Assembly: GCA_019096195.1 (NCBI GenBank)
Contig: JAGTXK010000122.1
Location: 7,501 to 71,500 of the forward strand
Length of the DNA: 64,000 nucleotides
Source: Boletus sp. NGJ
Taxonomy: Eukaryota > Basidiomycota > Agaricomycetes > Boletales > Boletaceae
Reading direction: 5' to 3'
The position numbers were made by a program, and so were the translations under genes. The notes under the pieces were generated by a model. The model made no database searches. It was not told where the DNA came from and saw only the letters and a program-made list of their open reading frames with translations. Positions 1 through 64,000 of this stretch are shown here, piece by piece (position 1 is the first letter of the stretch; every line of letters starts with the position of its first letter).

Positions 1-385
1 TGATGTGTAGCCAAAGTGTAACAAATGTGGCGCATTTTTCATTACCAAATGTGTAGTCAAAGTGTGGGAAATGGGTTGTGTAGCCAAAGTGTAGGAGATA
101 ATAGTGTAGCCAAAGTGTAACCAAAGTGTAGCAAATGGGATTACCAATTGTGTAGTGAAAGGAGTGAGTGGTGAAAGTGTAGCAAAGGTGTAGAGAGAGT
201 GATGTGTAGCCAAAGTGTAACAAATGTGGCGCATTTTTCATTACCAAATGTGTAGTGAAAGTGTGGGAAATGGGTTGTGTAACCAAAGTGTAGGAGATAA
301 TAGTGTAGCCAAAGTGTAGCCAAAGTGTAGTCCAAATGTGGCGCATTTTTCATTACCAATTGTGTAGCCAAAGTTGTGGTGTATT
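1..385. repeat. Satellite with nested short repeat, cut by window edge
   Basis: A block of about 199 bases starting with tgatgtgtagccaaagtg recurs from base 200, so roughly two higher-order units are present and the array probably continues to the left. Inside each unit a shorter motif, gtgtagccaaa with variants, recurs every 12-25 bases. The open frames across it are repetitive (LHYTFG-like) by-products and not genes. The family was not recognised. Confidence 0.8.
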
Positions 386-612
386 AGGAATTTTGGTAGT
401 GTTGCAAGATCTTTCTTACACTGCCACACCATGAAAAATCTGACAGAGTCCAAAAATGCCAAAAACGCGATTTAGTGGACACATAAACTCACGCCTCTTG
501 CGCACCATGGCAAACTCGACCAAACAAATGGCCAGACCCTATACATGGGGGTGGACACAACAACTACAATTGGTAGTCAGCTTAACTAGTTTAACACTTT
601 TTCAAGCACAAC

Positions 613-1055
613 CAATGAATGGTCTATGAAGCTACCTGATGATGATGATGATGATTTGACTCATTGGTAGTGAGATCACTTTGCTTGTCGCTTTGCTGGT
701 GTTTCTCTACATGCACTCCTTTGAAAATAGACATTCGGTAGTACCAATGAATGGTCTCCAGATGCTTTCTGATGGGCCCGGTTTGATTGACCGGTCTGTT
801 GTTAGCTAGACCACTTTGCTACTTTGTTTATGTCTACCACGGGATGATTGATTAGCCAGCCGTTGTTGTAGTGACCACTTTCCTGACAACCAATGAATGG
901 TCTGTGAAACTATCTAATGATGATATCTAATCATTTGAATCATTAGTAGTGAGATCACTTTGCTTGTCGCTTTGCTAGTGTTTTTCCTGGTGAAGCTCCT
1001 CTGAAAGTAGACATTTGGGAGTACCAATGAATGATCTCCAGACCTATCTCGGAAG
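613..1055 (+). repeat. Direct duplication, two ~165-base copies
   Basis: Bases 613-775 and 890-1055 are diverged copies of the same sequence. Each begins accaatgaatggtct, carries a GATGAT run, then gagatcactttgcttgtcgc, and ends in a second accaatgaatg. The spacer (776-889) is related but weaker. The second copy runs directly into the integrase end of the neighbouring retroelement fossil, so it marks the truncated edge of that element. No gene is visible in 385-1040. Confidence 0.7.
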
Positions 1056-4000
1056 AGGTGATCATCCTCTCTCGTGTAGCTTCCAGCGCTTCTTCAATCT
1101 CCTTATGGTTACGCCCAATTTCGTCTGCAAAACCCGTAAGAGATTCCCTTCGAAACCCATTCGTGGTGCGTAGTTTCGTGTGACTTTGAAGGGGATTTCT
1201 CCAGTGGCTAGCCATAGTGACGGTGTTGTTGTGAGAGAATTGGGCTAACTTCAGCCATTCGACCCAGTCGTTTTGTTTCTTTCCGGCATACGTGCGCGGA
1301 GATACTGTTCGAGATCCTCGGTTAACGCGTTCGGTTTGCCCGTCCGTTTGCGGATGGTATGCCGTAGAGATTTTTTGTTTTATGCCAAGAAGCTTACAAA
1401 GCTCTTGGGTGAAAGCAGAAACGAATTGTGGTCCTCGATCTGATACGAGGGTAGAGGGGAGTCCATGTGTTGACCAGACATGGTCTCTAAATAAATAGCA
1501 AGATCTTTCGAAGGAACATGTATCGTAAGTTGGTATAAAAATAACTTCTTTTGAGAATCTGTCCACAACAACACAGATAGCGGTAAAGGATTGTGATGGC
1601 GGTAAGCCTGTAATGAAATCTACTGATAAGATCTTCCCATGGTCTTTTTGCTGCGGGAAGAGGGATGACTTTTCCTGCCGGTGCATTTTGCTTACCCTTC
1701 GTGAGGGCGCACACTTGGCAGTGATCTACATAAGTTTTTACGTCCTTTGTGACTCCTGGCCACGAGAAATATCGAGAAAGAGTATGTATAGTTTTAGAAT
1801 GACCGCCGTGTCCTGCAATAGGCGAATCATGACATAACGTAATGATTTCGGTACGTAGAGATTCAGGTACGTAGATTTGATCTTTTTCGTTTTTGAATAG
1901 ATTAAGTTCTGAGTAGAAAAGGAAATTGTTTATAGCATCGACGTTATGTTTTTTAGATTCTTTTTGTATTTTTGTCATGAGATCGGAAGAAAGAGAAACG
2001 TGATTTATAAATATAGAAGGAGGGAGAACGGTGACGTTTTGATTGTGATCTACAACTGCGTCACCGTGATCTGGTCGTCGAGATAGAGCGTCAGCTCTCC
2101 CATTGGACGATCCAGGTTTGTATACGAAAGAATAATTAAATTCTTGAAGAAGCGCATGCCAACGTGCTTGACGTCCGCTAAGCGTTTGAGGCTTCTTCCA
2201 ATATTCTAGATTTTTATGGTCAGTCCAGATTTCAAACCTTTCGCGACCAATTAAATAATGGCGCCATTCTTCTAAGGCGCGAATTACTGCAAGTAATTCT
2301 TTATCGTAGATCGGGTAGTTGCGCTCTGCGCTGTCAAAAGAGTGAGAGATAAAGGCGACTGGTCGCCAGTTACTCGTCATTGCATAAGGTGGAGAGCACT
2401 GCTCCCGTGGCGATGTCCGAGGCATCGGTTTCCACGCGCATTTCTTGATCGCGATTAGGATACGCGAGAAGTGGCGCTTCCGTAAATTTTCTTTTTAAGT
2501 TCGTGAATGCTTCTTGTTGATCTGGACCCCATTTGAATGGAACGTCTTTCTTGGTAAGATCGTTCAGAGGGTCGCGCGATTTGTGCGAAGCCTTCTATGA
2601 ATCGTCTATAATAATTACAGAGTCCGAGAAAGCCTTGAAGTTGCTTCAAGCGAGTAGGAATTGGCCAATCCATGACCCCAGCTACTTTCTTCGACTGCAT
2701 TTCTACCCCCTCTTTAGATACCACCATTCCTAAGAAATCTACTTTTTCTGCCGAGAAGGTACACTTTTCTGGTTTTACGTAAAGGTCGTTTTCGCGGAGA
2801 CGGCGTAAAACTTCCTTTACAACTTCTTCGTGTTGCTCTTTTGTCTTTTTTGATGTGAATATCATAACGTCGTCGATGTAGATGACGACTACCGCATACA
2901 TGTCGTTAAATATATCGTTCATCATCGTTTGAAACGTGGGGGGAGAGTTCGTAAGACCGAAATACATAACGGTAGGTTCGTATGCTCCAATAGGGGTAAC
3001 GAATGCCGCTTTCCATTCATCGCCTTCTTTGATGCGGACATTGTTATATCCCCATCGGAGATCCATAGCCGTAAATAGATCCGCGTTTTTGAGTCGATCA
3101 ATTAATTGCGGGATAAGAGGGAGTGGATAGGAATTCTTGATCGTTCCTTCGTTTAAATAGCGGTAGTCCATAACCATTCGTTTTTTGCCGTCTTTTTTAG
3201 GGAATGAAGAAGACGGGAGATGTCTGTGGAGATTTGGAGGGTTTGACATAACCCTTCTTGACTTCCTTTTCGATGAACGTTCTGACTTCTTCCATCTCGA
3301 TGTCCGAAAGGGGAATAACACGTCCTTTCTTGGGGATGAAGTCTTCTTTGAGATCGATTGCATGATCCCAGTGTTTTCGTAAAGGCATCCTCTGAGATTC
3401 TTTCTCCGAAAAGACATCTAGAAATTCGTGATAAGTTAATGGAACCTTTTCTTTAAGTCCTTCTTCTATTGTACGTAGTTGAGCCGGCTCGTAAGAGGAA
3501 GTGGGTCCTAGGCCCATAATTTTACAGTAGGAGGTACAGCGAGGAAACGTGATTGTCTGTTTTACCCAATCGATGTCAGGGTTATGACGATATAGCCAGT
3601 CATACCCGATGATCATTCGATGAGTTCCTAATTTAGATATGTACGCGTCTATGACTTCGTAGTGTCCTTCTATTTCCACCATCAGTGTTACCGCGTGACG
3701 GATCGGTCCAATTGCTCCTTCCGAACCGTCAGCATTATGTATCTTAATGGGGTTGTCGATGGTATAAAAAGGTATTCCGTGACGTTTTACATAGTCCTGA
3801 TCTATGAAAGTATGCGACGCTCCCGAATCCAGGAGGGACTGGAAACGGTAACGCGACCACTGGCCGTTAACGTTGCACGATACTATGGTTTCGAGTGAAA
3901 ATTCTCCACCATAGGAAAGTGTAGATGCTTGGTTTAACGTGACCTTTGTGGGTTTATAGATATTCGATATTTTTTGTTGTTTTACGAGGGAATTAAGTAC

Positions 4001-6343
4001 ACTTAATTCTGGTGCCGCGCTCAATTGAGACGCCCTCGCAGATTTCATTGATAGTTTACGTAGTACAGCGGAGAGATCGGAGATAGGAAAATCGGTACTT
4101 GTACATGTCGTAAGAGAAGATGAAAAAGAAGAAGAAAGTTCTTGCCGCTGAGTTCCCTCTGTACTCATTGGCGCTGTCCATTTAAAGCCTGTGCAGCTCG
4201 GGCTTTTGCTTCCACCTCAAATTTGTCTCTATAGTATGCTTCCGCCTCATCGGAAACATAGGTCCTTGCTGCTACACTTGGTGCCGCTGTAGCTGACGGG
4301 AGGTTGCGGGAGTGGTCGTTGTGCGTATGCGCGAGATTGGGTTTCGTTAAAAAAAGAGGGATACTCGTTTTCTCCCTGATTTTGCTCGATGTACAAGCCT
4401 TGGTTCCAGTCCCAAATCTGGCGTTGCATAGGTGGACGACCAGTCCGTTTGAAAGGGTTCGTCGGGCAGTTAGGTTTAATGTGGCCGGGTTTGCCACAGT
4501 GGAAACAGGTTCTGGTTTCCTTGGAAGGTCCAGCCTGCTGGACACCTATTTCCATGGGCGCACCGCGACCCGGTTGTGTTCCTACTGCCGTGTAGGTTGG
4601 GCGATATGAATTGTGTGGGGGCTGCCCACGGGGAGGAGGGAATGAGGAACGTGGGGGTTGAGATCTATGAGGAGGGCCACGCTCGTTCGCAATCTGTTCG
4701 AATGCCCGACCTATCGTTCTATAGTTTATGACTAGGTCTTCGTAGTCAAAATTGCGGGCAGGGCTGTTCAAACGAGATCGTTCGTAGATTTTGAAGTCTA
4801 CCGCCTTTTTCAGTAGAACTTCGGCGTGGTGATCGTCGATATACGACTCCTTTCTCAGAGATCTCAAATCTGTTGTAGGAATAGGTCAATAGGGTGACCG
4901 TTTTGTTTCAAGGCCTCGAGTTTCCTTAATGACTCGTGGGCCAAGGTATCGATACAGAAGTGGGTTTTGATCTGCTCCTGTAACCTATTCCAAGTGGGCC
5001 AAGCATCGGCTCCTTTTGCCGGTAATAAGAGCCCCGTTTGCGTCCGTCTCGATGGTAGCTTCCTCATCTGAGGTAATGCTCCATGATCAATTGTGCGAAG
5101 GATTCCGCTTTTCCTTCGAGACGGGAGAGGACAGCGATGTCCATGATCTTGTTATTTTTCCATTTCTGGGCGTCAACCCAGAGACGGAGTTTTATCCACC
5201 AAGGGCGGAAGGATGACCTTGTGCCGTCCCATTTCCCAGGATCAGCGATTTTCTTTGTGATATTTTCCTTGTCGCGTTCCTGAGTAAGGTCGGCGAGTTT
5301 TTGGACGAGTTCGTCAATGTCGACTCTAGACATATTGAGGGTTTGGTTTAAGAGTGATGTGGGGCGAAGGTAGGAGCGGAAGTATTGAATGCGGTAGAGT
5401 GCGAATGCGGAGGATGGGCGAAGAGGTCTGACTTTGTCGGGGTTTCTGATATAAGTTTTCCTTTTCCTGCGTCGGTCTTCTTTCAGAACCTTACTACCAG
5501 ATATCTTACAATCCGGTTCTGGGGTTCCTACGCCTTCATAGGAGTCGAAGTAGAGGTCGTTGAAAATGATGGGCAACGGTGATGGGGGACCGGAGGATGA
5601 CTGCTTTTACTACAAGCAGGTGTAGCACGGGAGAAAGGCGAGATAAATCTCCTTAACGCTACTTCGTGACGTCACAGGTAATCACGAGAACCTGGGTTCA
5701 CTATCGTAGAACCAGCGTACGCTCAAGTCGGCAACCACCTGAGAAGTGGGGCTAGTGCACTATGCCCGGCAGCAACGTTATCCTTATTTAGTACGCCGGA
5801 CGAGCGTATATGCAAGAGTTTCGGCGAGTTCTTTTCTCGTCACCGTCAAGTGGTGAATACTATGCAGATGTCCCTTAAAACGCTGGGCCCGCGTATATCT
5901 CCTTAGCTCTGGAGTCCGAGCGTTGTGTATAGCAGTCTAATCCAAGTGTTATGAATCCCTTTCGGAAAACAAACCACAAGGCTCGGAAATGCTTTGCAGG
6001 CTACACGAGTCCTGGCTGAACGAATCAGGTGGGAGAGTCTTAGTCCTGGATATTCCTAACCCTACGACGACCGATGGCCGAAGCTAATAGGTTATTGGAG
6101 GAAGATACAAGTGGATTAGACTGGGGATACCAGTCGTCTAAGTGCTAGTTTATATACATGATGAGAGTGCGCACGGACCAGGCTGTGCATGTGATAAATT
6201 ACTACGTATGGTAAGACGGAGATTAATAGGGCTGTGTGAGAAGAGCGGAAATTAAAAGGTCGTGGATCACATGAGGTATGATGTCATATGATGTCATAGG
6301 TTCTAGACCTATCATGTGATATGTTTCCACGGTCACGTGCACA
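1040..6343 (-). mobile_element. Ty3/gypsy LTR retrotransposon fossil
   Basis: Read on the minus strand, the parts come in the Ty3/gypsy order. A Gag-like region with a CCHC zinc knuckle lies about 4250-5576. An aspartic protease region with LLDSGASHTFID lies about 3200-4170. Reverse transcriptase with a YIDD box lies about 2455-3420. RNase H (with TDHKNLEYW) and integrase with an HHCC zinc module and catalytic core lie about 1050-2425. A candidate 5' LTR is at 5621-6343. No matching 3' LTR is visible, because the element ends in an unrelated direct repeat near 1040. It is broken, with roughly half a dozen interruptions, and truncated at one end. Age cannot be set from LTR divergence because only one LTR is present. 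Family assignment is secure. Confidence 0.93.
5621..6343 (-). repeat. Candidate 5' LTR of the gypsy fossil
   Basis: The stretch upstream of the Gag-like region has no coding. It begins TGTAGCACGG and ends GTGCACA on the + strand, giving the TG...CA ends of an LTR, and it contains several ATGATGTCAT/CACGTG-type short palindromes near its U3 side. The boundaries are inferred from the terminal dinucleotides and the position of Gag. No second copy is in the window to confirm them, and the primer-binding site is not clear. Confidence 0.45.
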
Positions 6344-6426
6344 GTCACGTGACTTATGAAGAAAAGAGGTGAAGAAAATGAAAAGTGAAGTGAGTCGTTT
6401 GAAAAGTTTGAAAATTTCCCATATTA

Positions 6427-7420
6427 TTACAGAGATGACATATTTGCACCAATAAAGTGCATCAACTCAGAGGAGAAACACTCTGGAATTCCAAGTATAC
6501 AACTGGGCTGTGGTCCCAAAAGTACAGTATACTTGGACCAACTACTCCAGTCTCCAAACGGCACGCTTGAAACTGCGCTTGAGTAGAAGATGCGAGGATG
6601 TAGTGGAGACATCGGATATAGTCAATGGATGTGCTTGTCATGAGATCTAGCATATTAACATCTGTATGGTTGGATCCAGATACCGCATTGTCATTTGGTT
6701 TCAATAAAACAGGATAATATTATGATCCACCTGGTTTGCATCATCCTGTACTGTAAGAGGGCAGAGCATGTGACAACCACATTTGCCTGAGTGACCAATG
6801 AAGTTGCTCAGTGTGGTCAAGCCCAGACCATCACCACAGCCAATGAAAAAGAATAAATGTGAGTTAAACACATGATCCTGTGTGGCATCCCAAACCTGAA
6901 GGCCTTCTTGTTGCAAAGCAGAGAGATGGTGAAATCCTAGATAGAGAAATGACTCAATAAACTTTAGCTTTTTCAGACCAGGAATGATCATGCCTGGTAA
7001 AACAAAGTTCTTCTTGTAGCGGTAGTCAGATGCCAGGTCAAGAATAATCCAAATATATATCCAGCAGTCCGATTTCTTGTTTTCAAACAGTTGTGTGCCA
7101 TCAATTGAAAACATGATGAGCATGTCATCTGGTCCAATTCTATGTTTCTGAATGGCATTGAGATAGGCTTGACCTAAGAATATATCATTGTAGTTATCAA
7201 CAAATCCATTGTTGCATTGGAGCTTGTCAAAGAGCTCTTGCATACATTTGATATGATAACGCACCTTCTCAGTGGTCCCTGGATGTCACCAGAATGCTTG
7301 AAGCTATGGACCAATTGGGATGGTATTGAAGACTGCATGTGAAACCCATTTCTTGGAGACATAGTTGTATTGGGGCTCGTGACACTCCTGAAGATGGAGA
7401 TAGGGTCCCGAATATGCAAT
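6427..7420 (-). pseudogene. Tnp2-family (CACTA-type) transposase remnant
   Basis: The longest open piece (7264-6701) reads SIDGTQLFENKKSDCWIYIW, then a YKKNFVLPG-like and IPG segment, FLYLGFHHLSALQQEGLQVW, and IGHSGKCGC. These are the conserved order and spacing of the Tnp2 transposase core of fungal CACTA-type DNA transposons. A second frame (6704-6462) continues the family with RLETGVVGPSI and a third holds LMHFIGANM, so the gene is frameshifted at least twice. Upstream coding (to about 7419) is degraded. The C-terminal half is missing: similarity stops about 85 bases from the candidate LTR. It is non-functional as it stands. Confidence 0.75.
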
Positions 7421-7439
7421 GCAAGAGTTAATGCACATA

Positions 7440-8100
7440 TTGTTACGGTAATGGAAGGGGGTACATTTTTTTCTCTTCCCTCACTCCCTCCCAGACTATG
7501 GGACGACCTCTTCTTTAATTCCTATGACCAGGGATTCCCCCACGACACCTACACAAGCATCACCCCATCCGGAACTCCCCTTCTAAGTGATGCCCATCTT
7601 GGCTGTGACACAGCCCCTTTTTCATTTCATTAATATATGTATTTCACCTTTGATCTGATCATAGACATTGCCTCCTTAGCTGTGCTCTCTCATACACAGC
7701 CCAGTATTTCAAATCCTCCATTTGATTGATGTCTTGATCCTTTATGGTAATATTCTAGTATTACCATATACATTATGAAGCCTGCCCTAGATTGGGGAGG
7801 CCTATATATATGGGCATCTGCCCTTCATGTAACTCTAACCTAGATCTACACAACTTCCCATGTAATCTACCAAGCTCTCAGTTCCACTTCATCTCAGAAG
7901 CCTGTGCTCACTCTGGAGGTGATCACCATAGTGCTTGTGATTGTTCTTCTCGTCACTTCGCACTTGTGTGGCCTTGTTACTGTTTGGTTGTGTACTTAGC
8001 CAATGGCAACATCAATGCAAACAAAGGTCTGCCCGTATAAGCCCAGGACTCCACCACTGGCAACTGTATAAGCCTGGGACTCTGCCACCGGCCACCGTAC
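7440..8100. repeat. Possible solo LTR or other LTR-like block
   Basis: This non-coding stretch starts TGTTACGGTAATGG, contains a TATATATATGGG box in its middle, and ends near CCACCGTACA, a layout seen in basidiomycete LTRs. No flanking target duplication was found and no partner copy is present, so this is only a suggestion. The Tc1 element lies about 110 bases downstream. No gene was seen in 7421-8212. Confidence 0.25.
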
Positions 8101-8212
8101 ATAATACAGTACAATGCCATACTAGGCTTTCTCACTGGGTGCCAGTGCCCACATCAACATCAATGCCAAGCAATCCGACCCAGCACTCACTCAATGAAAA
8201 AATAGGTAAGTA

Positions 8213-8428
8213 CAGTGGCTCAAAAAACTGTCCGCATGTTTGGTCATTTTTCACTAAATGTGTTATTCCCCAATAACCCCTAACCCTTACCCTAACATAT
8301 AGGTGTATGAAATGAAGCACTGACCCTTGGCTTTCTATCCACCAAGGTTTTAAGACATATGAATAAGAATGGATGAACTGGCAGCCATGTCAAAACAATG
8401 ACTCATTCAGACAGTTTTTTGACTCTAA
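8213..8428 (+). repeat. Left terminal inverted repeat of the Tc1 element
   Basis: The repeat begins CAGTGGCTCAAAAAACTGTC and closes with an inverted relative of the same core (gacagttttttgactc), so each end carries two copies of the core facing each other. Between them lies a telomere-like tract (taacccctaacccttaccc, near 8272-8297). It matches 9608-9824 in reverse complement. Confidence 0.9.
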
Positions 8429-8442
8429 ATTTATCTAGGTAT

Positions 8443-9459
8443 CTAGTACTTGGTATGAGCTCCTTTGGCCCTGATAACTGCTTCAATCCTTCTAGGCATA
8501 CTTTCTATCCATTTCTGACACTGTTCCTCATCAATCTTTCCCCACTGCTCCACTACTCTTTCCCGCAATTGATGAACACCTGTAGAAGCATTTTCATAAC
8601 CTGAGAGGCATCTCTTGAGGTGATTCCAAGTATATTCAATGGGATTAAGGTCTGGGGATTGTGCAGGCCAGTCCAGAAGCTTGATTCCTTGCTCTTCAAA
8701 CCATCTTTGGGCTCTTTTAGAGGTATGCTTGGGATCATTATCTTGTTGAAAGATAATGTCATCTTCTGGAATTCCAGATTCCTCCATGCTTTGCAGCAAC
8801 CCCTGCTCCAATATGGCCACATACTGTTCAGCATCCATTCTCCCCTCCACCTCACTCAAAATCCCCACTCCATTCCACCCTATGCAGCCCCATACCATCA
8901 GTGAACCTCCTCCAAACTTGACTGTGCCTTGGACCTCTCTAGCAATTAGCCCCTCTCCTTTCTTTTTCCACACATACTCTTGCCCATCTGACCCAATCCT
9001 ATTGATCTTGGTCTCATCTGACCATATAACTCTCTTCCAGTCCTGCACAGTCCAGTGCTGGTACTTGAGAGCAAAGGCTAATCTTCTTTTCTTGTGACCA
9101 CTAGAAAGCAGTGGCTTTTTCTTCTTTACCACAGCCTTTGAGGAGGCTTCCTTGAGAGTATTTCTAACAGTCTGAGGACAGACAGGGGTATCAATAATGG
9201 CATTGATGTATTGGGCAGCATAAACAGCATTCCTGGCCTTGCCAGTAATAATTTGCTGAACAATAGCTCTTTTGTTGGTAGAGGTAAGCTTGGAAGGACA
9301 GCCACCAAGAAGCCTAGTCTTCTCTGGCTGGAGTCCCTGAAGCACTTGGCATACTGTAGACTTCCCTAGGCCAGTTTGGGCAGAGATTTTCCTAGAGGAA
9401 AGCCCATGAGAGGAGAGAGAGATGATATTGTTTCTTTGAGAGATCAAAATGGGTTTCAT
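8443..9459 (-). CDS. Tc1-like transposase (DD34E), 338 aa
   Basis: This is the cut-and-paste transposase of the surrounding element. The N-terminal third is a paired-like helix-turn-helix DNA-binding region (LSSRKISAQTGLGKSTVCQV, about residues 19-38). The DDE catalytic domain follows, with the first Asp in VIWSDETKIN, the second in FQQDNDPKHTS and the Glu in DLNPIEYTW. Exactly 34 residues separate the last two, the Tc1 spacing. GGGSLMVWGCI is the usual family block between them. The methionine at 9459 was chosen because it gives the normal family length of about 340 aa. The frame is open for 32 more codons upstream, but those lack family similarity. No interruption was seen. Confidence 0.92.
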   Translation of the reverse strand: MKPILISQRNNIISLSSHGLSSRKISAQTGLGKSTVCQVLQGLQPEKTRLLGGCPSKLTSTNKRAIVQQIITGKARNAVYAAQYINAIIDTPVCPQTVRNTLKEASSKAVVKKKKPLLSSGHKKRRLAFALKYQHWTVQDWKRVIWSDETKINRIGSDGQEYVWKKKGEGLIAREVQGTVKFGGGSLMVWGCIGWNGVGILSEVEGRMDAEQYVAILEQGLLQSMEESGIPEDDIIFQQDNDPKHTSKRAQRWFEEQGIKLLDWPAQSPDLNPIEYTWNHLKRCLSGYENASTGVHQLRERVVEQWGKIDEEQCQKWIESMPRRIEAVIRAKGAHTKY

Positions 9460-9607
9460 AGTGCAATGGTGGGAAAATAAACATGGAATGATGGGGTTTA
9501 TATATGTTGTCTGACACTCAGTTACATAATGGTGACATAATAGAAGCCTTACCAAATGTATGTAATCATATCACAGCATGCTAGGGTCCAATATATGTAA
9601 TCAAAAC

Positions 9608-9824
9608 TTAGAGTCAAAAAACTGTCCGAATGAGTCATTGTTTTGAAATGGCTGCCAGTTCATCAATTCTTATTCATATGTCTTAAAACCTTGGTGGATA
9701 GAAAGCCAAGGGTCAGTGCATTCATTTCATACACCTATATGTTAGGGTAAGGGTTAGGGGTTATTGGGGAATAACACATTTAGTGAAAAATGACCAAACA
9801 TGCGGACAGTTTTTTGAGCCACTG
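9608..9824 (-). repeat. Right terminal inverted repeat of the Tc1 element
   Basis: This is the reverse complement of 8213-8428, with one extra base and a few substitutions. It holds the same inner and outer core copies and the tract gttagggtaagggttagg. It ends ...AGCCACTG directly before the TA duplication. Confidence 0.9.
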
Positions 9825-10263
9825 TACTGTTCATTCAACCCATTCATTGCATCCACCACCCTCCCCACCCATTCCACACGCTCTCCCCAATGCAGCCTCA
9901 CTCAACCAAAAAAGCTAAGTGCTACTGACACCCCATTAAATTGACCTGTTCACCACACTTACTATGAACTGCATGATGAGACCAATCTCCAAGTGTCAAG
10001 CTCAAGGAGGAGAGAGGTAGATTGGCAAGCTATGACACTGCACCTGAAGTGGACCTACCAGAACCCTGCAAGGACATCGAGGAGGTCACAGATCAGCTAA
10101 AGAAGCTGAGGATCAAGTTAGGACCCGAGCATGTCGACAAGAACAAGTTGGACTCACTGGGTATGTGCACGAAGGCAAAGTGTGCCATGCATGACCAGGG
10201 AGGCAGCGTGGACTTACCAGGTAGCTCCCACAGTACCCCAGGATGCCCCAGAGGTGAAGGAAT

Positions 10264-10790
10264 GCAGCATGTCATTGAAACGAGTGCATGGCATCAACAT
10301 AGAGTACCTGAAGGTTGAGGAGGGGTGATGGCTGAGTCAGGGGGCATTGAGGGCAATCCAGACCACAGAAAGGTTATTGACAGTGCTGAACACAATGGGG
10401 TAAGTCCCAGGAGCCATAGAAATGAGCGTGTCATCGAAATGAACACACTACATTGAGGTATAGGGCCAGGAGGTGGAATAGGCAAGAAGGAGGACAAGCC
10501 AGAGTGATGTGACATGCCGAGACGGTCCAGACAACATCCAGAAAGGCTCCACAAGCAGCGGAACGCAGTGCACAGCATCAACACAGGAGGTCGAAAGGTC
10601 AAGTTGGCTGAGTTGGGAGGTGTTGAGGACAAACTGGACCACTCAGAGGTTATCAAACATGGCAGAACCAATAGGATAGGCCCAGAAGGACCAGGATTGA
10701 GTGCGATGTTGAAACAAGCATGCTATATTGAGATCTGGGGCTAGGAGGCCAACTGGATAAGGAGGAGGCAACAAGAGGCAACAAGGATGA
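10264..10790. repeat. Diverged tandem duplication, ~285-base period
   Basis: A unit with gcatcaacat...gaggttgag, ccagaccac, gaaaggttat, ggccaggaggtgga and aggaggacaag near 10264-10505 recurs in diverged form at about 10575-10790 (gcatcaacacagg, ctggaccactcagaggttat, ggctaggaggcc, ggaggaggcaacaag). A short open frame at 10022-10318 precedes it but resembles nothing I know. From 9825 to 10021 and 10791 to 11204 there is only AT-rich DNA, including a degenerate AAAAG-rich tract near 11030-11200. Confidence 0.5.
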
Positions 10791-11206
10791 AGCACAGTGC
10801 CAAAGCATGCACAATGGACTCCTAATGCATGGGATATGAGGCAGAAAGGCCAGCACAATGAGCACAGCACACCACAACTCGAAACCAAAACATATATGCT
10901 ACTAGCCCACACCTGTTTGCCCCACCGTCCAGGTGCCCATCCACACTAATACTATTGCTTTTATGTAACTTACTATAATACACTTTTTAATGCATTTGAT
11001 TGCTTTCATTGTTTGGATGGTAAAATAGCACAGTAAAAAGATATGGTAAAAGGACAGCAAAAGAAATAAAACTATGATAAAAGAGCTGAAAAGCATGATT
11101 AAAAGCATAGAGATCTACTTTTAGTACTTTTCGTGCAGGTTTATGAAAGCACTGGAAAGCAACGAAAAGTACATGAGAAGCACACGAAAAGCAACATGTG
11201 AATTTA

Positions 11207-12022
11207 CTGTAGCCGTCTGTATGGAAGCAACCGTAATGCATAACACTAGGTGGTTGCATTGCTAAAAATAACACATAATGGTGTGCTGGTTGCTAAAATT
11301 TTCTGGTGTCACGCAACTTGGCCAGCTTGGTTGCTAACAATAGCAACGTAATGCATAACAGTGGGTAAAAGGTAGTTACAAGCATTCATTGAAGTTAATA
11401 AAAGCCCAGATGTCCTCGTACTCCCCTGCAGCCTCCAATGAATTGTTAGGACCTTTTACTGTGCTTTGAACACAAAGTGGGGTGCTGTCCACCTCGGCAG
11501 GAATCTGATATGTGTTTCGAAGCAGGCTTCAAGATTCCTATTGAAGGCATACCACACCCCCTCATCATCGATAAAGTCCGTGTCCAGGCCAAAATGGTAA
11601 TTGGACTCCTTGGGATTGAGAGGCAGAGTATTCAGAAGGTGTTCAAGCAAACTCTGTAGATGATGGATCCATGAGATGAGTTCTGAGGATGGGCCTTTGT
11701 GAGTCAGAGAGGTCATAATTGAGCTACAAGTCCATAGCAGTACGAAGTGCAGGTACTAATTTTCTGAAAATTTCGCTCATGGCTGTACTATCATTCTGTT
11801 TGCAATGATGACATAGAATGTCCATTCCTATATAACCATATACTGTTACTCCAAGTCCAAGTCTGAGTCTGGTTGCTAAAGGTTCCCCCATAATGCCAGC
11901 ACCAGCCACCAGGTTGCTAACAATGGCAACATAACACATAATGGGGGTCCGGTTGCTAAGCACGGAGTCAGGGGTAAGCGTAACGCACTCCCACCCGGTT
12001 GCTTCCATACAGACGGCTACAG
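11207..12022. mobile_element. Non-autonomous DNA transposon with TA duplications
   Basis: A perfect inverted repeat starting CTGTAGCCGTCTGTATGG is found at 11207-11233 and, reverse complemented, at 11996-12022. TA dinucleotides flank both ends, giving an 816-base element. Several GGTTGCTAA(C/A) subterminal motifs lie on the + strand inside both ends, next to aacacataatgg blocks. Two short minus-strand frames inside (11456-11716 and 11724-12008) match no transposase I know, so it probably depends on an enzyme encoded elsewhere. Superfamily (Tc1/mariner-like by the TA) is inferred. Confidence 0.75.
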
Positions 12023-12024
12023 TA

Positions 12025-12584
12025 CTGATGAACGAACTATGCTTACTTCAGCCAGCTATTGGCTCACTCAGCTGCGCCCGGGGTCCTTGCTCGGTTGTCT
12101 CTCCGAGGCGCGACTTTCGAGAATGTGTTTTCCACATACTTATGAAAACAGCTTTAAAACATTGGAGACTTTGGGAAACATTGAATTGCACAATGTCATG
12201 GAAGGTCTTGTGCACCTAAGTATACCAATTCCATTAAACTCCTATGGTTCGTATCGTGATGGATGTTGATACGGAATCGATGCAAAGCGAGGTATTAGAC
12301 ACCTATGCACAACTTTTCCGACGAGGCTAACATTTCATGTACCTTCTCGTCTCTTGAGCTGTTGCACTTTCCAGAGTGCACTTTTTCATAGTTTCAAGGG
12401 TGTACATATATAAATATATATTGACCTGTAAAATATCTTGTTGATCGGTCGTTAGGGGACGTGCGACGGGCCGTACAATGTAACGTAGCATCAAGCTACC
12501 AGCGGAATGGTTGTAGAAAGTGACTTGGGGTTCGAAAGGAAAAGCATCGCTTGTGAAGGACCCGATAAAGCCACGTTTTGCTCG
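12025..12584. other. No gene seen
   Basis: Unique-looking DNA between the miniature element and the Ser/Pro-rich gene. It holds an AT-rich patch (tatataaatatatat near 12408-12423) but no supported coding. Confidence 0.5.
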
Positions 12585-13526
12585 TCACATTACGTATGCC
12601 AACGCTCTCAGCACCTCCTGCGTTTCTGGCTTACTCAGCTCCCTGCTCAACCAAGACGGCCTGTTCTCCTTCTTGGCCGTGCCCGAACCAGACATCAGAG
12701 ACGTCAACGACATTCGCTTGCTCTCTCTCCTGCCATTCCTCGCGTCTGTGCTGGCCGTCGCCGCTGGCATGACAGGCAAGGAGAAACGGCTCACGTTCAT
12801 CCGTACACGCTGGGGGATTGAGAGCGATACAGGACGTGTTTTTCCCGAGCTAGAACGTGCCCCATCGTCCAGCCCGACGATCGGCTCAGCGGAAGCGGTC
12901 CGAACCGAACTAGAATCAGATGCTTCAGGAGGAAGGCGCTGTTCCGCCGAGACTTCCGGTCCCATCTCCGCCTCTACACCGGAGATGAGCGTGGAAGATC
13001 TGGAGAGCGGAGATTCTGGAAGTTCTTCTGTGAGTGTGGTGGGCAATTGGAAGGAGATGCGGCGAGCATTGAGATGTGGCACCGGCACAGGCTCGAGGAG
13101 TGACGCCTCGACGTGGGTCTGTGGTCTGACATCACTCGGGGGAGTGGTCGTCGTCGAAGTTGAGAGGGTTGACTGTGCAGGGTCTCGTCCGATGATGAGG
13201 ACTGGGGAAAGAGTGTCTGAGATAGGGGTTGATGTGGTGATTGGCGACTGGGAGATGGGACTCAAGAGGGAGCGGAAAAGGGAGGTGCGTGGTCGCGTGG
13301 TGGATGGGTTTGTGTTGATTGGCTCGAGTCGCGGCGGGTCTGGGCGACGCGACTTGGATGAAAATGGTTCGGGAGAGAACCGTTGTGTGAGCCGTACCGA
13401 ATCAGCGTTTGCCTTGGTTCCGCGACGACTCCGAAAGCGGAATACGCGGGAAAGAGAGAAAGAGAATCGTGCAAACATGATGGTGATGGTGCGCGTCTCG
13501 GAAAGTGGTGCCAGCACCCACTGCAA
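12585..13526 (-). CDS. Ser/Thr/Pro-rich hypothetical protein, 313 aa
   Basis: The protein is unrecognised. The minus-strand frame has a basic N-terminus (FRFRSRRGTK, about residues 30-39), a long Ser/Thr/Pro-rich middle and a C-terminal segment with RRESKRMSLTSLMSGSG and SWLSRELSKPETQEVLRAL. The pattern of RxS and SP sites is typical of disordered, phosphorylated fungal regulators. It was preferred over a longer overlapping plus-strand frame (12520-13743), whose translation is Arg/Gly/Glu-rich in the manner of an antisense shadow. The start could lie elsewhere, because an upstream exon is not excluded. Confidence 0.45.
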   Translation of the reverse strand: MQWVLAPLSETRTITIMFARFSFSLSRVFRFRSRRGTKANADSVRLTQRFSPEPFSSKSRRPDPPRLEPINTNPSTTRPRTSLFRSLLSPISQSPITTSTPISDTLSPVLIIGRDPAQSTLSTSTTTTPPSDVRPQTHVEASLLEPVPVPHLNARRISFQLPTTLTEELPESPLSRSSTLISGVEAEMGPEVSAEQRLPPEASDSSSVRTASAEPIVGLDDGARSSSGKTRPVSLSIPQRVRMNVSRFSLPVMPAATASTDARNGRRESKRMSLTSLMSGSGTAKKENRPSWLSRELSKPETQEVLRALAYVM

Positions 13527-13743
13527 TTGTTTAGGAGAGAGACTGTTGAAAAGTCGATGGGAGAACGGCGACTGGTCGAGAAGCCTGATGCGATTGCCCT
13601 CACTTAATAGTGGTTCTCGGTTGAGAGCTGTACCCTATGAATCGACGCGCCGTATGATGGCAACTTATCATCGGATAAGGATGGCGATACGCCAGCTGCG
13701 GGGTCGCCAAGGACTGCCTCGGTGCAGTGATCGCGGCCCTTGA

Positions 13744-14870
13744 AGGGCGAATGAGTACATAAGAGTTGGAAGTAGGTTCGGAGGGATGCAGCTTGATTTA
13801 CGTCGAACGCAAGATTCAGCCGAACGCTGGTAAGCTCCGTGAGTTTGGTTACCCATCGTCTTGTAGGTAATTAGCTGCAACGTGTCCTGTAACTTAATCC
13901 AGAGATGAGTAACTGGCCTCAGGACGTCAATGAGCGACCCGCTGAGCGCTGGCGCTGCTAAGGCTGTGCACCGCTGATCGGACTGCCTGCACTGCAAAGT
14001 ACATATTCAAATCTATGGATTAGGCTGAGATGCAGTCATTGAAACCGTTATCACTGACTTCTGATAAGCCAGACTAGATATCGCGTCATGGCCTATTTTA
14101 TTGATCTAAAATCCCAATAGAAACCCAAAGCATTCGAGAGTGAAAACGTTTCCGGGTGAGAGAGTAACGTTAAGTAAAGGCTCGGTTATTGCTCGGTTAC
14201 GATGTTTTCCTGTCGGTCACACTTGCGTTCCACCACAGCCTGCCATCGAGAGCTGTGATTTGGAGGACAGCCGTTAAGAAAAAAAGGGGGGGATTAAGGC
14301 CCTACTAGGCTTTTTCTGCCCTGGTGATTGGCTGTGATGCTCAAACTTGAAATCCACTAGCAACTGTTCCAAGCTCGGCACCGGGAGGGACTCGGAGCTA
14401 ACCTCAATGAATCAACCAAGTTGGTCGGTGTTTGGGGTGCTAGTGTAGAGAACATCGATGAGGTCGACATTGTGTTTCGTAGCTTCATTGCGCAAGTACA
14501 CGGACGTTCTTGAGATCTGCCCAGATTTTTTTTCTGTCTATCTGAACTTCATAAATCTTGTTTGTTTTCTTCAAGAGGCTTTCCAGATACAAGAATTTGC
14601 GGCCATCTCGACAAACCCCTGTCAAACAAGATTTGCCTCCACGCCTGTGATCGCGACATACCGCGAAAGCGCCACTCAGAACACGAGACAATGGGGGCTT
14701 TGGATGACACCACTACACGACATCTTATCGAGTATTCGCGGATTGGATACAAGCACGAGGACCCAATGTTTCGTCAATGTCCGCCCCGCACGAGTGCTGA
14801 AATATTCTATACGCAGATTGGATGGCGACAACACACAATAGGGAAAAGCCAGACAACAAAACATGAGTAG
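13744..14870. other. No gene seen
   Basis: This stretch holds a homopolymer run near 14278-14291 and a few short frames in both directions without recognisable features. It may be decayed sequence belonging to the CHAT relic on its right. Confidence 0.4.
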
Positions 14871-14874
14871 AGAA

Positions 14875-15285
14875 CTAGACGCCGAGATGTATTTGGTCAA
14901 ATGGTATACCCACCAATTTCTTCACCGTGCCGTTCAACGCCAATCCTGCGCGGGTATAATCCAGACGACCAGAGTCGTCTCTCATGTTGTCGTAGGACAC
15001 CGACGTGATCTTGGTCGTCTCACCAACGACCACTGCCCACATCGTCCCGATCACAGAACGGAACCCGGCGAACTGTATCGCCGACGCGAGACGGATCTCC
15101 TCATCTGAACTCCCCTCGTCCCCGACAGTCATATGACAGGCGGAGGGATATGCAGATTGGGGGTTCCCTAGTTCACACTGAATGATACGTTCGATCGTGA
15201 AGTGTCTATCGTGGCCAGTAAATGCGGACTCGAACGGCTGTTTCCGATTCGGGATGCTATGACACACCGGGTTCCTCGGTGACGT
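14875..15285 (-). pseudogene. CHAT-domain protein, C-terminal fragment
   Basis: The translated end matches the C-terminal half of a CHAT domain, the caspase-like peptidase fold common in agaricomycete TPR-CHAT proteins. It has a VCH motif at the catalytic His position followed by KQPFESAF, then SACHMTVGDE carrying the catalytic Cys. FAGFRSVIGTMWAVV, TRAGLALNGTVKKL and a C-terminal FDQIHLGV follow. The frame ends at a natural-looking C-terminus. The N-terminal half of the domain and the TPR repeats are absent, because upstream sequence belongs to an SH3-type reading. It is therefore a fragment, although the residues it keeps look intact. Confidence 0.62.
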
Positions 15286-15411
15286 GGGCGATGCAGGACT
15301 CTTGACCCTCGACGTGAGTGAATGTGGCGAGGCCGTCAACGCGCTGCTCAATGTTGGCCAGTTCGGCGTCGACGGAAACAAGTTCGTTGGCCCCCTTGGC
15401 TTTCGCTTGAT

Positions 15412-15744
15412 CTAAACGAACAAAGTATTTCCGTTTTGATGCAGAATGTGGAAGATCGTGCCGTCTAGCACGAATGAGGACAGTGAGCGTGAGCGTGTAA
15501 GACGAGATGTAGAGATTGGCGAGATTCCGTTGGCCCTTCCTAAACGGACCGGCGGGATGGAGGGGGAAAAGAGCGAACTCAGCGGTGGGGTGTGTTTGGG
15601 ATGGTTGGAGGTATCCTTACCTGCCACTATCCGTAGTTGTACTGGTCGTTTTTTAATGATCTCGATAACTTGTCCAGCTTCAAAGGCTATTTCGTTCTCA
15701 TGTCCGGGCACGATGTTGTACAGAGCGTACACATATTCAAGCAT
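15412..15744 (-). pseudogene. SH3-domain gene fragment
   Basis: The start reads MLEYVYALYNIVPGHENEI, then FEAGQVIEIIKK, which is the first half of an SH3 fold (ALYDY...E(I/L)SF..GD.I.VI). A splice donor (GTAAGG near 15623) and acceptor (CTAG near 15460) could join it to DGTIFHILHQNG, but that replaces the usual WW and GxxPxNYV parts. A stop then follows. In another frame a coiled, charged stretch (ANELVSVDAELANIEQRVDG, about 15340-15395) leads toward the CHAT fragment. It is probably a relic or an unresolved chimeric gene, so the exon model is tentative. Confidence 0.45.
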
Positions 15745-16311
15745 CGTGGAGGAGTTTAGGATAAAAGGAGTTAACCTAGCCTAGATATGCGAGCATTAAG
15801 TGGCGAGTAACGCGAGGGTCGCACAGACATCTTGCTCTGAAGGCGTACGACAAGTTGAAGTCATTCAGTTGGTCGTTCTGTGTGGTCGTATTTGCTTCTC
15901 GTCTTGAGTCCAAATTAGGCAAGTGTAGTGGTCCAACACCTCTACCCCGCGCAAACGAGATGCGTTGCTAAAGAGCAAGGTGATGCTCCCAAGCAGATCT
16001 TCCAGGATGATATTTTGGGAGTGGCATTTGTTGTACTTGCGAGATTTCTACTGGTTTTGAGCATCGAAACCTTGAGCTTGGTGAAATGATTTCCTTAGTC
16101 ATCTCGGCTCGTGGGAACTTCAAGGACGTTCGACCCGGAGTTTCAAGCTCAAAAACAACTTCAATGAAAACAACGCTAACTGCCAGCGAAATATCCATTG
16201 AACAAAGCAATTGGTCACCCTGACACAGCATTACATTGTGCTTTGGTGGAGCCACTGCTCCTGAGCAAGATGTGTTCCGAACTCCACAAACGCTCATCTT
16301 GATTCCACACT

Positions 16312-18755
16312 ATGTCGTCTCTTCCCAATATCGACCTGTCGGGGAGCGGAGCAGAATGCGCCAATCGTCATGATTCCAACTCGAATATGCCACCGCCGAG
16401 CTTTGGCGAGCACGATACCGCCTCACAATTCAGGTTGACCTCTGGTCAGAACCACGAATTGACAGGGCCTGCCACCGGGTCTACTTCCCATCAACTATCC
16501 GAAAACTCTGAAAGGACTATGCTCGGCGGGTTTTACGATGGTGTCATGTTTGATAACACGTCTTCTGTCACTCTCCAAGACGAGTTTCCGTGGCACGAAG
16601 TCGGTGTCAACAAGTGTATGCAAAAGATTCCATCTACTATCGTCCCCGCTTTGTTGCAAGGAGTCAGCGACGTTTCTCCCTCTCGATCTTCTTTGGACGG
16701 AGTAGATGGCGAGTCTTGCGAGGTGAAAGAAGACTCGAGTGATTCAGGAGATCTGCCACGATATTCTGCGGCGCAGAAAAGAAAGTGGATAGCTCGGAAA
16801 GACGATAACGTCGTGCATGGCAGTCACTGGGTCAGATCTCCCAGACCCTTTGACAGCTTTTACAACGTGAGTTTTTTTTTTTTTGCATATCCTCGATTGG
16901 TGGACTGGTTCGAGCTCGCATCGCTGTAGCCTGTCGAGGACTGGGTTATACATAACAGACCGATTCTGCAAGATTACGCCGACCGCCAGACGTCGTTGCC
17001 GCTGGGGTGTAGGCTTGAGGTATCAGTACGTATGCCGTGAACCTTTCACACACACCTCGTCTGACATATCCTAGATAGACGAACCACCACAGTTTATTCT
17101 GGGTGCAATCCAGCTGCTCGTCAATCGCGATCGAGAAGACTATACTGAGCGTTCTCGGCAACTTGGTCCTCGACTCATAGAAAACTTTGTGGATATCGAC
17201 CGCTGGGCAAAAGAGTATTTTCGATCCCGACATGGTACACAACTCGTGGACAGTGACGTTTCTACCGTATGTTTCACAATGTCGTTCGTCGTTGCTCATT
17301 ACTCAATTCTCACATCTTCCTGCCTAGTTATTGACGATAGTGATGAACAATTTCTACGAAGGTCAAGTTCAGCTGATCGACCGGTTAGTCGAGTTCGCTC
17401 TCCAGAATATGCGCTCTTGCGGAAGAAGCAATCTGGGTGTCGAGGATTTCGCATTCGGTTTTGGTTAGTCCTTGGGTGTGATCTCGAGAAAGGTCGATTT
17501 CACTCAGGCTTCGAATAGACTTCAAAATGAGCCAGGATCTGCCTTTTTATGTCGAGACAAGTTCACAGATCAGAGAACGTGGGTGGCCAACTTCTATACT
17601 TGTAGCGTAAACTGACACATTTCCGAAGCCCTGCCGATTCGTGCTGTAGAGGTCCCATCAGCCCCGAAGCCTGTCGTAACAAGCTCTGGCCGTCAAGTGA
17701 AGCCTACGGAGCGCGCGCAGGCGGCATCCGAGCAAGCCAAAATAAATGCGGGCGGGAGACGAAACAAGGGCATAAATACCTCTCAAGTCAAAGATAAACA
17801 AGCTACGAATGGTGCTGTCCCGGGTGGGCGTCAAAAGAACAATTCCGCACAACCCTCTTGCAACCCTACGGTTTCAGAAACATCCCCGTCATCGCAGGCT
17901 GACCCACATGTGGCGGTGCCTGCTCCGCCCAAAACGACCAGCAAGCACGCGAAACACGGTCCCATACGGCCGTCAACTCTCGCGCTACCCCCAATCTCAC
18001 CTGGCTCATCGTCAACACCAGGAAATACGCATCTGCGATCGGATGGTAGCTCCAAGTCAAAACAGAGAGCCTCTGCCTCAGCAGATAGCTCGAAAATTAT
18101 TAGATCCTCGGGATCGAACCCCGCCATCCGCTCATCGCTTCGTTTGAAAATCAAACCCCCTGCGTTGAGTTCACCAGCTTCGACGGTCCCCGCGACAAAC
18201 GACTCAGGGTCGGCTTTGAATAACACAAATGCTTCGTCTCCCCAGACAATTACCCCGGCGGGCGCTACGAGTGAGGGATGTGGCGCTTCACGTTCTAGAG
18301 GCACCCGAGCTCGACATCCTTCTAATTGGCGTGGACGTGGACGTGGACACGAACGTGGGGATGCATCGCTGACTCTGAGAGCGGAGACTCGTGAAGTTAT
18401 ACCTGACAACACGAAAGTTCAGCCAACGGCACGCCCGGTGTGCTCGGGCAATGTAGCCGCAGTAAACCTGCCTATGATGCACCCGACTCTGGTGGATGCG
18501 CTCAGGAGCGCGGTAGGTACGAAGTCCGGGTCACGGTCGCGTGGCACTGATGACAGTATCGGCGTTCGCGACGACGACGGCCCTTCTTTGTCTCGGAGCA
18601 TGAAACCTCTTCTACTACCGAATGACCCCGACCACCCACAGGGAAAGAAACGCAGGGTGGGAGACTGCGAGGGTCAAAAAAAATGTGTTGTATCTCCAAG
18701 TTTAGGGCTCGGCAATTCCCCGCACCCGTTCATGCCCAAGGAGTTGTCCGGATAA
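16312..18755 (+). CDS. Five-exon hypothetical protein, probably nuclear, ~699 aa
   Basis: The family was not recognised. Exons 16312-16866, 16930-17019, 17075-17266, 17328-17463 and 17629-18755 join in frame through GT-AG introns of 63, 55, 61 and 165 bases. The middle third (RYSAAQKRKW, PVEDWVIHNRPILQDYADRQ, EPPQFILGAIQLLVNRD, LIENFVDIDRWAKEYF, MNNFYEGQVQLIDRLVEFAL) is helical and looks like a folded domain. The C-terminal half is disordered and Ser/Pro-rich, with an RGRGRGHERG patch and GKKRRVGD, which resembles a nuclear localisation signal. An RNA- or chromatin-linked role would fit but is only inference. The last intron is the least certain, and the C-terminal exon could be a separate gene. 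Confidence 0.65.
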
Positions 18756-19166
18756 TATCTCCGAGATAGCGTCCGAGTCGGCGCGCTCTTTCTTTCACAT
18801 TCATGATCAGGTGATCGCTCTGTCTCTCGTTCATAAAGGCCTGGAACAAGTACATATTAATAGTTTGGTCTCGGATGCTGTGCGTCTTGAATGATACTAC
18901 AATGTGGGATTAGCCTCGTTGGGCCCACTGGCAGAGTTGCTATCCTTGAGAATCGAGCTCTCATGGGCTTACCTCGCCTCGCACGTTTCTCTCGATTATC
19001 GTATCGTTGGTTGATTCGAGTTCCTTTTGTAGAACACCAGCCTCGAAAGAGCGCACGTCTGCGCAAGATTCCTCCCGCATAAATTCTTCATCCGACTTAA
19101 TTTAAATCCCAAGGCAAAAGTGGCTCTTTTTCACACACCACACGAAATAAACAATGTCGCAATCGA

Positions 19167-19836
19167 TCAGTGGTTGATGAGATGCTCGAAAGGATGCATT
19201 GATTCGGAGACCGTACCGTGCAAAACATTGTACACCTGTCCAGTATCGTCCGAGGGGTGGTAGTGCTTATCATTCAATTTAGCCAAACGTGGAATTAACT
19301 TATTAACTTGCAGCCCTCGCGTTTTTTTTTGGGTCGATCCCAAATACTGATTGATAACAGTGATGCCGGCCCGTTGTGAAAAAATGTCCAGGTTAGCGCT
19401 CAGCCACTGCTGCGCGTACATACTTTTTAGATGGGCGGAGCTTTCCCCATGGACTCTTCCTGTGCGTACCGTAATCTGCATGTGGCACAGTCTGTGCTGC
19501 GATCATTGCCGCCACAACAAGGTACCATCGATTGGATGCCAAGATCAAACGGAGAAATCTATTTAAGGTACTCTTTCTGGCACGTTTGCATCTCGGGGGC
19601 CTATCAGCAGGTTGATCTAGGCGTGTCTTGAGTCTTGACACACTGACATACTTTTCTCGACGTGTCACCGCAACTCTACGATGTATTACAAGATGATTGG
19701 CGGTGGGCCGATGCGCTGGCGTTTTGTACAGCTCACCGATGACTGTCCCTTGCGTGACACCGACAGGAAGCAAGAGAACATGATGTGCGGTGCCTGATGG
19801 CGGCAAACGAGAGAGATTACACACGGCTAGTTCCAT
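19167..19836 (-). CDS. Tentative multi-exon hypothetical gene
   Basis: Read on the minus strand, a first exon from 19836 (MELAVCNLSRLPPSGTAHHV) ends at a good donor (GTATGTCAG). A 51-base intron with CTGCTGATAG at its end returns to the same frame. A second candidate intron (GTATGTACG ... GCTAACC ... CAG) precedes a segment ending YHPSDDTGQVYNVLHG and a stop at 19167. No family is recognised, and the model rests only on splice signals and open frame. The surrounding 18756-19166 has no gene I can support. Confidence 0.3.
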
Positions 19837-21296
19837 CCGGTTGGACCAATAGCATCTCTCGAGACACTTGGGTACAGGAGAGGACCCTACCCATGACCTA
19901 ACATTAGAGGATAGTTAGGGGTGACAGCGAAAAAAAAAAATCCCTCACGTACTTACATAGGTGGGACAACAGGGACAATGTTCGGAACCGACCACGGTTT
20001 TCGCGGCCAAGTCCACTCGCTGATATGGTATGCGTATGTTATGTTGTCCATACATTCGCTATGGGGCCAACGTATCTAGTACAAAGCCGAAGAAGCGCCA
20101 GACAGCCTGAGCTCCAGGGACCAGGATACTGGAAAAAAAACTGACGTTAGATGTATGTAGTGTTCTAGGCCACGCACCGTGAGGCCAATTAGACTTCATA
20201 CTTGGATTAACGCTGACACGTATGATGAAGGGCCTGATAAAGTAAACGGGTCACGTTTGACAAGCATGGGAGGGAAGTTGGAAGACCTAGCGGGCGACCT
20301 TCGGGTCCGCCGTGTAGCCAGTGCACGAATGTCATGTTGAAGGGTACTGATCAATTTTCCCCTTTTTTTAAAAAAAAAAAAAAAAAATTCTGTTTCTGTT
20401 TCTTTTTCTTTTTCCCTCGCAGATTCTGCGGTCGGGTCACGGGAGAGAAAACTAATGGTGAACAAAAGCAATGCGATGCACTCGTGCGGGACAAAATTGG
20501 ACGGATGGAACTTGGTGCAAACCTTGTGCTGTGGGGATAAATTCAAAAGGTGTTGGTATGTTTTTTTTTTCTCCTTACGTTGGTGTTGTAGCAACGTGCG
20601 ACCTATATGTAAATAAGGTACCTCCTGGCAGGGAATATTAATCACTTGCGACAATGGATCTGCCATCGCCAGACCATTGACACCTTCCCCCAGTCCGTTC
20701 TCCCTTTCCTCACCGTCCGGCCCTCGTGCATGTCTTGGAACCCGACGCCACATCGGGCTTTACAAGTCCCATCGTGGGACGAAGAATGGGCCTAAAGATG
20801 TATACGTTCATCGCATCTATCAGTGAGAATTTGAATAGCTAGGGAACGGAAACCGTGTATTGCTCGGAAACGACGGTGACTGGATTCAGAAATAGACAAT
20901 GGGATGGGAAGCTACTTAAAAGTGTTGTCATCCTGGGGAAATGTTCACAGCGTAAAACGGGTAGGCTCATGCAAAACCATCCCACCTGTGGCAACTGTCA
21001 ACCCTTGTCACGCTGAGGTGGGATGAGGCCTACCTTACCAGTGAATGGCCAGAAGACTGGAATTCTCGCAATAAGAGAGGTAAGTTTGGGTTTCAGTAGG
21101 GTATGCAACAGCGATCTGGTCACGACAATGTACACAAAGGGCAGACTATAAAACCAAGAACAGCGCGCGAGTACCATATACGCAGCACGTCGTAGATGAT
21201 AGTTGTCTACATTTTGAACACATATACTAAATGACCAAACATGGATCCCGAGAGAAGGAAAAGATCGTAATAACTGCATGGGCATCTTCATCATCA
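19837..21296. other. Intergenic, no gene seen
   Basis: The stretch contains poly-A/T tracts (near 19930, 20135, 20368-20389 and 20561-20572). A Lys/Phe-rich minus-strand frame crosses one of these tracts and looks spurious. Nothing recognisable was found. Confidence 0.5.
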
Positions 21297-22949
21297 TCAA
21301 ATCGCTCTCCCGAATGACGCAGTCCAGTTTACCTGCTTGGACATCTCATCTACCAAATATTTGGCTGCTTCTGCATCGAGCCCACAGGCCTGGAGGCGTG
21401 TTTGCCAATACGGGGGCTCATACCCATGATGGAACCCGATGCACTTGGAGACCTCGAGCCGAACCTCCGGGGAACCCCCGCAAACGTTGACAGCTCTATC
21501 GAGTGCATCGCCAATTGTTGGCATGTCAGTGAGAGAATAAGTATCAAGCTGGTCAACGTATGGAGGAGGAGGGCCAATACCAGTTCGGCAAGCGTGATCG
21601 TCATTGAACACGTATAACGGGCTATCCTCTCGGACGATGTCATCCGATGGAAGCTCTCCATTTAGCTCCTGCCAATTTTGTCGCAACGAGTTTCTGTTGA
21701 AGGTGTCGGTAGGCTCCGACTCTTCCGAACCTGGAACAGGACTAGGGACGGGCTGAATTGGCAGTGGGCGTGCAGGTGTGAATGGATGCAAAGCAGTGCA
21801 TAGGACAGGTGTGGAAGGCTGTTCGTCGGGTAGAGTTTGCTTGAGCATGCCGCTCTTCGAATCTGCATCTTGTTCATCGGCGGGGATGGGCGGCAAGGGT
21901 ACATCCGGAGGACAGGTCTTTGGTGGCGTTACTCGGCGACGACCTGGTGACAGGGGTACTCTTGGGCTTGGCTGGCCCATATGTTGATACCGAGGATAAA
22001 AATCTGACTCCTCTGAGGAAGAAGTCCGTGCTGAATTAGGGTAGCTTCGTGGTGACCAACGATGGGGGATTTGTATCGGTGGTGGAAGCGTTGGGCAAAG
22101 AAGGCCACGAGACAAGACACGATCCAGATTTCGGTTACAGAGGGAAACTGGTGATGGTGGAAACTCTGGAGGTGGTGTCACCTTGCTGGGGGACTGAGAG
22201 GAAGCTCCTACTGGGTGTGACATGTAGCGATATCGGAGATGAAATCCTGAGTCTTCCGGGGAAGACGTGACTGGTGAGTTGGGGCCTGGTAGTCGTAATG
22301 ATCTGTTGGAAGGGATTTTGATTCGTGGTGAAGGAGACTGTGAAGCATGTTGAGGAAGTGGTATCGGTCGACTTGTGTTGGGTTTCCCAGGAAAGAATTC
22401 CACCTTTTTGGAAGAGTCCCACGAAAGGCGCACGGGAGAGACTGACGGACCCGTCGGCTGTGGCGAATGGACGGTAAGCTCGACTGTTGGGGAAGAAAAA
22501 GAGCTGGGTCGTGCACTGATAGGTGAAGGTAAAGGTTCGAGCATCCGTCCCTCTGACCTTCTCTTGATGGAATAAGGGAGGGGAAGATCTGGAGCCTTGG
22601 GTAGAAACGTCTCGGCTCTGGCATCGCGGAAAGCATTGTGCAAGGAGGTATCCTTGATGAACTTGGAGGACGTCAGATGTGGTCTTGGTTGAAGCGAACG
22701 AATAGGGACGAGCCTTTGACTCGATATCTCGTAGTTTAACCAAGATGTGCTCGGTGTTACGACCTTTGTCTTGTTTGTGTCGAATCCATGTCACCAAGGC
22801 CCGCCTGGCCTTGTCAGTGTCTCTCCCGCAATTTGCTAGGACGGCGATAACCTATCTTTAGTGTTAATATAACATCATGAAGAGTTGAATTCTTGGATCA
22901 GAACCTCGACACGAGTGCCACCGTTGAAGCTGACGGAATCGTTAAACAT
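21297..22949 (-). CDS. Pro/Ser-rich hypothetical protein, start region unresolved
   Basis: The family is unknown. The main frame runs from a stop at 21297 up to about 22790. It is rich in SP/PP motifs (LPPIPADEQD, PPPPYVDQLDTYSLTDMP) with two similar internal segments (SSPEDSGFHLRYRYM and SSEESDFYPRYQHM), and it ends in an ordered-looking C-terminus (ALDRAVNVCGGSPEVRLEVS, QACGLDAEAAKYLVDEM). The frame stays open upstream of its first apparent start, which is a TTG codon, so that is not the true start. A short exon beginning at the ATG at 22949 (MFNDSVSFNGGTRVE), spliced at 22904/22851, is a likely beginning. The junction between this reading and the main frame could not be resolved. Confidence 0.6.
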
Positions 22950-24200
22950 TGCTGGCGCAATTCAGTGGCCAGGAGGGCGAAAGGGACATGGGGTATGGGG
23001 AAGCGCTGAGATGTGAAGCATACTAATCTGGTGCTGTCAGGATTATAGGTGATGAGGTGAGGTGGGATCCTGGATTGTGTGGAAAAGGAAACGTCGAAAT
23101 CTTGCAGAGTTCAGGAACGAAACAAGCCCTGCTCTATACACAGCAGGTGTGGCAGCCGCACAAAGCTGAGTTAAATTTCCCTCCGTCCCCATCCAATCCC
23201 AGCACTATTACACAAACGTTCGTCCTCCATCCCCGGACCCCGGAGATCCTTGTCGCACATCCATCATTCATTTTAATTGATGCACAGCAGGATAATACGT
23301 ACCGACCGGACCTACAGTAGCCCCGATTTTAAGAAGGCGGGTGCGATCATAATCATGACCACCTCAGAAATGGGGAGAGAAACCGCTCTAGCTGGTATTC
23401 ACTCGGGGAAGTAGGGCGGCGACACTGATATCCGATGGCAACAGTTCGTCGTGCTCCAGGACACTATTTTCAGCCCGAGTTGCACTTGGCAGTGATAATC
23501 AGATTTTGGCCGAACTCTGTGTGCTGCGACTGCTGCCCCTACAAGGAGATATGAATATGTGCCAAGTACAAAGAACAAAGAACATGGGAGATATTATCCG
23601 GCGTAATGACCCCGCTGGTGACCCCAAGTACATGGCTTGGGCGCGAATTAACTAATCTCTCAGCTGCGCTCCAGGTCACATGACTCGGACACATTGCACG
23701 TGCCACATCGTGAGCGGGAGAGATGTAAGTAGTTAAAAGTACTCGTTGACTGTGTTGTTTGGAAGAACTCGACTCAAGACTCGCTCCCGGGCCGGAGTTA
23801 AATATCATTCGGAAGCGACGCGTAGGCCGGTGCTGATGTGAAGCTAACGAAATGAATCTTTCACGATTCGTTCAAAGTAATTTTAGTTCGTGGAACATTT
23901 TCAACGACTACTCGAGTTCACGCGTTCCCTCGGCCATGCATGTGCTTAGCCAGCGGTGTCGTTGCCAATGAGTGACAAAGGTGTTGAGCATTGAGAGCGT
24001 CCCGAGTCGCGGACCCAAGCTAAAAAGTCACTATGTCCAAATATGTGCTAGGCAATACAACGTCATGCGTTTTGTCGAATGGAACAAACGGTCAAAGGTT
24101 TCAAAAATCGGCGACCCTGGCTTCGCTTGCGAGACTTTGGCTATCCCATTGTCACCTTGCTCTTCCAGTCAGTCATCCCCTCCTTCCTCCACCGCCCTCC
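22950..24200. other. Divergent intergenic region
   Basis: This stretch separates the minus gene ending at 21297 from the plus gene starting at 24201, so it should hold both promoters. Short pyrimidine-rich tracts precede 24201 (tcccctccttcctccaccg). No further gene was recognised. Confidence 0.5.
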
Positions 24201-26742
24201 ATGACCAGGACGCGGAAGCTCACCCTTTCCGTGAAGGAGTTCAGCCATCTGGTCAGCGAGTCCCTTGACATGGCTAGCACCATCCCTTCCTCGCATTCAC
24301 TCGTTGATGCCACCGCTGTCTTTTCTGAAATTTCCCCAAAACCCCATCCCCGGCGACCGTCTTCCTTCCAGCGCATCTTTTCTCGTCCCACCCTCGGACA
24401 GCACGAAGATTCTCCACAGGGACCCCCCGAAGACCTTTCCGAGACGCCTCGCAAGATGATTACATGGCCATTCTCCCGCTCACCCCGTAAGAATCGTCCC
24501 ACTGGTGATGACGACAATGTCACTGTACGTACCATCCACTTGTCCATGTTTTGCTTGTTTGTCCACTCGACCCTAGCAGGAGGTCAAGGACCCCAATGCC
24601 TATCACTCCACGTCGCCGTATTCAGTTACGTCATTCGCTGCAGGTTCAACGTCGAGCCTTGGTTCTTTAATCCCAGCCCATGAACGGCTTTTCCAAGTCA
24701 CGTCGCGCGACTCGGACGTACCGAGTCAGAACAGTAGCTTGTTCAAACTGGCAACCCCTTCGCGTACCAGTGAACCGCCGACTGGCCCGGGTCGTTACAC
24801 TGCTGCGATTACATGGGATGAAGTCTTTGGTAACGGTTCTGCTACCACCGTCCATGCCAGTACCAATCACAGCGTGGTCGAACCTGCCTCGGACATCTCA
24901 AATCAATCCCGGACGTCCTTCGAAGGCACTGAAGCCACGCACTCCGTGGGTAATAGCGAACCCGAAAGTTTTGATGAAGATCCCACGCCCCGAGCTTCGA
25001 CGTTTGGTCCACGCGCGGCGTTGCCCCGCGCCGACATCCGGAACGACCCAGTGCTTGCCCAGAGAGGGCGTTCACAGCATCTATCACTTGTCGTACCATC
25101 ACGGAACGTAGACGTTCTCGCGTTGCGTCCTGCTGTCGGTGTTGCGCCGCACGCTCCTTCCGAGACTGATTCTTCAGCTTCCGCGTGCTCTACGTCATCC
25201 CCGACGTCCCCCGTTGCACGGAGTTCATCTCCCACGTTTCCAATGACCAGACCGTCGGGCTCTGAAACCTCCTCGCCACGTGTAGCTCCTTTTACGCCGC
25301 CAAATCCACGCGCCGTTGCGGTGTTCCCAGATATCTCAGCGTCGAATCAGGAATCCCTACCTGTTTTGGGTTATTCCCCTCGGCAGCGTAAGCGGGCTAT
25401 GTCGCGATCCATGACTCCACCACTGCCTCGACCACCGCCAACAGGCCCTCTGCCTGCTGTACCACTATCCGTCCCCCCCGTCCCCCCTCTGCCGCCTCTC
25501 CTGCACAAAATATCGATGAATATGACACCAGATTCAGTAATATCGTCACCTCCGCGCTCGACGAACCTTGCCACTGCACTGCCTCCTTCGACCCCAGGAG
25601 GTTTGCGGTTACCGTCGCGACTGAGTTGGGCGAGCGGTGTTCGCGCGGTCCTTCCTAGTCCGCCAGCATCGCCAACCAAATCGTTCAAGTCGTTGGCCGG
25701 TAGAACGCCATTGCCGCTTTCGCCATCGAAAGCGGAGAAAAAGCGACCTCATGAACTGAAACGACCGACGAGCATCGGCGTTATCGAGGCCGCGGACAAC
25801 GTTCAAGTTCGCCGTACGAAAAGCATTCTGTTGCTTGGTTCGAGATCAAAATCGAACGCGTCGCTCGGTACGAAACGTGTTCAGATCCACGCCGATGTGA
25901 ATTTAGATGCCGGCGAGTCCCGCAAGCCCAGACGCAAGTCAAGCGCGGCTACCGTTGGTTATCCCATCTCCTCCTCCGACTTTGGTCCTGTGATCACGCC
26001 CATGCCAAGTTCCGAGTTACTGGTTCCTCGTGAACGACGTCATTCTGCCCCCATGTTGTCGACCTTGGATTCAAAAGCACTAGGGGTGTCCTCAGATTGG
26101 ACCTTGTCGCTCCCGTTCTGTACGGATGTGCCCGGGAACAAGATTATACCATCGCCATTGCTAACTCCCCAGCTCAAATTGGAGCACGATTTGGAGGAAG
26201 TTCAAGGCGATGATTGGACGCTCTGCATGCCGCTCAAGGTCCACGTCGATACGCCGACGGTGGAAACCACCGAGGGACACGACAGCGAGCGTACGCTCGC
26301 TAAAACGTCCGAGGGCGCTGAGGCCCGGAATATCATGCAATTACCTACGCCAAGTCCATCACCGACGCGGTCTACGCCCCCCTCCGTCATTCGTCCGTTG
26401 GATCCAGAGGACAGTGTCCCTACGCCTGTGGACAGACCTGCGTCGCCTGCGAGTTTGGGGCCACATGTGGGCGGGTTGGACTTGGCTGGCGGATGTGGCA
26501 AGCGGGCATCTGGATGGCACGTCTATGGGTGGTTCGATGAGGTGATTATCCCAGAAGACCAACGTCGTGTCGCGTCGACCGCGGCCATCGTCTCGGACAG
26601 CAACCTAGTCAAGAGTCACGTCACAGCTTTTCGGAAGACACAGGACGCATGCGGGAGACATCCGAGTCAGGACAGCATGTCCACCATGTCGACCTCTGAG
26701 ACGATGTTTTACAGCGCGCGGTCGAGTTTGTTGGTCAATTGA
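24201..26742 (+). CDS. Two-exon Ser/Pro-rich hypothetical protein, 828 aa
   Basis: Exon 1 (24201-24524) and exon 2 (24580-26742) join in frame across a 55-base GTACGT...GCAG intron. The protein starts MTRTRKLTLSVKEFSHLVSE, a short possibly helical segment. It is then largely disordered, with many SP/TP sites, polyproline runs (LPRPPPTGPLPAVP, PPVPPLPPLL) suited to SH3 or profilin partners, and basic patches (KSRPR-like, KAEKKRPHELKR). Two related DWTL(S/C) motifs occur, SDWTLSLPFC and DDWTLCMPLKV. The C-terminus has a more ordered GWHVYGWFDEVIIPEDQRR. The upstream in-frame ATG at 24033 is less likely because the stretch after it is not low-complexity like the rest. Function is unknown. Confidence 0.72.
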
Positions 26743-27806
26743 ACCGAACCCCGTCCCACCTTTATACTATCTCGTGACTTTGTTTTCGTCTCGCGGTATA
26801 CATGACCCTGCAAACGTTTATGATGAGATTCATATGTCTTCGGATCATGGACGTGTTGCTTAGAATGCGCTCTCCTACGGTACCTATCGCTATGTAACCC
26901 CCTCCTGATACGAAGACCGCTAGCTTAGTTTGATTTACCTATGGTAGTATATGCTTTCGTCCCTCTTTGGCGGCGACGACTTTATTTCCCGCCTTGATAC
27001 TTTTTATCTTTGATGCGTTCATATTGACGTGCTCCGGACAGATGTGCGCTTGTCTATTAATTGTAGTCAATTTCAACTTTCGATCTTGACGGGCTCGATC
27101 GCCTGTTCATGAGCCCCTCTAAAGGGCCTCTGAATCTGAACCGCCCGTGTTCGCGATGGGCGTTACTGTTCTGTTCCCCTTGCACGTTTTGTCGAGACGG
27201 GCGTCGTCCGAGTCAAGACCTGGGTTCCCATTTTTCCGGGATGGACGAGTGTTTACTCTTACCGGTCATACATAACTCGTCAAAAATTAGCGGAGAATGT
27301 CAGAGGGTGTAAGAATCTCCAAAATAGTATAGAAAAATTCTGCAGGGACTCCACTGCAATCCAATGCCAGTTGGGTATCAAGACGCGCTGGACATGATTC
27401 ATGCGCAGATACGGTAGCAAACACAGATCGAGTACAATTGAATACTTGACGACGTGTGGTGTACAGAATATGGATCAGGCTCGACCCTTGTACGTATTGG
27501 GACGTATGAGGGCAAGTTATCTGGACATTCGTGCTATCCTTTCAAGGACGACATTCCAGGAATTGCATACATAGCCGACCTAGAAATAACCTCTTGTCTC
27601 TCACATAACGAGGCATGAACCCATCTGAGGCTGCGTCTTTGGTAATCTCCGCTTCACCTCCTCTGGCATCCATCCTAACCGCTCCTGTGCGCACTGCTCG
27701 AGCAGCTGGTCGGCCGCCGCTGCGTACTTGCGTACCCCGTGTATTCGCCTTTAGCGTACCCCCGTGCGCGTAGCGCAGCCTATGAGACGTTCCTCGCCAA
27801 CACCGA
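26743..27806. other. Intergenic between convergent genes
   Basis: The 3' regions of the 24201 gene and the minus gene at 27807 meet here. AT-rich stretches could serve as processing signals. No coding was supported. Confidence 0.5.
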
Positions 27807-28722
27807 CTAGGCCCGGTTTGGAACAGTATCCAAGATGACAAAGTATGTCACCGGGAAAGTCTTGAAGGTGAAGAACCAATGCTGGCCTTTCTGGCCACGC
27901 TTCAGAGTCCTAAGGTACCCCTCCATCCCCTTGTTCGCACCGTACAGTACGTCTACTGCGGACCATGATACGTTCCACTTTCCACCCGTCGATGTGGGCG
28001 CAAAAAACCAAGAAGGGGGAGCCTCATAGTTACGCGCACGCATCGCAGGGAGCGCCTCGTTGTTCAATGGACCCGATCCAAACATCTCGACCTTGCGACC
28101 AGGGGCAGTTTCCGAACGGAGGACGACCTGGAATAAATCTGGCCGCGCACGAAGCTCGCGCAGAAACGCCTCGACGAACGGGTCTGGCTCATTCCGCATG
28201 GCACCAAACATGTACGTCCGCAACTCGATCTCGGCCCACACGATACAGTCCCGCTTTCTCGCTAGGTAGATTGTTGGCATGGGTCTACACGTGTCTGTGG
28301 ATACACGTGATGGCGACATATCTGCAACGACGATGCCGGACAGGGAGAGGTGATTTCGCGACAGGGCAGGATCATCAACATCGAAGTGAAGTGGACTTTC
28401 ACAGAAACTTGGGCTTGAAACGAGGCCGAAGGCTTCAAAGGAAAGGAATCCAATGAGATCATCAAAATTGTTGCACAGCCATACTTACCGTATGTGAGCG
28501 ATTGAACACCCAGCCACCAAGCAACGGAAACCGGTTCTCTGAAAAGACTCAGTCGTCATTGTTACTAAAACAGCTCATTCTCGCTTCCCTACATCACCGA
28601 CGTTAGCGGCTGTGCCGTGACGAGATATAGCGAGACCGTCCAACACTGCATCTTTGAACCACTTTAGAGGAAACGCCAAAGGGTTCAAGAACAGATCGAG
28701 ATATCTTCCGTCGAGAAGCCGT
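27807..28722 (-). CDS. Multi-exon gene of unrecognised family
   Basis: The coding quality is high although the family is unknown. The last exon (28432-27807) runs from FGLVSSPSFCESPLHFDVDD through RNHLSLSGIVVADM, YLARKRDCIVWAEIELRTY, GRKVEMFGSGPL, APPSWFFAPTSTGGKWNVSW and GQHWFFTFKTFPVTYFVILD. A 50-base exon (28538-28489) encodes EPVSVAWWLGVQSLTY, joined by a GTAAGT intron. Further upstream (about 28710-28593) lies LFLNPLAFPLKWFKDAVLDG followed by LAISRHGTAANVGD. The 5' end and the first junction are not settled. The many aromatic residues and mixed strands suggest a folded, probably intracellular protein; no signal peptide was found. Confidence 0.62.
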
Positions 28723-28995
28723 CACTGAGAATGAGGTCTTTGAAAGAAACTCTTTCCAATGATTTCATAAACAGACTTGGTTTATGAAAAAAGATTCGTC
28801 GAGAAAACTGTTGATAGATGAAGAAATACATTTCCAACAGAGCACTTCTAGGTCCTGTAACTGCCTCAGGATCGTCGTCTACAAAAATGATTCAAAGCCG
28901 TTCAACGGTTTCAAGATCATGAGCATGTATTCCTTTTGCCTGTATCAGGAAATCCATATTGGTTGTGAGTTGGGCGATGAGATTCTACGTGAAGC

Positions 28996-29805
28996 TTACG
29001 CTAGTAGAGACATATCGATCAAATCTTTATCTCCCACTGCTGGGGTACGTAGCAGTGTGGGAGCCTTCTTCCTCGGAATTGGGAGGGTCGAATCATGGTA
29101 AGCATCTGGATTATAAATAGACTCCAGTACTTCCTCGGTCGTCCACTTGGACAGTTTTTTCATATGTACTTCAGCTGTCGAAAGTGATTGATTGTTCATG
29201 GCATGTAAGATGCCATTGTGTTGATATAATTCATAGGTTCTTTTTTGAAGTGTATCTAACACATCGACTGCTCTTGCCATCTCTCTTTCAAGTAGCTTCA
29301 GTCGGCGCTTGTGACCATCGTCCACTGAACATGGATACAGCATAATTATCAACACAGTCACCCATTGACTATCCAGACTCACCTTTCAGGAAAAATCGCT
29401 TCAGGTGGATATCTCGTCCTGTTTTCTCAACCCGAATTGCTTCGAGATATGTGCGCACCCAGCGCGCTTTCTCGAGAGCCGCATGCCAGTCTGTGTACCG
29501 GCCGATTTGCTCCTTCGTTGGTAACTCTGCGCCACCCTTTATGTCATCAACGACCTTGGATGCGTCTTTGTATTTCTTGTACAGGACGTAGTACTGTCCT
29601 TGATGCACCTTACAACGCTCCGGGTTGGGGTGACCTTCAGTTGCTATTTGGCCACACCGGGTGATTTCGTCTCCCTCAAGAGTGAGACACTGAACCGGGT
29701 AGGTGTCCGCGTGGATGGGGGAGCCTGAACATCACTTGGGGTTACCTTTGTGGTTTTTGCATTTGTGCTTGCTTTGGATTTGCGCTTATGTCGTGGGCGA
29801 GGCAT
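28996..29805 (-). CDS. Three-exon small protein with Cys/His motif, 231 aa
   Basis: Exons 29805-29746, 29689-29383 and 29324-28996 join in frame through introns of 56 and 58 bases (GTAACC...TTCAG and GTGAGT...TTCAG). A basic start (MPRPRHKRKSKAS) leads into CLTLEGDEITRCGQIATEGH and then PNPERCKVHQGQYYVLYKKY. The spaced Cys/His residues (C...RC...H....RC..H) look like a small zinc-binding module. The rest is helical and charged (LEKARWVRTYLEAIRVEKTG, KRRLKLLEREMARAVDVLDT), probably coiled. Similar Cys-rich leader plus helix proteins occur widely in agaricomycetes, but I cannot name the family. Confidence 0.72.
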
Positions 29806-30736
29806 GGATTGAAGATGGGATAGAGTCTGAAGACTATGAAGACAAGCGTCACGATCAAATAGTGCGGCCTCAAGGTACTTATGGTTACTATGATTACCAC
29901 GTTGACGTGCGCCCACTCTATCAGGAAATGGCCCAACGCATTGAAACATGCACGAAGAGTCCCGGCCCTATGAAAGAATTGGCCCTAGGAATCCTGAGGA
30001 TCTCCGAGTCGAGGTCCTGTGAAGCGTGCAGTAATGTCTGCATGATAGCGAGGAACGTACTTCGATTTTCTAGAGGGGTAACACCGTAAGAGTGGGATGA
30101 GCGCCATGATCTTTATGAACTTGCATCAAGATGTTGGTACGCGAAGGAAGTGGAAGCGAGTCCACAGCCGTCCTCAAGTACAAAATCACGTGACTCCGAG
30201 TCCGTGTCGTTTTTGTAAGGTACCAAAGGCACCACTGAACAAGTGGCTACTAGTAGACGGGGCCAGGACACCGTAGCATCTTGGCGAATGTCGATGGGGA
30301 GGAGTTTCGCTCAGTCGCAGGCACTTTGAGTCTTCAAAAGATGAACCACACAAGAGGCTTGCCGAACTGGCGTAGCAGCTCTACTGCCTTGCGGCCGCCT
30401 GCGACGGCCACGCACCCCCAGTAAGTAACTTACTATGAATTCAAGTTGAATATCTACACCTCAGGAACTGTGCTCGTCGCCAGGAAGAATGATAGTGACG
30501 TGGCAGCTCCGTACAGCCCTGGTCTCTGAGGGTTAGTTTACTGATCAAGTTGTGCTGCTGGAACATCTTCGAGGAATCAGGAATGGCTTACGCTGTGATC
30601 TATTATAATATCATTCCCCAGGTCGCGTCGTCGTTTGTGGATGCATTCCAGCAGGCAGGAATGCTGATCTTGTGGGGAGAATTCAATGATATCAGGCGCG
30701 TGATGAAGTCAACTCTGCCTTTAAAAATTAAAACAT
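29806..30736. other. No gene seen
   Basis: This is upstream of the small Cys/His protein gene. Only short frames on the plus strand were found, without recognisable content. Confidence 0.45.
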
Positions 30737-30910
30737 GACAACAGGACCTATAAAAAAAATACATTCATGTTCGTTTGGGGTACGTTGCCCCACGTCGGCC
30801 AGTCCTAAGCTAGTTACGGAGGACAACCATGTCCCTGCTCCGTCCCTAGTCCCACGAATACCCGAGCAGGCCAGCAAGATCATTAATATTTAAGGACGAG
30901 ATGGTCCGTG
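30737..30910 (+). repeat. Repeat block D, left copy
   Basis: It shares gacaacaggacc, cattcatgttc, ttggggta, cccacgtc(g/a)gccagtcct, ctccgtccctagt and caagatcattaatatt with 36221-36412 in the same orientation, with small indels. It ends about 25 bases before the duplicated P450 block, so it marks one edge of the rearranged region. Confidence 0.8.
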
Positions 30911-30934
30911 TTACCTCGCATCTTATGGCCACCA

Positions 30935-33256
30935 TCACCCAGCTCGCGGTCACTCAACCCGCCTTTCCCAATGGCTCCATCATCTCACGCAAATGCGCCA
31001 CGTCCATCCGTGGCTCAAACAACACGCTGAACGGCTTTTGATGCGACACGATCCCAGGCACAAACCCCATATCGTCAATCGGCCGCTTGGCGTCCTCGGT
31101 GATCGTAAACGCCCAAAACACGGTCGCCGAGGCGATGTAGAGCGATCTGTGAAATGTGAGCAACGAGTTGCGAGTACGGTAGGTTTATAACCATCGCCAT
31201 CGCCCGACGCACGTTATACGTAGACGTATAGCGCGTGGTCGACGTGGAGATGGTCGAGACATGGACGTACCGAAGGGCGAGGTTCGATCCGACGCATGTT
31301 CGTCGTCCGAATCCAAACGAGTAGGCTTTCAGTTCGTTGTTGATACCCCCGTCAGGTCCTATCCACCGCTTTGGGTAAAACTTTTCCGGGTCGGGGAACA
31401 CGTTGGGATCGCGCGCAATGCACCTGTGAAGGCAACGTCGATCGCAATGAAGGTATCATATCTGATTTCAACTTACCAGTGGTTTCCGAACACGGTTGCA
31501 CCCGCAGGAATGCAATAACCGTTCTGCATGTCTATTTTCAGTACGATGCTGACGCCAAGTCAGAGATAGGACACACCCAGAACACGTCTTTAGAAGCTCG
31601 GCGAGGTGCCCCTGGGATCGTAGGAAGTATATTTCACGTTCGGTTACACTAACGAATGTGACGATAGGTACTCACCAAATGGATTGACTGGCCTCCATCG
31701 CAAGGCTTCGAGAATGAATGCCTGAAGCTCGGTGAGCGACGCCCATTCTGCAAACGTCGGCGCTATCCAGACAATAACGTCATTGATTACCAAGGAACGA
31801 CAACTGTAAACGCTTACGCGTGTCTCGACCAACAACCGCATCCAGCTCGGCATGAACGAGCGCTTGTGCTTCCGGAAAACGTGCAGCGGCCATCATAATG
31901 GTGGAGATCGCCACCTGCGTCTGCACAACAGCCAAAACAAAACAAAAGTAAGAAAATGGTGACCAAGGAGCATGGTACACGTACGGTATCAAACGCAGCT
32001 CCGACGAGCGATCCCAAAAAGAAGGCCTTTTCTGGTTCGCTAAAGTTACCATCCGTCACCGTTTGGGTTACGATCTCCTTGGCCACCGAATGTGGCCCGT
32101 TCTCCGACACCTACGCGACTCGTCTTGTCAATGTACCGTCCAGTTTCCTGCATCCTGGACCAGAACAGTTCCCCACCCACCATCTGCGATTTATACTGGG
32201 ACATATACCACATCAACATCTGATACTCTTCCTCTCCCCATTTCTTGAGCTGTCGCCCATACCACGGCACGTATTGCAAGATCGGGAGATGATCCACTTT
32301 ATAGGTACCGGGCAAGAGAGCACCTTGCACGATCGGAACCATGCGTTTGAGGTGGAGGAGATACGGGTCTTCTGTCAACGACACGGCGGTGGTTTTGCCG
32401 TAGACGACGCGGAGGGTGACGGAACCTGAGAAACTGGGAGAGGATCGACGGTGAGCACCAGGTGTTGTGTCCCTCCACGCAGGTAACCCACCGCTTAACA
32501 TGTAACTGGTGCGACTCTGGATCGTCCAAGAGGTCGATGACTATGTTTCTCGCAAACGCCGTCTGGTCTACATCGTACGGCAGCGTCGCTTTTGGCTGAA
32601 AATGGGAATGCGCTGCCCTGTGGAGGAGAGGCGGGTGAAGGTGAGAAAAAAAATAAAGACAAACACGACGAGGTGGGGACTCCAGTACTCACTTTCGAAA
32701 CCGTCGGAGTCGGTCACCGGCACTCAACAGCATGAACCGCATCCCGCGGCCGAGGATATCACTCCCCGCCACTGAATGCGGTCGATCTGCAAAGCACGCT
32801 CCTTGTTTCTCCATCAACTGTGTCGCCTCCTGAAGGGGTTTGACGAGAATCATGGTCAGAGCTCCAAAACGGTGCACAATATTCGGACGCTTACATGGTG
32901 ACGGCCAACGATGACGAGGACATCGCGGCCTTGTTTGAGGGAGATGACCGGACCGTATTCTTCGATCCATGATTGAATTAATCGTGGTGGGCTGGCGGGG
33001 TCAGATCAGAGGTCAGTCGTTGTACCTTGACCGAGGTGATCTAGACAGGACGCACTAGCGTGCATGTGGGGAACCAGGTGGTCCAGGGGGGAGGAGCGCA
33101 TGTTTTTGCCGTTGCCTACGACGGTCGATCAAGTACACCACGGCGACGATCGCGAGGACCAGCAACACGGAATGGAGAAGGACGGGTTGTTGCATCATGT
33201 TCAAGCTCAACAGACTACTTGAGAAGTACCACCTACCACGACATCGGGCTGGTATT
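30935..33256 (-). repeat. Repeat block A (P450 unit), left copy
   Basis: About 2.3 kb that is nearly identical, in reverse complement, to 38055-40392. Introns and about 60 bases of promoter are included. The match starts at the TATA-like aaataccagcccg upstream of the gene and ends about 20 bases after its stop codon. A 10-base insertion in one intron of the right copy is the largest difference noticed. Confidence 0.92.
30954..33198 (-). CDS. Cytochrome P450, left copy, ~498 aa
   Basis: This is a membrane-anchored haem monooxygenase with the same 12-exon layout as the plus-strand copy at 38117. The start is MMQQPVLLHSVSLVLAIV, a hydrophobic ER anchor followed by basic RRRQRQK and the LPPGPPG hinge. 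Later come the I-helix-like GSLVGAAFDT, the ExxR motif in LEALRWRP, FPDPEKFYPKRW and the haem-binding FGFGRRTCVGSNLA with its Cys ligand. All splice sites match the sister gene. Differences seen include the C-terminus (LREMMEPLGKAG against LREVMALGKED) and a few substitutions. No break was found, so both copies look functional. The substrate is unknown. Confidence 0.9.
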
Positions 33257-33261
33257 TGAGG

Positions 33262-33790
33262 CCCCTTCTACCGTCTGGACCGCCGATGCGATCTCGCCCA
33301 GTATCCCTTCTTTCTGCCGATGTTGACAACGAAGTGTCCACTCAAGTCCGTGCTCGCACGGTAGTCACCCGTAGTAGGTACATACGCCGCATCGACGACG
33401 ACGGATCTGGATGTTGGACAAACAGGACACACCAATGCATACACCCAGAGAAAGGAAAGAGACAAACGAGGAGAAAAAGGACATACGTGGCTTATACCCG
33501 TGTCCATACGCCGATCTCATCCGCCCGCCTTCTTCTTCTACAAAGTCTGCTTTGACGCGTTCTTTATCCCACTGGTCGACCGCTGCTTCATTTCCGTTTC
33601 GACCGTCCACGGACGAATGGCGTCGAAATATTCAGTCCACACCTGTGTTCCGACTCCCGCATCCAAAGTCGACGTTCGCCAACTTGCACCGCTACGAGAT
33701 ACACCCCGCCAGAGGCAGATAATCGGATAAACGCGGTGATTGTGCGTGTGATGACGTCCGTTGAAACAAAAGCCTGAAACGTGCGTCAAG
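33262..33790 (-). pseudogene. Internally deleted copy of the GH99-like gene
   Basis: On the minus strand this reads as the middle of the gene at 42850-45937. GGVYLVA-like sequence, the HWRTSTSDA region, the region ending in EEEGG and then, without a gap, SAYGHG and the final part around LQTVEG are all present. The parent's roughly 44045-45495 (the rest of the catalytic domain and most of the low-complexity tail) is missing, and several frameshifts are present. The homology stops exactly where the P450 block begins. It keeps the parental intron sequence next to the PRDPSSS-like exon, so it came from genomic DNA and not from mRNA. Confidence 0.85.
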
Positions 33791-33841
33791 TTTGACACCG
33801 GTAAACATTTAAACCATATCACAGCTCCAGTACGGCTCGGT

Positions 33842-34766
33842 CATTGGAGAATTTGACAAGGTTTGTGGTCTTGAGGAGCAAGCCGTGATTAGAGTTTGGC
33901 CAGGATGGGTTGCTGAAAATTCGTTGTGCACAGGAGTGTCGCTTAGGAGAGTATGCTCACTGACTGGCAGGTACAGGAAGACGCGCCGTTGAACATGCTG
34001 ATAGACAACGCACGAATGCCGGAAATGCTTTCCATCATTTGCATTCTTATTTTCTCATCATTTCTTTGAGACTTCCACGCGTTGGAACGTGAACATTTGA
34101 ACAGTCACAATGATATCGTTTCCCTCATCCGGTTGACTTCTCGAACCCTTTTGTAACCCTCTTCACTGAGCTCGCTGGCGTTGATATCGCCCAGTAGACT
34201 TTGTTGTAATGCATGCGATCGGGGAGCGTCAATCGAGCCCTCTCCCAGCCCAAATGCATTCAAAGGATGCATTACTTATGAGAAAAGTCAACTGTATCGG
34301 CGACGTCCAACGGCCAGCTTGCAAGTTTGACACTCCACCCTGGACCTCGGCGTCACCTCACTGGAAATGCCAGCTGTAGAGTGCCAGATCAATCACAAGT
34401 CGCGGCCGTACCTCATCCTGATTTCCAGTGCGCGTGATAACGCTTTGGCTAGCCTGACGTGGTGCTCGTGATCGCATTTCAGACGTCGTAAGGCAATGCA
34501 CTGGGCTGGAACGGTACTGTAGCGGTCCGGAATGTTTCGGCATAAAAGTGGACTTTGAATATGAATCTCCGATTGAAACTACCCTTTAAATGTCGCGGCT
34601 GGTGTGGTTCATTGCAACTGCTCCTTGCCCTCGTGAATAAGAAAAGGATTGATAAGCGAGCAAACGGTGTCCATGAAATTGCAGGACCACGAGCTTGAGG
34701 GTCTAGCAGACGGCGGTACGTGTGTCACACGACATGCCCGTCTGATCACCCAGATTCAAACCCCGA
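33842..34766 (+). repeat. Repeat block B, left copy
   Basis: It is the reverse complement of 40628-41482, with clear but imperfect identity and several indels; by eye it is more diverged than block A. Shared landmarks include gacaaggtttgtggt, gtgcacaggagtgtcgctta, aatgcatgcgatcggggagc and ccacgagcttgagggtct. No intact gene lies inside. From 34767 to 34967 only short frames are seen. Confidence 0.85.
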
Positions 34767-34975
34767 CTCCAACTTTGGAGGCGCAAATGCTCATGGATGC
34801 GGCGTTTGCATGCCACGGCGTCGGAGCCTGAAAAACGGCATCCGCACCGATCGTCTCCTCTCTCAGCGGATCACCAAGATCACCAGGATTCAAACCCCGA
34901 TTGCAGTTTGAACGGTTCTGAAACATGATACTAATTAATTAATTATAGCACTGGATCGTTGCCAGCGCTCGCGAG

Positions 34976-35665
34976 TAGTGTTCCGGGAATTTGGAATCCG
35001 CCCAAATCCACATCCGGTTAATTCACCCAGTACTAATCCACGCTAATCTACAGGGCGAATTTGAGCAAATTCACCGAAATTCACTGTGAATTCCACCCTA
35101 CTACTCCCATGATTCCCAGTCGTCGGCAGCTGGTGGTGGCATTGCAGCAGTAAAGCCACTTCCAGTGTGAGGTTTCGTGGATGTACCGCTGGCAGCAGAC
35201 GTACTAACTCGTGTGTGAGATATTAAGTCGGTATCGCGCGCAGATAGGGTGAGTACAAGGTTTATGTCAGCACGTCCGCCTAATTAACGTAAATGTGCGC
35301 CGCTCTACGCCAATAGCATTAGGATCCAGTTGTGAGGTTCATCTAGCCAAGTGTTGCCATCCTCGTCATCGGGTCCGGTGGCATCATCTGTAGTCATGAA
35401 TCCTCGAGCTCCGAAGCTTTCTAAACGAGGTTTTGGGGCTGCATGACCAGCGGGAGGAAATGACATGTCAATGCCGCATCGGTGCTGTCGCGGTTTCGCT
35501 TGCCCCAAAGGGTTACGACGTTCCATTATGGTCATCTTCTTCCAACCTGTTTGGTCGTCTACTAATCCACCCTAAATTCACTCAAATTCACCCGCTGATT
35601 CAATGGCGCTCACAAATCGCAGTGAATCAACGCTAATTAACCCTGACCAAATTCCCGGAACACTA
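34976..35665. mobile_element. hAT-type miniature transposon (non-autonomous)
   Basis: Perfect 19-base inverted repeats TAGTGTTCCGGGAATTTGG bound a 690-base element. It is flanked by the 8-base direct duplication CTCGCGAG (34968-34975 and 35666-35673), the hallmark of hAT insertions. Subterminal (A)ATCCACGCTAAT and AATTCACxxx motifs are repeated near both ends. The only inner frame (35535-35305 on the minus strand) is 76 aa and unrecognised, so mobility would need an outside transposase. Matching ends and target duplication suggest it is not very old. Confidence 0.85.
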
Positions 35666-35673
35666 CTCGCGAG

Positions 35674-38054
35674 GCGTCAGCCTCTTCATTGAATCTACAG
35701 TCCACCCTTGAAATGACGACTCTGCAAGCCTCGTCTGACCATGGGTGACCGGTCGCCGAAAAACTCCCAAGAGGTAAAACGTTATCAAGTTTCAGTAAAC
35801 TATAAACAGAGGCAAAACTACTCCGGAGGGGAGAACGCGCCCCTTATCGCTTCTGCAAGTGGCATTAGTTCCTATCTCTATTAAATGCACAGCAGATATA
35901 CTTGGTTAGTGATAACAAAATAGTTTATTGGGTCTGTTCAACTTTAATTTTCGGTCTCTTAACCCAAGGTTTGGAGCGTTGTGTACTCTTTCTAGATGAG
36001 CATGACACCACCGGGACTAGTCTACCTTTGCGCATGCTGGAACAGCCAGAGTGACCGACAGCGCTCTTGCGCCCAGGAACGTAAATCAATGGATAGTACC
36101 TTTACATGCGGCAACTCGTCCTGCGCCGCTCGCCGACTCATCGCCTCCTCTCGAGCCCTCTCTCTACACTGCCACAATACTTATCGCAGAGAGAAACATT
36201 CCTCTGGTTGGTATCCACACGACAACAGGACCCTTTTCCTTTCTTTTAAACAAATCCATTCATGTTCCCTTGGGGTAGGTTAGCCCACGTCAGCCAGTCC
36301 TGGAGGGCAACCATGCCCCTACTCCGTCCCTAGTCTCACGAATACCCCGGCGAACAGGCCTATACCCTGCCAGCAAGACCATCAATATTCGAGGACGAGA
36401 TTGCCCGCACCTTTTGCCGACGGTGAACAAAAACTCGCCTGCGTGAGACTCGGTACAGCCACCTTTGCTGGAACTGTTGGCCGCCCAAGCGACGCCGAAA
36501 GCTGAAGCGCTGATCACTGATTCCAAGTACGTGGACGAGATAGTAATACATCAAAGCCGAGACTGACGGGACTGCGCAGTGCGCAGACGGACGCTTGGTG
36601 CAAGGTACAGTCCTATCCGAACGAACGCGACAGGGGTAGATGAACCGGCCGCCCTTTCTACCGGGTGTACATCGTTTATTGGTTTGATGACTGGTCCGAG
36701 GTGTCCTGAATCTGTATCTGCGATCGTATCGGATAACGATACGTCGCAACCTTGCAAATATTGCGCCAAGCGTATTTGGTTCTGGTGCGTTGTGGCTCAG
36801 AAAAACAGGACAAACTGCGCGTGCGTCCTCGATGCGATGACCGCGTTCTTCGGCTGTTTCTTAGGCTAAGCAATCGTTGGACGCGACGACGCGACGTCGT
36901 GACATGTACTCAACCTTTTTCGGAGCTGGTCTCATTCCCTGGACCGTAGGAGCAGTCAATATTCAATATCCAAATCCGCGTCGCAGGGAGACTTCTCATC
37001 ATTCATCCCCGTCATCGCCTCGTGCCTACCGCACAAGCCTCGCAGGTGATGACGCCCCTCACCGGTCAAGTAAAATACCTGCTGTCCTTACGCACTCTAT
37101 TTCAAGTTCTAACATGTATTCGTTATTCGTCAGAGCGCACTATGCGAGAGTCGCACAGCCGTGCAATCATGACGGGCCGGAAAATCGTCCCCACACTTCC
37201 AGAGTTGGATGACGATGTTCCTCGATGGGTGGGTGGTCTTCTGATTCGCGAAGATGCAGGACATCGCAAAGGATCCGACCTCGAGGCGTTCTTGTCACGT
37301 TTCACCTTTCGAGGGTCAAGGATTTAAGATAACGTGTGGTTGCCGCCTTCCGTCCGGGTGATGTACCCAAATAACCTGTTACAGTAAGGGCGTTTTCGAC
37401 CGACCAAACGCAGCGCCGATATCAATTTGCTCGTTTCCGGTCCGACGGGCTCGTGTGATACGGGGATCCAGGAATCCTGCAATGCAATGACCCACGACGT
37501 TCAAAAAAAGTTTTCCGAGGTCCTTATTCGAACCGACTTAATTCATGTTTGTCAGTTCACCTACCATAACGCTGAGTCAGCTTCGAATAGAAGTCGCAGA
37601 GCCATACAGTGAAGAGTTCTCACGCTCGGAAAACTGGACCAGGTCACTGCGCGATTGTGAAAATTGGGGCCGTGGAGTACGAGTAGCTACTGTCCAAATA
37701 GACTGTCAGTAGAGGTTGAATATGACCTGCGATCGTGAGGCATGTCGAGTGCTCCCTACCGGTCCCGATCATCCACGTTGCCGGTTTCGGACCACCGGCA
37801 ATGCGCGACGTCCATCAAATAAAGTCATTCCTCTTTCATCGGTGAACGTTCCGTATCCACATCCAACCATGTGATCCCACCGATACAACCGGTCGCGTTC
37901 GATCTTGCATTGGCTCGGGTTAGGCCGCCACCGGCGCTGTGTCTTTGGATCGATACAAATTACCAGAGCCTCATTTCCAATCTCGATTAGGCTCAGGCTG
38001 TGGTCTAGCACATTAGTTCTTACAGATATCCGTCTGTGGAAGGTGCGGTTTTGC
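35674..38054. other. No confident gene; repeat D inside
   Basis: The stretch carries short frames, some protein-like but unrecognised. One is 37169-37327 on the plus strand (MTGRKIVPTLPELDDDVPRW). Another is 38011-37769 on the minus strand (DHSLSLIEIGNEALVICIDP, RWRPNPSQCKIERDRLYRWD). They may be relics of genes broken by the rearrangement. No complete gene can be supported. Confidence 0.4.
36221..36412 (+). repeat. Repeat block D, right copy
   Basis: Direct copy of 30737-30910 with small indels, in the same orientation, although the neighbouring P450 block is inverted. This shows that D was not simply carried along in the inversion. Confidence 0.8.
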
Positions 38055-40392
38055 CTTAAATACCAGCCCGATGTCGTGGTAGGTGGTACTTCTCAAGTAG
38101 TCTGTTGAGCTTGAACATGATGCAACAACCCGTCCTTCTCCATTCCGTGTCGCTGGTCCTCGCGATCGTCACCGTGGTGTACTTGATCGACCGTCGTAGG
38201 CAACGGCAAAAACATGCGCTCCTCCCTCCTGGACCACCTGGTTCCCCACATGCACGCTAGTGCGTCCTGTCTAGATCACCTCGGTCAAGGTACAACGACT
38301 GACCTCTGATCTGACCCCGCCAGCCCACCACGATTAATTCAATCATGGATCGAAGAATACGGTCCGGTCATCTCCCTCAAACAAGGCCGCGATGTCCTCG
38401 TCATCGTTGGCCGTCACCATGTAAGCGTCCGAGTATTGTGCACCGTTTTGGAGTTCTGACCATGATTCTCGTCAAACCCCTTCAGGAGGCGACACAGTTG
38501 ATGGAGAAACAAGGAGCGTGCTTTGCAGATCGACCGCATTCAGTGGCGGGGAGTGACATCCTCGGCCGCGGAATGCGGTTCATGCTGTTGAGTGCCGGTG
38601 ACCGACTCCGACGGTTTCGAAAGTGAGTACTTGAGTCCCCACCTCGTCGTGTTTGTCTTTATTTTTTTCTCACCTTCACCCGCCTCTCCTCCACAGGGCA
38701 GCGCATTCCCATTTTCAGCCAAAAGCGACGCTGCCGTACGATGTAGACCAGACGGCGTTTGCGAGAAACATAGTCATCGACCTCTTGGACGATCCAGAGT
38801 CGCACCAGTTACATGTTAAACGGTGAGTTACCTGCGTGGAGGGACACAACACCTGGTGCTCACCGTCGATCCCCTCCCAGTTTCTCAGGTTCTGTCACCC
38901 TCCGCGTCGTCTACGGCAAAACCACCGCCGTGTCGTTGACAGAAGACCCGTATCTCCTCCACCTCAAACGCATGGTTCCGATCGTGCAAGGTGCTCTCTT
39001 GCCCGGTACCTATAAAGTGGATCATCTCCCGATCTTGCAATATGTGCCGTGGTATGGGCGACAGCTCAAGAAATGGGGAGAGGAAGAGTATCAGATGTTG
39101 ATGTGGTATATGTCCCAGTATAAATCGCAGATGGTGGGTGGGGAACTGTTCTGGTCCAGGATGCAGGAAACTGGACGGTACATTGACAAGACGAGTCGCG
39201 TAGGTGTCGGAGAACGGGCCACATTCGGTGGCCAAGGAGATCGTAACCCAAACGGTGACGGATGGTAACTTTAGCGAACCAGAAAAGGCCTTCTTTTTGG
39301 GATCGCTCGTCGGAGCTGCGTTTGATACCGTACGTGTACCATGCTCCTTGGTCAGGATATTCACCATTTTCTTACTTTTTGTTTTGTTTTGGCTGTTGTA
39401 CAGACGCAGGTGGCGATCTCCACCATTATGATGGCCGCTGCACGTTTTCCGGAAGCACAAGCGCTCGTTCATGCCGAGCTGGATGCGGTTGTTGGTCGAG
39501 ACACGCGTAAGCGTTTACAGTTGTCGTTCCTTGGTAATCAATGACGTTATTGTCTGGATAGCGCCGACGTTTGCAGAATGGGCGTCGCTCACCGAGCTTC
39601 AGGCATTCATTCTCGAAGCCTTGCGATGGAGGCCAGTCAATCCATTTGGTGAGTACCTATCGTCACATTCGTTAGTGTAACCGAACGTGAAATATACTTC
39701 CTACGATCCCAGGGGCACCTCGCCGAGCTTCTAAAGACGTGTTCTGGGTATGTCTTTTCTCTGACTTGGCGTCAGCATCGTACTGAAAATAGACATGTAG
39801 AACGGTTATTGCATTCCTGCGGGTGCAACGGTGTTCGGAAACCACTGGTAAGTTGAAATCAGATATGATACCTTCATTGTGATCGACGTTTCCTTCACAG
39901 GTGCATTGCGCGCGATCCCAACGTGTTCCCCGACCCGGAAAAGTTTTACCCAAAGCGGTGGATAGGACCTGACGGGGGTATCAACAACGAACTGAAAGCC
40001 TACTCGTTTGGATTCGGACGACGAACATGCGTCGGATCGAACCTCGCCCTTCGGTACGTCCATGTCTCGACCATCTCCACGTCGACCACGCGCTATACGT
40101 CTACGTATAACGTGCGTCGGGCGATGGCGATGGTTATAAACCTACCGTACTCGCAACTCGTTGCTCACATTTCACAGATCGCTCTATATCGCCTCGGCGA
40201 CCGTGTTTTGGGCGTTTACGATCACCGAGGACGCCAAGCGGCCGATTGATGATACTGGGTTTGTGCCTGGGATCGTGTCGCATCAAAAGCCGTTCAGCGT
40301 GTTGTTTGAACCGAGGATAGACGTGGCGCACTTGCGTGAGGTGATGGCATTGGGAAAGGAAGATTGAGTGACCGCGAGCTGCGTCGCGAATT
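38055..40392 (+). repeat. Repeat block A (P450 unit), right copy
   Basis: The inverted partner of 30935-33256, containing the whole P450 gene plus a short promoter and 3' stub. It extends from the shared aaataccagcccg to gagtgaccgcgagctg. Confidence 0.92.
38117..40367 (+). CDS. Cytochrome P450, right copy, 498 aa
   Basis: Twelve exons join in frame: 38117-38259, 38324-38420, 38486-38622, 38697-38822, 38881-39133, 39204-39329, 39404-39506, 39562-39648, 39713-39747, 39801-39847, 39901-40053 and 40178-40367. The N-terminal anchor (SVSLVLAIVTVVYLI), LPPGPPG hinge, YGPVISLKQG strand, I-helix GAAFDT, ExxR (EALRWRP), FPDPEKFYPKRW and the Cys-ligand loop FGFGRRTCVGSNLA are all present. It would act at the ER membrane with a P450 reductase encoded elsewhere. 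The first ATG is followed at once by a second, and either could serve. Substrate and clan are not assigned. Confidence 0.92.
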
Positions 40393-40627
40393 GTAATTAG
40401 ATGCGATAGTAATTGTTGCCTCCGTTTGTATTGGTTAAAGTGAACTCGATATGGTTTCCAACTTACCTTTTTGGAGCTTTGGTGACATGGTCAGAGGCTT
40501 GCAGCTTCCCCATTTCAAGGGGGATGGGTGAGGTTGGCGTCTCGCGAGTGGCAACATTCCAGTGCACCAGAAGCCTCAGCGCTGACCAATTGTGTTTCAG
40601 AACGTACGGTTCAAAGTCCAAGTAAGT

Positions 40628-41482
40628 TCGGGGTTTGAATCTGGGTGATCTGACGGGGGCACGTATGTCGTGTGACACAAGTACCGCCGTCTGCTAGACC
40701 CTCAAGCTCGTGGTCCTGCAATTTCATGGACACCGTTTGTTCGCTGACGAATCCTTTTTTTGTTTATTGACGAAGCATTGCAATGATACCACACCATCTG
40801 AATCAGCGACACTGGGTAGTTTTAGTCGGAGATGCACATTCAAAGTCACCCTGATGCCGAAACATTCCGGACCGTTCCAACCCAATGCATTACCTTACGA
40901 CGAGCACCCCGTCAGGCTAGTCAAAGCGTTATCACGCGAGGTACGGCCGCGACTTGTGATTGATCTAGCGCTCTGCAGCTGGCATTTCCAGCGAGGTGAC
41001 GCCGTGGTCCAGGGTGGAGTGTCAAACTTGCAAGCTGGCCATTGCCAGACGTCGCCGATACAGTTGACTTTTCTCATAAGTAATGCATCCTTTGAATGCA
41101 TTTGGGCTGGGAGAGGGCTCGAGTGACGCTCCCCGATCGCATGCATTACAACAAAGTCTACCAACACCAGCGAGCTCAGTGAAGAGGGTTACAAAAGGGT
41201 TCGAGAAGTTAACCGGACGAGGGAAACGATATCATTCAAATGTTCACGTTCCAACGCGCGGAGGTCTCAAAGAAATGATTAGAAAATAAGAATGCAAATG
41301 ATGGAAAGCATGTCCAGCATCCGTGCGTTGCCTACCAGCATGTTCAACGGCGCGTCTTCCTGTACCTGCCAGTCAGTGAGCATACTCTCCTAAGCGACAC
41401 TCCTGTGCACAGCGAATTTTCAGCGACCATGGTATCATCCTGGCCAAAGAGTCCAACCACAAACCTTGTCAAATTCTCCGAG
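40628..41482 (-). repeat. Repeat block B, right copy
   Basis: Reverse complement of 33842-34766. It lies downstream of the P450, whereas the left copy lies upstream of its P450, so the A-B order is permuted between the two loci. From 41483 to 41873 no gene is seen. Confidence 0.85.
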
Positions 41483-41873
41483 GACCAAATTTACACTCGA
41501 CGGGAGACTACTTGACCCATGGCTACTGCCAGATTGCATCTCTTTGACTCGCAGGCGCGATATTTCAGATCTAAGTGTTCGATGGCCAATACTCCTGGTC
41601 ACCGTCGAGTTACAAGCACGACATCTTATTACTTTCGAGTTCTTCATTTATACGTTTTCAAGTCCGTAAGATGTCGGGGAATGTGGCGTTTTTGAAACGA
41701 ATGCACGAACAGTTCGCATTGCCGAGGGGTAACGAGGTGCTCCGAGGCACTGCTGTGCCTGCGTGCATATTCATATTTAGCAAAGGATATTACAAGTCCG
41801 TTTGTAGATTGGACTCGATATCACGGTCACCTAGGACCCATGACAACGACGCCGAGTTCTGCGTCCCAATCGC

Positions 41874-42690
41874 TCAGGTAGAATACGCAGGGTCGTCGAT
41901 ACTCTGGACGGTATACGTGACGTCGAACAAACTCCTCGAGATAAACCTCCCGTCTGTCCCAATCCCCACATGAGCAAACACCAAAAAAGCGACACCAATC
42001 AACACACTCACTGTCCTCGTCGTTATTCTCTGCGCGCCAAACAGCCTCATCCATGTCCTTTGCGACGCCCGTCTGGACATGCCGTTTGACCAAGCGCGTC
42101 TTTGCACGCACAGGGTCGATATCGACCCACCATCGTTCGTCCATTTGCGCAGCTGCGTGACGCCAGGGGTGGATGTCAAGCATGGTATACAACCCTTCGA
42201 CGACGACGATGCGGTGGGCGGGTTTGACGACGACTGCGTCGGGCGTCGGGTCTTTGAGTGCGTGATCAAAAAAAGGGGCGTAGATGACCGCAGGATCATG
42301 ATCGATTGCGGGAGTAGTTGTAGAGCGCAAACGAGCGACGAAATCGACGTACGCGGGTGCGTCGAACGTCCAGTGGATCCCGCGACGGTCGTGCGCGAGT
42401 TTGGGATCGTCCATGGCGTCGAGTTGAGCGCGGGTGAGGTGCCAGCCGTCGAGCCCGACGAGGATCGCTTGGGGTTCAGACTGGGCAAGGAGTGCGTTGA
42501 CGCGCTGGACGAGACGGGTAGCGAAGGTGGTTTTCCCGGATGCGGGGACGCCTGCGATGGCGATCAAGAGACGGGCGGTGTCGGGGACGCTGGAGGGGTA
42601 TCAGCCGAGGCTTTTGCAGACGGGTCACGGCGCTCACACGCTGAGCTTGTCGACGATGAATTGGGCACGTTCGACGAGGACGTCGTCCAT
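41874..42690 (-). CDS. Uridine-kinase/PRK-like P-loop kinase, 236 aa
   Basis: Exons 42690-42638, 42589-42012 and 41953-41874 join in frame through introns of 48 and 58 bases. The start MDDVLVERAQFIVDKLS leads to the Walker A loop IAGVPASGKTTFATRL. LVGLDGWHLTRAQLDAMDDP follows, then the RRGIHWTFDA block, VVVEGLYTML as the Walker B region, a VDIDPVRAKTRLVKRHV lid helix and the ENND motif. This is the fungal relative of phosphoribulokinase/uridine kinase (Yfh7-type) proteins, presumed to phosphorylate a small metabolite in the cytosol; the substrate is not established. Length and motif order are normal. The gene is divergent from the glycosidase gene, with 160 bases between start codons. Confidence 0.88.
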
Positions 42691-42849
42691 GGTGTCGCGC
42701 TGGACGAATTCATTATTTACGCGGAGTCTTTAGATTTGGAGGCACTGCAGAGGAAGTCGTGGGAGGCTGTACACATGCTGCGCCATCGTTGCACAGTCAG
42801 GTTATAACATTTCTTACACCCAAACACCCAAGCTACATATCCTTGATTC

Positions 42850-45800
42850 ATGGCGAGAGGCGACTTTTGGGAGGGAGGTGCACTGAGACGGTACATTGGA
42901 TGTTCTTGTTCTCATGCGAGCGCGACGGCTAACTCGCTTGCACAGCGCCGATCCAAAGACCATCCAGGACAAAGTGCTCGTTGGCTATCAGGGTTGGTGA
43001 GTGTCATGGCTTCAACGTCAACCAGCGCCAGGACCCATGCACGCCAATCCCACAGGTTTACATGTGCCGGGGACGGCGAGCCCACCCATCCAGGTGTGTT
43101 CCAATTCTACACGCTCTCATTCATCTCACATCCCGGTCGGACAGGTCACCATGGGTGGCTCCACTGGTTCCACAACACCATCCCCAGTGGCGGCCGTCCT
43201 AACACCGATCTCTGGCCCGATACCTCTGAATATGACCGTTCCGAACTCTACCTCGCACCCGGTCTCGCAACAGCCTCTGGAGACCCCCTCTATCTCTTTT
43301 CCTCGCGCGACCCCAAGACGGTGCGGCGGCATTTTCACTGGATGGCCCTCCATGGCGTGGACGGTGCGTTTTTACAGCGGTTCGCGGGCCAGTGTGAAAT
43401 CAAGGCGGGGAATCTTGGCGTTCGCAATTTGAGAGATGAGGTTGGGGAGAGAGTGCGAGAGGCTGCCGAGGCGGAGGGTCGTGTGTTTGCCATCATGTAC
43501 GTCCTTTTCATCCGCCATCATGTCCGAGCTGTTGATATCTGTGGGCTAGGTACGACGTCTCGGGTGTAGCGCCAGACAAGATTCAGAACATTCTAGAACA
43601 AGACTGGGCACATCTCCTTCACGATCAGCACCTCCTTGACAGTCCGAATTATCTGCGCGAGCAGGATAGACCTGTCGTCGTACTGTGGGGTGTGTGTTTT
43701 GAGTCACACGTGTTATCGGTGTCTAACTGAGTCACGTTCCAGGCTTTGGTTTGAACGGACGTAATCACACACCCCAACTCGTACGCGGAATCACAGAGTT
43801 TTTCCGATCGTCTACGCCTGGTGGAGTGTATCTCGTAGCGGGTACTCCAGGACATTGGCGAACGTCGACTTCAGATGCGGACCGGAATCCAGGGTTTGTA
43901 CAGATGTGGACTGAATGTTTCGACGCTATTAGTCCGTGGACGGTCGGGCGATACGGAAATGAAGAAGCGGCGGACCGATGGGGCAAAGAACGCGTGAAAG
44001 CGGACTTTGACTACCTGAAGAAGCTGGAAGAAGAAGGCGGGCGAAAGGTTGATTATATGCCCGTCGTGTTGCCTGGGGGGAGCGTTCGTTCATTATTCCC
44101 TACATTTCATGGTTCTTTCGTTTTGATGGACGCCTAGGGATTCAACCTCTCGGAAGGGAAATGGGGTATGAACGATATACCTCGGAATGGCGGACAGTTT
44201 TTGTGGCGACAGATATACAATGCGCGCCTTGCAGGCGTGCGTATGATCTATGGCGCGATGTGGGATGAGTGCGTTTTTCTCTCGTCATTGATCTCAGGAT
44301 CTCTCAAACGACCGCTCTCAGATACGACGAAGGGACTGCGTTCATGCCCGTGGTGCCTCATTCATCTCAGCTGCCCGTTCACCCCTCGTTCCGATTCATA
44401 GCGCTCGACGTCGACGGACACGACCTCCCCTCTGACTGGTACATGCGGATCCTCGGGATCGCAGCCGAGGCGTTCCACGGCGAACGGACCCTGCTCGACA
44501 CGCTGCCCTACAAAGAGCTGCAAGACTATTGGAGTACGAGGCCGCGACGGGACGACGATGAGGAACACAAGAAACAGGTCAGCGTTGACGAGGTGACGCG
44601 TGCATTTAGAGAATGGGAGGTCACGGGGGGCAGTGTCAATCCGAATGATGCACCGCCACCGTACAGTTTGGAGGATACGGCAGCGCAGCAGCGACCACCA
44701 GCGCTGACTGGCGGACCGCCCGTTCCGCAGGACACGCGCCCTCCGAGTCACCACTCTTCCTTGTCGGCTGCTATGCGCTCCGCGGCGGTCCCGTTGGCAG
44801 CAGCAGCAGCTGTAGCGCATACGTTGTCCGCTGGAAGCGCGGGCGCTGGGCCGAGACGTACGCCATCGGGCCTTCCACCGCCCATACACATGTCGTCCCG
44901 TCCTTCACTGTCGACAAGGCCATACCACCCTCCCAAAGAGTTCGGTATGCCCCCGCCTGTCCCGCAACGTCAAGCATCCCCGCCGCTTCCGCCTCCTCGT
45001 ACGCCTTCGCTTGCGCATGCGGCGTATGATCTCGGTCGGCAGCATACTGCTGCGTACCATGGACACCCCATGTCGAGTCCCAATCCAGGTATGGCGTTTC
45101 CTTCTGCGGGGGGGTACCCCGTCGAGTACGAGCGGGGACGGTCCAGGTCCAGGTCACGGTCCAGGTCACGTTCACGGTCACGAGCGCACAAACTCAAACA
45201 CAAGAAGAAACATTCCCGATCGCGTTCGTCCTCGCGCAAGAAGGGACGGTCGCCTGTGCGCCATGCCCATGCGCCCGCCTATGCTCACGATGCGTACGGA
45301 CACGGACACGGACACGGACACGGACACGCGCATAGTTTGTCGCCTGTTGGGCCGTCGCATACGCTGGCTGTCCCCGGTGGGGGGCTGCACCACGCGCATT
45401 CTGAGAGCTATGCGCATGGGTCTGAGAGACATGGGTCGTATACGCCCGTACACTCGTATCCTGTCGGAGATGGTGGGTTTGCTTTGCCGATGGGATCGGC
45501 GTATGGACATGGACACCCGCAGCACCAGGTGGGGTACCCGCAGCCACAACAAGGGTATACGCCACGTACGTCCCTTTTCTCCTTGTTCGTTTTTTTTTTT
45601 CATTCTCTGGGTGTATGCGTTGGTGTGACCGACCTCCAGATCCGTCGTCGTCGCCGTACTATGCGTCGTATGTACCTGGTACGGGTACTACGGTGAGCAC
45701 GCCGTACTCGAGCGGACCTATCGTTGTGAATGTTGGCAGGACTGGGAGCGGGATCGGAAGGGGGGTTGGAATTGCGTCGGCGTTGCAGACGGTGGAAGGG

Positions 45801-45937
45801 ATCGCGACGAGGCGGGTGGAGAGGACGGTGAAGACGTTGACGAATAGTGGGTGTTTCCCCACTTTGAATAAATTTTTCTGATTTTTTTTTTTTTTTTTGG
45901 GTTAGAGGGGAACACGTTGATGAATAAGCTCAAGTGA
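42850..45937 (+). CDS. GH71/GH99-like glycosidase with low-complexity tail, 858 aa
   Basis: Ten exons join in frame: 42850-42890, 42946-42996, 43056-43093, 43145-43496, 43550-43689, 43743-44083, 44138-44268, 44322-45565, 45640-45846 and 45906-45937. The first ~400 residues match the GH99-like TIM-barrel proteins often labelled xylosidase/arabinosidase: VLVGYQGWFTCAGDGEP, GWLHWFHNTIPSGGRPNTDL, HFHWMALHGVDGAFLQRFAG, FAIMYDVSGV, HWRTSTSDADRNPGF, NEEAADRWG, MPVVLPGGSGFNLSEGKW and GAMWDEYDEGTAFMP. No signal peptide is seen, so it should be intracellular. The C-terminal half is unusual: Pro/Ala-rich, then an Arg-Ser dipeptide run (about 45139-45240), a Gly-His run encoded by (GGACAC)n at about 45298-45330, and a final Gly/Thr-rich helix. 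The substrate is unknown. A deleted copy lies at 33262-33790. Confidence 0.88.
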
Positions 45938-46246
45938 GGACTTGTACGTTGTCGTTTCTACATTACGTTTGAATCGCGTTCGAATGCCGCGGCCTCGTGT
46001 CAGATGCATGATATATTCCAGTACTAGTTTTTTTTTTTTAGAAAAAGAAAAAGCGTTCCATGTGAACTATAGAATCTGTCCTAGACATAAGGCGGGCATG
46101 TGTAGCATGAGATAAATACAGGGGCATAGTAAATAACCAAGGCGACCGGCGGATCGGACGGATAGTCACCCAGAGACAAAAAAGAATCCCATTGTTCCAC
46201 GAAGCGTGCAAGAAAGAAACAGAGACAAGAAAGAAGGGGGGGAGAG
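45938..46246. other. Intergenic between convergent genes
   Basis: Contains a T run near 46027-46038 and 3' ends of the genes on both sides. No coding was seen. Confidence 0.5.
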
Positions 46247-47650
46247 TCAGACCATGACGAGTCTGCCCATGACGTACGTTCCCCCGTTGACGAGCCCGAG
46301 GTTCATGACGTCCTTGCCACCGAGTCCGATGCCTGGTCCTGGCAACGTGCCCTTCCACCCGCACGGATGGTATGGCAACAGGCCCACGTTCTCGTCCCAC
46401 GAGTTGCGCTCTTCGATCCATTCGTCCGAGGACGGGTCTTTGTACGCCGTCACGGGCGGGAGGGGTACGGACGTTGGTTTGGTGTATTCGGCGGGGGTGA
46501 TGTTGAAATCGACGAGGGACTGGGGGACCCATTGGGAGGGGGAGGGGGCGCGGCGGCGGCGCTTGGCCTGGGGCTTGGATGCAGATTGGGTGGGTGAATC
46601 TGGGGGGGAGGTCGTGCCTGCGTCGCCGTCACGCGTGCGTTTGAGGGAGGAGCGGGCGGACGGGAGGGGTGGCGAGTCACTGATGGCGGTGGAGACGCGG
46701 AGGGGGGGAGGGGCATCGGTGGGAACCTGAGTGGGGATCGGGGTGGTGGTGGTGGTGCTGCTGCTGGACATTTGGGGGGCTCGGTTGACGGGTTTGAGAA
46801 TACACCGTTTGACGTGCCGGTTTAGATTGGACGCAACGCCAAAGCGACGACCGCAGGTATCGCACACGAACGCTGCGGCAAGATCAGCAACGAGCAAGTC
46901 ATTTGGGGGGGGGGGGGTTATTGGACGCTACCTTTTTCGCCCGTGTGGACAAGTAAGTGCTGGATGGAAGGGGGATGAGTGGGTGGGTTTATAAGACGGT
47001 TAGGGATGGCAGACCTTTCTGAGCGTCGAGGGTCTGTCAAACGACTTTTCGCACATCCAGCAGCCGTGCTTCTTCTCGCGCGGACGAGGGCCTGTCCCTT
47101 CCTGCTTGGATGTGCGGGAAGATGCGGCACGGGAATTGTTCGCGCAGGCATTGCGGATGGATTGTGTGATGTCCGAGCCCGTCGCGGAGGACGAGGTGGT
47201 CCCTGTGTGTGGCGAGGAGGGGTACGAGGGGGATGCGTCAGGAGGGGGTGCGGACATGGTGGATGGCTCGGGGAGGTTGATGCAAAAGGAAGAGGGTGCT
47301 TTATCGGTGGGGGGCGGATAGTCGTAATGGAGGGGTTGTGGGAGGAGAAATGGGATTGTGTCTGACCAGTCGCAGTGAGAATGACCGCCAGCGATCGTTC
47401 TGAAGGAGGCGGAGGGGATGTCGAGGGTGCGGAGGGGCGGGGTTGCGGACGGGGTGGCGTCTTGGAGGGAGCACCGGCCGGAGAGAGGGTCGTAGGAGGG
47501 ATAGATGGAAGATCGGTCGAGGAAGCGCGAGAACGGATCCGGCGAAGCGTGGTGCGAAAGCGACGGACCGGCGTGCGGGAGTGCGATGTGCTCCTGGAAC
47601 GCGGTCTGCGGCTGGAAGGCGGCCAACTGTGTGCCCTGTGGACCTTGCAT
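46247..47650 (-). CDS. C2H2 zinc-finger transcription factor, 429 aa
   Basis: Exons 47650-47015, 46959-46932 and 46872-46247 join in frame (introns of 55 and 59 bases, one containing an 11-base G/C homopolymer). The N-terminal half is Ser/Pro-rich. Two fingers follow, split across all three exons: CWMCEKSFDRPSTLRK + HLLVHTGEK, then FVCDTCGRRFGVASNLNRHV + KRC (a C2HC variant ending in Cys). The classic TGEK linker sits between them, so it should bind a short DNA site in the nucleus. The tail has a KPQAKRRRRAPSPSQ nuclear signal and a conserved-looking C-terminus (WVPQSLVDFNITPAEY). A start upstream of 47650 through another exon is possible. Confidence 0.88.
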
Positions 47651-48212
47651 GGGGGACGAGGAAGGGGGGGAGGGATGGGATGGACTTGGGCCGGTGCGGG
47701 GTTATATACACGGACGACATGGTCAGCGTTGAAGACGTTGTTTACGAGAGAGAAATTTAGCATTCAACTTCAGCGGCGTCTCTGCCAGCTTGCCCAAAGG
47801 GACGACACGCGTTTCCCCTCTCATCGATCCTGATTTGATGGGCGCCGTTCGGTTGCAACCAGATAAGACGCACAGAGAACCCATCCCGATCCCATTCATA
47901 CCACCCAGATCACGGCGGAAACGGGGAATACCATCCCTAGTCGACCCTTGCCTCGTGGTGGCTGATTTCCCTTTCTGCGCTGGTTCTATCAACCCACACA
48001 AGGTCACCACGTTCAGCGACGATCCCGGGTCGACGATGCAGGGACAACCGTACTATTCGAAGCGGCCTTGCTGCAATTGAAAGCGATCACAACTGGAACC
48101 CAACGCGCGCGGTCGTGTCGTTGTTTGTCCTTGTTAGATTCCAAGGCTCTTGCACAACTCGGCCAAACAACCTCCTTCGTAATACTCCCCCTCCTTCGAC
48201 GTTGCTTCAGAA
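47651..48212. promoter_or_regulatory. Shared divergent promoter region
   Basis: This 560-base gap separates the starts of the zinc-finger gene (minus) and the remodeller gene (plus). A TATA-like tatataac lies near 47701-47708 on the plus-strand numbering. The last 40 bases before 48213 are pyrimidine-rich (ctccccctccttcgacg). No protein gene was supported inside it. Confidence 0.4.
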
Positions 48213-51200
48213 ATGCCAATTACGTCTGCGCAAAAGGCTGCCATAGAGGAAATTATCGATATTCTCGTATCCACAACACCGGCGCGTGGTAAACGTCAAC
48301 TCTCGGCCATGTTCATGGATTTAGTCGATAGGGCGGACTGGCCCGAGTATTACGAGGTACTTTATTCGATCCACATCTTTTCCTCCTTTAACTCCTCTCG
48401 TCATCCCAGGTCATTCCCGAACCACGGTGTATCAATGGCGTGAGAGCCAGCGTGGAGAAAAACCGGTACAAGGACCCAATCAACGCATATACTGACCTAT
48501 CCCTCGTGTTCTGGAACGCCTTATTCTACAATGAACCAGGCAGTCAAATTGCATCGGATGCCGAAACCCTCAAAGTGAGTCATCGACATTATCCGAGGAC
48601 CACCACGGATGACTCCATATCCCCTTCCACCTTTCCATCCCCCTCCGCCCCTTTTCTTGCCCTTGTTTTCCCCTCACAAACCCCGTTCTGACTGTCCTTG
48701 CCGTTTTCGTAGTCCGTCTTGGAAACTGAATGGCAGAAGCGCCCGCTGCTTCCCGCACCACGCCACTCACCACCCCCTTCCTCCCCTCAAAAGGTTCACG
48801 GAACCCTTCCAACTGCTCCGCCGCAGTCTGATCCGTCCAAATTCACCCATCTCACTGCCAAACCTAGGTCGGCGGCAGAAGCTGCCGCCCCAGCGTCTGG
48901 AAGCACCACAGCAAACACACACCCGCCCCAAAAACTTGCGCCACGACGTGGCACACCACCCGCGCGCCCCTCCTTGCCCGAGATGATGGACGTCGACGTG
49001 CAGGCAATGTCGCCTGAACCGGACAGCCAGGTAGACACGACGGCAAGTGCTGGCGCCGGAGAAGACAGAGACGGTGATAGCGAGGCGATCATCCGCCAGC
49101 TCGAGAAAAGTTTGCCCCGTTGGGAAGGCTTTGGGGATCTGGGTTGGATGTCCGAGGTCACCCAGGTGTGTCCCTGTCTTCCCTCCATCATGATACGCGC
49201 AGCGGCCCCTTCTTTCCCCCTTGTCCCGTCTTCTTGTGTTTTTTCCTCTTCTTTTTTCGATTCGAACTCGTGAATTGTGACAATAACATGGGTTATTACG
49301 CATATAGGAGCGACGATTGGAAATCGTGTTGGCGATCAAGAGTCACAAGGACATCGTGTACGTCTTGCCGGTGATCCTTTATGTTATTTTATTTTGTGGG
49401 TGTCACCAACGCGTGAAATGAACCCATGTTCTCCAGCGGAAATCGTTTGGCTGTTGCACTTGAAGCTGTTCCCGAGGAGCCCACCTCGCCCCTTTTATCC
49501 CACCAGGTAAGGACATTCGATCACCCTGTGGGTCTCTGATACCATTATTTGCCACACCCAGTCACCCTTGTCCCTGAAATTGATTGAGGTGTGTGTGTTT
49601 GTGCGCTCTGTTACCTGCGTTGGGGCTGCTGACCACGAGCGTGTTATTTTAGGGACGTGTCCGATCAACATCATACGCCTCTTCGAAAAATTTTGATGTC
49701 GACATGGCACGGCTGTTTGAAAAGGGACGACGGTGGTATGACCCGTCTACGGAGTCTTATGGCCGTGTGCTTGTCCTCCAGGTAAGGTCATCGGCGTATT
49801 ATTTGGATCACGAATGATGATGGATGGATTGGCACCACACCCACATACATACGCACTTCGGAAATGATTCGCTAGCGACTCTACCAGGCACTTACCTCCC
49901 CCTCTCCCCCCGCTGGCCCCCCCTACACATCTCCCACCCACTTTGCCTCCATCCGTGCTGGACCCGGTACCGCCCGCCCCATGCACGCCACAGCGGATGC
50001 TGACGGCGTGCCTGGCATCACCACCTTTCGCGTCTCGACAAAAGATCGCACCTTCGTAGATGAGGTGCACTACAAGGGTTGGACGATTCGAATGGCGGAT
50101 TGGCTGCATTTGAGTAATCCGGACGATCCCAGTCGACCAATTGTGGGGCATGTCTTCAAGTGTTGGATCTCGGATGAAGCGTGGGTCCTTCTCTTCTTCT
50201 CTGCTGCCTTGTTAGCTTTTTTTTTCGCACATTTTTTTCACTTGCTTTCTTTCCAACCTTCTTTGTGGCGAGAGGCTGACGTTTGGAAATGGGTCAGTGC
50301 GAAAAAGGGTCAACCCGGTATTTCGATATGCTGGTATTACCGACCTGAACAGGTAAATCCACCCTCCCTCTGCTCCTTTTTCTTTTTCTTATCCACCATG
50401 ATGACGTAGACGTTCCACCCGGCACATGCCCAATTCATGGACAAGGAAGTTTTCAAAACGAGTATGTTATTTCACCGATTTGGATCGCTTCATGTGCTAA
50501 ACAAGCCATGCCCATTTCCATTTCTGAAATGAACTTCGGAACCAACATCGAACATGACGAACATTGATTTAAAAAATGGAAATGAAAATTTGTAAAAAAA
50601 AAGGCCTCTTCGCAGACCACCCCGTCGAAGACGTCCTCGAAAAAATCGCCGTTCAGTTCACCGCCCGACATATCCGCGGACGTCCTCGTTCCCCCTTTTG
50701 GTATCCCGGATGGCCGCTCTACGTGTGCCACTCTCGGTACAACGAGCGCGAGCGGGTGTTTGTCAAGATCAAGAACTGGGCGAGTTGTATACCGGAGGAG
50801 GTGCGGAAAAAGGACGAATTTATGCCGATTTATGGGTTCGAGAGGATGGTATATCCCGCCAAGGTGCCGAGTCCGTTTGTGAGCGCGACGGGTGTGGTCA
50901 AGGGACCTGGGGGGATTGGAGAGCCGTTGGAGAAGGCGGAGGGGGAGAAGAATGAGGGGGGTGGAACGGGTCGGAAGCGGGCGAGGCGGAATCAAGGGAC
51001 GGGGACGGAAGCGGGTTCGAGCACCGCCTTGACAAAGATGGCCATGACGGCGTTGCAGATGCCAATGCAGACGCCTGGACCCGCCCACGCCCAGGTTCCC
51101 AAGGCGTACGCCGCTCCCGCCGCTGGTGGGAGCGGCAGTGGCGACACGAAAGACCGAAGCATGTTGACGGCCGCAGGCACCTTGACCGTCGCACCCATCG

Positions 51201-51575
51201 TGGACAAGTTGTCACCCGAAACGAGTTGCGTGGCGTCTCTTTTTTTTTTTTTTTTTGGTGGGGGGGGAGGACGCTGATTATGTTGTGCTGCTAGCCGTCT
51301 ATTTCGATCGGTCTCCGGAGACGAACGAGGTGTTGTGGTTCGCGGCGCCACCGCTGCACGTTGCGCGGGCGCCGGTGGTGAAGCATAGTTTAAAGTATTT
51401 GACGTATTTGGCGGGGAAGCGGAAGGCAAGGGAGGGTGACGGCGACGGCGATGGTGAGACGAAGCAAGTGAATGGTAGGGATGCGAAAGAGGACGAGGGA
51501 GAGAACAAGCGGGTGGGTGTCGCGCCGACGGTGAGCGAGATGATGCAGACGGCGATGGACGGTGTACGTTGGTGA
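48213..51575 (+). CDS. rsc1: Rsc1/Rsc2-like bromodomain-BAH chromatin remodelling subunit
   Basis: About 795 aa from twelve exons: 48213-48356, 48410-48574, 48713-49165, 49308-49357, 49437-49506, 49562-49588, 49653-49781, 49876-50184, 50275-50352, 50410-50461, 50604-51233 and 51295-51575. Bromodomain 1 spans about residues 1-110 (FMDLVDRADWPEYYEVI, NRYKDPINAYTDLSLVFWNA). A second, degenerate one follows the linker (SPLSLKLIEG ... MARLFEKGRRWY). The BAH domain has YKGWTIRMADWLHL, IVGHVFKCWISDEA, ISICWYYRPEQTFHPAHAQF, VFKTSLFADHPVEDV, then GRPRSPFWYPGWPLYVC and FVKIKNWASCIPEEV. This is the order of fungal RSC complex subunits that read acetylated nucleosomes in the nucleus. Exon 6 has only 27 bases. 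The 50185-50274 intron is the weakest call because the frame is open across it. Confidence 0.9.
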
Positions 51576-52599
51576 TGCTCGAGGGTGGGGCGCTTTTTCT
51601 GGATGGACATTCTTTCGCGTTTCGGTGACGAGTTTTCTCCTGTCTCGAGGCGTGCATGTCGTTTGGCCGAATACGTATATTGCCTACTTGTTCTCTGGAA
51701 AGAGGTTCGATTCCCTCGTGTGTGTCGGCCTTTTTGCTGACGATTATCGACGGCGACAAGATAGCGCTCACAGATCCATCTTGGTAGCCCAAACTCGCGT
51801 AACGTGTACACACATGACATACGGTACGTTGAACACGCGCTCAAAAATTGTTAGATTGCCGCATCGATCGCTGAATATAAGACAAGATAAGCCAAGATGA
51901 TGTATGCGGTACCATTCTGTAGACACACTCCAAGTAGAACGTGTTTCTGATGGGTTACAATAACCCAATCGAAATCAAAACGCCCAAGTGGGTTGCGAAG
52001 CAGGCGTCCCTGTTCAAGGTGAATATGTAACCGATGAAAAAGGGAGGGCTATGAACATTCAAACGGTCGACGACTTGTCGTCCTTGTTCGTATCCATGTT
52101 TGTTGACGGGTGCGTTGGGTTATCATTTGTGGTATGCCAGGGTGATCTGGGTGTTGAGGAATCGCTAAAAAGACAAACCGTGTATGGAATGAAAAAGGTA
52201 CCACGGTTTGTTCGTTCTTGTTCGTTGGCAAGAGCATTCCTCGGTCATCGAAATCAACGTCGGTTACCGAATAAAGGCACTCAGCAAATGGCGGGGAATC
52301 TCGTAAGCGGCGGGCCTTGGAGCGGCGTGGCGAGTGGAAGACGGCAATGAAATAGCAACACTGGTGTTTGCAAATCGTTCACTCAAAGGACTAATCGTTC
52401 ATGGCTTCTCTGAGGAACTACAAAGTCACTGTTTGGGACGAGCCACATGGAGGTTGGTCCACTCTCCCACGACAAAGCCACTACTGAGAACGTTCAAGTC
52501 TACGAAAGCAACCAGGGTCGCTTGCTCGTGGACTTGTAAATGTAAACTCGTACATCGACATTGGTCTCCTCTAGTCAAACGATCAGCTCTTCTTCATAT
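51576..52599. other. No gene seen
   Basis: Downstream of the remodeller gene. A short frame near 52400 (NYKVTVWDEPHGGWSTLP) may be a worn repeat of the WD40 relic that follows, but this is not secure. Confidence 0.35.
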
Positions 52600-52960
52600 C
52601 CCAAGGTAAAAATCAAGCAACTCGAAGCATCCACCGGGTTGGCAATTTTTTTGAACGGACAGTCGCCGATCCTTTGGCCTCCTCTGGTGCATTGCCCCAC
52701 CAAAGTCCGGGAAAATTCATTGCATACTCTGCAAACCAAACCGTCACGTTTTTGGGACACGTCGACGCACACCAAGCTCGGTCTCATCCAACACACTCAA
52801 GACATACGTTTCGATCGCACTCTCTCCAGATGACCGAGCCATCACGCACTCGCCAGTCGAGCGCTTGTGCGACATCCGGACGGAGCGATAGAGCCATTCT
52901 TACCGGGCACAGACGACGAAGGGATGGATGACGACTCTTCACCGCTTCCTGAACCCGGGT
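52600..52960 (+). pseudogene. WD40-repeat gene fragment
   Basis: Three successive frames carry consecutive parts of a WD40 blade: FIAYSANQTVTF, then FWDTSTHTKLGLIQHTQDIR, then IALSPDDRAIT. Each matches the agaricomycete WD40 consensus (iAYSddqTVtfWDtsThtqlGlIqHtqdIrsiALSPDdr), so single-base indels separate them. No start, NACHT or other domain is visible. It is a decayed fragment. Confidence 0.6.
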
Positions 52961-53943
52961 CGCCGCTGGCAACGTACCGATGGACAGGGAAACGGGCGCG
53001 TTACAGGTCGTCGACAGCCATTCGGTGCACTCTTGTTCACGCTGGCATCGATGGGTCGACGTGCGGTGGAGTATAGGCGCGTCGCGGCCGATAACGTCAT
53101 TATTGTACAGATTCGGGAGAATATCCCTTCGGAGGGAGCTTCTCAACAACGTACGCACACCGGACGCGTTGTAGCTTATATCCACTAAGCATGCCCGACT
53201 CGACACACGTCGACCACGTCGTTTCGATGGAGCCATGATCTGTGGTTTGCATTAATTAATTTTTTTTTTTTGCGCGGGTCCTCGTAGATCGATCGTGCTC
53301 GTGTTTGCCCGAGCTGGCCCTGCTCCCACAAATCGAGCAAGGCGTAGTTGGCAAGAGGCGGGTCGGCGTGAACAACAGCGCACCGAACCGTTGTTTCAGT
53401 CGAACGATGAGTCACAGTGCTTGTGTCTGCCTCTCCGCCAGCGACACGGTGGAGGGGGTAAGAGGGATGCTGTGTGTCGGGGGATGGCGATCCGTGCACC
53501 AAATGGCCGACCAAGGCGAGCAACGACTTGGAGATGCGCTGTTCGTTTTTGGCCACCAATGTATCCAGGGGGGCGATGACGAATCGGCTGGCGAGCCAGG
53601 TCGTGTGTCCAGTGTCCACGTAAACTACTGTATTATCTCCCTTTTCCCTGACAATTTATCAAGTCCTTTGTAAGTTCGCTTTGTCAACTTATCGCTGATT
53701 ATAAGTCAAGATGTATCTTGTCTACTAACCGTCACGCCGCGTCACCGCACATGAACTCGTGATAATATTGACTGGCCGTCGTAATCCTAAATTTACTGAT
53801 GGGCCGCTGGGTCAACATTTTCGGCTGTGTCTTAGTAGGTGTTTCTTATGTAACAGCTCGCGTCGCTGGTGAGCCATGGAATCCACAAATAAACACTATT
53901 GGTTTTCTCGAAAAACAGCGACCACCGGCCCTTCCCCACCTCT
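52961..53943. other. No gene seen
   Basis: The region holds a T run near 53259-53270 and overlapping short frames on both strands without recognisable features. The 3' end of the peptidase-like gene at 53944 lies just to the right. Confidence 0.45.
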
Positions 53944-54813
53944 TTAAATATACGTGACGAAGAGGGTAGATCCGAAGGCCTGTACGAACGTGACATTCGC
54001 TTGCGTCTGCGCATTTACCATGTCCACGAGATTAGCACCGTCGGGGCGGAAGAGGACGCCATTGGAGTCAGAGGCAGATGCGCTAGTCATCTCTAGCTGT
54101 GTGAAGTTCGCGAGAGGGCGGTTCGCCGCATTGATATCGACTGAGACCATCCACGCAACAGACTCTTCGCAGACTGGATGAGCCGCGGAAGAGGTGAAAT
54201 TATGCCTGACAACCTGGCCGGATGCCTCATTCTGCATGTATACTTCACCAAAGGTCGGAGAGTCGATAACGGCGTAGACCTTGATAGTGTCATTAACATT
54301 CATGCTGAGGTCAGGAAATATGTAGTAGGCTTCAGGGTACCACTGCCACCAAGCTATTCAATGCACGAATGATGAAAACAAATTCGGACTGGAAACTCGA
54401 CACCACCCACCACTGTACGAGACCATTCCACTACTGATCGAAAGGTTGAGACCAGCCCGGAAGAAAGCCCCGGAGGGGCACGGGTTTACCGTGTCGATGC
54501 CAACCCAAACCATGGCAACACCGTCTTCGCCCGAAAGGTCGGGGACGGTGATGTCAGCAGTGACACTGTTGAAACTTCCCTGCTGGTAAAACAAATGAGA
54601 TCGAATATTACCGTAGGCCATAGAGATGAGACGAACAGCTTTCTGAGTCCAATAAGCACCAGTTTCGCCGTAGCTGTACTTTGTGTTGGAGATAGATGAG
54701 TGGCGAGCCTCGCGACTGCGGGCATTGGGAACCTCGACTGGCGAAGAGGAATGGACAGCCAGAGCCGCAGAGGTGAGCAAAAGATTGGTGAAAAGGGCAA
54801 ACTTGGAGACCAT
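53944..54813 (-). CDS. G1 (eqolisin) peptidase-like protein lacking catalytic residues, 251 aa
   Basis: Exons 54813-54637, 54579-54411 and 54353-53944 join in frame (57-base introns). A signal peptide (MVSKFALFTNLLLTSAALA) and short propeptide ending SREAR precede the G1 fold: GSFNSVTADITVPD, VWVGIDTVNPCPSGAFFRAG, SAWWQWYPEAYYIFPDLS, EVYMQNEASGQVV, VCEESVAWMVSVD and a normal C-terminus TLFVTYI. In active eqolisins the catalytic pair is a Gln in the ILQ(T/A)G strand and a Glu in the AEW(I/L)V strand. Aligned by eye, these are Arg (FFRAG) and Ala (VAWMV) here. The protein should be secreted and folded but probably inactive. It faces the sister gene at 56149 head to head and shares its promoter and leader. 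Confidence 0.85.
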
Positions 54814-55234
54814 GGCGCGGGTGATGGAGCTGCGAGTCGTCGATACAGCGAGAGCCTGAGAGAGCATCCCGCAACCTTTATACGTTCGGCACACGTCCTG
54901 AAGGCATGTCCTCCCTGGGGTTTCCTGATTACCAACCCGATTCGTTCCCTGCCCTGTGACTGATAAAGCGTGTGCGTGATGGTTAATGTCCCCCGTCTTC
55001 GCGTTGAATGTAGCCGTGCTTGGAGATGTTTCGTGGTATGTGTTTGAGCCGTACCCAATGCCACCGTAATTATCGCCAATCTGCGATGCGGCGGTATTCC
55101 ACATGCTGATTGTTTGACGCGCATGCCATGGTGAGGTGGTCACTATAGAAATAAAAAACGGGGCAGGTTTGAACAGTAGTTTGAACGTTTAAAGTGTTAC
55201 CGGCTTCAGTCCCATCATGTGCGTGGTCGGACGG
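54700..55234 (-). repeat. Left arm of 535-base inverted repeat
   Basis: Reverse complement of 55728-56262 with only a handful of mismatches noticed. It spans the first ~114 bases of coding (signal peptide and propeptide), the 5' region and about 420 bases of promoter. Homology stops abruptly inside exon 1, just after the SREAR codons. Confidence 0.92.
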
Positions 55235-55727
55235 CACTGACGCTGGCCATGGGGCAGGCCGAAGCAGGCGGCAAGATGCGGCCTCTGCTCCATCCTTCCA
55301 AAATCTTATTTGTCGCATGGTGCTGGAGTGGACTATCGTCAACTCTGCTGAGTCAGCTCGACCCAGTTCTGCACAGCCACAACACATCCACTGCGACACG
55401 TGACCAGACGTAGAGAGCGTCTTCCTTTCTCTGGCTCGTCCATTGGTGTACCTATGCAACCGTCACTACTTTGGAAAATCCTCGAGGAATACGACTAAAG
55501 CCCTAACAACGCCCTATCCTGAATTCGGAACTGAATATCTGGAACCTTTGATAGAGGAACTGTTCTGCATGAAATCAGATTAACCTTTCACCAATGACTC
55601 GGAGATACGCGTTGCATCATGAGGTCGAGGTTTGGCTCCAACAGCTTTTCTGACCCCATCATCCCTCCCGCGAGGAGTGGCGTTCATCAGCCATGTCATC
55701 AAAAAGCACGCGTTACAGTCACTGGAA
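55235..55727. other. Unique spacer of the inverted repeat
   Basis: About 493 bases separating the two arms, without inverted symmetry of its own and without a supported gene. Any shared upstream control sequence or loop would lie here. Confidence 0.6.
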
Positions 55728-56262
55728 CCGTCCGACCACGCACATGATGGGACTGAAGCCGGTAACACTTTAAACGTTCAAACTACTGTTCAAACCTGCC
55801 CCGTTTTTGATTTCTATAGTGACCACCTCACCATGGTATGCGCGTCAAACAATCAGCATGTGGAATACCGCCGCATCGCAGATTGGCGATAATTACGGTG
55901 GCATTGGGTACGGCTCAAACACATACCACGAAACATCTCCAAGCACGGCTACATTCAACGCGAAGACGGGGGACATTAACCATCACGCACACGCTTTATC
56001 AGTCACAGGGCAGGGAACGAATCGGGTTGGTAATCAGGAAACCCCAGGGAGGACATGCCTTCAGGACGTGTGCCGAACGTATAAAGGTTGCGGGATGCTC
56101 TCTCAGGCTCTCGCTGTATCGACGACTCGCAGCTCCATCACCCGCGCCATGGTCTCCAAGTTTGCCCTTTTCACCAATCTTTTGCTCACCTCTGCGGCTC
56201 TGGCTGTCCATTCCTCTTCGCCAGTCGAGGTTCCCAATGCCCGCAGTCGCGAGGCTCGCCAG
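55728..56262 (+). repeat. Right arm of 535-base inverted repeat
   Basis: Mirror of 54700-55234, carrying the promoter and leader of the peptidase gene at 56149. Long frames running through it on either strand belong to promoter sequence and are not genes. Confidence 0.92.
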
Positions 56263-57037
56263 TCATCTTTCTCCCCCTCAGATTTCTGGATTGGTGCTTT
56301 CATTTCTGGGACTGACGTTCGTATCATCCCCATGGTGCACGATCATATCCCAATTTTTTTCTTTTGGCCAACAGGGAGCTTTCAACGCTGTCAGTGGTAC
56401 CATCGCTGCCCCCGACCCTGTACCCGACAGCCGAGATGGTACTATCAATTTTATGGTCGGTATCGACGGCGTCACCTGCCTGAACCGTGCCAGTATACTC
56501 CAGGCTGGTGTCAAAACTTCAGTCAAAGATGGAAATGTCAGCTACAGTGGTGAGAGACGTCGAACTTCCAGTCCCAATTGGGTTTTAATTTCATCATCCG
56601 TGCGTTGGACAGCTTGGGGCATGTGGAACACTAACGACCCCTACTATTTCGACACACTCACTATCGGCAGTGGTGACGTTATAACGACCGCCGTCGTCCT
56701 TACCTCCACGACTACTGGTACAGTGTTCGTTCAGAATGAGATCACTGGCCAGGTTGCCTCCAAGATGTACCAAATGAACTCTATTAATGCTCTTTGCGGG
56801 GCGAGTGCTGAGTGGCTCGTCAGCGACGCTGGTGATAGCATACTGGACACGAGCGGCGTGATCCTCACTCGCGCTTTTGCCTCTGGCCCCAGTGGCCACG
56901 TGTACTCACCGTATAACCCTCAAGATGGTGCTGTTTTCCGCAACTTGACGCAGGGCGGTGCGCTTGTCCTGGGGGTCATCATCGGCAGCGATCAAAATAG
57001 CATCGGTTTCATTTCATCAAGTGCACTGAGCGAGTGA
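56149..57037 (+). CDS. G1 (eqolisin) glutamic peptidase, 255 aa
   Basis: Exons 56149-56316, 56375-56549 and 56613-57037 join in frame (introns of 58 and 63 bases). The signal peptide and propeptide are identical to the minus-strand sister. The mature part follows the G1 fold: GAFNAVSGTIAAPD, VGIDGVTCLNRASILQAGVK with the Gln expected at the catalytic position, SAWGMWNTNDPYYFDTLTIG, VFVQNEITGQVAS and LCGASAEWLVSDAG with the expected catalytic Glu. It should be a secreted acid protease that digests protein outside the cell. The strand usually reading YEWYP is altered (GMWNTNDPYY), so activity or specificity may differ from the classic enzymes. Confidence 0.87.
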
Positions 57038-58438
57038 CGACGGGCTGGTGATCGCTTTTTGTGGGGAAAACCATCAACTTGTGGTCGTTTGCACCAATAG
57101 TGTTATTTGTGGATTTCGTAGTAGGAATGTATGCTTCACCTGCGACGCAAGTTTGGGAGGCGGTAGTAACCTTGGTTGTTGGATATCGAGTCGACCACTG
57201 TGGAGAGTAAACCCTATGATATTCAGTGAAACAAGCATCTGGAAACCCCACCCGATGGAATTTTGGTGATCCCAGAAATGCGTGTAGAGTACCTCTCATC
57301 TCAGTTTCGTGTGTACACCCCCGAAGATCCCGGCCCGGACCCGACAGCTGTTTGGAGTGTTGGAGGTCGGAAGCTACGCTTCCGTTCATCTCGTTCTTCA
57401 TTCCCCGTTCATATCTATCGCACTGCTATGCACTTGTATCCAACGTCCTTCCCTCGATCGCACAAAAAGGCTCTTCTTCTCCACTCACGTTCGTGCGTCA
57501 TTCAAAGGCTTCTGGCGTTGTCTATCCCCTGTTTTGAAACCGTAACCTCGTGTGCGATATCATGGCGCGCTCTCTGAACGTGTCATGCGTTTCTCTTCTC
57601 GCAGCGCCCGGTGTATGGCACCGCCTTCCTGACCAAGTTATCAGATACGGGGCGCGAGAATGAGAATGAGAATGAGCACGACGCGTGAACCTCCCGTCAG
57701 AGACGGCCCGACCCGAGGACCACAGTCAGGATTCGTTGATAGAAGGCGATAACGCGACGATAACGATAACGAGGATGGCGACGGAACGAGTCGGACGAGC
57801 GCAACTCGGGGCGAGGGGTTGAACGAACGTGCACGCGCTAGCTCGTCCTCCAATGGCCATGGCACCGCGGGGGTCAGTCGGGTCCATTCCACTGACTTCA
57901 TTGATTCCGACAAGGAACAAAAGACGAGGTATACAAGTATGTAGCGCAACCCCCTGCTAACAAGGAATGAAATTCGGAGAACGCAAATTTGTACAGTATG
58001 GTTACAAAAGGCGCGGGTATCACGATACGAAGAAAATTTAAAGGTATCTGTGGTAAAAAAAAACCTAATTACTGTGTAGGAGACGTTCTTTGCCAACTTA
58101 GTATCGCGATATTAGGGATACATATCGAGTTCCTTTAGTCCCTAGTGCCCAAAGAGGTAAACAGTGTTTGATATGATACGGATGGATGGTCCCGCCGGAT
58201 AAGGATGCGTGTGTACATTGTGACGCATTCATGGGCGTATCTCAAAAGTCGTGTTGTCGCGCGCAAGCCGATTGGCGGCAACATCCCACGGATGCTATAA
58301 CCTTTGGGTGGTGAATTCACGGTGTTAAACGACGACAAGGGTTGGCAGGAAACTCACCACAAAAAAAGAAGAAAAAATTTGGGGGAACATCCCGAACAAA
58401 CAAAAGAAGAAGAAACGCCGTCTGCACGAGGCACCCGC
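57038..58438. other. No confident gene
   Basis: A plus-strand frame at 57263-57577 (PEMRVEYLSSQFRVYTPEDP, AVWSVGGRKLRFRSSRSSFP) looks partly protein-like but resembles no known family and lacks context. The remainder is non-coding, including a gagaatgagaatgag microsatellite near 57656-57673. Confidence 0.4.
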
Positions 58439-59083
58439 TCATGCAAGCACGACTCTCGGTGGCTCAAAGTTCTTGACGAACTCGAACTGGGGGCCTGTCT
58501 CTGGACTGTGTGGGTATCGCTTGCACTTCTCGACGGTCTTCCAGAGAGCGGCAATGATCCGCAACGCCTCCTCCCCGCTCTTGGCATACGCTGACTCGAC
58601 GAGCCAACAGCCGATGACCATGCCCGTCCGTCCGATCCCACCACGGCAATGTACGGCACTCACCCGCCCTCGCCGCTCGTTGTCCCTCAACACGTCCAGG
58701 ATCGTAAACATGAATTCCCTCGACTCGGGCAGGGACCGATCCTGGATCGGGAACTGATGGTATTCGATGTCGGAGAGGGGGATGTCGTGCGCGTGGGCGA
58801 GGTCAGGGAGGTGAGGCGCGTATGGGGAGAGCTCGCCGGACTCGGTGAGGTCGATAAAGGTACGGACGCCGGCGGCGAGGAGTTTGTCGAGTTTCTGGGT
58901 GGATGATTCGAATGGGGACCAAGGGTATTCGCAGGCGAGGAGTTGGGGGGTTGCCCAGTAGGAGTTGGGGATGGGACGTGGGCAGCCTGTGTGGATGGGT
59001 GGAAGCGACGCACGGCGCTGAGGTTGACAGGCGACGGGCGACTCGCAGAGCTGGATGGTGGGGATGCTGAAAGAGTGAGCCAT
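58439..59083 (-). CDS. Cys-dependent protein phosphatase (PTP/DSP superfamily), 214 aa
   Basis: A single-exon gene. The signature loop VHCRGGIGRTGMVIGCWLV carries the catalytic Cys and Arg (HCxxGxxRT). Upstream, YHQFPIQDRSLPES provides the general-acid Asp of a WPD-like loop. FIDLTESGELSPY and EYPWSPFESSTQKLDKLLAAGV mark the first strand and helix usual in this compact class. It should remove phosphate from Tyr or mixed Tyr/Ser substrates in the cytosol. Length is normal for the family, and no signal peptide or extra domain is seen. Confidence 0.9.
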   Translation of the reverse strand: MAHSFSIPTIQLCESPVACQPQRRASLPPIHTGCPRPIPNSYWATPQLLACEYPWSPFESSTQKLDKLLAAGVRTFIDLTESGELSPYAPHLPDLAHAHDIPLSDIEYHQFPIQDRSLPESREFMFTILDVLRDNERRGRVSAVHCRGGIGRTGMVIGCWLVESAYAKSGEEALRIIAALWKTVEKCKRYPHSPETGPQFEFVKNFEPPRVVLA

Positions 59084-63466
<4,383 letters not shown>

Positions 63467-64000
63467 TCAGTGCGGCATTGATAACAAGAGTAATTGGATT
63501 CGTTTGATCATGACTTTTTATCGGTGACACGTACATACCCTCGAGACACACTGGTCCTGTGATCTCGGGTCCACACGCTATTGTACTTATTGTGTCCGCC
63601 TTTTTCGTATTGATTTTTTTCTTTCTCAGGACCCACTGAGCTGAGCTATCAAATCGGAGGCGAAGAACAATGAGCGCTGAGCGCTGAAATGATTTCATCG
63701 TGTTTGATACGTTGGATCGAACGGAGCGGCTCACCTTTTGATTCCGTTTCATCCATTTCCTAGGAGGCCACCTCGGCTACCCCCTTTTTGACCGAAAACA
63801 CAGAGCGAGTTCTATTACTTTCAATGAATCGATGACGTCCGCGCAAATTCCTTACTTAATGATGAACATTCATCTAGAACCGACGGGTTGTGCCAGGTAG
63901 GCCCAAAGAACACCGTTTTAACGTCCTCGAGGTGTTATTGCTCTTGAGCCACCCTCGCATGACGCCAAACGTCATGCCAGTGCGTGCGTGTACGGTGGAC
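63467..64000. other. No gene seen
   Basis: The 3' flank of the glucosidase gene to the window edge. It has short frames only. Confidence 0.5.

What the first reader, a model, noticed from the sequence alone, without database searches (positions are those of the whole stretch)
53944..57037. Head-to-head eqolisin pair: shared leader, one partner seemingly catalytically dead
Seen: two G1-type genes diverge from a common centre. The promoter, 5' region, signal peptide and propeptide are a nearly perfect inverted repeat, but similarity drops sharply after the propeptide. The plus gene keeps Gln (ILQAG) and Glu (AEWLV) at the expected catalytic positions. The minus gene has Arg (FFRAG) and Ala (VAWMV) yet keeps an open frame, good introns and the structural WYPEAYY block. 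Known: eqolisins use a Gln/Glu dyad. Inference: the pair is co-expressed and co-secreted, and the inactive partner may be a decoy, inhibitor or binding protein for the active one or for host inhibitors.
Basis: partly seen in the sequence, partly recalled or inferred. Interest (0 to 1): 0.82.

Follow-up and report, generated by a model that had tools for sequence, protein, structure and literature searches.

The report
Fast-evolving dead protease gene pair
Two back-to-back fungal genes that look like acid proteases share a recently copied start region, but both have lost a catalytic residue and belong to a large family whose mature proteins change faster than their introns, which suggests a protease fold reused for some other, competitive job.

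Summary
The inverted repeat is real: two 547-nt arms with 4 mismatches, covering promoter, 5'UTR, signal peptide and propeptide. Both genes are G1/eqolisin-fold genes (PF01828).

In aspergilloglutamic peptidase it is Glu B110, the second Glu of AEWIVED, not the Glu of AEW. The plus gene has Ser there (AEWLVSD). So plus keeps Gln53 but lacks Glu136; minus lacks both. This is not an active/dead pair.

The pair belongs to 27 alignable G1 genes in this genome; 20 lack Gln53 and/or Glu136. By intron distance the partners rank only 13th and 11th of 18 for each other, so the identical leaders point to recent gene conversion. A second head-to-head pair looks the same.

For dyad-less genes tested in two lineages, mature exons change faster at nonsynonymous than synonymous sites (omega 1.88, LRT against 1 = 17.2; omega 2.35, LRT 28.1); three other dyad-less pairs do not. 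Scaffold residues stay, cleft residues go.

Best reading: pseudoproteases under diversifying selection, probably secreted binding or antagonist proteins. Ligand, secretion and expression are untested.

The parts
54688..55234 (-). Inverted-repeat arm of the minus gene: promoter, 5'UTR, signal peptide and propeptide
   Evidence: 547 nt, 4 mismatches to the other arm
55728..56274 (+). Inverted-repeat arm of the plus gene
55235..55727 (.). Spacer between the arms (493 nt)
56080..56085 (+). TATAAA, likely core promoter of the plus gene
   Evidence: read; lies in the 5' segment conserved among paralogs
54877..54882 (-). TATAAA, likely core promoter of the minus gene
   Evidence: read, mirror of 56080-56085
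56149..56316 (+). Plus gene exon 1 (leader, propeptide, start of mature domain)
   Evidence: splice-aware model
56317..56374 (+). Plus gene intron 1, homologous in position and sequence to paralog introns
56375..56549 (+). Plus gene exon 2
56550..56612 (+). Plus gene intron 2
56613..57037 (+). Plus gene exon 3 with stop
56501..56503 (+). Plus gene codon of Gln99 = SGP Gln53 (kept)
56810..56812 (+).
56822..56824 (+). Plus gene Ser185 at the place of the catalytic Glu136
54637..54813 (-). Minus gene exon 1
54580..54636 (-). Minus gene intron 1
54411..54579 (-). Minus gene exon 2
54354..54410 (-). Minus gene intron 2
53944..54353 (-). Minus gene exon 3 with stop
54457..54459 (-). Minus gene Arg100 at the place of catalytic Gln53
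54142..54144 (-). Minus gene Ser186 at the place of catalytic Glu136
56477..56479 (+). Plus gene Cys91 (= Cys47), first half of the conserved disulfide
56795..56797 (+). Plus gene Cys176 (= Cys127), second half of the conserved disulfide
54478..54480 (-). Minus gene Cys93 (= Cys47)
54169..54171 (-). Minus gene Cys177 (= Cys127)

Best explanation
The pair are two members of a large pseudo-eqolisin family in a fungus, most of whose alignable members no longer have the Gln/Glu catalytic dyad. Shown: both window genes lack Glu136 (minus also Gln53); scaffold residues and the disulfide cysteines remain; on the branches tested, the mature exons change faster at nonsynonymous than at synonymous sites. 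Strongly inferred: the two leaders are identical because a stretch of about 540 bp (promoter to propeptide) was recently copied from one divergent paralog to the other by ectopic gene conversion, leaving the mature exons distinct. Inferred: both proteins are secreted under the same promoter and work as binding or antagonist proteins, with the former substrate cleft and loops as the variable ligand-facing surface, in an interaction that rewards novelty (rival microbes, non-self recognition, or host or prey factors). The choice of partner is open.
For: Dyad: PDB alignments, published catalytic residues, paralog alignment, codon places. Family: 44 exon-level PF01828 matches in the genome (a lower bound by its own note); splice-aware models; 20 of 27 alignable genes lack Q53 and/or E136. 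Scaffold kept in the 20: Cys47 19/19, Cys127 20/20, Asp87 20/20, Asn107 20/20, Gly101 20/20, Pro26 20/20, Gly8 18/18; cleft residues lost: Glu69 kept 2/19, Ile51 2/19, Tyr71 5/19. Selection: C7plus against intact paralog C12_51298p KN 0.60, KS 0.37, intron K 0.27 (bootstrap fraction KN<=KS 0.0015, KN<=intron 0.0005); C7minus 0.62/0.42/0.34 (0.013, 0.0015); control intact pair C12/C6 0.08/0.19/0.20. Among 19 genes with one intron family, pN exceeds intron divergence in 170 of 171 pairs (not independent), the exception being the dyad-intact C12/C6 pair. Branch omega for three dyad-lost genes 1.88, LRT against 1 = 17.2; plus 1.90 (LRT 6.6), minus 1.83 (LRT 6.0); with columns near gaps masked 2.05 (LRT 12.4) and 2.96 (LRT 14.2); separate lineage omega 2.35, LRT 28.1, against 0.56 in its sisters, two ratios against one LRT 25.2. 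Not compensated frameshifts: 633 of 696 aligned bases of plus against C12 lie in the same frame. Conversion: the leader is identical in the aligned core while the partner ranks 13 of 18 (plus) and 11 of 18 (minus) by intron distance; second case in L024.
Against: No expression, protein or ligand data; secretion rests on the look of the leader, no predictor was run. In the 8-gene model the three-class fit is not significantly better than one ratio for all branches (omega 1.53; lnL -3954.45 against -3956.23), so omega above 1 is supported there but a link to dyad loss is not; that link is significant only in the second lineage. The tree is a near-star and the deep tree is poorly resolved (9 of 26 inner branches starred); in the free-ratio fit the branch above C12/C6 goes to the bound of omega (20), and in the 5-gene star C12's own branch takes 2.04, so polarity is not secure. 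Two genes that keep the dyad (C75_14199p, C89_931237m) also show KN>KS against C12. Three dyad-less pairs do not: C133_279108m/276642m 0.57 against 0.63, C133_279108m/280764p 0.81 against 0.85, C133_386620p/50849m 0.08 against 0.14. Several cleft positions are half kept (Trp39 9/19, Trp67 10/19, Asp43 11/19, Gly55 16/20). Introns could be low because of gene conversion or splicing constraint. My gene models forbid stops by construction, and four dyad-less ones use an intron over 90 nt or a third intron (C68_90877p, C133_164439p, C133_50849m, C58_112883p). G1 expansion as a count is already in print.
Confidence: 0.57

Rival explanations
1. Active plus protease with an inactive minus partner acting as its decoy, inhibitor or binding protein.
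For: Shared promoter and leader; the minus gene keeps WYPEAYY and lacks the dyad.
Against: The plus gene lacks Glu136, Trp39, Glu69, Tyr71 and Pro72. Dyad-less members are 20 of 27 alignable genes. Cleft residues are kept less than core residues.
Confidence: 0.05
2. Decoys for inhibitors aimed at the active paralogs (for example C12, C40_452473m, C95), in an arms race with inhibitors.
For: Dyad-intact paralogs exist in the genome; diversifying selection fits an arms race.
Against: Mimicry of the active site predicts a conserved cleft; cleft-facing positions are kept less than core-facing ones.
Confidence: 0.12
3. Still enzymes, with new catalytic residues and new substrates.
For: Fold and leader kept; selection for change. 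Two dyad-intact genes are also accelerated, as adaptation of substrate specificity would give.
Against: No new shared residue: position 136 holds S, E, Q, A, G, R, I, Y and position 53 holds Q, R, G, E, L, S, N, M among the 20 genes.
Confidence: 0.14
4. Relaxed or neutral decay: duplicated proteases drifting into pseudogenes.
For: Seven fragments were set aside; at K 0.2 a neutral copy of this length still lacks stops in 4% of simulations; three dyad-less pairs have KN not above KS.
Against: Omega is above 1, not 1, on the tested branches (LRT 17.2 and 28.1); the named scaffold residues are invariant; 18 of the 20 dyad-less models run from ATG to stop, though the models forbid stops by construction.
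Confidence: 0.06
5. The near-identical arms are a recent inverted duplication, with the bodies replaced or changed later, rather than conversion between old paralogs.
For: Both routes give identical arms; cannot tell them apart by itself.
Against: Intron distance between partners (p 0.28) is that of other family members, and the partner ranks 13 and 11 of 18. A second head-to-head pair shows leader-centred identity with divergent bodies.
Confidence: 0.12

Closest known systems
Eqolisins / glutamic peptidases, MEROPS G1, Pfam PF01828 (scytalidoglutamic peptidase 1S2B/2IFW, aspergilloglutamic peptidase 1Y43)
   Same: Homology over the mature domain (E 1.2e-18 and 1.5e-20 to 1y43 chain B), leader, Cys47 and Cys127, Asp87, Asn107 and other scaffold residues.
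   Different: Catalytic Glu136 replaced by Ser in both genes and Gln53 by Arg in minus; further cleft residues lost.
Expanded 'glutamic peptidase' sets of wood-decay fungi (counts: Phanerochaete carnosa 34, Phlebiopsis gigantea 15, P. chrysosporium 11; a 14-gene Peptidase G1 cluster in Coniophora olivacea)
   Same: Comparable family size (PMC6540522 section 19 read; PMC5689174 passage seen).
   Different: The parts seen give counts only; no statement on catalytic residues or on selection was seen there.
Pseudoproteases / non-peptidase homologues in general
   Same: Protease fold without catalytic residues (seen as search listings only).
   Different: None of the 10 titles and abstract openings listed of 157 concerns the G1 fold; here the group is large and shows diversifying selection.
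Snake-venom phospholipases and conotoxins: conserved leader and introns, accelerated mature exons (recalled, not tested)
   Same: Works alike in evolutionary mode: introns and leader more conserved than mature exons.
   Different: No homology claimed, no toxicity known; the 5'UTR here is about as diverged as the introns (median 0.22 and 0.24), so it is ordinary rather than specially conserved, except inside the two converted pairs.

Membership tests
Peptidase family G1 (eqolisins) as a fold family | PF01828 match above the curated cut-off (22.3 bits) | tested here: met
   plus 118.9, minus 142.8 bits
Peptidase family G1 (eqolisins) as a fold family | Secretion leader and propeptide before the domain | tested here: inconclusive
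   Hydrophobic leader read from the sequence; no signal-peptide program was run. The dibasic site seen in 5 of the 6 dyad-intact genes with a modelled start is absent from both window genes.
Peptidase family G1 (eqolisins) as a fold family | Conserved disulfide cysteines (SGP precursor C101/C181, that is 47/127) | tested here: met
   Both cysteines present in both genes; pairing itself not testable; literature passage
Active eqolisin | Catalytic Gln53 | tested here: not met
   Kept in plus, Arg in minus, so not met for minus only
Active eqolisin | Catalytic Glu136 | tested here: not met
   Ser in both genes
Active eqolisin | Acid, pepstatin-insensitive peptidase activity | not testable with these tools
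   No assay
Pseudoprotease | Protease fold, catalytic residues absent, gene maintained | tested here: met
   By sequence only: open modelled frames, named scaffold residues kept, omega above 1 rather than 1
Gene-conversion tract | Segment nearly identical between paralogs whose flanks are no closer than family average, with abrupt borders | tested here: met
Venom-like or effector-like diversification | Nonsynonymous rate above synonymous and intron rate in the mature part | tested here: met
   Met for the window genes; not in three other dyad-less pairs for KS; function as toxin or effector not tested

The most novel reading that the evidence does not exclude
A fungus has turned the eqolisin protease fold into a repertoire of about twenty secreted, non-catalytic, rapidly diversifying recognition or antagonist proteins. 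Loss of catalysis and gene-wide positive selection arose at least twice from active ancestors, and head-to-head pairs swap promoter-and-leader blocks by gene conversion, so that new mature domains stay under the same secretion programme.
Probability: 0.38. Interest if true: 0.85.

Novelty: new variant of a known kind. Interest (0 to 1): 0.7.

Why it matters
Peptidase counts of wood-decay fungi list such genes as glutamic peptidases. If most are dead and under diversifying selection, the counts mislead, and a protease fold has become a variable surface. That would be a pseudoenzyme radiation with dyad-intact paralogs in the same genome as built-in controls, and it makes the question of what drives it directly testable by binding assays, expression during confrontation, and population data.

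Tried and rejected
Active/dead couple: rejected, because the catalytic Glu was misassigned.

Recent duplication as the source of the arms: disfavoured against conversion, because intron and mature distances between the partners are family-average.

Compensated frameshifts as the cause of the high amino-acid change: checked by nucleotide alignment and rejected.

Misalignment near gaps as the cause of omega above 1: omega of the dyad-lost class rises, not falls, when columns near gaps are masked.

Repeat-induced point mutation or local hypermutation: not tested directly; it should hit the short introns as well, and these are less diverged than the exons.

Resolving which paralog is sister to each window gene: failed, long branches and low support.

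Naming the organism: not tested. Introns and an LTR-type element in the window suggest a eukaryote, G1 genes with introns a fungus; the G1 number resembles that of phlebioid basidiomycetes, which is no identification.

Structure prediction: not run.

Neighbours: 10 window frames scanned with Pfam, 5 without any match, one with a below-cut-off match that I take for chance; no tRNA (bacterial code).

Literature: the searches listed no title or abstract opening on dyad-less eqolisin radiations or positive selection in eqolisins (listed of found: 9 of 9, 15 of 248, 0, 10 of 157, 11 of 11, 9 of 9, 7 of 7, 0, 10 of 13); the library holds open-licence papers only. Passages of PMC4282482 and PMC4256170 added nothing on this.
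Full report
What is there. The window lies in contig C7 (7501-71500) of a 32.8-Mb, 141-contig genome. Two genes diverge from a common centre. Splice-aware modelling with a profile of the pair and the two solved G1 enzymes gives the plus gene exons 56149-56316, 56375-56549 and 56613-57037 and the minus gene exons 54813-54637, 54579-54411 and 54353-53944, with introns of 58, 63, 57 and 57 nt at homologous places. At E up to 0.001 both products hit only PF01828; they match aspergilloglutamic peptidase heavy chain (1y43_B) at E 1.2e-18 (plus) and 1.5e-20 (minus).

The inverted repeat. The arms 54688-55234 and 55728-56274 are 547 nt with 4 mismatches, two of them in the last 13 nt of the coding end. 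They run from 421 nt upstream of the ATG to codon 42 (first differences at codons 38 and 41) and are separated by 493 nt. The genome search gave no third full-length copy; of 26 further partial matches (63-82% identity, most of them in the TATA-to-propeptide part), 23 lie at loci with a G1 gene or fragment, and those at C46, C23 and C1:115416 gave no G1 model (alignment).

The catalytic residues. Site-directed mutagenesis and structure place the dyad at Gln B24 and Glu B110 of aspergilloglutamic peptidase, with Trp B10 bonded to Glu B110 (PMC8147669, passages seen), and at Gln53 and Glu136 of the Scytalidium enzyme (PMC6154417: abstract, passages and sections 14 and 20 seen). By the chain numbers printed, Glu B110 is the second Glu of AEWIVED. 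The plus gene reads AEWLVSD there: Ser for the catalytic Glu; it also has Met for Trp39, Met for Glu69, Asn for Tyr71 and Thr for Pro72. The minus gene has Arg for Gln53, Gln for Glu69, Ala for Glu132 and Ser for Glu136. So neither gene has the full G1 dyad. Jensen et al. state that the dyad was strictly conserved in all family G1 members then in MEROPS (PMC3009609, passages seen).

The family. PF01828 rings at 44 exon-level places in the genome, a lower bound. I fetched these regions and the other leader hits and modelled genes. Twenty-seven genes could be aligned over the mature domain, 7 fragments were set aside, and one locus (C50) gives the same protein as C35_146910m. Seven of 27 keep Gln53 and Glu136; two of these are doubtful (C114_25894m lacks the 67-72 block and a start, C6_6262p has a doubtful 3' end). 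Twenty of 27 lack one or both. Five of the 20 dyad-less proteins were scanned and still reach 69-104 bits against PF01828, against 269 bits for the intact C12_51298p. Identity to C12 among the 20: Cys47 19 of 19, Cys127 20 of 20, Asp87, Asn107, Gly101 and Pro26 20 of 20, Gly8 18 of 18, but Glu69 2 of 19, Ile51 2 of 19 and Tyr71 5 of 19; Trp39 (9 of 19), Trp67 (10 of 19), Asp43 (11 of 19) and Gly55 (16 of 20) lie between. For 23 strand positions around Gln53, Trp67 and Glu136, assigned to cleft (12) or core (11) by beta-strand alternation (my inference from the published orientation), cleft-facing cells without positions 53 and 136 are kept in 78 of 193 and core-facing cells in 132 of 214 (Fisher p 1.9e-5; cells of related genes are not independent).

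Selection. The introns fall into two sequence families. Within the larger one (19 genes, 171 pairs, not independent) median divergence (p) is 0.24 for introns, 0.22 for 5'UTR, 0.46 for synonymous and 0.51 for nonsynonymous sites; nonsynonymous exceeds intron divergence in 170 of 171 pairs, the exception being the dyad-intact pair C12/C6, and exceeds synonymous in 135 of 171. Within the smaller family (6 genes, 15 pairs) the counts are 14 and 9 of 15. For chosen pairs: C7plus/C12 KN 0.60 [0.49-0.72], KS 0.37 [0.26-0.51], intron 0.27 [0.16-0.40]; C7minus/C12 0.62, 0.42, 0.34; C7plus/C7minus 0.84, 0.59, 0.35; control C12/C6 0.08, 0.19, 0.20; C127_211467m/C40_452473m (the first has Arg at 53, the second is intact) 0.21, 0.40, 0.22. 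Pairwise codon likelihood agrees for the window genes against C12 (omega 1.72 and 1.68, LRT against 1 = 5.7 and 5.5). Nucleotide alignment of C7plus/C12 shows 72% identity, 633 of 696 aligned bases in the same frame. A branch model on 8 genes and 180 ungapped codons gives omega 1.88 for C7plus, C7minus and C35_149908m (LRT against 1 = 17.2) and 1.38 for the dyad-intact C95, C75_14199p and C89; but one ratio for all branches (1.53) fits nearly as well (lnL -3956.23 against -3954.45), so the model supports omega above 1, not a difference between dyad-lost and dyad-intact branches. In the free fit the tips C12 and C6 have 0.27 and 0.58 and the branch above them runs to the bound. With columns within 3 or 5 of a gap masked the dyad-lost omega is 2.05 (102 codons) and 2.96 (59 codons); in a 5-gene star it is 1.70, with C12's branch at 2.04 and C95 at 0.97. 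In the other intron family, C44 and two C21 genes have 2.35 against 0.56 for C40_452473m and C127 (LRT against 1 = 28.1; two ratios against one = 25.2). Results against a universal rule: C133_279108m/276642m, C133_279108m/280764p and C133_386620p/50849m show no KN excess over KS, and C75_14199p and C89 keep the dyad yet show it. Neutral decay is disfavoured by omega above 1 and by the invariant scaffold residues; absence of stops alone is only moderate evidence (P 0.04 at K 0.2, 0.018 at K 0.27), and the models forbid stops by construction.

Origin of the identical leaders. The two genes are not a young duplicate: within the larger intron family the partner ranks 13 of 18 for plus and 11 of 18 for minus by intron distance, and 6 and 4 of 18 by amino-acid identity. 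Their leaders are identical in the aligned core, against at most 82% between plus and any other gene. The simplest account is a recent copying of about 540 bp between inverted paralogs. A second head-to-head pair, C133_279108m/280764p (L024), has 366-nt arms at 97% over the leader while its mature parts share 31% of amino acids. Two other divergent arrangements (C75, two G1 genes; C1, one fragment and one leader hit) have only 64-66 nt arms at 86% and 82%, so homogenised leaders are not the rule.

How it most likely works. Shown: fold-family membership by sequence, loss of the dyad, retention of named scaffold residues, nonsynonymous excess on the tested branches, near-identical promoters and leaders. 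Inferred: secretion of both; a binding or antagonist role with the former cleft as variable surface. The decoy reading is weakened by the pattern of cleft change; new catalysis by the absence of any shared replacement residue.

What is known. The expansion as a count is in print: 34 glutamic peptidase genes in Phanerochaete carnosa, 15 in Phlebiopsis gigantea, 11 in P. chrysosporium (PMC6540522, section 19 read), and a 14-gene Peptidase G1 cluster in Coniophora olivacea (PMC5689174, passage seen). The 2018 eqolisin study removed sequences with substitutions in conserved positions before analysis, without claiming that they are non-functional homologs (section 14). I saw no report of a dyad-less G1 radiation or of positive selection in it among the titles and abstract openings listed by the searches.

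Noticed in passing
window 958-4216, minus strand: Pieces of an LTR-type retroelement: integrase core (PF00665) and retroviral-type aspartic protease (PF08284).
   Followed up: no
window 58442-59128, minus strand: Dual-specificity phosphatase-like gene next to the pair (PF22784 and related models).
   Followed up: no
window 60381-61019, plus strand: Alpha-amylase family exon (PF00128).
   Followed up: no
L024:4292-4657 and 5817-6182: Second head-to-head G1 pair with 366-nt inverted-repeat leaders at 97% and divergent, dyad-less mature parts.
   Followed up: yes
L011 (C40:449506 minus): G1 paralog with Gln at the catalytic Glu position, beside a dyad-intact tandem neighbour with 84% amino-acid identity in the mature part: a recent loss.
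   Followed up: partly
L019 and L023: C35:146910 and C50:124791 give the same G1 protein on different contigs, either a recent copy or two haplotypes in the assembly.
   Followed up: no
L031, L032, L038: Three loci with good leaders but truncated G1 domains lacking the Gln53 strand: likely pseudogenes or short products.
   Followed up: partly
L013 (C6:6262 plus): Dyad-intact G1 gene whose 3' end has a frame break that the model bridges with a doubtful 49-nt intron.
   Followed up: no
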